Assembly (NCBI GenBank): GCA_937858705.1
Contig: CALLZM010000029.1
Coordinates: 1-44,024, forward strand
Direction of reading: 5' to 3'
Origin: an uncultured Candidatus Saccharibacteria bacterium
GTDB lineage: Bacteria > Patescibacteriota > Saccharimonadia > Saccharimonadales > Saccharimonadaceae
Length of the DNA stretch: 44,024 nt
Shown: positions 1 to 44,024 of the stretch, in pieces
Position numbering within the stretch: the first letter of the stretch is position 1
How the letters are laid out: each line of letters opens with the position of its first letter
The notes under the pieces: model-generated
The model's database searches: none
What the model saw: the letters and a program-made list of their open reading frames with translations, nothing else
Told to the model about the DNA's origin: nothing
Made by a program: the position numbers and the translations under genes

Positions 1-53
1 CTTAGGAGCATGTGCCGCAAGGCGTGAAGGTTCAAGTCCTTTCATCCGCACCA
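1..53 (+). tRNA. tRNA-Leu (anticodon UAG), 5' part missing
   Basis: The window opens inside the anticodon loop: bases 1-7 read CTTAGGA, giving anticodon TAG. A long class II variable arm follows, with GCC/GGC paired around a GCAA loop at 14-23. The T arm has the TTCAAGT loop at 31-37 and a 5-bp stem (26-30 with 38-42). The 3' acceptor strand is at 43-49, with discriminator A at 50 and an encoded CCA at 51-53. The long variable arm, discriminator A and overall similarity to E. coli tRNA-Leu(UAG) support leucine over serine. The acceptor 5' strand, D arm and half of the anticodon stem lie outside the window. Confidence 0.93.
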
Positions 54-63
54 AGCTAAGACG

Positions 64-88
64 GTATTGTGGCAACACAATACTTTTT
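64..88 (+). terminator. Rho-independent terminator of the tRNA-Leu
   Basis: A perfect 8-bp stem (GTATTGTG at 64-71 with CACAATAC at 76-83) closes a GCAA tetraloop and is followed by five T (84-88). It sits 10 bases after the CCA end, so it ends the tRNA transcript. Confidence 0.9.
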
Positions 89-193
89 AGTTGGCTTCGT
101 TTATCATTTATCTTAAACTTTCGCCTCTTTTGTCTTGCAAAAAGAATCCAGGCGCATTCGATGAACCTTCAAAGATATCACTAACCCGCAGAC

Positions 194-205
194 CTCATCG
201 ATGAG
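194..205. repeat. 12-bp palindrome next to a stop codon
   Basis: CTCATCGATGAG is a perfect palindrome directly after the TAG stop of the minus-strand membrane gene. There is no T run on either side, so it is not a good intrinsic terminator. It may be a weak hairpin or chance. I see no gene in 89-205. Confidence 0.3.
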
Positions 206-673
206 CTATTTCTGAGGGGAAATATCATTTGTGCCGGTAGGTGTTTCCATCTCTGGCACGAATAAACTTTTAATAATTCCGCCAGCACCAAGAGCAGCGA
301 ACAGAAGGGTGAAGAGAATATCTTGTATGTACCCCTGCCACACTTCTCCCGAAGATAGAACAACAAAGAAGAAGTTGAAGAAATCTGCGCCGAACACTGC
401 ATTCTGTTCAAATTCCGTATAAGCCGCCCACGCATCAAGCATCATTCCAGAAAGAAATGCCAGCAGAACACCCACTACGATAATGATGAGTAACGGTACA
501 GCAACGGGTTTCAAATCACGGCTCCCAGAACCTTTTTGGTACAGCCACACAGCCAACCAAGCACTTACAAATGGAACCACAGCAGCAATAACACCTATTT
601 TCCATAAAACAATCCAACCAACGATTGCGACCAGTATAGATAGCGACGCTAATGCCAAACCTTTATTGCGCAC
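206..673 (-). CDS. Small integral membrane protein, probable N-terminal frameshift
   Basis: I do not recognise the family. The product has about four hydrophobic helices (two near the N-terminus, one in the middle, one near the C-terminus) and a short polar tail. The open frame extends upstream to a TTG at 763, but that lies upstream of the likely -10 box (749-754), so it should not be transcribed. The GTG at 673 is the first usable start in this frame and has AGGGG upstream. A far better start exists in another frame: ATG at 713 with AAAGGAG six bases before it. It reaches the main frame only if the GGGG run (CCCC at 683-686 on the plus strand) were GGG. The intact protein would then begin MSSTKSIEAGTNTVRNKG. 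This may be a sequencing error, a decayed start or a slippery switch. The gene is divergent from the GH13 gene. Confidence 0.6.
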   Translation of the reverse strand: MRNKGLALASLSILVAIVGWIVLWKIGVIAAVVPFVSAWLAVWLYQKGSGSRDLKPVAVPLLIIIVVGVLLAFLSGMMLDAWAAYTEFEQNAVFGADFFNFFFVVLSSGEVWQGYIQDILFTLLFAALGAGGIIKSLFVPEMETPTGTNDISPQK

Positions 674-748
674 AGTATTCGTCCCCTGCCTCAATCGATT
701 TTGTACTTGACATAATCTGCTCCTTTGTAAAAAATAATTTATTTTTAT

Positions 749-754
749 AGTATA
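749..754 (-). promoter_or_regulatory. -10 box of the 206-673 membrane gene
   Basis: The minus strand reads TATACT here. Transcription from about 742 would give a leader of about 30 nt carrying AAAGGAG before the ATG at 713. No convincing -35 is visible. Confidence 0.5.
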
Positions 755-809
755 GAGGAGCAACGATATAAATACTAGATATAATGTAACGATTTCATAC
801 CGCTTACGC

Positions 810-815
810 TATAAT
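810..815 (+). promoter_or_regulatory. -10 box giving a leaderless GH13 mRNA
   Basis: TATAAT ends six bases before the ATG at 822, so transcription should begin at or beside the A of the start codon. There is no Shine-Dalgarno sequence. No good -35 is seen. Confidence 0.75.
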
Positions 816-821
816 GGATAC

Positions 822-2417
822 ATGTATAAAACTTGGCGTGAAATCGGTTCGCTATATCAAATTTACCCTCGGAGCTTTCAGGACACCAATGGCGATGGTG
901 TTGGTGACTTAAAGGGCATCACCGAACGGCTCGAGTATCTCTCGTGGCTTGGCGTAGAATCTATATGGATATCACCATTCTTCACTTCACCTATGACTGA
1001 TTTTGGCTATGATGTCGCCGACTATCGCTCGGTCGATCCGACTTATGGCACTCTTGAAGATTTTAAGGAGCTTTTAGCTATGGCGCATAGCAAGAGCATT
1101 AAGGTCATGATCGATCTCGTTCCCTGTCACACCTCCGATCAGCACCCATGGTTTATTGAATCGCGCGCTTCACGGGATAACCCTAGGCGAGAATATTTCG
1201 TATGGCGAGACCCCGCACCAGATGGCGGTGCACCAAACAATTGGCGCAGCCTTGCTGCCGGACAATCATGGTCATTCGACGAAACAACCGGGCAATACTA
1301 TCTTCACTCTTTTTTGCCAAGCCAGCCAGACCTCAACTGGGACAACCCAACCGTTCGCGAAGAAATGAAAAATGTCGTACGGTTTTGGTATGACCTTGGC
1401 GTTGATGGCTTGCGAGTCGATGCGATATGGGGTATTTCTAAAGATCCCGACCTTGCAGACGATCCCATTAACCCAAACTATCACTATGACCTTGAACAAT
1501 ATGGCTCATATATCCACAATAAATGTAAATACGGCCCAAATTTCGATCAATACTTGGGCGAACTCGCATCAATAAATGACGAATATGACGATCGCCAAAT
1601 AGTATTTGAATTTTACCCAGACGAACAATTAGGCGATGTTTATGGTCAGTACCAAAGAGTCATGAATATCAATCAAACGGCTTCGGCATTTTTCATGGAG
1701 TACCGCCAAAACAATTGGCATGCCGATCATACAAAATATTCCATTGCCGAATATCTCGGGAGGAAAGGCCAAGCAATTCCGTTTTTTTGCATAGGCAACC
1801 ACGACCAACCAAGAGTTGCTTCTCGGCTCGGCCCTGAACGAGCTCGAGCCCTGAGTTTTATGAATTTGCTTACGCCCGGAATAAGTGTCGTCTATTATGG
1901 TGACGAACTCGGCATGGAAAATGGCGACCTGTCAGAACGAGACATCCAAGATTCATTTAGTCCCAGTCATACCAAATTCGATAGTCGTGATCTTGAACGA
2001 ACACCTATGCAATGGGATGATAGTCAATTTGCAGGCTTTTCAACAGTAGAGCCGTGGCTACCAGTCAATGCCAATAGGTCACACGCCTCAGTAATGAACC
2101 AGTCAATGAGCGAAGATTCACCACTACTGCTCCATCGTCGCCTACTTCACCTGCGGCAAGCTGTCCCCGCCCTCAGACATGGTGATTTGCAGTGTATCGA
2201 TACAGGGAATGGATATATCGTTGCTTTTGAGCGTAGCTTAGACGGAGAGAAATATATAGTGCTCATCAATTTTGCCGATCAACCACAAACAGCCGTATTA
2301 GAGCAGGGAGTATATCGCATCGTTACCGCAACCGAGCACAATGCAGCTTCATTCGCCAGCTCACATAGTATCACCCTAGCCGGGTATGGTGGCGTAATGT
2401 TAACTAGCGAGACCTAG
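822..2417 (+). CDS. GH13 alpha-glucosidase / oligo-1,6-glucosidase-like enzyme
   Basis: This is a cytoplasmic glycoside hydrolase of family 13, 531 aa with no signal peptide. It probably releases glucose from alpha-linked oligosaccharides. It opens with the typical YQIYPRSFQDTNGDGVGDL segment. The (beta/alpha)8 barrel shows nucleophile D200 in GLRVDA, acid/base E263 in VFEFYPDE and transition-state D328 in GNHDQPR. After YYGDELGM, the RTPMQW block is characteristic of alpha-glucosidases and trehalose-6-phosphate hydrolases. A C-terminal beta domain follows. Two positions are unusual. Conserved region I reads DLVPCHTSDQH, where the family normally has Asn before His, and the residue before E263 is Phe rather than Gly. 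Substrate cannot be fixed from sequence. Its end overlaps the minus-strand HIT gene by 14 bp. Confidence 0.9.
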   Translation: MYKTWREIGSLYQIYPRSFQDTNGDGVGDLKGITERLEYLSWLGVESIWISPFFTSPMTDFGYDVADYRSVDPTYGTLEDFKELLAMAHSKSIKVMIDLVPCHTSDQHPWFIESRASRDNPRREYFVWRDPAPDGGAPNNWRSLAAGQSWSFDETTGQYYLHSFLPSQPDLNWDNPTVREEMKNVVRFWYDLGVDGLRVDAIWGISKDPDLADDPINPNYHYDLEQYGSYIHNKCKYGPNFDQYLGELASINDEYDDRQIVFEFYPDEQLGDVYGQYQRVMNINQTASAFFMEYRQNNWHADHTKYSIAEYLGRKGQAIPFFCIGNHDQPRVASRLGPERARALSFMNLLTPGISVVYYGDELGMENGDLSERDIQDSFSPSHTKFDSRDLERTPMQWDDSQFAGFSTVEPWLPVNANRSHASVMNQSMSEDSPLLLHRRLLHLRQAVPALRHGDLQCIDTGNGYIVAFERSLDGEKYIVLINFADQPQTAVLEQGVYRIVTATEHNAASFASSHSITLAGYGGVMLTSET

Positions 2418-3405
2418 CTTTTTGTCGTTCATTGATAAGTGCGATCTGGTCATCTGTTGGTCGTATAAATCTTCGTCTCTTGGTGACGCCATCTCTCATG
2501 GACATCCCTGTCAAGATTTCATAGCCAAGCGTTAGCAACGAAGCTTTAAAGCCCATCGCACTATAATCGAACGGAAAATCTTGAGTGTATCTGTCCTTCA
2601 GCTCCATCTTGTCCAATTCTCTATTGCGAACGCAGAGGTAGTCAAAATACTCTTTCATTTGATTGGGTAACAATTGCGCAAAAGGCCTCTCCTCGTCAAT
2701 CATGGTTATCGTCTCGTGGCCCACTACTTTTTGGCCATCAAAATGAGACCAGGCTTTACTATTGGTCGTGATTTTAAATTGGTCGCTTATAGCAAGCTCG
2801 GGCTCACCCACCGGGCTAGCATCAGACCCACCATAAAAGTCATCCATGACTTGAGTGTTAATCGGTGACGGCTCAGTCTCAAGATCCAAAACACCACCAT
2901 TGGTCGAATAGGTAAACTGCACCAATCGCTCCCCAAGAAGCTCAAATTTATGAGTGTGAAGATGTGGTACGGTTTTCGAAAGACTGTCTGGTGAGCGGGC
3001 GTAGCTAAGAAGCCGCCCTCCTCCACTGGCTACTTCGGCCTGTTTACTCGCTATCACACCTATCAGCCTATGGAGATCATACTTATCGAGACTCCACATC
3101 GACTCTGTGTGCTCTCTGGGTAGCATCATGTGATGTCGAGCCACCCTATAGCCAGCAAAATGACCATATGGAGGCAATGCAGCTAGTTCCGCCCCATAGC
3201 CCCTAGCCGGCCAGGCTTTCCGCTTTTCCGCTTCTCTAGGGCAAAAGATACAATCTGAACTAGGACTCGCCTGCGCCGCTTTTTTGGCATATTCTCCTGC
3301 GTTAGGGTCTCGTGGAATTCGGAAGGGACCCGATCTGACTACCGATCCCGCTGGATTGATATAAACACCAGGAGCAATAACATTCTCATTAGATATTTCA
3401 GGCAT
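2404..3405 (-). CDS. HIT-superfamily protein, GalT-like long form
   Basis: This 333-aa protein carries a zinc-binding pair C52-x2-C55 and the histidine triad H148-L-H150-T-H152 in VPHLHTHKF. These are the hallmarks of nucleotide hydrolases and transferases of the HIT/GalT superfamily, which act on nucleoside-phosphate linkages through a covalent His intermediate. The C-terminal half (from about residue 165) is not one I can assign. It includes an Arg/Lys-rich tail. A nucleotidyltransferase (GalT or Ap4A phosphorylase-like) is possible, but a simple hydrolase is equally open. It has its own leaderless promoter and is separated from the rsmD operon by a terminator. Its end overlaps the GH13 gene tail-to-tail. 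Confidence 0.8.
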   Translation of the reverse strand: MPEISNENVIAPGVYINPAGSVVRSGPFRIPRDPNAGEYAKKAAQASPSSDCIFCPREAEKRKAWPARGYGAELAALPPYGHFAGYRVARHHMMLPREHTESMWSLDKYDLHRLIGVIASKQAEVASGGGRLLSYARSPDSLSKTVPHLHTHKFELLGERLVQFTYSTNGGVLDLETEPSPINTQVMDDFYGGSDASPVGEPELAISDQFKITTNSKAWSHFDGQKVVGHETITMIDEERPFAQLLPNQMKEYFDYLCVRNRELDKMELKDRYTQDFPFDYSAMGFKASLLTLGYEILTGMSMRDGVTKRRRFIRPTDDQIALINERQKARSR

Positions 3406-3412
3406 ACCTTTG

Positions 3413-3418
3413 ATTATA
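3413..3418 (-). promoter_or_regulatory. Extended -10 box of the HIT gene (leaderless)
   Basis: The minus strand reads TGATATAAT, that is TG one base before TATAAT. The -10 ends seven bases before the ATG at 3405. The intervening CAAAGGT resembles a ribosome-binding site but would lie upstream of the transcript start. Confidence 0.7.
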
Positions 3419-3430
3419 TCATACTTTGGT

Positions 3431-3455
3431 AAAAAATAAAAGACCCACTGGTCTT
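3431..3455 (-). terminator. Terminator of the tyrS-rsmD gene run
   Basis: On the minus strand AAGACC and GGTCTT pair around AGTG (3440-3445 with 3450-3455), followed by a T-rich tract (3431-3440). The rsmD stop codon (3454-3456) lies within the stem. Confidence 0.85.
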
Positions 3456-4002
3456 ATGAAACTACTCGGCGGAAGTAGGTGAGGTGCGCATTTCCGTAAC
3501 TACGATTGTCCACCACAACAATTTCGTCTTGAATCGGTACCCCACCTATTCCTGTATATGATAGTATCATAAGCCCGTTAGGTTTGAGAAGACTGAATAA
3601 TCGACTAACTGTGGATAACTGTTGATTATGGTACGGCGGGTCGGCGAAAATGATATCGTATTGTCGGGTATCATCTGTTGTGTCGAGCCACTTCGACACT
3701 GGAGCTTTGATGAGATGCGCCGATTCGGTCACACCAAGCAGCTTGCAATTATCTTCTATTACTTTAGCAGCCACGCGGTCTTTTTCGAGCATCGTCACAC
3801 TTTTTGCCCCGCGGCTCAACGCCTCCAGCCCAACTGCTCCGCTCCCCGCAAAGGCATCAAGCACTTCTGCTCCTTGAATCTCGCCGCCAATAGTGTTGAA
3901 TAGCGCATTGCGAATCCTCTCGCCCATCGGGTGTGTTCGACTAGTGTTCGGCGCATCTATGAGCCGTCCGCCAAATTGCCCTGCGATGATGCGTATTTTC
4001 AT
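3454..4002 (-). CDS. rsmD: 16S rRNA (guanine-966-N2)-methyltransferase RsmD
   Basis: SAM-dependent N2-methylation of a guanine in the 30S head. From the ATG at 4002 the product is 182 aa, the usual RsmD length. It begins MKIRIIAGQFGGRLIDAP like family members. It shows the SAM-binding motif VLDAFAGSGAVGLEALSRGA and the N6/N2-methyltransferase catalytic motif DPPY. The open frame extends 38 codons further upstream but that part is not family-like. The chosen start has GGAG eight bases upstream and overlaps the stop of the preceding gene as ATGA, indicating translational coupling. A terminator follows directly. Confidence 0.9.
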   Translation of the reverse strand: MKIRIIAGQFGGRLIDAPNTSRTHPMGERIRNALFNTIGGEIQGAEVLDAFAGSGAVGLEALSRGAKSVTMLEKDRVAAKVIEDNCKLLGVTESAHLIKAPVSKWLDTTDDTRQYDIIFADPPYHNQQLSTVSRLFSLLKPNGLMILSYTGIGGVPIQDEIVVVDNRSYGNAHLTYFRRVVS

Positions 4003-4805
4003 GCCTGCGACTCCTTGTAGGCCAATATCCAAGCAGCTGTAACAAGCCAGATAATAATCGGCAGTAGCTCTCGCCTCGTTTGAAGGGCAAGCTTTGTCGT
4101 CCAACCTTTGCGCCAAAATTCATGGTACATATCGAGATCAAATACATACTGCGCTGATTCAAGAAAGGTCGCCTCAAGCCCTTCGGCAGCTACTGCGGCA
4201 ATTTCTTCTTCACTCGGTACAGTATCGACAAACCGATGCGTCGTAATACTGCTCGCCACTCCCGCTTCAAACAAAAGATGCGTGGAAAATACACCCTTCG
4301 CACCCCAATATTGCCAGTTTTTACTGAGTGAGTCGCGAATTGACGAACCTTTGATGAAACTCTTCTCAAGGCGCGACGATCGTTCAGACTGTGGCTTACC
4401 CCATAATTCTTCTATTTTGTCGCCAAGTGGATAGTGGTGAGCCGGAGTCAAGCCGTCGACTATCGCATGGGCTAGCCACGCTGCCTCGAATGCAGCTCTT
4501 TCACTATTTGGCTCCCGTAGTGCAGCGACAAGATTGCGATAGTGCTCTGTAATCATGTTTATGAGCACTCGATCGCCTGGGTCGTTTGGATCGATAAAAT
4601 GCCACGGCTCGTCTACTCCGGGGCTTTTGCGTTTTATGCCGTCCGGGCCGTTCTTTCCTTCAAAATGTAGGATCTGTCGAGCCGACGGGAAACCGGCAGC
4701 ATCGCCTACGCACTTAGTCAGGTTGCGCCGCGCCAAAGAATCGATGCGCTGATGCACACCTATCAATTGCCCAGAGTGATTTCGTAAAGTAGTACCAGAA
4801 TACAT
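3999..4805 (-). CDS. Zn-dependent phospholipase C / S1-P1 nuclease-like protein with C-terminal helix
   Basis: I assign this by motif, not by strong identity. The N-terminal region has the layout of the zinc-dependent phospholipase C/P1 nuclease fold: GVHQRIDSLARR (H18), ILHFEGKNGPDG (H47, D55), EPWHFIDP (H69) and WLAHAIVDGLTPAHHYP (H113, D117, H123/H124). These His and Asp residues could form a three-zinc site. There is no N-terminal signal peptide. A hydrophobic helix at about 247-265 sits at the very C-terminus, as in tail-anchored proteins. It lies four bases after recG, with no visible ribosome-binding site, and overlaps rsmD by ATGA. A metal-dependent hydrolase is likely but its substrate (lipid or nucleic acid) is unknown. 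Confidence 0.6.
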   Translation of the reverse strand: MYSGTTLRNHSGQLIGVHQRIDSLARRNLTKCVGDAAGFPSARQILHFEGKNGPDGIKRKSPGVDEPWHFIDPNDPGDRVLINMITEHYRNLVAALREPNSERAAFEAAWLAHAIVDGLTPAHHYPLGDKIEELWGKPQSERSSRLEKSFIKGSSIRDSLSKNWQYWGAKGVFSTHLLFEAGVASSITTHRFVDTVPSEEEIAAVAAEGLEATFLESAQYVFDLDMYHEFWRKGWTTKLALQTRRELLPIIIWLVTAAWILAYKESQA

Positions 4806-4809
4806 AGTT

Positions 4810-6840
4810 TTAGTTTAGCGTCGTTAGGCGCTGATAGCGGGAAACCGCAGCGGCCAGTTGTTTATATTGTAGCAAATCTTCACCAGAAATCATAAATTGT
4901 TCAACCGCTCGCTGCACTGTGGCTATCATGTTGGTGTCTGCGAGGCTGGCAATTTTCAAGTTTAATTCACCATGTTGTGCCCTGCCATAGATTTCACCCG
5001 GGCCCCTCAGCTGCAGATCTACTTCAGCCAGATAAAATCCATCGTTCGACTTTTCTATTTCCAGCAACCTTTTTGATGGCTTCTGGCTATCACTGGTCAC
5101 CAGTAGACAATAACTTTGCGTACTGCTCCGTCCCACCCTCCCTCTCAGCTGGTGCAATTGCGCCAAACCAAATTGATCGGCATTTTCTATAAGCATAATG
5201 GTAGCATTTGGGACATCAACACCCACTTCTACTACTGTAGTGCTGAGTAATATATCGAATTTTCCCGCTTTGAAGTCTATCATCATTTGATCTTTTTCAT
5301 CAGCCTTCATCTGACCATGCAATACTCCCATGGCATATCCGCCTAAACAAGAGTTTTTAAGCCGCTTCAGCTCAGTCTCAATGGATTTTTTATCGCTCGC
5401 ATTGCTATCATTGATGAGCGGCGCAATGACATACGCCTGGTGCCCGATATCAAGCTGCTGTTTTATCTGGTTGTAGGCTTTGGCTCTCGATACTGGATTG
5501 ACGATGTTCGTGATGATTGGTAATCGATTTTTGGGCCGATCTTTCAATACGCTCACGGCTAATTCGCCAAATACCGTTAATTGGAGGCTTCTCGGTATCG
5601 GCGTTGCTGTCATGGTCAAAATATGGGGCATACGGTGTGCCTTATCGACCATTTTTTGCCGCTCAGCCACACCAAAACGATGCTGTTCATCGATGACTGA
5701 TAGCCCTAGCGACTTAAATATTACCTTATCTTGAAAAAGTGCATGAGTTCCGACTACTACCGATACCTCACCGTTTTGAATGTTGTCGTAGAGAAGTTGC
5801 CGCGCTTTACCTTTTACCGCCCCGACAAGCAATCCTACACTAATATTGAACGGTGCAAGCAGTGACTCAAGCGTTGCCGCATGTTGCCGAGCAAGGATTT
5901 CCGTTGGCGCCATAATCGCCGTCTGGTATCCGTTGAGGGCCGTGGTGAGAGCTGCTAGCCCTGCTACAACCGTCTTACCACTACCGACATCGCCCTGAAG
6001 CATACGGTTCATCGGGGCACTACTCTCAAGATCCTGAATAATTTCCCAGGTTGCCAATCGTTGACTATCGGTGAGCGTGAAAGGAAGTTTTTCAATAAAC
6101 TGCTTCGTCGCAGCTAAGTCAAATTTCATCGGAACACCCTCAAGCCGCCTGTTCGCATCTTGATTAAGCCGACTAGCCAGCATGAGCTGAAATAACTCTT
6201 CAAAGGCCAGCCGTCGTTTAGCCGTTTGGATATCACTGATAGTTTGCGGGTAATGGAGTCTAAGAAGAGCCGTCGCCCTATCGAGCAACTCTTCTTGGTC
6301 GATAAGAGCCTGCGGTAAAGTTTCTGGAAGCACCGAAATGAGAGACTTCATTTCAACTATCAGCGTTCGCACCAGCTGACTTTTCAGCCCTTTAATCGCC
6401 CGATATATCGGCAGAATTCTATCAGTCTGCACGGGCATGTCAGATACCTTTTCAGCACTCGGGTTGGCCAGTTGGTACCGATTGTAGCGAAACTCAAAAT
6501 TTCCTGAAAAATAGAACTCATCACCAGATTTGAGTTGAGTTACTCGATATGGCTGATTAAACCATACAGCCTGAAGACCCCCAGACGAATCGACAAGGCT
6601 TGCGGTCGTAATAGTCATGCCCCTCTTGACTCGCTTCACCTCTACAGTATCTACTTTTGCTTTAATAGTCCTCTTGCCGGGTGTTATGTCTGCAATCGAG
6701 ACCACTTCGGAATAATCCTCATAACGGCGGGGATAAAAATCAATCAAATCACCAACTGTCTCTAGCCCAGCTTGGCGCAATTGCGAAGCCGTCTTCGGAC
6801 CTACGCCCTTAATCGACTCGAGAGAGGTAGCCAGATTCAT
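4810..6840 (-). CDS. recG: ATP-dependent DNA helicase RecG
   Basis: Branched-DNA translocase that remodels stalled forks and Holliday junctions. The 676-aa product is full length. The N-terminal region has a helix-hairpin-helix-like SIKGVGPKTASQLRQAG and an OB-fold wedge domain. Walker A is GDVGSGKT and Walker B is VIDEQHRFG. Motif III is TMTATPIPRSL, and the C-terminal helicase domain has VVEVGVDVPNA and QLRGRVGRS. The start ATG follows the pgm stop codon directly (TAGATG), so it is translated by coupling. No strong Shine-Dalgarno is seen. Confidence 0.96.
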   Translation of the reverse strand: MNLATSLESIKGVGPKTASQLRQAGLETVGDLIDFYPRRYEDYSEVVSIADITPGKRTIKAKVDTVEVKRVKRGMTITTASLVDSSGGLQAVWFNQPYRVTQLKSGDEFYFSGNFEFRYNRYQLANPSAEKVSDMPVQTDRILPIYRAIKGLKSQLVRTLIVEMKSLISVLPETLPQALIDQEELLDRATALLRLHYPQTISDIQTAKRRLAFEELFQLMLASRLNQDANRRLEGVPMKFDLAATKQFIEKLPFTLTDSQRLATWEIIQDLESSAPMNRMLQGDVGSGKTVVAGLAALTTALNGYQTAIMAPTEILARQHAATLESLLAPFNISVGLLVGAVKGKARQLLYDNIQNGEVSVVVGTHALFQDKVIFKSLGLSVIDEQHRFGVAERQKMVDKAHRMPHILTMTATPIPRSLQLTVFGELAVSVLKDRPKNRLPIITNIVNPVSRAKAYNQIKQQLDIGHQAYVIAPLINDSNASDKKSIETELKRLKNSCLGGYAMGVLHGQMKADEKDQMMIDFKAGKFDILLSTTVVEVGVDVPNATIMLIENADQFGLAQLHQLRGRVGRSSTQSYCLLVTSDSQKPSKRLLEIEKSNDGFYLAEVDLQLRGPGEIYGRAQHGELNLKIASLADTNMIATVQRAVEQFMISGEDLLQYKQLAAAVSRYQRLTTLN

Positions 6841-8610
6841 CTACTCTACTCGGCGAAGCGCTTCTTTGGATAGATCAGTGAATAGCTGTGCTAAATAATC
6901 TTTCACAGCTACGGTATCTTTTTCTGGGTCATCCGTTGGCTGATACCACTGCATGTAAAACTTCAGTTTTGGTTCAGTGCCGCTTGGGCGAATAGTAATG
7001 CGGCGGCGGTCATCACCAAGTTCAAACACCAATACATTACCTTTCACACAATCAATGTCTCGAGTTGATCCATCGCTCGCTGTACGAGTAAGTACCTGGT
7101 AATCCAAAACTGCGGTAACGGGTTCTCCGCCGATCATCTTCGGTGGTTCATTTCTAAAAGATGTCATGATGGCTTGCATCGTCGAAAATCCATCAGCTCC
7201 TTCGTAGTAGGTACTCTCGAGTGTCTCGATATATAGCCCCAGTTCACGATACAATTCATTTAATCGATCAACCAGTGTTTTACCTTCCATTTTCAATTCT
7301 GCGGCATATTCTGCTACTGGCAAAGCGCCCGTCGCACCATCTTTATCTCTGGCATACATACCTTTCAACATACCGAAGCTTTCCTCGCAGCCCATCACAA
7401 ACACCTCGTCGGTTGACTCTTTATTGCGCACTACTTCACCGATATACTTAAAGCCGATAAGTAAGTTGCCGTACAATTGAACGCCGTATTTAGCCGCCAA
7501 AGCCCGTAGCATATCTGTAGTGACGATCGTTTTAACCAAATAGTGACGGTCTGTTAATGTGCCCTTTTCGAGAAGTTTTGATAACGCATAGTCCGCCGCA
7601 AGCACTGCCGACTGGTTTCCGCTGAGATACACTGGATTGCCGTGCTGGTTGACCATAATACCAATTCGGTCAGCATCTGGGTCATTAGTGATAGCAATAT
7701 CTGCACCTGTCTCGAGCATTTTGTCGACCACCATTTTGTTGGCAGGAATTTCTTCTGGATTTGGCTTACCTGTAGGGATAGTCGGAAAGTTGCCATCAGG
7801 CACCATTTGCTCCTCGACGATCTCGATGTCAGCAAATCCAGCCTGGCGCAGCGCTGGCAGTGTATTCGTCTGGCCAGTACCATGGAGTGGTGAAAAAGCG
7901 ATTTTTACACCCCTGGCATCACCCTCACACTGATCGACAACTGCACCCAGATACGCTTCATCTACTTCCTGGCCGATAATTGTTATCGAGCCGTCGGTTA
8001 CCGAACCTTCAAAGCTATCCGTCGCGAAGATTTCCGCTTGGTTTGCGGCAGCGTCTAGCACTCCCTTGTCATGAGGTGGCACTATTTGAGCGCCGTCACT
8101 CCAATACGCCTTAAAGCCGTTGTCTGCTGGTGGATTGTGGCTAGCACTGATGACAATACCGACCGCACACCCCAGATGACGAACCGCAAAACTGAGTTCT
8201 GGCGTAGAACGAAATCCATCAAAAATATAGGTCTTAAATCCGTTGGCAGCACAAACTCTCGCAGCATATTGGCTGAGTTCTGGCGAGCTAAGCCGTGTAT
8301 CACACGCGATGACCACACCTTTTATCGGTGCATGCTCATCGAATGATTTGGCATACAGACACAGTGCTTGTGCAGATTCCCCGATTGTTACTCGATTGAT
8401 ACGATTTGAGCCAACACCTGTCGTACCCCTCCGACCACCTGTACCAAATTCAATCACCTTAAAAAAAGCATCTTCAAGCTCTTGCCATGCACCATTCGAA
8501 ATAAACTGCTCTAGTTCCGTGCGATATTCGGCATACTTTGGTTCTACCAGCCATTTTCTTACATTTTCAGCCGCGCTCGACGACAGGTTTTGCATAATCA
8601 GTTCTTCCAT
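6841..8610 (-). CDS. Phosphoglucomutase/phosphomannomutase (alpha-PGM family)
   Basis: Interconverts hexose 1- and 6-phosphates through a phosphoserine. The 589-aa protein has the phosphoserine loop GIVISASHNPPADNGFKAYW (S157), the Mg2+-binding loop NDPDADRIG, the sugar-binding GCEES and the phosphate-binding RPSGTEPKLKFY near the C-terminus. Its length fits PgcA-type bacterial enzymes rather than short ManB types. AAAGGAGG lies just before the ATG, overlapping the tyrS stop region. With the GH13 glucosidase and the GalU-like enzyme it could supply glucose-1-phosphate for UDP-glucose. Confidence 0.93.
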   Translation of the reverse strand: MEELIMQNLSSSAAENVRKWLVEPKYAEYRTELEQFISNGAWQELEDAFFKVIEFGTGGRRGTTGVGSNRINRVTIGESAQALCLYAKSFDEHAPIKGVVIACDTRLSSPELSQYAARVCAANGFKTYIFDGFRSTPELSFAVRHLGCAVGIVISASHNPPADNGFKAYWSDGAQIVPPHDKGVLDAAANQAEIFATDSFEGSVTDGSITIIGQEVDEAYLGAVVDQCEGDARGVKIAFSPLHGTGQTNTLPALRQAGFADIEIVEEQMVPDGNFPTIPTGKPNPEEIPANKMVVDKMLETGADIAITNDPDADRIGIMVNQHGNPVYLSGNQSAVLAADYALSKLLEKGTLTDRHYLVKTIVTTDMLRALAAKYGVQLYGNLLIGFKYIGEVVRNKESTDEVFVMGCEESFGMLKGMYARDKDGATGALPVAEYAAELKMEGKTLVDRLNELYRELGLYIETLESTYYEGADGFSTMQAIMTSFRNEPPKMIGGEPVTAVLDYQVLTRTASDGSTRDIDCVKGNVLVFELGDDRRRITIRPSGTEPKLKFYMQWYQPTDDPEKDTVAVKDYLAQLFTDLSKEALRRVE

Positions 8611-8619
8611 ACCCCTCCT

Positions 8620-9837
8620 TTAATTAGTGACTAACGCAAATGAATTTTTACCTTTTTTTAGTAGACATTGTCGTTCAATACTAATGTCTTCCGCTATTTT
8701 CTCTCCATTCACACTCACCGCCCCACCAATGATTAAGCGCCGTGCCTCACCGAGACTCGTCGTCATATCAGCATCAACCAATAACTCAGAAACTCGTTTA
8801 CCACCAACAACCGTCGGAATTTCGGCGCTTAGTTGTTCGATATCACCACCGTTCAAGCTATCGAAGTTTTCCCCACCAAATAACACTTTCGTCACTCTCT
8901 CGACCGATTCTCGTCGATCTACTCCATGAATGAGCTCAGTCACTTCCCGTGCAAGTATCTTTTGCAAGCTTCGCGCGCCGGGATTCGCTCGATGATCTGC
9001 GATAATGGCTTCTACCTCACTCTTGGGCAGCAGCGTATATATCTTAATGAGATCTTCCGCCGTTTCATCATCGGTGTTGAGCCAAAATTGATAAAACTTA
9101 TAGGGACTCGTCTTGGCTGGGTCCAGCCATACTGCGCCGTCTTCCGATTTGCCAAATTTTACACCAGTCTGTTTGTTCACGACCAAAGGAGTCGTGAATA
9201 CATGCGCTTCACCACCCTCTAGTTTTCGAATCAAGCTTACACCGGTAATACTATTTCCCCATTGGTCAGCGCCAGACACCTGTAGTGATACACCTTTTTC
9301 GCGGTATAAATGCAAAAAGTCATACCCTTGTATCAACGAATAGCTAAATTCGCCATAGCTGATACCACTGCCGCCTTCACCAATGCGGGCTTTAATAAAA
9401 TCGCGATCAAGCAATTGTGTCATCGACACATGCTTGCCAATTTTATGCAAAAATTCGATATAATTTATACCCTGAAACCAGTCATAGTTATTGACCGTCT
9501 CAAATGTCTTGCCCGCAAAAATGGTCTCAAACTGTCGCCGTAAACACTCAACATTATGTGCGACAACTTTTTCGTCTTTTATGTCTCGCTCTTGCTTTTT
9601 GCCGTCTGGGTCGCCTATCATACCAGTTGCACCGCCCGCGAGCAGAATAGCTTCATGCCCATGATCGATAAGATGTCGCACCAACATAGCTGCCGCCAAA
9701 TTGCCAATGGTCATTGAGTCCGCCGACGGGTCAACACCCCAATAAAACTTCCTCGGCTCATTAATATCTTCTATGTTCGCAAACGACGACTGATTAACAA
9801 ACCCTCGCCACGCTAATTCCTCAGATAATGTAGTCAT
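8620..9837 (-). CDS. tyrS: Tyrosine--tRNA ligase
   Basis: Class I aminoacyl-tRNA synthetase, 405 aa. Recognised by the N-terminal GVDPSADSMTIGNLAA block, the tyrosine-binding SYSLIQGYDFLHL and QVSGADQWGNS segments, and KFGKSEDGAVWLDP (the KMSKS-equivalent loop). A C-terminal S4 RNA-binding domain ends the protein (RLIIGGAVSVNGEKI). The HIGH signature is replaced by T43-I-G-N46, so both catalytic-motif histidines are changed. Asn at the second position occurs in other class I synthetases. Thr at the first is less usual. It is the first gene of the tyrS-pgm-recG-PLC-rsmD run and its mRNA should be leaderless. Confidence 0.95.
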   Translation of the reverse strand: MTTLSEELAWRGFVNQSSFANIEDINEPRKFYWGVDPSADSMTIGNLAAAMLVRHLIDHGHEAILLAGGATGMIGDPDGKKQERDIKDEKVVAHNVECLRRQFETIFAGKTFETVNNYDWFQGINYIEFLHKIGKHVSMTQLLDRDFIKARIGEGGSGISYGEFSYSLIQGYDFLHLYREKGVSLQVSGADQWGNSITGVSLIRKLEGGEAHVFTTPLVVNKQTGVKFGKSEDGAVWLDPAKTSPYKFYQFWLNTDDETAEDLIKIYTLLPKSEVEAIIADHRANPGARSLQKILAREVTELIHGVDRRESVERVTKVLFGGENFDSLNGGDIEQLSAEIPTVVGGKRVSELLVDADMTTSLGEARRLIIGGAVSVNGEKIAEDISIERQCLLKKGKNSFALVTN

Positions 9838-9843
9838 ATATTC

Positions 9844-9861
9844 ATTGTATCATGATACAAT
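9844..9861. promoter_or_regulatory. Palindromic divergent promoter of tyrS and mrcA
   Basis: ATTGTATCATGATACAAT is a perfect 18-bp palindrome. Each half is an extended -10 (TGATACAAT). The minus-strand -10 (9844-9849) ends six bases before the tyrS ATG (leaderless). The plus-strand -10 (9856-9861) starts a transcript at about 9868, about 29 nt before the mrcA ATG. Only one polymerase could occupy the site at a time. Confidence 0.75.
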
Positions 9862-9896
9862 AGAGAGCAGATAATGCTTATGGGAAGTATGGAGTT

Positions 9897-12524
9897 ATGA
9901 CGAAAAAGACGAAGCGAAAGCCATTGAAGCTATACACTAACCTGTCAAAAAAACGACAGACCAAAAAGGATGCTGCAGTTCGACGGAAGGCCGAATATCT
10001 TGCATCGTTACCGAAACATCCGGTAAAACGATTTTTCTATCGTCTTCATCCAAAACGAGTGCTCGCGTATTGGTTCAGCAAGCGCGGATTATTTATGATG
10101 TTAAAGATTGTTGGCGTGACGGCGCTTCTGATTGTACTTACTGCTGGAGGAATTGTCGCCTATTATCGCAAAGATATTGAGGCCATCCGACCTGATAAGC
10201 TTGCCGAAAGAGTGAAAACGACGGTCACTACTTATTATGATCGTAACGACGAGGTCCTTTGGGTAGACAAAGGAAGTGGCGATTGGCGACTCACTGTGCC
10301 AGGAAATGAAATTAGCGACTATGTAAAGAAGGCAACCGTCGCCATTGAAGACAAAGATTTTTACGAACATGACGGTATTAGCATTTCGGGCATCATCAGA
10401 TCATTTCTCAGTAACAGCCAGGGCAACTCAGTTCAGGGTGGCTCTACCATCACGCAGCAGCTCGTAAAGCAAGTGTTTTTGGCCGCTGACGCGCATAAAC
10501 GAGGTTTCGATGGTATACCGCGAAAGATTAAAGAAGTTATCTTGGCCATCGAAGTTGAACGAATGTACACCAAGGAGCAAATTCTTGACCTATACCTCAA
10601 CGAATCGTCCTACGGTGGAGCTCGAAATGGTGTCGAATCAGCCGCTCAGACTTACTTCCAGAAGCCTGCCAAAGATCTTACTCTTGCTGAAGCGGCCCTC
10701 GTCGCGGGCATTCCCAACCAACCTGGGCTCTACAATCCGTATAATATCGAAGGTCACGAAGCACTCATTGCCAGACAGCATCGCGTCTTAGATAAAATGG
10801 TCGAAGCCGGATTCATCAAAAAAAGTGAAGCCGACGAGGCCAAGAAAGTTGCTATTCTCGATACCATCAAGCCACTCGCCGACCAGATGGAAGGCGCTAA
10901 AGCTCCGCACTTTGTGCTTATGGTACGATCGCAATTAGAGAAAGAACTAGGACAAACCATTGTTGGAAGAGGCGGACTGAGCGTCAAGACTACGCTTGAT
11001 TTACGAATTCAGAAAAAAGTCGAAGAGGCCACAAAGAAAATGTTCGAGTCATATTGGCCAAACTATGCAGGCTTCACGAATAGCGCTTCAACTGTCATCG
11101 ATTCACAGACTGGACAGATAGTGGCCATGCTTGGTAGTCGCGACTTCGACTACGCTGGCTTTGGTCAAGACAATGCAGCCATGGCATACATTCAACCAGG
11201 ATCAACCATCAAACCGCTCGTTTATGCTGAGCTCATGAAAGACCGTGGTGCTGAAAATCAAAACTATGGCAGCGGCTCCATCTTAGCTGATGACAGATCT
11301 ATGGATGCGATCTACGGTGCACCGCTCAAAAATGCCGACCGTGGATATAGAGGTAGCATCAACATACGAAGCTCCCTCGGTCTATCAAGAAATATTCCTG
11401 CTGTTAAGGCTATGTATATCGCGGGGGTTGAACCAACACTGAAGTTTATTCGAGAAATGGGCGATACGAGTTATTGTACAGAAGGAGTAGAGAAACAAGC
11501 CGGCCTAGCATCAGCTATTGGCGGTTGTGGTGTTCGACAAGTTGAGCATACTAATGCCATCGCCTCTTTGGCACGCATGGGCGTTTACAAGCCGTATAGC
11601 ACCATCCTAGAAGTAAAGAATACACAAAATGATGTCTTAAAACGCTTTGAAGATAGTTCGAAACAAGTGCTTGATCCTCAGGTGGCATATATTATCAACG
11701 ACATTCTCGGTGACGACAATGCTCGTGCTGGATTGTACGGAAGAAACTTCTATGGCCTCGTAGTGCCGGGAGTGCGAACAGCAGTGAAAACTGGTACCTC
11801 AGATAAAGGCGGCAACGCGAAAGATATATGGACAGTATCATACAGCCCAGCCCTCACTATGTCGACTTGGCTCGGTAATCCAGATACATCCGTTCTGAGA
11901 AATGGAAACTCTTCTATTCCCGCTCAAATTATCGGCGATGTCATGGAATATGCTCACAAACAGGTGTATGCCAAAGAGAAGAAATGGAAATCTGGCGACT
12001 GGTTCACAAAGCCAAAGGGTATTCAAACAATTGGAAGCGAATTATATCCATCTTGGTATAATAAATCCTTCCAGCAAGCCAAAAAGAAAGTAACATTCGA
12101 TAGGGTGTCAAAGAAAAAAGCTACAGAATGTACCCCTGAAGAGGCAAAAATCATCGTAGAGGTCATTGAAGCCACCGATCCGATTACAAAAAAGAAATCA
12201 CTCCAAATCACCAATGGCTACGACCCAAGCAAAGAAGATGACGCCCATAAATGCAGCGATCGTAAACCAACTGTCTCAGTATCAATCTCATCGGATGGCA
12301 AAAACATCACCGTTAACTACACAAGCGGCCGCTATGTCATAGAAAAAATAACGCTAACCGTTAACGGTCGTCCATTTAAAACACTATCCGCGAGTGGTAG
12401 CGGCAGCCAGACAATACCCTATACCTCGAGCAACAGCTCATTCACTGTCAATGCAGCAGTTATTGACAAAGGATACTACTCGGCATCGTCATCAGATAGC
12501 TGGGAAGAAGATTCTGACGATTAG
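9897..12524 (+). CDS. mrcA: Class A penicillin-binding protein (PBP1A-like)
   Basis: Bifunctional peptidoglycan glycosyltransferase and DD-transpeptidase of 875 aa, anchored by one helix (about 65-90) after a basic cytoplasmic tail. The GT51 domain shows catalytic E151 in AIEDKDFYEHDG and GGSTITQQLVKQ at 181-192. The transpeptidase domain has S436-T-I-K439, S497-R-N499 and K631-T-G-T. A C-terminal beta domain (about 760-865) ends in an acidic Ser-rich tail. GGAG lies only two bases before the ATG, with GGGAAG further upstream. The gene is monocistronic between the palindromic promoter and a strong bidirectional terminator. Confidence 0.95.
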   Translation: MTKKTKRKPLKLYTNLSKKRQTKKDAAVRRKAEYLASLPKHPVKRFFYRLHPKRVLAYWFSKRGLFMMLKIVGVTALLIVLTAGGIVAYYRKDIEAIRPDKLAERVKTTVTTYYDRNDEVLWVDKGSGDWRLTVPGNEISDYVKKATVAIEDKDFYEHDGISISGIIRSFLSNSQGNSVQGGSTITQQLVKQVFLAADAHKRGFDGIPRKIKEVILAIEVERMYTKEQILDLYLNESSYGGARNGVESAAQTYFQKPAKDLTLAEAALVAGIPNQPGLYNPYNIEGHEALIARQHRVLDKMVEAGFIKKSEADEAKKVAILDTIKPLADQMEGAKAPHFVLMVRSQLEKELGQTIVGRGGLSVKTTLDLRIQKKVEEATKKMFESYWPNYAGFTNSASTVIDSQTGQIVAMLGSRDFDYAGFGQDNAAMAYIQPGSTIKPLVYAELMKDRGAENQNYGSGSILADDRSMDAIYGAPLKNADRGYRGSINIRSSLGLSRNIPAVKAMYIAGVEPTLKFIREMGDTSYCTEGVEKQAGLASAIGGCGVRQVEHTNAIASLARMGVYKPYSTILEVKNTQNDVLKRFEDSSKQVLDPQVAYIINDILGDDNARAGLYGRNFYGLVVPGVRTAVKTGTSDKGGNAKDIWTVSYSPALTMSTWLGNPDTSVLRNGNSSIPAQIIGDVMEYAHKQVYAKEKKWKSGDWFTKPKGIQTIGSELYPSWYNKSFQQAKKKVTFDRVSKKKATECTPEEAKIIVEVIEATDPITKKKSLQITNGYDPSKEDDAHKCSDRKPTVSVSISSDGKNITVNYTSGRYVIEKITLTVNGRPFKTLSASGSGSQTIPYTSSNSSFTVNAAVIDKGYYSASSSDSWEEDSDD

Positions 12525-12542
12525 AGCTCCCTCCGCGTAACG

Positions 12543-12576
12543 AAAAAAGATCCAGTGCTAATGCCTGGATCTTTTT
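12543..12576. terminator. Bidirectional terminator between mrcA and the radA/PIN operon
   Basis: A 12-bp stem (AAAAAGATCCAG at 44-55 with CTGGATCTTTTT at 65-76 of the 12500s) closes a 9-nt loop and has A- and T-tracts on its two sides. It can terminate the two convergent transcripts. Confidence 0.93.
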
Positions 12577-12594
12577 ATGGGCAACGCCGTTCTA

Positions 12595-13440
12595 TTACTG
12601 TTTATTGACGAGGCTAATCAATGACTCTTCTTGTGTCGGCGGTCGCTTCTTTGATGGCTTCAAAGAACTATCGTTCTTTGGTTTTGTGTCTCGTTTTTGA
12701 TTCTTCTGGGGCTTTTGTCTCTGAGGCGAACTACCATTTGCTGGTTTTTCAACAAGCTTCGCGAACATCATACGACCAGCGTCTGTCTGAAGACTACGAA
12801 TAATTTCTATCTTGACAGTTTTCCCTATCAAACGATCAGCCCGCTCAACCACTACCATGGTGCCGTCACTTAGGTGGCCAATCGCTTGCCTTGCGCCAGA
12901 TCCTTTCTGTGTCAGCTCAACCTCCATAGCGTCACCCGGTAAATACGGCATACGAAGCTGTTTTGTCAATTCGTTCACATTCAAGATGGCAATACCTTCT
13001 ACTGTTGCAAGTTTATTGAGATTGAAGTCATTGGTACAAATTGAGCCACTGTATTTCTTTGCGAGAGATATCAATCGATTGTCGACGCCCTCCGCAGCCT
13101 TTACACCATCTTGTAGTATCCGGACAGCTACCATGTCATTATCTTGTAATTCTTTTACGATATCGAGGCCTCTCCTTGCTCGTTTGCGCTTCTCACTATC
13201 GGCTTGGTCGGCCAAAAATTGCAGTTCAGCCAGTACACTTCTCGGTACGACAAGCGTCCCAGGCATAAACCCCGCGCCAGCAACAAGCGCAATTCGCCCA
13301 TCCATAAGCGCCGAGGTGTCGACAAATACCATATCGGCTTTCATATGTGCCTGTTTTCGCCAAGTCCGATAACTGAGCGCTGTTGTTTGTAATAAAATGA
13401 TCACCAATAAAACTATTATCATTACTTCATTATTCGTCAT
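12595..13440 (-). CDS. Membrane-anchored PIN-TRAM domain protein (YacL-like)
   Basis: Putative ribonuclease or RNA-binding protein of 281 aa. An N-terminal hydrophobic helix (about 5-25) is followed by a PIN domain with acidic residues in VFVDTSALMDGRI (D41, D47), LAELQFLAD (E72) and CTNDFNLN. A TRAM-like beta domain follows (about 165-235, from LPGDAMEVELTQKG). The tail from about 240 is long, basic and low in complexity (Lys, Pro, Gln, Ser). The order TM-PIN-TRAM matches Bacillus YacL, which also neighbours radA. AAGGAG precedes the ATG, 17 nt after the radA stop, so it is the second gene of a radA operon. The basic tail may bind RNA (inference). Confidence 0.85.
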   Translation of the reverse strand: MTNNEVMIIVLLVIILLQTTALSYRTWRKQAHMKADMVFVDTSALMDGRIALVAGAGFMPGTLVVPRSVLAELQFLADQADSEKRKRARRGLDIVKELQDNDMVAVRILQDGVKAAEGVDNRLISLAKKYSGSICTNDFNLNKLATVEGIAILNVNELTKQLRMPYLPGDAMEVELTQKGSGARQAIGHLSDGTMVVVERADRLIGKTVKIEIIRSLQTDAGRMMFAKLVEKPANGSSPQRQKPQKNQKRDTKPKNDSSLKPSKKRPPTQEESLISLVNKQ

Positions 13441-13457
13441 ATTTCTCCTTTTTTCAG

Positions 13458-14807
13458 TTATTGTTTCAGGTGGTCGATCAAAGCCTGCCTCAGGTCTTTG
13501 GTATTTTTTATAAATGCTTCTTTTTTATTTGGTGGTGCTATGGCATAAGTAAAACCAAGCTTTTTCGCCTCATTCACTCGTTTATCGCTTGCTTGCACGC
13601 TGCGAATTTCTCCACCAAGACCTACCTCACCAAACACTACTGCGCCCTCGGTGAGCTTGCGACCAGCGCTAGCACTGGCGATCGCCATAGCAACCGCGAG
13701 ATCCGCCGCTGGATCATCAAGCTTTATGCCACCTACAACATTGATATAAATATCCTTGTCCGATAATTTCAACTTCGTTCGTCGTTCCAGCACTGCGATC
13801 AGCACGGTGAGTCTGTTCAAATCAAAACCACTACTCGTCCGCTTTGGATATCCGAAATTACTAGGCGAAACCAGCGCTTGGATTTCTACCAGTAGTGATC
13901 GATTACCTTCAAGCGTTGCCAATACCACAGAGCCGTCAGCCTCTTGCCGTTCTGCTAATAAACTCGCCGATGGATTTTGCACCAGGCTCAGCCCTTGGTC
14001 ATTCATCTCAAATATCGCCGCTTCACTAGTTGAACCATAGCGATTTTTAATAGCTCTCAGTACCTTAAACCCGCCGTATCGATCACCTTCGAACTGCAAC
14101 ACTACATCAACCAAATGCTCGAGCACTTTTGGTCCCGCAATCGAGCCCTCCTTTGTAACATGGCCGACCAAAATGACCGCTGATCCAGACTCCTTGGCCG
14201 CACGAATGATCACATTACTCGAATTAGTAATTTGACTTACCGTGCCTGGCGCGCTAGTGATGTCTGCAAGAGACAGCGTTTGAATCGAGTCAACTATAAC
14301 CAATTTATGTTTACCGGCACGAATCGTGGCCGCAATGTCATCAGCACTGGTGCTCGCCACAAATTGCAAGTCGTCATGCCCATCAGCACCCAGCCGACTC
14401 GCTCGTAACTTCACTTGCGACGCCGATTCCTCTCCGCTCGCATACAGCACAGGCTCAGATTCACCTATCGCCGCGGCAGTTTGCAGTAGAAGAGTGCTCT
14501 TGCCAATGCCTGGCTGCCCCGCAAGCAATACAACACCACCGGGGACAATACCTCCTCCCAGTACCGTATCGACATCCACAAAACCAGTGGTTAGGCGTTT
14601 CACTGATTCTTCAGCTGAAATTGAACGCATCGTCTGAACTTCTAATACTCGGCCCGACGACCCCGCTCTTGCCACCACCGATTTGCCGCTCTCGACAACT
14701 TGCTCGACAAGAGAGTTCCACTCACCACAATTATCGCATCGACCCGTCCATTTCGGATAAGTCGCTCCGCAATTCTGACATACAAACTGACTTTTTGCTT
14801 TCGCCAT
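13458..14807 (-). CDS. radA: DNA repair protein RadA (Sms)
   Basis: Helicase-like recombination factor promoting branch migration, 449 aa. It has an N-terminal C4 zinc finger (CQNCGATYPKWTGRCDNCG), Walker A GQPGIGKST, the RadA-specific KNRYGST and a C-terminal Lon-protease-like domain without the catalytic Ser. The open frame extends 20 codons upstream of the family start. I choose the ATG at 14807 because MAKAKSQFVCQNCG matches the family and a -10 box lies six bases before it. Confidence 0.95.
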   Translation of the reverse strand: MAKAKSQFVCQNCGATYPKWTGRCDNCGEWNSLVEQVVESGKSVVARAGSSGRVLEVQTMRSISAEESVKRLTTGFVDVDTVLGGGIVPGGVVLLAGQPGIGKSTLLLQTAAAIGESEPVLYASGEESASQVKLRASRLGADGHDDLQFVASTSADDIAATIRAGKHKLVIVDSIQTLSLADITSAPGTVSQITNSSNVIIRAAKESGSAVILVGHVTKEGSIAGPKVLEHLVDVVLQFEGDRYGGFKVLRAIKNRYGSTSEAAIFEMNDQGLSLVQNPSASLLAERQEADGSVVLATLEGNRSLLVEIQALVSPSNFGYPKRTSSGFDLNRLTVLIAVLERRTKLKLSDKDIYINVVGGIKLDDPAADLAVAMAIASASAGRKLTEGAVVFGEVGLGGEIRSVQASDKRVNEAKKLGFTYAIAPPNKKEAFIKNTKDLRQALIDHLKQ

Positions 14808-14813
14808 CCTTCT

Positions 14814-14819
14814 ATTGTA
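14814..14819 (-). promoter_or_regulatory. -10 box of radA (leaderless)
   Basis: The minus strand reads TACAAT, ending six bases before the ATG at 14807. The intervening AGAAGG looks like a ribosome-binding site, but a start point at normal spacing would leave it out of the mRNA. Confidence 0.65.
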
Positions 14820-14832
14820 CCCTACTCTTCCG

Positions 14833-15825
14833 TCATATTCTGGCCGGCGGTGCCACGCTACTGTCAATACTCTGGTTCAGCTCCGTCAAATGAAGCGCCA
14901 AGCCGTCGAGTTTTTTTCGATCTTGCTCGTAGGCTGTTATAGATTGGTTGATTTCATTCGCCGTTTGGTTTAAGCGATCTCGTTCAACAGTAAGTGCTGT
15001 CCTCTCAGTAGTAAACTGTCGCTGTGACAAAGCACCGGACTGAGCATTGGCATTAAACTTGCTCACTTTTTCATTATAGCGAGCGCTATCGCGTTTATAT
15101 GCAGTCGCCCTGTTATTGATGGCATCCGCTCGTTGCTCCAGCTCCTTCGACAGCGTATCGGCTTCTTGCTGTAAGGTAGTGAATTTTTCAGAATAGTGCC
15201 GGTGCATGACTAATACTTGCGAACGATCCGTGAAATAAGTGCTGTAATATTGCTCTAGTTCATCGCTTATTTCATCAATTTCCGTACCAATGACTGAGTG
15301 ATATTCGTTCAGTTTATCGACTTCTGGTAAGTGACTGTATACCTTCATTCGCTCTTGAAATATCGTATTATGCCGCTGCCGTTCAATCTCTCGCTCCAAC
15401 AATTCATCAATTCGTTTCTGCTCACTATTGCTCAGCCGTTGATAGGCAGCATGAAGCATTTCATGAGCCGCCGTCACTTCATTGATTCCACTCAGTTCTT
15501 GCTCGTTTACTTTGTAAAGATATATCCTATCGTTGACAAAGCAGCCCAAAATAGCCGAACCCCTTTCATGCTGACCACAGTGCTCATTGAACCGTTGCGT
15601 GCTCTCAACCTCTGGTCGGCTCGCGTAAAACAAGAAAGCCCCATGCTCATTCAAATAAGAAGCTTCAGCCAGCTGGATTGTCTCGGCAGATGGTGGATAT
15701 TGATTCACCGTTAGCCAATCTGTGATGTATTGCTGCTGCCACACAGCCACAAGTGCTGCACCCGCCAACAACGCTCCGACAATCGGAACAACTACAAACC
15801 GCCAGCTAAACGACGGCCGCTTCAC
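14833..15825 (-). CDS. Membrane-anchored zincin-like metallopeptidase with coiled-coil tail
   Basis: I do not recognise a named family. From the GTG at 15825 the product is 330 aa. It has a basic N-terminus, one helix (about 10-30), and an extracytoplasmic region with the zinc-protease motif H121-E-M-L-H125 in VTAAHEMLHAAY. A helical region follows that includes GTEIDEISDELEQYY, whose acidic residues could supply the third zinc ligand, and then a long coiled coil rich in Glu, Arg and Gln (about 215-310). The GTG start has AAGGTGG six bases upstream and lies 20 bp inside the end of clpC, so translation is coupled to clpC. The open frame continues upstream inside clpC but without a good start. 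It may be an envelope protein-quality or cell-wall protease (inference from context only). Confidence 0.65.
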   Translation of the reverse strand: MKRPSFSWRFVVVPIVGALLAGAALVAVWQQQYITDWLTVNQYPPSAETIQLAEASYLNEHGAFLFYASRPEVESTQRFNEHCGQHERGSAILGCFVNDRIYLYKVNEQELSGINEVTAAHEMLHAAYQRLSNSEQKRIDELLEREIERQRHNTIFQERMKVYSHLPEVDKLNEYHSVIGTEIDEISDELEQYYSTYFTDRSQVLVMHRHYSEKFTTLQQEADTLSKELEQRADAINNRATAYKRDSARYNEKVSKFNANAQSGALSQRQFTTERTALTVERDRLNQTANEINQSITAYEQDRKKLDGLALHLTELNQSIDSSVAPPARI

Positions 15826-18286
15826 CTTGTACCACCTTAAAGACAAGTTGTCGCTGCCGTACACCCACTTGCACGGTATCTCCAGGCGCCACTTCATCGC
15901 CCAATAAATATTCAGCAAGTTGATGTTCTATTCTATCCTCGATAAGTCGTCTAAGTGGCCGAGCACCTTGACGCGCCTTAAAGCCTTCGTCTATCAAAAA
16001 TCGCTTTGCGCTCGGCTGAATCTTTAGCCCCACGCCTTTCGAGAGCAATCTATCGGCCGTATCTGTAACCAGATTATCAAAAATTAACGACACAACTGGT
16101 CGAGTGAGTGCCCGAAAAGTAACAATCGCATCGAATCGGTTGATGAGCTCTGGCTGCATAAATCGCTCCAAAGCCTTATTGGTAGCTGCTGTATTCTCCT
16201 TATGAAGCGCCTCTAGCTCTTGTCTATCCCCCACTGAATGAGCCTGAAAGCCGAGCTGAGACTCCCGTACAAAGCTATCGGTGCCAAGGTTACTCGTTAA
16301 AATCACGATGGTATTACGAAAACTCACCTGTTTGCCTTTGGCATCAGTCAAGATGCCGTCTTCAAGCAGCTGTAGCAACAATTGAAATACATCTGGATGT
16401 GCTTTTTCGATTTCGTCAAATAGCACCACGCTGTACGGCTGCCTACGAATCTTATCCGTCAATTTACCACCATCTTCATACCCAACAAACCCAGCCGGTG
16501 CACCAAGAAGTCTCGAGGTAGAATGCCGTTCTTTAAACTCACTCATATCGATTTTAACGAGTGCATCATCACTACCAAACACTTCCTTCGCAAGAACACG
16601 AGCCAATTCCGTCTTGCCCACACCAGTCGGCCCCATGAAGACGAACGATCCTATCGGCCGATCACCACTGCTTATACCACTTCGGCTTCGTCGAACAGCT
16701 CGCGCTACTTTCTGAATTGCTTCATCTTGACCAATCACCGATCTACCCAGATGTTTCTCGAGGCGTTTCAACAATCGTAGCTCCGACGACTCAACCTTAT
16801 CAACCGGTATACCCGTCATGTTCGATACCGCCTTAGCCAAATGTGCCTCGTTGATAGTCACTCGACTCGCTTGTTTCTCGGATTCTTGAAGCTTTTCGGC
16901 TCGTTGTTGCAGCTTTGCGAGGTGAGTTTTATAGATAGCCGCCCGTTCATACTCTTGCTCACTAAACGCTTCGTCAAGCGACTCTTTGAGCTTACTTAAT
17001 TCATGCATAATCTCACGAAGCTCAGACGGTACCACACCATGATATATCCGAGCTAGCGCCGAAGCTTCGTCGATGACATCGATCGCTTTATCGGGCCGGT
17101 ACCGATCGGTAACATACCGGTCTGCCAAAGAAACAGCCTGTTGCAGCACTTCATCGCTTAAAACAACTTGGTGATGCTCTTCATATTGGGCTCGAATACC
17201 CTTCAAAATCGATAAAGTATCCCTTGGACTCGGCTCCTTGACTACAATGGCTTGAAATCGTCGCTCCAACGCCGCATCTGGTTCGATATGTTTGCGATAT
17301 TCATCAAGTGTTGTCGCACCTATGAGCCGAATGTGCCCCCTTGCAAGTGCAGGCTTCAAAATATTGGCCGCGTCCATCGCTCCCTCTGCTTGCCCGGCCC
17401 CAGTTAAAAGATGAAGCTCGTCGATAAACAATATAACATCGTCTCGATTCCTTATCTCATTCACCAGTTTTTTTAAGCGCTCTTCAAATTCACCACGATA
17501 CTTCGTCCCAGCAACCAAACCAGCCAAATCGAGTTGAATTACTTGCATATCGAGCAGATGAACAGGTACTTTCTCATACGCAATTACCTGCGCAGCCCCC
17601 TCAACAATAGCCGTCTTTCCAACACCTGGCTCACCAATGAGCACTGGATTATTTTTTGTTCGCCGGCTCAGAATAGTCACCAGTCGTTCTATTTCTTTGC
17701 CTCGTCCGATCACCGTATCGAGCTTGCCTTCACGAGCCTTGGCAGTAAGATTATCGCCAAATACTTCCAGCAGTCCGCGTTTTGGCGCACTCGATACTTT
17801 TTTGGTCGATAATGATTCCATATGCTCGCTCCCTTGCCTATCAAAGTACATTTCGAGCGACTCGATAAGCTGTTCTATATCCGCATTCATATCTCGTAAC
17901 AGCACCGTGCCTCTCGAACTTTTCTGACGCAAAATACTGTATAAAATATGTTCAGTACCGAGATATTCTTGATGCAATTCTCTTGCCTGGTCATGTGCCA
18001 TTTTGATGGTCAACAGTGCTGTTTCCGATAGCGTCATCATACCGAGGCTACCCACTATCGGCTCTGTCTTAAAATGAAGCGCCAATTCAGCTCGCTGCAA
18101 GGATACGCCAGCATCTGCCAATAGTCGAGCCCCCACAGAAGATCCTTGTGACAAAACACCTAGCAGTATATGTTCGGTACCAATGTGCGGGCTACCTTGG
18201 CTTCGAGCGATTGCTTCGGCATGTTGAAGACTCACCCTCGCATTATCAGTGAGGCGGGCAATGAATTCACCAAATGGTTCTGACAT
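15806..18286 (-). CDS. clpC: ATP-dependent Clp protease ATP-binding subunit ClpC
   Basis: AAA+ unfoldase that feeds substrates to ClpP, 826 aa. It has two N-terminal Clp repeats (1-145, with TEHILLGVL and TEHILYSIL), AAA1 with Walker A GEPGVGKT (218-225), and a middle coiled-coil/UVR-like segment ([15 protein letters not shown]). AAA2 carries GPTGVGKTE, and the C-terminal D2-small domain follows. The middle segment distinguishes ClpC from ClpA. A good ribosome-binding site (GGGAGG) precedes the ATG. A perfect CIRCE operator overlaps its promoter, so heat-shock control by HrcA is expected. The next gene starts inside its 3' end. Confidence 0.95.
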
Positions 18287-18338
18287 ATCGCTCCCTCCCT
18301 TCTTCTTTGCTCATGAGCTGTATCAAATTTCTGAGCCT

Positions 18339-18367
18339 ATTTTAGCAAAGATTAGCACTCGTGTCAA
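18339..18367 (-). promoter_or_regulatory. Sigma-A type promoter of clpC
   Basis: The minus strand has -35 TTGACA (18362-18367), a 17-bp spacer and -10 TAAAAT (18339-18344). The leader is about 45 nt and contains the ribosome-binding site. Confidence 0.85.
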
Positions 18368-18378
18368 TTGAGTGCTAA
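18352..18378. promoter_or_regulatory. CIRCE operator (HrcA binding site)
   Basis: TTAGCACTC, nine bases, then GAGTGCTAA: a perfect match to the CIRCE consensus. It covers the -35 and part of the spacer of the clpC promoter and abuts the nusA stop codon (18379-18381). HrcA repression at normal temperature is known for this element. hrcA is not in the window. Confidence 0.97.
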
Positions 18379-19500
18379 CTATTCAGCGACTTCTTCAATG
18401 GCACTGAAGAGACTATCTTCAATGTCTTTCTTTGGCTTTGGCTCTGGTTTTGCGGCAGGCTTCACTGTTTCAATATCGAGTTCATAGCCAGTCAAGCGAC
18501 TTGCCAAACGAACATTTTGACCACCACGACCGATGGCTACCGACTGCTGATCTTCATCAACAGCAACTACTGCTTTTTTCGCTTCTTCATCTATGGCTAC
18601 TTTGGCAATTTCAGCTGGACTCAATGCATTACGAATAAATACTTCAGCATTTTCGTCAAAAGGTATGATATCAATTTTCTCCTGATCGCCAATTTCACTC
18701 ATAACAGCGTTGACACGAGCACCGTGCCCTCCGACAAATGACCCTACAGGATCAACGCCTGGTACAGTACTGGCAACTGCCAGCTTGGTTCGTCGACCTG
18801 GCTCTCGTACAATGCCCCTGATCTCGACAGCACCAGTGTCCATTTCTGGCACCTCTTGACGGAACAGATACTCAATAAACTCAACATTACCGCGGCTCAA
18901 AATCAGCTGTGGCGCACGACCTTCTCGTTCGATATCCTTAATGTATACTTTCAGCCGAGAACCAATACCGTAATACTCTCCTTGAATCTGCTCGCTGCTT
19001 GGCAATATACCGACCGCTTTGCCTACTTCAACTCGTACCAGCCGTGGCTCTACGCGTTGCACTGTACCATTCACCACAGTACCAATTTTATCTTCAAAAT
19101 CAGCCAATACAACTTCTCGTTCAGCTTCACGCAGTCGCTGCAATATCACTTGCTTAGCAGTTTGGGCCGCTACACGACCAAAGCTGGTAACTTCATATGA
19201 CTCTTCAACAATATCACCCAGCTCGGCATCGCTCTTAATTTTACGAGCATCATCAAGCGATATCTCATGCGCTGGCGAACCCACTTCGTCGACCACTTCT
19301 CGACCAACAAACACGGTTGCCGTGCCATCATTGATATTTAGTTCAGCTCGAACCTCTTGTTCTCGTTCACCATTATCCCGTCGCCACGCAGCAGCAATAG
19401 CTTGTTCAATAACTCCAAGAACGGTCTCTTCAGGGATATTTTTTTCTTCAGCGATCGATTTCACCGAAAGAGTTAGCTGTTTAATGTTCAAATCTTCCAT
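18379..19500 (-). CDS. nusA: Transcription termination/antitermination factor NusA
   Basis: RNA polymerase-binding elongation factor, 373 aa, the usual length for a form without the C-terminal acidic repeats. The N-terminal domain (1-125) is followed by S1 (GTVVNGTVQRVEPRLVRVEVG, about 138-200) and two KH domains (VRAVMSEIGDQEKIDIIPF-like and VAIGRGGQNVRLASRLTGYELDI). AAGGAG lies seven bases before the ATG. The usual rimP-nusA-infB neighbourhood is absent here, because clpC follows downstream and no infB is seen. Confidence 0.95.
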   Translation of the reverse strand: MEDLNIKQLTLSVKSIAEEKNIPEETVLGVIEQAIAAAWRRDNGEREQEVRAELNINDGTATVFVGREVVDEVGSPAHEISLDDARKIKSDAELGDIVEESYEVTSFGRVAAQTAKQVILQRLREAEREVVLADFEDKIGTVVNGTVQRVEPRLVRVEVGKAVGILPSSEQIQGEYYGIGSRLKVYIKDIEREGRAPQLILSRGNVEFIEYLFRQEVPEMDTGAVEIRGIVREPGRRTKLAVASTVPGVDPVGSFVGGHGARVNAVMSEIGDQEKIDIIPFDENAEVFIRNALSPAEIAKVAIDEEAKKAVVAVDEDQQSVAIGRGGQNVRLASRLTGYELDIETVKPAAKPEPKPKKDIEDSLFSAIEEVAE

Positions 19501-19524
19501 ATAATCACTCCTTATGTACTTACT

Positions 19525-19530
19525 ATTATA
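19525..19530 (-). promoter_or_regulatory. -10 box of nusA
   Basis: TATAAT on the minus strand, giving a short leader of about 18 nt that carries AAGGAG. No clear -35. Confidence 0.6.
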
Positions 19531-19549
19531 TATCGATGTTCCGTAAATG

Positions 19550-19574
19550 AAAAACTCCGACCTGCTTGGCCGGA
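19550..19574 (-). terminator. Terminator of the ABC exporter operon
   Basis: On the minus strand TCCGGCC pairs with GGTCGGA across one A-C mismatch and an AAGCA loop, followed by GTTTTT. It stands between the operon and the nusA promoter. Confidence 0.75.
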
Positions 19575-19645
19575 ATTACAATTCAACTCTCCTAGAGTAT
19601 AGCACAGATGACCCATCTTTGTCAATAGCGCAGTGGCAGTACGGT

Positions 19646-19855
19646 TTAAAAACCTTCAACAATTGTCTCAAAGCGCTGGTCAAGTGGTACAGTTGCCTGC
19701 TTGACCATATGGTGCGCCACAGCATTTACCTCGAACTCGCATATTTCTCCGTCCATTACTACCGTCGTGATGATCTTATTGCCAACTTGCTTCTGTTCTA
19801 GTTTCGTATACGGAGGAGCTTCAAACTCACTCCTGTGCCCTTCGTGCCCTGTCAT
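19646..19855 (-). CDS. Small hypothetical protein, last gene of the ABC exporter operon
   Basis: A 69-aa soluble, acidic protein that I do not recognise. There is no membrane segment. It starts six bases after the permease stop, with GGGAG overlapping that stop but only two bases from the ATG. Protein-like composition and the terminator placed after it support a real gene. Function unknown. Confidence 0.6.
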   Translation of the reverse strand: MTGHEGHRSEFEAPPYTKLEQKQVGNKIITTVVMDGEICEFEVNAVAHHMVKQATVPLDQRFETIVEGF

Positions 19856-19861
19856 AACTCC

Positions 19862-21070
19862 CTATTCTTTAGCAAATATCTCTTTAAGAGTAAGTTTTCG
19901 CGAATATTCTAATGCCCCGTAGCGGAAAGCTCGAACTGCCACCATCATCACAAGCATAGATGAGACTGCCAATATCACCATAGATATCAACGCCTGATAG
20001 AGCTCGAGATTGCCTACGGCATTGCGAAGCAGCAGTGGAATCGGCGCGGTAAACGGAAAATAGCTCAAAAACTGCACAATACCCGCATCCGGACTGCTAA
20101 CAAACAGCGTCACTGCATACAACGGCCCGAACATCAGCAGCATAATAACTCCGAAGAAACTATTCGCCTCTTTTGCAGTTGGAGTTGCCGCACCAATTGC
20201 CACTAGGAGGCCTGTCAGCAACAAGAAACTCAAGACAAATATGACAAATCCAATACCAATCCTTACCCAGTCAACTGGAAGTTCGCTTAAGTCAATCGTC
20301 GGCAGCGCTAACTGAGTATGAAGCAGCGCATAGCCCACTATAACAGGTATAAGCACGATAGCCATCTGCAAAAAGCCAAGTATCACCATCGATACAATTT
20401 TACCGACAATCAGCGTTTTAGCCCGAACGGTCGTAAGAATCATTTCTATGACACGATTCTCTTTCTCTTCAGTCGTGCTGGCCAGCATCTGCCCGCCAAA
20501 AGTCGTAATGAGCAGGTAGAGTAATATCAAGAAAACACCAGGAAGAATAGCTTCTTTTATGGCATCTCTTTCGACACCGTCTTGATAGGTTGTCACCTCG
20601 GTTTTCACTTTTTGCTGCACCACCGCCAACTCTGAAGGATTAAACTTGCTATCAATCGATTGTGACAATAGCCATTGCGTCACACTTGCGTAACGATTAT
20701 TATCGAAGATACCGACATCTTTTCCGTATATTTGTACTTCATTCGCCCCAATATCCTTTGGTATAAAAATGAATCCATCAAGCTTGCCCTCTTTCACGAG
20801 AGCAACACCTTCTTCCTTCGTATCGAGTTGCTTTGCTGATAGCGCCTTCAGTACTTCTGGCTTTACGATACCCGACTCATCAGTTACTGCCAGCGAGAAC
20901 TTTTGCTTAGACAATTCCTCACCCGCTTGGCTCGTGGCTTGATTTGAGAAATAAATAACCGCAAACACTGCCGCGATCATGAGAGGAAATGCTAGGCTCA
21001 AAAGCCAAAAACTCTTCTTCTTCAGAGATCGCACTATTTCAAATTTCACTACTGTACTAAGATTATGCAT
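19862..21070 (-). CDS. ABC-2 type transporter permease (NatB-like)
   Basis: Membrane subunit of an exporter, 402 aa. One N-terminal helix (about 20-42) is followed by an extracytoplasmic domain of about 140 residues, then five to six helices (from about 178 to 385) with the ABC-2 segment LASTTEEKENRVIEMILTTV. This is the NatB/YhaP layout. In known relatives the substrate is sodium or a drug, but the sequence does not settle this. The stop of the ATPase gene and this ATG share a base (TAATG), indicating coupling. Confidence 0.88.
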   Translation of the reverse strand: MHNLSTVVKFEIVRSLKKKSFWLLSLAFPLMIAAVFAVIYFSNQATSQAGEELSKQKFSLAVTDESGIVKPEVLKALSAKQLDTKEEGVALVKEGKLDGFIFIPKDIGANEVQIYGKDVGIFDNNRYASVTQWLLSQSIDSKFNPSELAVVQQKVKTEVTTYQDGVERDAIKEAILPGVFLILLYLLITTFGGQMLASTTEEKENRVIEMILTTVRAKTLIVGKIVSMVILGFLQMAIVLIPVIVGYALLHTQLALPTIDLSELPVDWVRIGIGFVIFVLSFLLLTGLLVAIGAATPTAKEANSFFGVIMLLMFGPLYAVTLFVSSPDAGIVQFLSYFPFTAPIPLLLRNAVGNLELYQALISMVILAVSSMLVMMVAVRAFRYGALEYSRKLTLKEIFAKE

Positions 21071-21804
21071 TATGACTCGTCCTTTCCACCATATACTGTC
21101 ACGAAAATATCATCGAGGCTCGCACCATTATGTCGTTTCTTGACAGCCGCAATGGTGCCGTATTCAGCAGCCTTACCATCTTTCAGAAGAATAATCCTAT
21201 CACACAATCGCTCAACTTCTTCCATTTGGTGCGTCACAAAGACAACAGTAGCGCCTTTTTGTTGATGTTCTTCAATGATGTCCATGAGAAGACGGCGATT
21301 TACCGGGTCGAATCCTTTGGTTGGTTCATCGAGTATAAGAAGTTCAGGATTGTTCATGATAGTCACGCCTAGTTGTATTTTTTGTTGCTGACCACCAGAT
21401 AGCTTGCCGATAGTTATTTTTGCCTTATCGGCTAGATCTACTCTTTGCAGATACTCGAGCGACCAGTCCCTGGCGGCAGTTGCCGTCATGCCCTTTAGTT
21501 GGCCAAAATACACCATAACATCGATGACTTTTTCATTTCTATACAGACCTCGTTCTTCTGGCAAATAGCCAAGCTTAGCACCTGTTGCAACATCAAACGG
21601 CTTGCCATTGATAGTAAGCGAACCGGCCGTTGGCACAAAAATACCCAGCAGAGCACGAATCGTTGTTGTTTTGCCGCTACCATTGCTCCCTAGTAGGCCA
21701 AAGGTTTCACCTCGCCTTACTTCAAAGGATAATTTGTCGATGACCTTTGTTTTGCCAAATGTCATCGTGAAATTTCGTATGTTGATAATAGCATCATTTG
21801 TCAT
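21070..21804 (-). CDS. ABC transporter ATP-binding protein (NatA-like)
   Basis: ATPase subunit of 244 aa paired with the permease. Walker A is GSNGSGKTT, signature LSGGQQQKIQLG, Walker B LLILDEPTKGFDP and the H-loop VFVTHQ. A short helical tail after the NBD is typical of ABC-2 exporters. First gene of the operon, with a leaderless start. Confidence 0.93.
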   Translation of the reverse strand: MTNDAIINIRNFTMTFGKTKVIDKLSFEVRRGETFGLLGSNGSGKTTTIRALLGIFVPTAGSLTINGKPFDVATGAKLGYLPEERGLYRNEKVIDVMVYFGQLKGMTATAARDWSLEYLQRVDLADKAKITIGKLSGGQQQKIQLGVTIMNNPELLILDEPTKGFDPVNRRLLMDIIEEHQQKGATVVFVTHQMEEVERLCDRIILLKDGKAAEYGTIAAVKKRHNGASLDDIFVTVYGGKDES

Positions 21805-21811
21805 AGTATCT

Positions 21812-21817
21812 ATTGTA
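21812..21817 (-). promoter_or_regulatory. Extended -10 box of the ABC exporter operon (leaderless)
   Basis: The minus strand reads TGCTACAAT, and the -10 ends seven bases before the ATG at 21804. Confidence 0.7.
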
Positions 21818-21822
21818 GCAGA

Positions 21823-22530
21823 TCAACTCGCTGGTTTCGCCATTGGCAATTTCTGTCCAGGGCAACTCGTCAAAACCCGCACAATCGCCTCTTTTTCAGG
21901 TGGCGTTACCCACAAACGATATTTCTGCTTCACCGCTACTTGCCTTGCTACATATTGGCAACGAAATGCTTTGTTTGGCGGTAACCAAGTTGCGGCATCA
22001 CCATCACTCTTTTGTTGGTTCGCTGGACCATCAACTGCGAGAAGCTCAAGAGGATCATTCGCGAGTGCAATTCGCTCATTCTTCGATAATTGCTGAGCAC
22101 CCGTCTGCCATGCATTACTGAGCGCCACTACATGATCGATTTGTACCGCCTGGCTAGTGCTGGCACCCCGTACAAAACTAATGGTCGCGCCAGTATACGG
22201 ATCGTTAAGCACCCCAGAAAGGACTCGACAATTCTCATCGACTATAGTATCAAGAAGATCTCGCCGCAAGATAGTATTCCGCGTATCGCATCCAAGCGCA
22301 CTCTCCCAGCCATCGCCAAATTCCGACCGAGCATACCCTGTTTTCGGAGCACGACCTTTCACTGGCAGTTCATCGAGTGTTTTCATGGCCAAATCTCCTT
22401 GCGTGCTCGATAATACCTCGGTTTCTGGCGCAATATGCCGATAGTTATCTTCCTGAATAAAGAGAGTTACGGCCGCTATTACCGCAATACATGCGGTCAA
22501 CAAAAGTCGTCGTCGCTTGGTCGGCGTCAT
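21823..22530 (-). CDS. Secreted HNH endonuclease family protein (DUF1524/GmrSD C-terminal type)
   Basis: Putative extracellular or periplasm-facing nuclease of 235 aa. A basic N-terminus and hydrophobic stretch (about 5-25) form a signal peptide or anchor. The mature part matches the family pattern: GYARSEFGDGW, CDTRNTILRRDL, DPYTGATISF, VQIDHVVALSNAWQTGA (D132, H133) and the metal-site segment ANDPLELLAVDGPANQQKS. Paired Cys residues may form disulfides. The frame begins five codons earlier, but the -10 box lies six bases before the ATG at 22530, so that is the start. A role in degrading external DNA for nucleotide scavenging or uptake is inferred from the organism's likely lifestyle. Confidence 0.85.
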   Translation of the reverse strand: MTPTKRRRLLLTACIAVIAAVTLFIQEDNYRHIAPETEVLSSTQGDLAMKTLDELPVKGRAPKTGYARSEFGDGWESALGCDTRNTILRRDLLDTIVDENCRVLSGVLNDPYTGATISFVRGASTSQAVQIDHVVALSNAWQTGAQQLSKNERIALANDPLELLAVDGPANQQKSDGDAATWLPPNKAFRCQYVARQVAVKQKYRLWVTPPEKEAIVRVLTSCPGQKLPMAKPAS

Positions 22531-22536
22531 ACTTTT

Positions 22537-22546
22537 AGTATACAAT
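22537..22546. promoter_or_regulatory. Overlapping divergent -10 boxes of the nuclease gene and pepN
   Basis: AGTATACAAT contains TATACT on the minus strand (22537-22542, six bases before the ATG at 22530) and TACAAT on the plus strand (22541-22546, seven bases before the ATG at 22554). The two boxes share two base pairs, so both genes should be leaderless and mutually exclusive in initiation. Confidence 0.7.
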
Positions 22547-22553
22547 GGAATGC

Positions 22554-25061
22554 ATGCAAACAGTTTCTCACCTTATAGATTTTTTCACACCAACCCATTA
22601 CGATCTCTCACTCGATATCGATCGAACGAAGAGAAGTTTTACCGGAACCGTTGTCATACACGGCGAGTCAAAAAGCGATACACTCGTTTTTCATAGTAAA
22701 GACTTGCGTATTACAACCGCTCTATTCGATGGCAAGCAAGCCGAATGGGCCATGGGCGACAATGACGAATTAACCATCACCCACCAAGACCTAGCTCTTG
22801 GCAAGCATATCATCACCATTGGATTTGAGGGTACTATCACCGATGCCATGCATGGCATGTATCCTTGCTACTACACTCATGACGGCGAAGATAAAGAGTG
22901 GATTGCCACGCAATTCGAAAGCCACCACGCGAGAGAAGTTTTTCCGTGTATTGATGAGCCAGCGGCTAAAGCTTCGTTTTCCGTCGCTCTCACAACCGAG
23001 CCAGGCGTAACCGTACTTGGCAATATGCCCGTCAGTAAACAATCTACCGAAGATGGCAAACTTGTTACTCTATTCGACAAAACTCCTCGTATGAGCACTT
23101 ACCTCCTAGCATGGGTCATTGGCGATATGCATCGAAAAACTGCTTATACGAGCGATGGTGTCGAGGTGAATGTTTGGGCTACGCTCGCACAATCACCAGA
23201 AAGCTTAGACTTTGCCCTCGAGCATTCAGTCAAATCCATCGAGTTCTTCAATGAATACTTCGGCGTGCCTTATCCACTGCCAAAGTCAGATGCTGTGGCA
23301 CTTCCAGACTTTTCGTCGGGAGCGATGGAAAACTGGGGACTCATCACTTATCGCGAAACAGCGCTGCTGGCCGACCCCGCCACAACAACTGTTGCTTCGA
23401 AGCAATATATCGCTACCGTCATCTCTCATGAGCTGAGCCACCAATGGTTCGGCAACCTTGTCACTATGAAATGGTGGAATAACCTATGGCTCAACGAAAG
23501 CTTTGCTACGCTCATGGAGTATATCGCTGTCGATGCTATTCACCCAGAATGGAACGCTTGGCTCGATTTTGCCACACACGAAAGCATCATGGCACTTCGT
23601 CGCGATGCTATCGATGGCGTGCAACCAGTGCAAGTCGGCGTAAATCACCCAGATGAAATCAGTACGCTGTTTGACGGTGCTATTGTATATGCCAAAGGCG
23701 CACGGCTTATGCGCTCGTGCCAACAGTTCATAGGGCATGCAGCATTTCAGAGGGGGTTAAGTACCTATTTTAAAGAGTTCGCGTACCAAAATACCGAAGC
23801 TGAAGATTTGTGGCGACATCTCTCAGATGCGAGCGGCAAAGATATTTCTCACTTCATGAACACCTGGATATCGCAAAGCGGCTACCCGGTTGTGTCAGTC
23901 ACGCCACATGGCTTATCGCAGACTCAATTTTTCATCGGTCCACACGAGCCGAGCCATCAACTATGGCCCATTCCGCTCAATGCAGAAAGCGAAGAAGAGG
24001 TGCCAGAACTACTTGAAACTGCCGAATTAGCACTACCGATATCGCTCGAAGAACGGCTCAATGTCGGCGATACCGCTCATTTCATTTCACGCTACACAAA
24101 AGACCACTTGGAACATCTCTTGAAGAGAGTGACAGCGAATAGTATAGATGAAATCGGACGGTTGCAGCTGCTTCATGAACAATCGCTATTAGCCCGTGCT
24201 GGCATGCTGCCGAGCCACGAGCTCGTCACTATCTTGCAAGCATATCGAGATGAAACTACCGAAAGTGTCTGGAGTATGATGGCTCTTGCCCTAGGTGAGT
24301 TGAAAAAATTTGTCGAAACCAATGAAGCAGCCGAACAATCTCTGCGACAGATGAGCGAGTCATTGGCTCGACCGCGGTTTGAGACATTAGGTTGGTATAA
24401 AGTAGAGGGTGAATCAGAACACCACACCAAACTTCGCAGTCTCATTCTCGGCACCATGACATATAGTGAAGCGCTCGATATCTTAGCGACTATCGATGAT
24501 TTGTTCGCCGCTCAGCCTGTCGAAAATCTTGACCCAGAACTACGAGGCCTCATTCTCAGTAGTGTCGTGAAACGAAATATCAGCGATACACTATTGCCAC
24601 AGCTCATAGATATCTACAGCACTACGCCATCGGCCGATCTTCGAGACGATATTTGTAGCGGGCTCACCAGCGCAAAACGACCAGAAGATATAGCGCTCCT
24701 CCTTTCGCACATGAGCCACAAAAAAACCATTAAGCCGCAAGATCTGCCTCGTTGGTTTGCCTATCTTATTCGCAACCGATACGCCCGGGAAGCTACTTGG
24801 CAGTGGGTGCGAGATAATTGGAAGTTTATCGAAGAGCTCTTTGCTGGAGACAAAAGCTACGATTATTTCGTCACTTATGCAGCAAATGGCCTCAATAGCA
24901 GAAAGCAGCTCGCAGAATATCGAGAATTTTTCGCCCCTATTCGCAATCAGCCCGCGCTCACTCGCGTCATCGACCTTGGTGAAAAAGAAATTCAGGGTCG
25001 AATAGATTTACTTGAACGAGATGGTCGCTTAGTTTGCGAAGCACTTACCGCTGCAGCGTAA
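22554..25061 (+). CDS. pepN: M1 family aminopeptidase (PepN-like)
   Basis: Zinc aminopeptidase of 835 aa that removes N-terminal residues from peptides. It has the exopeptidase motif GAMENWG and the zinc site HELSH-x18-E (HELSHQWFGNLVTMKWW then NLWLNESFA). A C-terminal ERAP1-like helical domain follows. There is no signal peptide, so it is cytoplasmic. The frame opens three codons upstream at 22545, but that ATG overlaps the -10 box, so the ATG at 22554 is preferred. Its end overlaps rnhB tail-to-tail by 17 bp. Confidence 0.93.
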   Translation: MQTVSHLIDFFTPTHYDLSLDIDRTKRSFTGTVVIHGESKSDTLVFHSKDLRITTALFDGKQAEWAMGDNDELTITHQDLALGKHIITIGFEGTITDAMHGMYPCYYTHDGEDKEWIATQFESHHAREVFPCIDEPAAKASFSVALTTEPGVTVLGNMPVSKQSTEDGKLVTLFDKTPRMSTYLLAWVIGDMHRKTAYTSDGVEVNVWATLAQSPESLDFALEHSVKSIEFFNEYFGVPYPLPKSDAVALPDFSSGAMENWGLITYRETALLADPATTTVASKQYIATVISHELSHQWFGNLVTMKWWNNLWLNESFATLMEYIAVDAIHPEWNAWLDFATHESIMALRRDAIDGVQPVQVGVNHPDEISTLFDGAIVYAKGARLMRSCQQFIGHAAFQRGLSTYFKEFAYQNTEAEDLWRHLSDASGKDISHFMNTWISQSGYPVVSVTPHGLSQTQFFIGPHEPSHQLWPIPLNAESEEEVPELLETAELALPISLEERLNVGDTAHFISRYTKDHLEHLLKRVTANSIDEIGRLQLLHEQSLLARAGMLPSHELVTILQAYRDETTESVWSMMALALGELKKFVETNEAAEQSLRQMSESLARPRFETLGWYKVEGESEHHTKLRSLILGTMTYSEALDILATIDDLFAAQPVENLDPELRGLILSSVVKRNISDTLLPQLIDIYSTTPSADLRDDICSGLTSAKRPEDIALLLSHMSHKKTIKPQDLPRWFAYLIRNRYAREATWQWVRDNWKFIEELFAGDKSYDYFVTYAANGLNSRKQLAEYREFFAPIRNQPALTRVIDLGEKEIQGRIDLLERDGRLVCEALTAAA

Positions 25062-26001
25062 TCCACTCTTTCAGTTCAAACTCTAGACCCGCCACATCAG
25101 CGACAGCTAGTAGCAAATCCATGGTATCACCAGCGTGCTTGAGTGCAAAATATTCAGCCGCCCTATTCATTTGATGTAATTTCTTAGGGGTAATAGCCGC
25201 CATGCCACTGCCATGATCATCGTTCTTACGATATTTTACTTCGGTAAAATACATCGTATCATCAAGCTGTGAAACGATATCAATTTCACATATCTTGGTT
25301 TTCCAATTTCGAGCGAGAATGGCATGGTTTTGCGACTCCAAATATTGAGCGACAACATTTTCGGCCTTATCACCGATAGCCTTCGTGGTATCAAACAACC
25401 GAGTGTTGCGAGGCGAGGTAGTACTCACTGGCGTAACTGTGCGATATTTCTGCAACGGCGCAAAACTCAACCGATGCAGCGGTGTTACCCCCAGCTTTTC
25501 GATCGCCGCCCGATGCTTCGCCACGCCATACCCCGCATGTCCGCCAAATCCATAACCTGGATACATAGCATCTTGCTCCGCCATAAACCTATCGCGCTCA
25601 ACCTTCGCCAAAATACTCGCCGCACTAACACTCGGCACCAGCAAATCTGCCTTTTTCATGGTCTGTACGAACGCGCCCTTGCCTGTTCCGGCCAGAAAAT
25701 TCACCATTCCATCAATGATAATTTCCGTATACGGCACTTTTATCTGTTCAACTGCCCGCCGCGTCGCCAGACGCAATGCCTCGCTCATACCAATCTCATC
25801 CAGGTCCGCCGCACTCACCCATCCCGTAGCATACGCTGCTGCTTGCTCACGGATGATATCATACAGCGATTCTCGCTTCTTTTTCGTCAGCTTTTTGCTA
25901 TCAGTCAGGCCTTCAATTTGCACACCACCCAAAACAGCCGCCCCCACCACTAACGGCCCCGCCCATGGTCCACGCCCTGCTTCGTCTATACCTAATATCA
26001 T
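25045..26001 (-). CDS. rnhB: RNase HII fused to a YraN-like nuclease domain
   Basis: A two-domain protein of 318 aa. Residues 1 to about 190 are RNase HII, which removes RNA from RNA-DNA hybrids and single ribonucleotides. It shows D6-E7 in GIDEAGRGPWAGP, D98 in IIIDG and D119 in KADLLVPSVSAASILAKV. A linker (about 190-205) leads to a YraN/UPF0102 domain of the restriction-endonuclease fold: GDKAENVVAQYL (E214), CEIDIV (E239, D241) and FTEVKYR (E254, K256). The two are often separate neighbouring genes in other bacteria, and here they form one open frame. Leaderless start. Confidence 0.92.
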   Translation of the reverse strand: MILGIDEAGRGPWAGPLVVGAAVLGGVQIEGLTDSKKLTKKKRESLYDIIREQAAAYATGWVSAADLDEIGMSEALRLATRRAVEQIKVPYTEIIIDGMVNFLAGTGKGAFVQTMKKADLLVPSVSAASILAKVERDRFMAEQDAMYPGYGFGGHAGYGVAKHRAAIEKLGVTPLHRLSFAPLQKYRTVTPVSTTSPRNTRLFDTTKAIGDKAENVVAQYLESQNHAILARNWKTKICEIDIVSQLDDTMYFTEVKYRKNDDHGSGMAAITPKKLHQMNRAAEYFALKHAGDTMDLLLAVADVAGLEFELKEWITLQR

Positions 26002-26007
26002 ATGTCA

Positions 26008-26013
26008 ATTATA
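26008..26013 (-). promoter_or_regulatory. -10 box of rnhB (leaderless)
   Basis: TATAAT on the minus strand, ending six bases before the ATG at 26001. Confidence 0.7.
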
Positions 26014-26048
26014 CCTCATAGGCAAACCGCTCATCATGCGGTAAAGAT

Positions 26049-26076
26049 AAAAACCCCCGAAACAATCGGGGATTTT
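26049..26076. terminator. Terminator after rplS
   Basis: CCCCGA and TCGGGG flank AACAA, with a further A/T pairing outside one mismatch. A- and T-tracts on both sides let it act on either strand. Its main target is the rplS transcript ending at 26095. Confidence 0.88.
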
Positions 26077-26094
26077 AGCAGTGATCTAGTTATG

Positions 26095-26547
26095 CTATTC
26101 CGCCTTAGGCATTTCGTCAGCAGTCTCATTGGCCTCGGCTGAAGCTGGGGCTTCTTCCGCTACAGGCTCACTCACATCGTTGACAGCTTCGCGGTCAAAC
26201 TGCATCGCCTTCAGGCGAGCACCCTTGCCACTTCGCTCTCGCAAATAACTGAGGAAATTGCGACGAACCTTGGCACGCCGAACGATTTCAATTTTCTCAA
26301 CAAGTGGACTATGCAGTAAGAAACTTTTTTCTACACCCACGCCAGAAGCCACTTTTCGAACAGTGATACGACTAGTGTGACTCTTTTTGTTATCGGTACG
26401 GATCACCACACCTTCAAACACCTGAACTCGCTCTTTATTGCCTTCTTTAATTTTCTGATGAACGCGAACAGTGTCACCACTTCGAGTATCGACAACTGCG
26501 TGTTTTTTCTGCTCTTGGTTTACTTTGTCAATAAGTGCAAAACTCAT
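26095..26547 (-). CDS. rplS: 50S ribosomal protein L19 with acidic C-terminal extension
   Basis: Large-subunit protein near the 30S-50S interface. Residues 1 to about 115 match L19, including GDTVRVHQKIKEGNKERVQVFEGVVI, the VGVEKSFLLHSP segment and RRAKVRRNFLSYLRER. The extra tail of about 30 residues is rich in Glu and Ala and is not part of the ordinary protein. AGAGG lies eight bases before the ATG. A structured leader of about 105 nt precedes it, a common place for ribosomal-protein autoregulation. It stands alone, without the usual rpsP-rimM-trmD neighbours. Confidence 0.95.
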   Translation of the reverse strand: MSFALIDKVNQEQKKHAVVDTRSGDTVRVHQKIKEGNKERVQVFEGVVIRTDNKKSHTSRITVRKVASGVGVEKSFLLHSPLVEKIEIVRRAKVRRNFLSYLRERSGKGARLKAMQFDREAVNDVSEPVAEEAPASAEANETADEMPKAE

Positions 26548-26570
26548 ATTATTACCTCTAGATTAGTGCC

Positions 26571-26628
26571 TCATCCCACCTTGGCTGGCCACACAGCTGT
26601 ACCACTGCGGCTCCACACCGTCGGATGA
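26571..26628 (-). promoter_or_regulatory. Structured 5' leader of rplS, possible autoregulatory RNA
   Basis: In the rplS leader a perfect 6-bp closing helix (UCAUCC with GGAUGA) encloses about 46 G+C-rich bases containing smaller helices (CGG/CCG and GCUG/CAGC). It lies between the promoter and the ribosome-binding site. L19 leader RNAs are known in Firmicutes, but I could not match this one by eye. Function is inferred. Confidence 0.45.
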
Positions 26629-26660
26629 TAGACATTTTTACTCTGTACAATCAACTATTG

Positions 26661-26689
26661 ACTATATCATATCAAAGCAAAGATTACAA
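26661..26689 (-). promoter_or_regulatory. Promoter of rplS
   Basis: The minus strand has -35 TTGTAA (26684-26689), a 17-bp spacer and -10 TATAGT (26661-26666). Predicted start is about 26654, leaving a leader of about 105 nt. Confidence 0.55.
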
Positions 26690-26690
26690 G

Positions 26691-26716
26691 AAAAAATAAC
26701 CGTTGAAGTTGGGCTA
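26691..26716 (-). terminator. Possible weak terminator of the 26731 HIT gene
   Basis: On the minus strand TAGCC and GGTTA pair (one G-T) around a 10-nt loop, followed by six T. The stem is short and the T run touches the rplS -35. Confidence 0.4.
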
Positions 26717-26730
26717 CTCACTTACAAAAC

Positions 26731-27168
26731 CTACAGCCGAATACGAGCATACAACGGCCACCGTACATGCACGAGCAATCTATGGCCTTTGCCATCGGTT
26801 TTAATGAGGTGGGTATGCTGATGAACAACACTTTTCGCGCTCGATCCAGGTGCTCGAGCGTACACATTGTATCCTTTACTCTCGTGCTCCTCGATAATAG
26901 ACATGTACTCTACTGCCGCTTCAGGGCTCAGCTTGCCCAGGCGATCGGTATGTTGTTTGGGTACAATCATCAAATGATCGACAACACCCTGCCCATCCCA
27001 AAACGAATAGGGTGTTCGGTTGCGAATAACCCTAAAATGCTCGCCTTCTCTTACAAACTGAGGGTTGTCCGTTGTCATGATACAAAAAGTACAGTCATCG
27101 CGCGCGTTATCAAAGCGACGCAATTTGTTATAAGCTCGTCGTTCTTTCCTCGTGTGGGCTGGAATCAT
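26731..27168 (-). CDS. HIT family protein (nucleotide hydrolase)
   Basis: A 145-aa histidine-triad protein. Zinc-site C26-x2-C29 is followed by DHLMIVPKQH and the triad H116-Q-H118-T-H120 in VVHQHTHLI. HIT enzymes cleave AMP-lysine or dinucleoside polyphosphates, and the exact substrate is not readable here. It is unlike the longer HIT protein at 2404 in overall length but shares the Cys pair and triad layout. A TATACT box (27178-27183) ends nine bases before the ATG, so the leader is two to three bases at most. Confidence 0.88.
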   Translation of the reverse strand: MIPAHTRKERRAYNKLRRFDNARDDCTFCIMTTDNPQFVREGEHFRVIRNRTPYSFWDGQGVVDHLMIVPKQHTDRLGKLSPEAAVEYMSIIEEHESKGYNVYARAPGSSAKSVVHQHTHLIKTDGKGHRLLVHVRWPLYARIRL

Positions 27169-27177
27169 ATCTCATAC

Positions 27178-27183
27178 AGTATA
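27178..27183 (-). promoter_or_regulatory. -10 box of the 26731 HIT gene
   Basis: TATACT on the minus strand, nine bases before the ATG at 27168. This is slightly further than at the other leaderless genes. Confidence 0.5.
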
Positions 27184-27217
27184 CCAGAATCAGCAAGCGC
27201 AAGTCTACGGAAAATGA

Positions 27218-27223
27218 TACAAT
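27218..27223 (+). promoter_or_regulatory. Extended -10 box of malic enzyme (leaderless)
   Basis: TGATACAAT, with the -10 ending seven bases before the ATG at 27231. Confidence 0.7.
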
Positions 27224-27230
27224 ATACAGT

Positions 27231-28364
27231 ATGAATTATGATGAATTAGCACTACAACTTCACGAACAATATAAAGGCAAGATAACTACTCGTTTGCGCG
27301 ATGAATCGACGCTAGATCGCACAAAACTAAGTGCCTACTACACACCAGGCGTTGCTAAAGTGAGCCAGGTTATCGCTGCCGATCCAAAATTATTACCAAA
27401 GTACACCTGGACAAACAATCTCGTTGCCGTCATTTCCGATGGTTCTGCCGTCTTAGGTCTCGGAAATATTGGACCAGAAGGCGCCATGCCAGTCATGGAA
27501 GGTAAAGCACTATTGTTCAAGCATTTCGCCGATATAGATAGCGTGCCAATTGTACTGGATGTACACACTGAAGATGAAATCGTCGCAGCCGTCAAGGCTA
27601 TCGCCCCGAGCTTTGGCGCAATCAACCTCGAAGACATTGCTGCACCAATCTGCTTTGCCGTCGAAGAACGGTTAAAGGCCGAGCTGGACATACCAGTTTT
27701 CCATGACGATCAACACGGCACCGCAGTAGTAACGCTCGCCGGCATTATCAATGCTATGAAAGTTACTGGCAAAACACTGAGTGAATGCAACATAGTCACC
27801 ATCGGCGCAGGTGCTGCCGGTACGGCTATTATGAAATTACTTCACCGCTATGGTGTTGGCTCCATTGTTGCCGTTGATTCAAAAGGAATTATCGGCGATT
27901 CACGCGACGATCTAAACGACGAGAAAAGAGCACTCCTGCCATATCTGGATGCGTCGCAAAGCGGTAGCCTTGAAGACGCTATCGCCAGCGCAGATATCTT
28001 CATTGGCGTATCGAAGCCTGGATTGCTAACCACTGAAATGGTCCATACAATGGCCCCAGATCCAATCATCTTTGCACTCTCCAATCCAACACCAGAAATT
28101 ATGCCCGATATCGCCCGCGAAGCTGGTGCAGCCGTTATCGCCACCGGCCGTAGTGATTTCCCGAACCAAGTCAATAACGCCATCGCCTTCCCTGGCATTT
28201 TCCGGGGTGCACTCGACAATGGTGTCACAAAAATTACCGATGACCACAAAATTGCCGCAGCAGAAGTCATCGCGAGCCTCGTCGAACACCCAACTGCCGA
28301 CGAAATCATCCCAAGCGTCTTCGACGAACGACTCGTGCCAGAAATTGCCAAAGTTATCGTGTAA
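27231..28364 (+). CDS. NAD(P)-dependent malic enzyme
   Basis: Oxidative decarboxylation of malate to pyruvate and CO2 with reduction of NAD(P). The 377-aa length fits the short bacterial form without the C-terminal phosphotransacetylase-like domain. Visible motifs are AYYTPGVAKV, SDGSAVLGLGNIGPEGAMPVMEGKA, NLEDIAAPICF, FHDDQHGTA and the Rossmann loop IGAGAAGTA. Cofactor preference cannot be decided by eye. The 3' end overlaps the FHA-PP2C gene by 11 bp in convergent orientation. Confidence 0.93.
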   Translation: MNYDELALQLHEQYKGKITTRLRDESTLDRTKLSAYYTPGVAKVSQVIAADPKLLPKYTWTNNLVAVISDGSAVLGLGNIGPEGAMPVMEGKALLFKHFADIDSVPIVLDVHTEDEIVAAVKAIAPSFGAINLEDIAAPICFAVEERLKAELDIPVFHDDQHGTAVVTLAGIINAMKVTGKTLSECNIVTIGAGAAGTAIMKLLHRYGVGSIVAVDSKGIIGDSRDDLNDEKRALLPYLDASQSGSLEDAIASADIFIGVSKPGLLTTEMVHTMAPDPIIFALSNPTPEIMPDIAREAGAAVIATGRSDFPNQVNNAIAFPGIFRGALDNGVTKITDDHKIAAAEVIASLVEHPTADEIIPSVFDERLVPEIAKVIV

Positions 28365-29517
28365 TGTCGACAACCAGTGCTGTTCGATCGTCGTTTTTCA
28401 GCGCATTCTCTACCAGAGCCATTGCAGCAGCACCAGGATCATCATGGGTCATAAGTAATTGTTTTAAGGTCTCGGGCTTCATTGCATCGTGCTCGAAATC
28501 GCCTGTCACACCATCGGTCACCAATAGCAACCGATCACCAGGCTTCGCCGCAAAACTGCCCGTTTGAGCTACGGGATTATTATCATACCCGAGGCAATTA
28601 GTGATCTCATTACCCTTTCCTTCATCTGCAGTAACTAGCTTCAGAGTATTCTTACGCAACAAGTACAACCGAGAGTCGCCAACCGAAGCCCATACACAAG
28701 TAGCCACATTGCCTTGCTCGACGATACGACATACCGTAGCAGTAGTTTGCCCAGGGTCTGACTCATGCCACATCAACTTCGATGCTCTATTCAGGCTATC
28801 TATCAACCACTGCTTGGCAGCACTTGGTGAAGCGGTACGAAAAGTATGTCCCCTATTCATCATGGCAGCAGCCTGAAGATGCTTTTGAGCATACTCAGCC
28901 GCAGCAGCACCGCCTGCGCTTCCGCCCACGCCATCAAATACACCAAAAAGTCCACGATCTTTAGATTCAAGATATCTATCTTCACTATGACGAACCTCGC
29001 GTTCAGCAGCTCCACTGGAAATAACTATGCGCTCATGATCATTGATTTCACTCATAGGCAATTCCATCTGCATGCCTCCAGCAACCAAGGTACCGTTTAG
29101 TGAATTATTGTCAGTTACAAATAAGCCGTTCTCCCGCTTCCACACACTTGCATGGTGCCTTGAGACTCTCATATCTGGCAAGACAATATCATTTTCCTCA
29201 TTTCTTCCAATAGTAATGAAGTTCCTGCTTCGATCCAAGACTCTACCCTTAACATTTGGCGCGCCAACAAATAGTCGATCGCCACCCAGAAATGGAGAAA
29301 AACCGTGAAAGATATCAAGCTGAGAATTAGCCATCTCAAGAGTAGCCAACCAAGCAGCTCTTTTCCCTATCTCCGGAGGTAAGCCGATTGTTTTTGGTTC
29401 TTGGTCAAGAGGAATAGCACCTTCAAAATCAACGAAAAGCCCTCTATCACTACTCGCCTGCCGTCGAGCACCTTCTACTTCGAGGCCATATGCGGTAGTG
29501 TATAATCGATCACTCAT
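28354..29517 (-). CDS. FHA domain-PP2C serine/threonine phosphatase fusion
   Basis: A signalling protein of 387 aa. A short N-terminal region of unknown function leads to an FHA domain (about 95-165: FITIGRNEENDIVLPD, VSRHHA, NSLNGT), which binds phosphothreonine. A PP2C domain fills the rest: RGLFGVFDGVGGSAGG, VWASVGDSRLYLL, LLLVTDGVTGDF and DDRTALVVDI supply the metal-binding aspartates. No transmembrane segment is seen. No partner kinase is in the window. The frame starts nine codons earlier, but TATAAT lies six bases before the ATG at 29517. Confidence 0.92.
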   Translation of the reverse strand: MSDRLYTTAYGLEVEGARRQASSDRGLFVDFEGAIPLDQEPKTIGLPPEIGKRAAWLATLEMANSQLDIFHGFSPFLGGDRLFVGAPNVKGRVLDRSRNFITIGRNEENDIVLPDMRVSRHHASVWKRENGLFVTDNNSLNGTLVAGGMQMELPMSEINDHERIVISSGAAEREVRHSEDRYLESKDRGLFGVFDGVGGSAGGAAAAEYAQKHLQAAAMMNRGHTFRTASPSAAKQWLIDSLNRASKLMWHESDPGQTTATVCRIVEQGNVATCVWASVGDSRLYLLRKNTLKLVTADEGKGNEITNCLGYDNNPVAQTGSFAAKPGDRLLLVTDGVTGDFEHDAMKPETLKQLLMTHDDPGAAAMALVENALKNDDRTALVVDITR

Positions 29518-29523
29518 CTTTTC

Positions 29524-29529
29524 ATTATA
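29524..29529 (-). promoter_or_regulatory. Extended -10 box of the FHA-PP2C gene (leaderless)
   Basis: The minus strand reads TGCTATAAT, ending six bases before the ATG at 29517. Confidence 0.75.
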
Positions 29530-29542
29530 GCACACATCGTAC

Positions 29543-29568
29543 AAAAAGTCAACAAGTACCTCTGTTGA
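29543..29568 (-). terminator. Terminator of the pilB-like gene
   Basis: TCAACA and TGTTGA pair around an 8-nt loop on the minus strand, followed by CTTTTT. It lies just past the stop codon at 29572. Confidence 0.7.
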
Positions 29569-29571
29569 GAG

Positions 29572-31197
29572 CTAGATGACTCGGCCTACTTCCTCGAGCG
29601 TTGTTTCACCTCTCAGAGCCGCCAAAACACCAGCCTGCTCTAGCGTCACCATACCTTGCTGCCTGGCAACTTTTTCTATTGTCTCGGTATGTATATCAGC
29701 GACATCACCGCGAATAAACTTTTGTATCTCTTCGTCGACCACCATTTGCTCCATGATAACCAGGCGGCCTTTATATCCAAACGGTGCATCATCCGTCGAG
29801 ACAGGACGATACAGCTGAAAATCATCCAGATCTGGCTTATCTTCATGCGAATCTGGCAACGATTCGAGCACTTTCCGTACATAGTTTTTGGTCGCTTCAT
29901 CTGGTGTATACGCCTCTTTGCTATGCTCGACAAGTCGCCGCACCAGCCGCTGAGCAACGATGAGACGGATAGCCGAACTAAAAATGGGGTTTACGCCTAT
30001 CATATCAATCATTCGGCTAAATGCCGCCGAAGTCGAGTTGGCATGGAAGCTGCTCAAAACCAAATGCCCAGTAATGGATGCCTGTATGGCTGTCCTCGCT
30101 GTATCCTTATCGCGAATCTCACCCACCATCACTACATCGGGGTCAAGGCGCAAAACACTGCGCAAAGCATCGCCAAAGCTCTTGCCATCGGTGGTATCTA
30201 TCGGTATCTGAGATATGCCGCTCAAGCCGTACTCGATCGGGTCTTCGAGCGTAATAATCTTTTTATCGGAGGTGTTCAGAGCGTTCAGCATGCTATATAG
30301 AGTAGTTGATTTACCGCTCCCCGTTGGTCCAACCATCAGCGCCAAGCCCCTCGGATGGCTAATGATAGCATCTATTTCAGCTCGCTGCCGCATAGGAATA
30401 CCAAGCAAATCCAGCTGCAACAGCGATTCATCAAAGTTGAACAATCGCAACACAGCGTCTTGCCCATACATTGTTGGCACCGTTTCCACGCGTAAATTTA
30501 AGAGATGTGTACCATTTTCAGTAGTAATATCTTGCTGGATATGCCCTGATTGCGGCTCATTCGATGCACTCGAAATATTCGCCCGCCTTGCCAGTTCGCC
30601 CATCAGCACCCGGTATCGCTCTTTGCTAAGAGAAGCGACGGCATGCAAAGCACCATCAACTCGCATTCTCACTCGTATATCATGCCGTTGATTTTCAATA
30701 TGAATATCGCTTGCACCAAGCCTGTCTGCTTGCGTAATCAGAAAGTCAAACACTGCCTCGGTACCAACTGTCTCCAGCGTCTGACTCACTTTGGCGAGCG
30801 TGTCACTATCACCCTCTTTCGCTATCTGTATATCATCATACACGACTTGGCGAGGAGGATCATATCGTCGAAGCAACACTTTGTACCCACTTTGGCTAAT
30901 AAGGTGAAACGCTGTCTGCTTGCCTTCTTCGCTGTATTCCTGCGTGATCTTCTCAATGATTGTACTCGGTGTTTGGGTAGTGATACCAAACTGTGTCGCT
31001 CGTTCCTTATCGCCAGCTGCCAGCGGTACCATTTTGTTCTGGTACATATCCTGAATAGACAGTACATCTTTCGCGAGGTCCAAATCTTGCTCAAATTCTC
31101 GCGTGTCTAAATAGCCAAGACCGATGATGTTTGCCCGCCTACGGGTGCTATCTTCGTCGTATTCACGCCGTTGCTGTTGTATTTTTGCTTCATCCAT
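29572..31197 (-). CDS. Type IV pilus / type II secretion ATPase (PilB/GspE family)
   Basis: Cytoplasmic hexameric ATPase for pilus assembly or secretion, 541 aa from the ATG at 31197. It has an N-terminal domain, then a core with DIHIENQRHDIRVRMRVDG, Walker A GPTGSGKST, the Asp box ITLEDPIEY, Walker B DVVMVGEIRD and the His box ITGHLVLSSFHAN. The four-Cys zinc motif seen in many PilB proteins is not present. It stands alone, with no other pilus gene in the window. The frame extends 36 codons upstream, but the extension lies upstream of the -10 box and reads through the intergenic promoter region. Confidence 0.92.
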   Translation of the reverse strand: MDEAKIQQQRREYDEDSTRRRANIIGLGYLDTREFEQDLDLAKDVLSIQDMYQNKMVPLAAGDKERATQFGITTQTPSTIIEKITQEYSEEGKQTAFHLISQSGYKVLLRRYDPPRQVVYDDIQIAKEGDSDTLAKVSQTLETVGTEAVFDFLITQADRLGASDIHIENQRHDIRVRMRVDGALHAVASLSKERYRVLMGELARRANISSASNEPQSGHIQQDITTENGTHLLNLRVETVPTMYGQDAVLRLFNFDESLLQLDLLGIPMRQRAEIDAIISHPRGLALMVGPTGSGKSTTLYSMLNALNTSDKKIITLEDPIEYGLSGISQIPIDTTDGKSFGDALRSVLRLDPDVVMVGEIRDKDTARTAIQASITGHLVLSSFHANSTSAAFSRMIDMIGVNPIFSSAIRLIVAQRLVRRLVEHSKEAYTPDEATKNYVRKVLESLPDSHEDKPDLDDFQLYRPVSTDDAPFGYKGRLVIMEQMVVDEEIQKFIRGDVADIHTETIEKVARQQGMVTLEQAGVLAALRGETTLEEVGRVI

Positions 31198-31204
31198 TAG
31201 ACTT

Positions 31205-31210
31205 ATTGTA
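31205..31210 (-). promoter_or_regulatory. Extended -10 box of the pilB-like gene (leaderless)
   Basis: The minus strand reads TGCTACAAT, ending seven bases before the ATG at 31197. Confidence 0.72.
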
Positions 31211-31248
31211 GCAAATAACATAAGCAGATTATAGAGGAAAATCTGTAG

Positions 31249-31254
31249 TACAAT
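31249..31254 (+). promoter_or_regulatory. -10 box of the TrmH-family gene (leaderless)
   Basis: TACAAT ends six bases before the ATG at 31261. Confidence 0.7.
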
Positions 31255-31260
31255 GAGTAC

Positions 31261-31752
31261 ATGCCGCGAATCACTCTCGTTCTTCACAATATCCGTTCGA
31301 CTCACAATGTCGGGGCGATATTTCGTACCGCCGAAGGGTTTGGCGTAGAAGAAATTATCCTTAGCGGCTACACCCCCTACCCCAGTTTAGGTAAACTTGA
31401 TACGCGCCTCCCTCACATTGCCGAAAAATTAACTCAACAAATACATAAAACTGCACTTGGCGCAGAAACTATAGTGCCGTTTCGATTCTTCGCTGAGTTT
31501 GATGATTGGCAAAAAAACACTGAGATACCACTCATCGCCCTCGAGCAATCACCGAAAAGCACTCTCCTATCGGACTATCAACCACCCGAAACCTTCGCGC
31601 TACTACTGGGCGAAGAAGTAGCTGGCATCGCAACCGACATTCTCACCGCGTGCGACGATATCGTCGAAATACCCATGCAAGGACAAAAAGAATCATTCAA
31701 TGTGAGCGTTGCGTGCGGTATAGCACTCTATGCACTGACGACTACTTTATAA
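31261..31752 (+). CDS. TrmH/SpoU family RNA 2'-O-methyltransferase
   Basis: A 163-aa SPOUT methyltransferase. Motif 1 is NIRSTHNVGAIFRTAEGFGV, motif 2 LLGEEVAGI and motif 3 IPMQGQKESFNVSVACGI, the trefoil-knot SAM site. It lacks the N-terminal L30e-like domain of RlmB, so it resembles TrmL-like short members. Target RNA cannot be assigned. The 3' end overlaps dnaE by 11 bp tail-to-tail. Confidence 0.9.
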   Translation: MPRITLVLHNIRSTHNVGAIFRTAEGFGVEEIILSGYTPYPSLGKLDTRLPHIAEKLTQQIHKTALGAETIVPFRFFAEFDDWQKNTEIPLIALEQSPKSTLLSDYQPPETFALLLGEEVAGIATDILTACDDIVEIPMQGQKESFNVSVACGIALYALTTTL

Positions 31753-34700
31753 CCACCGCGTCTTTGCCAAGAAGTGCCACCAATTGCGACTCCAAACCAT
31801 TCGATAGTCCAATCTTAAATGGCATGCGCAGTGCTTTTTTGTCGCCGCCAACCACCAATATCACTTCATCGCTCCCCGGATAATCACTACAAGTCGATTT
31901 GATATTCAATAATACCTGCGTGTCCTCCGGATTTTCCACGCGTAAGTACAAAGTTTGCGGCTGGGGCTTCTCAAATACGGGAGGCGGAGAAGCCGTTACG
32001 CTCTTTGCAGAAACAGAAACGGTAGTCGCTTTTGGTTTCGATGCGCTCGCACTTGCTGGCACCTTACGGCGGTACGGCGCGCGGCTTGTTGGTGCTTTCA
32101 TATTTTCGCCCGTACTTTCGTAGCTCATCAGCTCTTTATCGGTGATGATATTGATTTCATCGGCAATGATTTTCGCTTCATCGAGCATATTGCCGTCACG
32201 ATCACGGGCGTTTACCTTGCCTGTCACTTTTATAATTGCGTCTTGCACTAGTTTATCTGCGAGTTGGTCGTACAGATTCGGAAATACAATCACTTCGCCT
32301 TCGGCCATTTTATCTTCTATACCGACAAATGCCATTTTTTTACCATTTTTCGTCACAATTGTCCGCACTGTGCTGATGATACCCCCAACAGTCACAGATT
32401 GCCCATCTATCTCTTTCGTCACCTGAGTGAGCGGAATAGTCTGCTCGCGGAAGAATGATTCATAATTATCGAGAGGATGCGCTGAAATATAGAGCCCCAA
32501 AAGCTCTCGCTCCCACATAAGCGTCTCTTTTTCGCTATGACGAGTCGGTGCTGAACGAAGTTCTATTGTCTGACGAACCGACGAATCATCCTCGAGCGCA
32601 CCAAACAAATCTGCCTGCGAACTCAATCGTTCTTTCTGTATTTTCGAACCAAACGCCAAGATATCTTCAACATTGAACAATATATCCGACCGATCACCCA
32701 TTTCGTCAAACGCGCCGCCTTTTACGAGCGATTCCCAGGTTTTCTTGTTCACTTTGTTGGTAGAAACTCGAGTCACAAAATCTTCGATACCTTTAAACGG
32801 CGCTTCTTCTCTTGCTCGAAGAATTTCTTCAACCGCCGCCGTCCCCACGCCTTTTATGGCCGCCAGGCCAAATCGAACTTCATTGTTTCCTGGCACCACC
32901 GCAAATTCAACGAACGATTCATTGATATCCGGACTCAGTACTGAGATACCCATATGCTGACATTCTGCTATTTCAATCGCCAAACGGTCTGTATCATCAC
33001 GATCACTTGTCATGAGAGCTGCCATAAATGCATCGGGATAATGCGCCTTGAGGTACGCCGTCCAATAGGCAATCAAACCATAACATGCCGCGTGACTCTT
33101 GTTGAAACAATAATTCGCAAACTCTTCCAGCTGATCCCAAAATGTTTCGGCTATTTCTTTCGTTGCACCACCGACTTTTACTGCACCTTCAACAAACTCT
33201 GGTTTCACTTTTTGCATAAGGTCGATTTTTTTCTTGCCCACTGCTTTTCGTAGAGTATCCGCTTGCCCGCCAGTAAACCCGCACCATTCTTTCGAAATCT
33301 GCATAAATTGCTCCTGATACACCAAGATGCCGTAGGTGTTTTTGAGCGAATTTTCCATGCCAGAGTGCAAATAGGTGATGGGCTCTTCTCCATGTTTTCG
33401 TTTAATGAAGCTATCGATGAACTGCATTGGACCCGGACGATATAATGCCACCATAGCGATAATATCTTCAAATACGCTCGGCTTTAGTTCGCGCAAATAG
33501 CGTTTCATACCAGCCGACTCAAGCTGGAATACGCCAGTAGTATCACCTCGCTGAAATAGCTCGTATGTTTTTTCGTCATCCAGTGGTAGCGTCGATAGAT
33601 CTATATCGGTCTTATATACTTTACGAACAATGCGCAATGCATTATTGATAATTGACAAGTTCGAAAGCCCCAAAAAATCCATCTTAAGCAGCCCTAGCTC
33701 TTCGACTGGCCCCATAGGATACTGCGTTGCCACTACACCCTTTTGTGCCATTTCAAGCGGCACAAACTTTACAAGATCATCGGGAGCAATCACCACGCCT
33801 GCCGCATGCACACCATGTGAGCGAATAGTTCCTTCAAGAGTAATAGCATAATCGAACACCGTCTTTGCGGTCGGATTATTTTCATATTCCCGCTTCAGGT
33901 CGGGGTCTTCCGCAACTGAGACTTTTAGCGGGATATGGCGGCCCTGAACTGGAGGCGGAATCAGTTTTGCCATGCGGTCGGCATCACCATACGGTACTTC
34001 CAGAACGCGCGCTACATCTCGCACCGCACCACGCGCTGCCATCGTACCAAAAGTACAAATATTCGCCACCCTATCATAGCCGTATTTCTTCGCACAATAC
34101 TCAATCACCTCATTGCGTCTTGTATCCTGAATGTCAATATCGATATCGGGCATAGAGATACGATCGGGGTTGAGAAATCGCTCAAACAGCAGATCGTACT
34201 TGAGCGGGTCGAGATCGGTGATGTTGAGCGCAAACGCAATGATTGATCCTGCTGCCGAACCACGGCCAGGACCGAAAATAATACCTTCATTTTTACCCCA
34301 GTTTATAAAATCTTGGACAATCAGAAAGTAGCCGTTATAGCCCATTTTATCGAGGACCGCAAACTCCATATCTAGCCGCTCAATATGTTCAGGCAGCAAC
34401 TTGCTTCGAATCTCATCGTTACTCAGTGTTTCCGCCTCATCAATAGGAAACGACAAATAGCGATGCGCCATACCCCTATATACTAGTGTATCGAGAAATT
34501 CTTTCTCTGATTCACCATTTGGTGTCGGAAACTTCGGAATGAGAATCCCGCCCAGTTCAATATCAATGTCACAGCGATCGGCAATTTCTTTCGTATTACT
34601 CACCGTATCGGGGTGCTCGGTCGCCCAGCGCGCAATCACATCCTTCGGGTCGGTCACATGCAAATGAAAATCGGTCAGCGACATGCGCTTTTCATCAGAC

Positions 34701-35434
34701 ATAAATGCACCCGTTCCGACACACAGCAAGATTTCATGCGATTGTTGATCGTCGGCATTCACATAGTGAGCGTCACTACTCACAACTGTTTTGATGCCTA
34801 GCTCTTCCGACAGTTGAAAGATATAGTTATTTACCTTGTTTTGCAACTCATATTCTTGATGATCTTGAATTTCTAGATAATATCGGTCGCCAAATACCGA
34901 CTGGTACCAGCTCGCGACTTCTTTCGCTTTTTCATAATCGTCGTGCTGCAGTGGTTCGCTTACCTCACCGCCCAAACAAGCACTCAGCGCGATGATCCCT
35001 TCATTGTATTGCTCCAACAAAGCATGATCAATGCGCGGCTTATAGTAAAACCCTTCGAGGTTCGCTATAGTGCTAAGCCGCATGAGATTTTGATAGCCAG
35101 TGTTATTCATCGCCAGCAATATGAGGTGATAACGAGCTTTATCTTTACTAGGGTCGCGGTCGTGAATAGTCCGAGCCGCCACATAAGTTTCGATGCCAAT
35201 AATCGGCTTGATGCCCGCGTCTTTCGCGGCCTTATAAAATTCAATCGCACCGCTCAGCGTACCATGATCGGTGATAGCACACGCTTCCATACCCATTTCT
35301 TTGACATGATGCACAAGATCAGGAATTTTCGTCAAACCATCAAGAAGACTATGGTGAGTATGATTGTGTAAATGCACAAAATCGGACGGCTTCAAAGCCG
35401 CCACCGTAGCAGTGCTATCCCCCGTTGCTGTCAT
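31742..35434 (-). CDS. dnaE: DNA polymerase III alpha subunit DnaE
   Basis: Replicative polymerase, 1230 aa. The N-terminal PHP domain has HLHNHTHHSLLDG and ITDHGTLSGA. The polymerase active site is visible in GRGSAAGS and MPDIDIDIQDTRR. FNKSHAACYGLIAYWTAYLKA belongs to the finger region. Near the C-terminus lie a helix-hairpin-helix (GLAAIKGVGTAAVEEIL) and an OB fold (GGIISTVRTIVTKNGKKMAFV). A Pro/Ala/Ser-rich linker precedes the last domain. The open frame begins at an ATG at 35443, but this ATG overlaps the -10 box. The ATG at 35434 sits seven bases after that box and is preferred. Confidence 0.96.
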   Translation of the reverse strand: MTATGDSTATVAALKPSDFVHLHNHTHHSLLDGLTKIPDLVHHVKEMGMEACAITDHGTLSGAIEFYKAAKDAGIKPIIGIETYVAARTIHDRDPSKDKARYHLILLAMNNTGYQNLMRLSTIANLEGFYYKPRIDHALLEQYNEGIIALSACLGGEVSEPLQHDDYEKAKEVASWYQSVFGDRYYLEIQDHQEYELQNKVNNYIFQLSEELGIKTVVSSDAHYVNADDQQSHEILLCVGTGAFMSDEKRMSLTDFHLHVTDPKDVIARWATEHPDTVSNTKEIADRCDIDIELGGILIPKFPTPNGESEKEFLDTLVYRGMAHRYLSFPIDEAETLSNDEIRSKLLPEHIERLDMEFAVLDKMGYNGYFLIVQDFINWGKNEGIIFGPGRGSAAGSIIAFALNITDLDPLKYDLLFERFLNPDRISMPDIDIDIQDTRRNEVIEYCAKKYGYDRVANICTFGTMAARGAVRDVARVLEVPYGDADRMAKLIPPPVQGRHIPLKVSVAEDPDLKREYENNPTAKTVFDYAITLEGTIRSHGVHAAGVVIAPDDLVKFVPLEMAQKGVVATQYPMGPVEELGLLKMDFLGLSNLSIINNALRIVRKVYKTDIDLSTLPLDDEKTYELFQRGDTTGVFQLESAGMKRYLRELKPSVFEDIIAMVALYRPGPMQFIDSFIKRKHGEEPITYLHSGMENSLKNTYGILVYQEQFMQISKEWCGFTGGQADTLRKAVGKKKIDLMQKVKPEFVEGAVKVGGATKEIAETFWDQLEEFANYCFNKSHAACYGLIAYWTAYLKAHYPDAFMAALMTSDRDDTDRLAIEIAECQHMGISVLSPDINESFVEFAVVPGNNEVRFGLAAIKGVGTAAVEEILRAREEAPFKGIEDFVTRVSTNKVNKKTWESLVKGGAFDEMGDRSDILFNVEDILAFGSKIQKERLSSQADLFGALEDDSSVRQTIELRSAPTRHSEKETLMWERELLGLYISAHPLDNYESFFREQTIPLTQVTKEIDGQSVTVGGIISTVRTIVTKNGKKMAFVGIEDKMAEGEVIVFPNLYDQLADKLVQDAIIKVTGKVNARDRDGNMLDEAKIIADEINIITDKELMSYESTGENMKAPTSRAPYRRKVPASASASKPKATTVSVSAKSVTASPPPVFEKPQPQTLYLRVENPEDTQVLLNIKSTCSDYPGSDEVILVVGGDKKALRMPFKIGLSNGLESQLVALLGKDAVVIK

Positions 35435-35441
35435 TAGTTTC

Positions 35442-35447
35442 ATTATA
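35442..35447 (-). promoter_or_regulatory. Extended -10 box of dnaE (leaderless)
   Basis: The minus strand reads TGCTATAAT, ending seven bases before the ATG at 35434 and overlapping the upstream ATG at 35443. Confidence 0.75.
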
Positions 35448-35467
35448 GCATCGACGGGGCAGGCAGC

Positions 35468-35488
35468 AAAATGAGTTTACTTCATTTT
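35468..35488. terminator. Possible terminator of the 35488 gene
   Basis: AAAATGA and TCATTTT form a 7-bp stem around a 7-nt loop at the stop codon of the minus-strand gene. There is no separate T run, so it is a weak candidate. Confidence 0.4.
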
Positions 35489-36480
35489 TACAATTGAGAT
35501 TTCAGTATGCCTTGAATGTTCTCAACCAATTGAATCGACATGGCATCTTCTGGCACAATTGGCGTACCGTCATAAAAAACAGCACCCCGAGCGACAGCAT
35601 CCATTAAAGCCGCCACCGTTGTGCTATCTTTCATATCGAGCGACCGGCCGTCTGGATAAAATGTACTCTTTGCTGTTCGACAAGATACATAATGGCCCTT
35701 TCCCGTATCTCGATCATAGAGGCTTACACTTTGCTGATTCTGATTTTTGACAGTAAAAAGAGTTGTAGTAACGGCAGGCGCAGCAGCACCAGTAAAAGCA
35801 TCGTACATATCGGAACCATGGTGGGTAGAAAACCTAGCCTGCAATCCTCCTGGCAACTCAAAAGATTGCATCAGGCGTCTTCCTTCCGCTATCGTGCCAT
35901 CCGAGTCTGGCATTCTCTCTATAAGTGTTCGGCGTGCATCACCTATTGTTGCGCCCAGGCTGTTCATTTCTCGTCCGCTCAACTCAGTTATTCGCCTGAG
36001 CACGAAGTCACCTGATGTCAAGCTCATGAACCTCTCGTGTAAATCTTTCTTGTACCGCCTAGCATCATCACCAGACATAAGTTCATGAAGTGGTATCCCA
36101 ATCCGTTGTTCTCCAGTTTGCCGATAGACATCCGTCTCATATCCTCTGGTGCCGATTGTACCTTTTTGCACCGAAAAACCAATTGGACTTTCATCAACAC
36201 CAATCCGCATCATGTCTCCAGATAGTTGTACTCCTGCGACAGCTCCTTTTCCCATTAGTGAATTTAAGACATTGCTCAATGGAGCCAATGCTCTATCTCC
36301 TCCGTATAATCTCTGGCGGCGCGCAGCAAACGCAAACGATGCTCCAGCACCAAGCGCTTCGACAGCCCCAAGAGAAGGATCGTCATTTTCTAGTCGCATC
36401 ATTTCTGCGGTACGCCACAATTTCACACCATGCACTAACATCTGTTTTGACTGTTTTGAATCAAGAGTATCTCTAGCCAT
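35488..36480 (-). CDS. Hypothetical protein, orphan, soluble
   Basis: I do not recognise this 330-aa protein. It has no signal peptide or membrane helix. The N-terminal part is helical and Ala-rich (GAVEALGAGASFAFAARR). The middle has several Arg/Asp-rich segments, and the C-terminal part looks beta-rich (TTTLFTVKNQNQQSVSLYDRDTGKGHYVSC). The start ATG at 36480 is chosen because a full promoter ends just before it. The frame opens 12 codons further upstream, at a position overlapping the -35. Function unknown. Confidence 0.75.
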   Translation of the reverse strand: MARDTLDSKQSKQMLVHGVKLWRTAEMMRLENDDPSLGAVEALGAGASFAFAARRQRLYGGDRALAPLSNVLNSLMGKGAVAGVQLSGDMMRIGVDESPIGFSVQKGTIGTRGYETDVYRQTGEQRIGIPLHELMSGDDARRYKKDLHERFMSLTSGDFVLRRITELSGREMNSLGATIGDARRTLIERMPDSDGTIAEGRRLMQSFELPGGLQARFSTHHGSDMYDAFTGAAAPAVTTTLFTVKNQNQQSVSLYDRDTGKGHYVSCRTAKSTFYPDGRSLDMKDSTTVAALMDAVARGAVFYDGTPIVPEDAMSIQLVENIQGILKSQL

Positions 36481-36487
36481 AACTCTA

Positions 36488-36516
36488 TATATAGCACACT
36501 GACGCAATATTGTCAA
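36488..36516 (-). promoter_or_regulatory. Complete promoter of the 35488 gene (leaderless)
   Basis: The minus strand has a consensus -35 TTGACA (36511-36516), a 17-bp spacer and -10 TATATA (36488-36493) with TG one base upstream. The -10 ends seven bases before the ATG. Confidence 0.8.
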
Positions 36517-36529
36517 GACCTGCGTCTAC

Positions 36530-36823
36530 TTACCTCTGTCGTTGCATAGTATCAATCAGCTGATTGATGAAGTCTGCGAGTGGCGGAAAGATGTTGCCAA
36601 ACTTTCCGAGTAGCCAAACCAGCAGGGCGACAAGCAGTGTTGCGCCGAGCACACTCCCAAAACCAAAAAACAATCCTCTGAAAAAGTTCATCGAAAATAC
36701 TTGACGACGAGAGCTATGAAAGTCGTAGAATAAATCTTCAAGAATTGCCCTTCTGGCATCGTCTTCCGAAGACTCTGCAATCTTTGTCGTCATTTTTTTG
36801 TTCGTCGTTTTGGATTTCGTCAT
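36530..36823 (-). CDS. DUF5665-like small membrane protein
   Basis: A 97-aa protein. The N-terminal half is charged (Lys/Thr then Glu/Asp-rich). NFFRGLFFGFGSVLGATLLVALLVWLL forms one membrane helix (about 46-72), followed by an amphipathic tail. The N-F-x2-G-x3-G pattern before the helix resembles DUF5665 proteins, whose function is not established. The match is from memory of the pattern, not a search. Leaderless start. Confidence 0.7.
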   Translation of the reverse strand: MTKSKTTNKKMTTKIAESSEDDARRAILEDLFYDFHSSRRQVFSMNFFRGLFFGFGSVLGATLLVALLVWLLGKFGNIFPPLADFINQLIDTMQRQR

Positions 36824-36829
36824 ACCTTT

Positions 36830-36835
36830 AGTGTA
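36830..36835 (-). promoter_or_regulatory. Extended -10 box of the DUF5665-like gene (leaderless)
   Basis: The minus strand reads TGCTACACT, ending six bases before the ATG at 36823. Confidence 0.6.
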
Positions 36836-36845
36836 GCAAGAAACG

Positions 36846-36876
36846 AAAAATACCGCGAATTATACCGCGGTATTTT
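36846..36876. terminator. Bidirectional terminator after the YtxH-like gene
   Basis: An 11-bp stem (AAAATACCGCG at 36847-36857 with CGCGGTATTTT at 36866-36876) closes an 8-nt loop. A- and T-tracts lie on the two sides. Confidence 0.92.
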
Positions 36877-36897
36877 CACACATGTACTAGCGCAGTG

Positions 36898-37179
36898 CTA
36901 CTTCTTCGCTTCTTTTTGAAACTCTTGCTTAGCGCTTTCTACTGCACGGCCAGCACGGTTCGTAAACCCTTTTACCGTACTATTGACAGTATCGGCTACT
37001 TTACCTGCTTCTTGTTTGGTTTTTTCAACCATTTTATCGGCATCTTGCTTGAGTTCGCCTGCTTTTTTCTTGATATCCTCACGAGTTTCTTTACCAGACT
37101 TTGGTGCGGTCAAGAAACCTGCAATCACTCCTACGGCGGCACCAATGATAGCGCCTAGTGCAAATTTACCTTTTGACAT
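36898..37179 (-). CDS. YtxH-domain protein
   Basis: A 93-aa protein with a Gly/Ala-rich N-terminal membrane helix (GAIIGAAVGVIAGFLTAPKSGKETR), typical of YtxH/gas-vesicle-like stress proteins. A long charged amphipathic helix rich in Lys and Glu follows. A strong AAGGAGG precedes the ATG by five bases. It is the second gene of a two-gene operon with the small membrane protein upstream, with a 10-bp gap. A membrane or envelope stress role is suggested by the family only. Confidence 0.82.
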   Translation of the reverse strand: MSKGKFALGAIIGAAVGVIAGFLTAPKSGKETREDIKKKAGELKQDADKMVEKTKQEAGKVADTVNSTVKGFTNRAGRAVESAKQEFQKEAKK

Positions 37180-37189
37180 ATAGTCCTCC

Positions 37190-37435
37190 TTATTTTTCCT
37201 TTAACCCTTTTACGAACGCTGAGATTACTTTGCCCATCGCCAAAGGCGATGCAAAAGTGCTCAGGTTGGCGGCGGTTGATTCAACCTTTTTCACCGTTCT
37301 TTCGGCCGATCCAGCGACCGATTTTATTTGTTGCGTTACCTTAATCAATAGTGCAACTAATATGATTGATAGCAGTAAAAATAGTGCCAAAAATGCCGAC
37401 AGTATAATTACTAATATTTGTGCCCAATCTACCAT
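37190..37435 (-). CDS. Small DUF948-like membrane protein
   Basis: An 81-aa protein with one N-terminal helix (about 7-32), then an amphipathic helix (TQQIKSVAGSAERTVKKVESTAANLSTF-like region) and a basic tail. The design resembles DUF948 proteins, which often sit next to ytxH. The leader of about 40 nt carries a small hairpin and AAAGGAAAGG. The spacing to the ATG is longer than usual (about 11-13). Confidence 0.72.
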   Translation of the reverse strand: MVDWAQILVIILSAFLALFLLLSIILVALLIKVTQQIKSVAGSAERTVKKVESTAANLSTFASPLAMGKVISAFVKGLKEK

Positions 37436-37463
37436 TCGCTCGCGAACCTTTCCTTTAGTTTGG

Positions 37464-37488
37464 TGGAGTTTCCTCCATCTCTAGTATA
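37464..37488 (-). promoter_or_regulatory. Promoter and leader hairpin of the 37190-36898 operon
   Basis: The -10 TATACT lies at 37483-37488 on the minus strand, with a modest -35 TTGGCT at 37506-37511 (17-bp spacing). Just after the start point TGGAG-GAAA-CTCCA forms a tetraloop hairpin (37464-37477), which may stabilise the mRNA 5' end. Confidence 0.55.
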
Positions 37489-37535
37489 CCATCAATGAAA
37501 AGACTAGCCAAATCAGCCTATGTATTCTTGTGAGC

Positions 37536-37569
37536 AAAAAAGCAGTGAAAGACAAAAATCTTTTACACT
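37536..37569 (-). terminator. Probable terminator of the GalU-like gene
   Basis: On the minus strand AGTG...AAAGA pairs with TCTTT...CACT across a two-base bulge. A short GC and a run of six T follow. The stop codon lies inside the stem. Confidence 0.55.
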
Positions 37570-38423
37570 ATCGCCTGGCGAACAGCATCGGCATACTCTT
37601 CGTGATCCATAACATATTTTAAATGTGCAAGGAAATAGTTTTTTGGATCACCAGTTGTCATCCATTCGCCTTCAGTCTTCACTACCATTACGGCGCCCGT
37701 TGCAGCCATACGAGTGATGGCATCGACCGTCCACAATTCATCATCAAGCCCTGTATGTTTCGGCAACAAATAGTCAAACACCTCGGGAGTTAACAGATAG
37801 CGACCATATGATGCAAGAGTAGAAGGAGCCTTGCCTACTTTTGGTTTCTCAACGATATTATCCAGCTTGTCGCCATTTTTCAGTGAGATAATACCATACT
37901 TATCTACCACGCTAGCTTCAACTTCTTGGGCCATGATCACGCCCTTAGCATCTGGATTTTTTTCAAATGCCGCAACCATGCTTTTCGCATCCGAAGTTCC
38001 GAAGACAATGTCATCGCTATAGAGCGCGAGGAATGCCTCATCATCGGCGATATAATCTCTCGCACTGACAATTGGCGATCCATTACCGTACGGCAGCGCT
38101 GGATCTTGCACAATAACACGGATTTTTGGAAAATCGAGGACATGACGAACTGCATCGTACCGGTCTTCCTTGCCTTGCCCACGGAGCTGCTTGCGAACAT
38201 GGTTTACTGCGTTATTGAAATAATCCTCATAAATCGGTTTTCCTTCAGCAGTCGAGACGATGATAATCTCTTTAATATCCGCCGCGACGCATTCTTCGAC
38301 CACCAACTGCATAATTGGAATATTGCCAATCGGTAACATGCCTTTTGGAATGGTCTTTGCGATAGGTAAGTATCGACTTGCGTAACCCGCATCGGTGATG
38401 ATTGCTTTCGTTGGTTTTCTCAT
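37563..38423 (-). CDS. galU: GalU-like UTP-glucose-1-phosphate uridylyltransferase
   Basis: A 286-aa nucleotidyltransferase of the GalU family, expected to make UDP-glucose. Family segments include IPKGMLPIGNIPIMQLVVEECVAA, VRQDPALPYGNGSPI-like IVQDPALPYGNGSPIV, LALYSDDIVF and KTEGEWMTTGDPKNY. The nucleotide-binding signature is changed: where GalU has A-G-x-G-T-R, this protein has D11-A-G-Y-A-S-R17, and PKEM is PKGM. K27 is kept. Altered sugar or nucleotide preference is possible. AAGGAGG precedes the ATG by about seven bases. A possible extended -10 (TGATAGAAT, box at 38443-38448) lies upstream. Confidence 0.82.
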   Translation of the reverse strand: MRKPTKAIITDAGYASRYLPIAKTIPKGMLPIGNIPIMQLVVEECVAADIKEIIIVSTAEGKPIYEDYFNNAVNHVRKQLRGQGKEDRYDAVRHVLDFPKIRVIVQDPALPYGNGSPIVSARDYIADDEAFLALYSDDIVFGTSDAKSMVAAFEKNPDAKGVIMAQEVEASVVDKYGIISLKNGDKLDNIVEKPKVGKAPSTLASYGRYLLTPEVFDYLLPKHTGLDDELWTVDAITRMAATGAVMVVKTEGEWMTTGDPKNYFLAHLKYVMDHEEYADAVRQAIV

Positions 38424-38442
38424 TGTTCCCCTCCTTGTTCAC

Positions 38443-38448
38443 ATTCTA
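38443..38448 (-). promoter_or_regulatory. Possible extended -10 box of the GalU-like gene
   Basis: The minus strand reads TGATAGAAT between gatB and galU, which would give a leader of about 13 nt carrying AAGGAGG. Read-through from the gat operon is also possible. Confidence 0.4.
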
Positions 38449-38465
38449 TCAAACTCATACTCTTT

Positions 38466-39917
38466 TTACAGTCGCTCCCGAATCAACTTCTGCGCAAGGC
38501 TCGGATTGGCCTTTCCTTGCGATTTTTTCATGATCTGTCCTACGAGGTAGCCAATAGCCTTATCTTTGCCAGCTTTGATATCGGCAATCGATGCAGCTGA
38601 AGCTGGATCATTCAGTACTTCATCGACGATAGTAGCAATTGCACTCTCATCGCTCACTTGCAACAAATTCTTTTCTTTGGCAATGTCTTCAGGCGCCATG
38701 CCCTTGTAGATTTCATCAAAGAGCGCCAAGAAAATATCTTTCGCACCAGTTGAGCTGAGTTTATTGCTACTCACCATTTCAGAAAGTTCCGTCAATCTTT
38801 GTGGGCCAACCAACCCCGAGGCAACTGCCGCTATATCGATATCATCCGCCTGAACCGACGAAAACCAATTGAACACGCGCTTCGCTACATCATTTGCGCC
38901 TTGGTCTTGAACGACCGAATCAAGTGTTATCGCCACTGGCTGATGCTCGAGAATCGTATTTACCACTGAAAAATCAAGGTTCAAATCTTTCCATCGCTTG
39001 CGGTATTCGCCAGGTAAAGTTGGCACACTCGCCTGAATGTCTGTAATTTCCTCATCGCTCAATACAATTGGTGGAATGTCAGCATCGGGCATATAGCGAT
39101 AATCTTGTGCATCTTCTTTAGAGCGCTGGCTCGTAGTGATCTGCTTGTCATCGTTCCAGCCGCGAGTTTCCTGAACTACCTTTTCACCGCTTTCCAGCAA
39201 ATCGACTTGGCGCTTAAATTCATATTCAGCCGCTCGCTCCACGCTCCTAAACGAATTGAGATTTTTCACCTCGGCTCGTTTTCCTAGTTCGGTAGCGCCT
39301 TTTTTTGCGACAGAGATATTTACATCAAATCGCATGTTGCCGTGATATAAGTTGCCGTGGGTTACTCCAGCATAAGTCATCAATCGATACAATTCGGTCG
39401 CATAAGCTCTGGCTTCGGCCGCCGAATGGATATCTGGTTCCGACACAATTTCAATGAGCGGTGTGCCGGCCCGGTTGAGGTCGACCAACGAATAATCACT
39501 AAAGTGCGTCAACTTCCCAGCATCTTCCTCGAGATGAGCGTGATGAATGCGCACTTTCACCACTGAGTCATCTTCAAGCGGCGCATCGATATGCCCAGCC
39601 AAGATGATTGGCTGATACATCTGACTAATCTGATAGCCTTTTGGCAAATCTGGATAAAAATAATGCTTGCGATCAAACCGTGAAATAGGCGCAATCGCCG
39701 CATTCAGTGCCTTACCAGCTCGCACAGCTAGGCACACCGCTTCTTCGTTTAGTACCGGCAACACTCCCGGCAAACCCCAGTCAATTTCATGCACTTTGGC
39801 ATTCGGCTCGGCATCTCTCGCATCGTTATCGGCCGGGCTGAACAATTTGGTTTTTGTCGCCAGCTGCACATGGCATTCTATGCCAATCGTCATGTCGTAT
39901 TCGTCATACACACTCAT
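38466..39917 (-). CDS. gatB: Aspartyl/glutamyl-tRNA amidotransferase subunit B
   Basis: tRNA-binding kinase and amidotransferase subunit, 483 aa. It opens with the family pattern MTIGIECHVQLATKTKLFSP and includes SRFDRKHYFYPDLPKGYQISQ, the metal-site HLEEDAGK and a C-terminal YqeY-like tail (AIGYLVGQIMKKSQGKANP). With GatA and GatC it amidates Glu-tRNA(Gln) and/or Asp-tRNA(Asn). The ATG follows the preceding stop directly (TAGATG). Confidence 0.96.
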   Translation of the reverse strand: MSVYDEYDMTIGIECHVQLATKTKLFSPADNDARDAEPNAKVHEIDWGLPGVLPVLNEEAVCLAVRAGKALNAAIAPISRFDRKHYFYPDLPKGYQISQMYQPIILAGHIDAPLEDDSVVKVRIHHAHLEEDAGKLTHFSDYSLVDLNRAGTPLIEIVSEPDIHSAAEARAYATELYRLMTYAGVTHGNLYHGNMRFDVNISVAKKGATELGKRAEVKNLNSFRSVERAAEYEFKRQVDLLESGEKVVQETRGWNDDKQITTSQRSKEDAQDYRYMPDADIPPIVLSDEEITDIQASVPTLPGEYRKRWKDLNLDFSVVNTILEHQPVAITLDSVVQDQGANDVAKRVFNWFSSVQADDIDIAAVASGLVGPQRLTELSEMVSSNKLSSTGAKDIFLALFDEIYKGMAPEDIAKEKNLLQVSDESAIATIVDEVLNDPASAASIADIKAGKDKAIGYLVGQIMKKSQGKANPSLAQKLIRERL

Positions 39918-40337
39918 CTAGATTGCTCCTATATCTTTCAAGCCTTGTTTATATCCCGCTAAGGCTCGTCTTGCTTCGTCGTATTTGAGGCTCGCGTTGT
40001 GCTCATGAACAATCTGGTTTCGCAGTTTGTGCGCCGACCACACAGTGCTAGCGCTGCTCAAAGTATCTTTGGCAGATCTGATTCTCTCACCGCAAGTTTT
40101 ACCATCAAAACATCGCTCCTTCAAGGCGCTATCGAGCAGCGCATCGGCATTGATGATGGCCATGAGATAACTTTCAGGATTATCCCGTTTGATCGCTTGT
40201 TGAATTGCTAGCCATCGCTGTTGATATTTCTCCTGGCTAGTGCACGATTTACCGCGCCTGGTTGTCAAAACAATTGCGAGAGCCACTATAGTGATGAGTG
40301 CCGAGACAAGAAGCAGCCCGATGATAAATGGCGTCAT
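39918..40337 (-). CDS. Membrane-anchored HEPN-like hypothetical protein in the gat operon
   Basis: A 139-aa protein inserted between gatA and gatB. One N-terminal helix (3-25) is followed by a basic stop-transfer, then an all-helical soluble domain. The segment HKLRNQIVHEH contains R106-N-x3-H111, the RNxxxH pattern typical of HEPN-domain ribonucleases and RNA-binding proteins. Cys32, Cys76 and Cys82 are present. The start overlaps gatA as ATGA, and the stop abuts the gatB ATG. A link to tRNA metabolism follows from context only. The HEPN assignment is by one motif. Confidence 0.6.
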   Translation of the reverse strand: MTPFIIGLLLVSALITIVALAIVLTTRRGKSCTSQEKYQQRWLAIQQAIKRDNPESYLMAIINADALLDSALKERCFDGKTCGERIRSAKDTLSSASTVWSAHKLRNQIVHEHNASLKYDEARRALAGYKQGLKDIGAI

Positions 40338-41731
40338 GAGCGAGGCTCCTCGACGCTTGCTGCAAGTGACAGCAGCGTGTTGTCGGACTGTAGCGGTCCA
40401 ACCAGCTGCACGCCAATTGGCAACCCCTGTTCATTTGTCCCTGCTGGCACACTGATGGCTGGCAATCCCGCCAGGCTTGCTGGCACCGTCATCACATCGG
40501 TCATATACATTTTTAGTGGGTCTTCAGTATTTTCGCCAAGCTTAAAGGCTGGCGCGGCAGCAGTCGGCGTCAGTAACGCATCATATGTTTCGAATAATTT
40601 CTCAAAACCTTGTATCAGTAAGGTCCGAGCTTTCTGCGCCTGCAAATAATATGCGTCGAAAAAGCCCTGAGATAGCACAAAACTCCCTATCAAAATGCGT
40701 CGCTTATTCTCTGACATAAATCCTTCAGCTCGCGACAAACTATATACTTCAGCAAGCGTCTTCGCTGCTTCCGACCGATGCCCATACCGAACACCATCAT
40801 ATCTCGCCAGGTTACTCGATACTTCAGCTGGGATGATAATGTAGTACATCGCTAGCGCATGGTTTACTATCGGTAACGACACTTCTTCTACCGTATGTCC
40901 TGCTGCGCGAAGCGTATCGGCATAGGTGTTCGTAACCGCTCGCACCGATTCATCGACAGAATTGTCCATGGTTTCCTTAATAATACCAATTTTCATAGGG
41001 TTCATTGGGTGAATAGAACCATCGAAAAAATCTGGCAAGCTGGTCATATCTTTGCTGTCACGACCAGCCATTACGCCCATCACCAAGGCCGTATCTTCGG
41101 CGGTATGAGCAAAGCACCCCATAGTATCGGTGCTACTCGCCATAGCCACTACACCATACCGACTTGCCGTCCCATAAGTTGGCTTTATGCCATATACACC
41201 GTTGAAACTGGCAGGCTGACGAATCGAACCGCCAGTGTCAGATCCAAGCGCAAAGGGCACAATATCGAGCGCCGTTACGACCGCCGAGCCACCAGACGAA
41301 CCGCCAGCTACTCGAGTGGTATCGATGGCATTGTTCGTTGGACCAAATGCCGAATTTTCCGTTGAGCCGCCATGAGCAAATGCGTCGAGATTTGATTTTC
41401 CTATGCAAATCGCGCCTTCTTGCTCGAGTTTTTCTACCACTGTTGCCTGATACGGTGCGTCAAAATTTCGTAGCATGTTGCTCGCCGCAGTCGTCGGCGC
41501 ACCAAATGCCAAGAAGTTGTCTTTCACTACAAAAGGAACACCAGCGAGCTTACCTGTCAATGCTCCTTCATCGACCAGTTTTGCTCGCTCCAAAGCTCGC
41601 TCAGGGGTGAGCTCTAGCAGCGCATGATACGACGCATGCGCTTTTGCTCGCTCTAGCGCCGCTTCAACTTCTTGCACTGCCGAGCTTTCACCCGACTTAA
41701 TTCTACTCAGTATATGACCGATCGTTATCAT
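40334..41731 (-). CDS. gatA: Aspartyl/glutamyl-tRNA amidotransferase subunit A
   Basis: Amidase-signature subunit that releases ammonia from Gln/Asn, 465 aa. The catalytic Ser-cisSer-Lys triad is visible: Lys in PFVVKDNF, the cis-Ser in VAGGSSGGSA and the nucleophile in GSDTGGSIRQPAS. The ammonia-channel region GGSTENSAFGPTNN is present. The start lies two bases after the gatC stop and the stop TGA overlaps the next gene. Confidence 0.96.
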   Translation of the reverse strand: MITIGHILSRIKSGESSAVQEVEAALERAKAHASYHALLELTPERALERAKLVDEGALTGKLAGVPFVVKDNFLAFGAPTTAASNMLRNFDAPYQATVVEKLEQEGAICIGKSNLDAFAHGGSTENSAFGPTNNAIDTTRVAGGSSGGSAVVTALDIVPFALGSDTGGSIRQPASFNGVYGIKPTYGTASRYGVVAMASSTDTMGCFAHTAEDTALVMGVMAGRDSKDMTSLPDFFDGSIHPMNPMKIGIIKETMDNSVDESVRAVTNTYADTLRAAGHTVEEVSLPIVNHALAMYYIIIPAEVSSNLARYDGVRYGHRSEAAKTLAEVYSLSRAEGFMSENKRRILIGSFVLSQGFFDAYYLQAQKARTLLIQGFEKLFETYDALLTPTAAAPAFKLGENTEDPLKMYMTDVMTVPASLAGLPAISVPAGTNEQGLPIGVQLVGPLQSDNTLLSLAASVEEPRS

Positions 41732-41733
41732 AC

Positions 41734-42021
41734 TTATAACACCTTTGGAACTTTTATTTGATTGTCTTTCGCACTCGGAGCCAGAGAAAGGAGCTTTTCT
41801 CGACCAAGCGATTCTGCTACCTCATCTGAGCGCATAGCAGTACCGACCCAACCCACCTGATAGGTTGGCTCTACAGCACTTGTGTCTAGCTCTTGCAATT
41901 GAGCGATGTATTCAAATATCTTACCTAATTCTTGGCGCATAGACTCAACTTCATTATCGTCCAGGCTAATAGCACTCAGCGCAGCCAGCTGCTGCACCAC
42001 ACTCGCAGTTATATGTGTCAT
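41734..42021 (-). CDS. gatC: Aspartyl/glutamyl-tRNA amidotransferase subunit C
   Basis: A 95-aa stabilising subunit that wraps GatA and GatB. It shows the family layout: VVQQLAALSAISLDDNEVESMRQELGKIFEYIAQLQELDT, then VEPTYQV and MRSDEVAESLGREKLLSLAP. First gene of gatC-gatA-HEPN-gatB, with a leaderless start. Confidence 0.94.
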   Translation of the reverse strand: MTHITASVVQQLAALSAISLDDNEVESMRQELGKIFEYIAQLQELDTSAVEPTYQVGWVGTAMRSDEVAESLGREKLLSLAPSAKDNQIKVPKVL

Positions 42022-42027
42022 ATCGTC

Positions 42028-42033
42028 ATTATA
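42028..42033 (-). promoter_or_regulatory. Extended -10 box of the gat operon (leaderless)
   Basis: The minus strand reads TGCTATAAT, ending six bases before the gatC ATG at 42021. Confidence 0.75.
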
Positions 42034-42063
42034 GCACCGACACAGTGAGTTTTGAAGCCATGC

Positions 42064-44024
42064 CTACAACTTCGCTTTTATATCTTTGATAAGATCCCGT
42101 AGCTCAGCTGCTTTCTCAAACTCTAGGTTTGCACTTGCGAGATCCATTTGCCCAGTAAGTTCTTTTATGAGTGTGCGGTATTCTTCTTTTGGTATTTTTT
42201 TCAGATCAATTTTTGGCGTAGCATCCTCTTTCATCGGTATAATCGCTCGCAATCCTTCGCCAATTTCTTTAGCAATGCTGGTTGGCGTAATGCCATGCTC
42301 GGTATTATATGCTTCCTGAATTGCCCGACGGCGATTGGTTTCATCAATAGCTTTTTTCATACTGTCGGTCGTTCTGTCGGCATACATAATCACCCGTCCC
42401 TCGACATGCCGCGCCGCTCGACCAATAGTCTGAATAAGTGAAGTTTCTGAACGCAAGAAACCCTCCTTATCGGCATCGATAATAGCGACTAAGCTCACCT
42501 CTGGTAGGTCTAACCCCTCTCGCAAAAGGTTGATGCCAACCAATACATCGTATACACCCGACCGCAAATCACGCAAAATATCACCTCGCTCTAGCGTATC
42601 GACTTCACTATGAATATACGCCGTCTTAACGCCCATTTCTTGCAGGTAACTACTGAGGTCTTCCGCCATTCGCTTGGTGAGCGTCGTCACTAACACTCGC
42701 TGACCTTTCGCTGTGACTTCACGAATTTCTGAGATAAGGTTATCTACCTGATACTCACTGGGGCGAATTTCAATGCTCGGATCTAGCAGCCCTGTCGGAC
42801 GAATGATCTGCTCGGCTGGCTTTGGCGAATGCTCCAGCTCATAACCACCAGGTGTCGCCGATACAAATATGGCTCTATTGATATGCTTTTCGAACTCGTC
42901 AAACCGAAGCGGACGATTATCAAGCGCGCTTGGCAAGCGAAAGCCGTGTTCAACCAGCACTTCTTTTCGTGCTCGATCGCCATTATACATGCCCCTCACC
43001 TGCGAAACAGTCACATGGCTTTCGTCTATGAACAATAAGAAGTCGTCTGGAAAATAATCAAGTAGTGTCGCCGGCTGTTCACCTGGCGCGCGATTGGTGA
43101 GATACCGTGAATAATTTTCGATGCCCTTTACAAATCCTGTTTGTTCGAGCATTTCGAGATCATATTTTGTGCGCTGGCTCAACCGCTGAGCTTCAAGAAA
43201 TTTCTGTTCTCGCTCAAAAAAGGCCAACCGCTCATCAAACTCTTTTGCTATGCCCTTTATTGCTTCAGCGATCTTATCTTTTGGTGTAACATAGTGGCTA
43301 GACGGAAATATCTGTACCGTGCTCGGCTCGGCTATTATTTCACCAGTCAACGCATCGATAGTCGTAATCCGCTCCACTTCATCACCGAAAAAATCAATCC
43401 GATAAGCCTTGTCGCTCCCCGACGGAAACACATCTACTACATCGCCTCGTACTCGGAAGGTACCTCTAGCAAAATCGATGTCATTTCGCTGGTATTGAAT
43501 ATCGGTAAGATGGCGCAAAAACTTATCTCGTATTCGTCGTTCGCCTTTTTTGACCGTCAGTGACATATCGGTATAATTATCTGGCGAGCCAATACCATAA
43601 ATACAACTCACACTAGCCACAATAATACAATCGCGCCGTGTCAGAAGTGCCGAGGTAGCCGCATGGCGCAAACGATCGATCTCCTCATTTATTTTGCTGT
43701 CTTTTTCGATGTAAGTATCGCTACTGGCAATATAGGCTTCTGGCTGATAATAATCGAAATAGGAGACAAAATAATGCACTTCGTTGTCTGGAAAAAATGA
43801 CTTAAATTCGCTGTATAACTGCGCCGCCAGAGTTTTATTATGCGCCAAAACCAGAGTAGGTACGCCAGCTTGAGCGATGATATTCGCCATAGTAAAGGTC
43901 TTACCGCTACCAGTTACTCCGAGTAAAGTCTGCTCTCGCTCGCCTTTTTTGAGTCCATCTACCAACTGAGCAATCGCCTGCGGCTGATCGCCTGTAGGTT
44001 CATACTTTGCCGATAAATGGAACG
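42064..44024 (-). CDS. uvrB: Excinuclease ABC subunit B, 5' end beyond the window
   Basis: Damage-recognition helicase of nucleotide excision repair. Reading on to the window edge adds [20 protein letters not shown], the standard UvrB N-terminus, so only a few codons are missing and no TTG start at 43965 is needed. Visible are Walker A GVTGSGKT, the beta-hairpin region [25 protein letters not shown], the helicase motif QTIGRAARH and the C-terminal UVR domain ([20 protein letters not shown]). The gat promoter follows its stop codon. Confidence 0.96.

Follow-up and report, generated by a model that had tools for sequence, protein, structure and literature searches.

The window, by which we mean the whole 44,024-nucleotide stretch of DNA analysed, belongs to a Saccharibacteria genome of 910 kb and contains a perfect palindrome between the divergently oriented genes tyrS (minus strand) and mrcA (plus strand). 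Pfam places the tyrS product among the class I tRNA synthetases (W/Y) and finds a TyrS C-terminal domain in it; its best matches among named genomes are Saccharibacteria. The mrcA product was assigned by Pfam as a transglycosylase-transpeptidase. The palindrome, ATTGTATCATGATACAAT, is an 18-bp dyad with no loop that lies exactly where the initial annotation had placed it, and each of its strands reads TGATACAAT. The features of the locus are collected in Table 1.

Table 1. Coordinates (window positions) of the features at the tyrS/mrcA locus.
Feature	Position	Strand	Remarks
tyrS, tyrosyl-tRNA synthetase, 405 aa	8620..9837	-	PF00579, E 1.8e-67
Predicted tyrS transcription start, A of the ATG (leaderless)	9837	-	Placed from box position
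Perfect 18-bp palindrome, two abutting putative extended -10 boxes with zero gap	9844..9861	.	
Putative extended -10 box of tyrS, TGATACAAT	9844..9852	-	Box scored in relatives; 6 nt before the ATG
Putative extended -10 box of mrcA, TGATACAAT	9853..9861	+	Box scored in each of the 37 regions
Predicted mrcA transcription start (9868 or 9869)	9868	+	Placed from box position
mrcA leader element, AGATAATGCTTATGGGAA, related to TAATAYTGCTTATGGGAA of relatives	9869..9886	+	
Mini-ORF MGSMEL*, six codons, stop overlapping the mrcA start (ATGA)	9880..9900	+	Predicted
mrcA-type class A penicillin-binding protein, 875 aa	9897..12524	+	PF00912, PF00905

On both strands a TG stands one base before a TATAAT-like hexamer, and the hexamers at the -35 positions of the two boxes match TTGACA at three of six positions at most. 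A sigma-70 scan that included the -35 element found no sites between 9600 and 10100, where 1.1 were expected. Since neither side has a convincing -35, both boxes would be extended -10 promoters. They share with promoters of that type (TGNTATAAT) the TG one base before the hexamer, the lack of a good -35, and a purine at -16. Extended -10 promoters have a TRTG form; in the window, by contrast, position -17 of either strand is C rather than T, this base belonging to the CA of the partner box. The minus-strand box ends exactly 6 nt before the ATG of tyrS (A at 9837), which places the transcription start at the start codon, so that tyrS is predicted to be leaderless. On the plus strand 35 nt lie between the box and the mrcA ATG at 9897. 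The two starts predicted from the box positions are 31 bp apart (9837 and 9868). Both boxes look like real promoters, and the initial annotation of two back-to-back extended -10 promoters is supported by the sequence, with counterparts of the boxes in most relatives.

Leaderless placement looks common in this genome. In 260 kb, an ORF of at least 60 aa has its start codon 4-11 nt downstream of 33 of the 101 TGNTANAAT motifs, as compared with 1 of 30 for the reversed motif; the corresponding counts in the window are 8 of 15 and 1 of 6. We also picked TANAAT hexamers by their leaderless position, with no requirement for TG, which gave 79 sites in this genome and 491 in genus g2. Upstream of such hexamers are found T at -17, a purine at -16, T at -15 and G at -14, with the full TG at only 34 of the 79 sites of this genome. 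Distances of 6 and 7 nt from box to start account for 65 of these 79 sites, which had been picked at 5-8 nt. At the third hexamer position the frequencies in this genome are 0.39 for C and 0.38 for T; C being as common as T, the occurrence of TACAAT on both sides of the palindrome is unremarkable. In the stretches surveyed (contig C6 of G000, L146-L158; genus g2, L159-L197 and L212-L287), genes predicted to be leaderless from a -10 box 6-7 nt ahead of the start codon are apparently common in both G000 and g2. The earlier proposal that tyrS is leaderless thus stands as a prediction, its box being at a distance from the start codon that is common in the genome.

The divergent tyrS/mrcA pair is conserved, and 37 distinct intergenic regions, the window included, were compared. 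They were obtained from 68 loci by removal of 24 whose retrieved stretch gave no match to mrcA, four that were not divergent and adjacent (L007, L012, L017 and L034), and three duplicates (L100, L108 and L109). Some of the regions kept are near-identical (e.g., L098 and L099), so the 36 relatives are not fully independent. The box for each direction was chosen in every region by one rule, the consensus score alone. A box in the mrcA direction was found in 37 of 37 regions and begins with TG in 35 of them, including the window. The two boxes are separated by a gap of 0 solely in the window and by 27-31 bp in 25 of the 36 other regions; gaps in the other 11 run from -38 to 105, with doubtful picks among them, as the boxes chosen in regions with gaps of -38, -13 and 52-105 may be wrong. 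Both congeners have the two boxes, with gaps of 29 and 37, and in both the distance from the tyrS box to the start is 7-9 nt. The form TGATACAAT occurs at tyrS in one relative (L015) and at mrcA in none of the 36 regions. The mrcA box of the window is unlike the mrcA boxes of all 36 relatives; it has two differences from their commonest form, TGCTATAAT, and both changes make it match the tyrS box. Strong -35 elements in the relatives were considered and rejected: in 25 regions the mean best match was 2.96 of 6 for tyrS, against 2.54 in shuffled spacers, and 2.52 for mrcA, against 2.52, leaving at most a weak element for tyrS. The nearest TyrS relatives of the window genome have 70-72% identity, and at this distance the loss of spacer DNA is something that we infer; the simplest history would be that about 30 bp were lost in the lineage of the window.

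In about half of the regions a leader element is present 3' of the mrcA box, at a near-constant distance from it. A variant of this element (TAATAYTGCTTATGGGAA in relatives) was scored in 20 of the 37 regions, the match in L089 being probably spurious; the carriers are L003-L005, L008-L010, L091-L093, L095-L097, L102, L104, L106, L107, L110, L111 and the window (9869-9900). The element contains an ATG, 15-19 nt past the box, with which a mini-ORF begins; in many cases this mini-ORF stops at the start of mrcA or close to it, and in L003 and L106 it continues in a long frame. Translational coupling of the mini-ORF to mrcA is a guess. Searched for genome-wide at up to three mismatches, the leader element gave five matches, the window's own included, as compared with nine for the reversed control.

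Close divergent pairs of extended -10 boxes are common across much of the family, and most of all in one genus. The window genome has nine pairs with a gap of 0-30, and none of the reversed pattern. Of 295 genomes from the family, 284 contain one such pair or more, but the enrichment is uneven. The 74 genomes of genus g2 carry 2044 pairs, about 28 each, with control counts of at most one per genome. The two congeners have two and zero close pairs, and in some genera and genomes the number is not above the control (e.g., three and three in G185). The class is represented by 392 genomes, of which 76 have zero-gap pairs and three the reversed pattern, and 75 of the 76 genomes belong to the window's own family, the exception being G297 (counts read from the table). 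In a draw from the phylum, 13 of 286 genomes have zero-gap pairs and two have the control pattern. Most of the nine zero-gap loci outside the class (L203-L211) are without two close divergent starts, so these may be chance matches; two have no reverse ORF, and both starts lie at 4-11 nt only in L205.

Among 30 zero-gap loci that we examined, 29 have ORFs of at least 50 aa diverging on both sides. A start codon lies 4-11 nt from the box in 46 of 59 cases, and on both sides in 16 of the 30 loci; in eight loci the distance is exactly 6 nt on both sides, leaving just 30 intergenic bp from one ATG to the other. The 30 loci represent 16 gene pairs, as read from clusters, and the partners vary. The compaction is thus a repeated one and no accident, with the window as a half-leaderless example. 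Seven of the 30 loci are one and the same pair, found in g2 genomes (L124, L134, L135, L136, L139, L140 and L142, with Pfam run on L124 only): genes for triosephosphate isomerase and for a HAD/PMM-like phosphatase, which diverge from a region of 30-33 bp.

The distribution of gaps in the 74 g2 genomes, with shared descent included in the counts, is uneven: 73 pairs have a gap of 0, two a gap of 1, 52 a gap of 2, and seven a gap of 3, followed by 662 at 4-8, 73 at 9-10 and 1175 at 11-30. We rejected zero as a favoured spacing, since 73 of the 2044 pairs have it and 66 would do so if all 31 gaps were equal. Gaps of 1 and 3 are nearly empty, again in counts that include shared descent. Of the 52 sites with a gap of 2, 51 read CA-pyrimidine-purine-TG, which keeps the purine at -16 on both strands. 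This gap structure, including the purines at gap 2, supports the use of both boxes, in counts that include shared descent. By a hand estimate, the preference for T-purine-T-G is not enough to account for how strongly gap 3 is depleted. When taken raw, the gaps in some 1.5 Mb of g2 seemed to peak near 6, 16 and 26. Helical phasing was rejected: after merging of orthologues no period between 8 and 14 stood out (R2/N at most 2.3) among 130 pairs in 80 clusters from 2.27 Mb (gaps 0-41, about 48 weighted pairs). A second tight class in g2 consists of overlapping boxes, TGNTANAATTNTANCA, with a gap of -16, and 11 of these have ORFs on both sides in 2.27 Mb. This class is similar to bidirectional promoters with a shared -10.

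As such, the palindrome is of little importance. Perfect palindromes of at least 18 bp are not rare in themselves: one is present in the 260 kb of contig C6 and two in the 44-kb window, that at 9844-9861 included, and calculation from base composition gives an expectation of about 1.2 for 304 kb. The other in the window, ATCAATCAGCTGATTGAT, is at 36551-36568. Among 75 listed zero-gap sites 15 are perfect palindromes, and 14.6 are expected from re-pairing of the half-sites. Perfect symmetry is thus at chance level and looks accidental; roughly every fifth zero-gap pair has identical boxes, and the symmetry arises because the two boxes have the same letters. None of the 36 orthologous tyrS/mrcA regions contains the palindrome. 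Relatives keep both boxes and lack the symmetry, the very outcome that the initial annotation had named as speaking against it, and its suggestion that the symmetry matters is not borne out. The zero-gap sites show no sign of selection for symmetry; in the lineage of the window alone it may have acted. A spacerless, perfect 9+9 dyad lying over both core promoters does have the classic look of an operator, and the site had been proposed to bind a dimeric regulator, which would repress or switch both genes. However, the sequence is the sole match in the 44-kb window at up to three mismatches (0.01 expected in shuffles) and the sole site in the 910,258-base genome at the same threshold, so it is not a recurrent site; the two boxes account for every base of it; and, with the dyad missing from the orthologous regions and symmetry at the chance level, we consider an operator very unlikely. 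That the inverted repeat, intergenic as it is, forms an RNA hairpin acting as a terminator or attenuator is barely credible. It is A+T-rich and without a loop, and because it lies upstream of both predicted starts it would be in neither mRNA. A terminator scan of 9600-10100 gave one site, elsewhere (10008-10026), and a search of Rfam gave no known RNA at the palindrome, its sole match being off the site and far below the gathering score.

The site is probably a pair of back-to-back extended -10 promoters of the housekeeping sigma factor that has been squeezed to zero spacing. Loss of the spacer DNA between two older promoters in the window lineage would have brought the boxes into contact. RNA polymerase would then bind the palindrome in one orientation or the other, giving in one case a leaderless tyrS mRNA from about 9837 and in the other an mrcA mRNA that starts at about 9868 and has some 29 nt of leader. 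One polymerase would fit at a time, at little cost if the promoters are of modest strength, and the perfect symmetry would be a by-product and not itself a functional signal. It is quite unlikely that one box alone is used, the other being a chance copy and its gene having a promoter elsewhere. The perfect identity could have come from local inverted duplication of a single box, and both starts are predicted ones; against this, the mrcA box lies at a near-constant distance before the leader element, as it does in the relatives that have the element, and the tyrS box is placed 6 nt from the ATG like those of other leaderless genes here. The overlap could also have been kept by selection as an either/or switch in which transcription of tyrS and of mrcA compete. 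The geometry would forbid simultaneous binding, as two polymerases with starts about 31 bp apart are sterically implausible, and a study of E. coli bidirectional promoters reports that competition appears once one side is activated (PMC12825309). A switch is nevertheless unlikely, since the zero gap is not conserved in any relative, the spacing of 27-31 bp prevailing instead, and the gene pairs at other zero-gap sites vary. We know of no activator or signal for the tyrS/mrcA site. Exclusive occupancy, moreover, would not by itself give mutually exclusive expression. According to the same study, basal transcription was too low for competition at the five E. coli bidirectional promoters tested, with starts 10-23 bp apart, and interference appeared only on activation of one direction (PMC12825309). 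Of the earlier claim that tyrS and mrcA are mutually exclusive, the implausibility of simultaneous binding at about 31 bp can be retained; exclusive expression, given the E. coli work (PMC12825309), cannot.

The preferred reading, of two abutting promoters, brings the site close to the bidirectional promoters of E. coli and Salmonella described by Warman, Grainger and colleagues, which likewise have symmetric core DNA, polymerase binding in either orientation, steric exclusion and divergent genes (PMC12825309, PMC10268837). The published definition is divergent starts 7-25 bp apart with reciprocally overlapping -10 elements (PMC10268837). The E. coli and Salmonella examples mostly have a spacing of 18 bp, whereas in the window the boxes abut and the predicted spacing of 31 bp (9837/9868) falls outside the 7-25 bp range; the hexamers (9844-9849 and 9856-9861) do not overlap but are separate, 6 bp apart. 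The window site would therefore work like a bidirectional promoter in a looser, abutting form. The tyrS start codon at the predicted transcription start recalls the leaderless genes of Mycobacterium tuberculosis (PMC3898074); the cases here differ in being read from sequence, in occurring in Saccharibacteria, and in lying sometimes on both sides of one promoter region. In the literature searched on Saccharibacteria leaderless genes, starts and promoters and on leaderless or back-to-back divergent promoters, with most subscription journals outside its coverage, we did not find this arrangement, nor did we find start-site mapping in ultrasmall bacteria. The site is ordinary in kind, a tighter and partly leaderless form of divergent promoters; it is the wider pattern that is modestly new.

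It is quite possible, if somewhat short of probable, that a recurrent, ultra-compact type of promoter is in use in Saccharibacteria, most of all in a single family, in which touching extended -10 boxes, often leaderless on both sides, start the transcription and translation of two divergent genes from as little as 30 bp. The orientation of the polymerase would be the sole choice, and the gaps would be set by which bases can be shared, with 0 and 2 occurring and 1 and 3 nearly absent. The window site would illustrate the degree to which divergent promoters can be compacted in ultrasmall bacteria, and the pattern of compaction predicts that leaderless translation is common in them. If both of the abutting boxes are active, the site would be a natural minimal case for polymerase competition without regulators.
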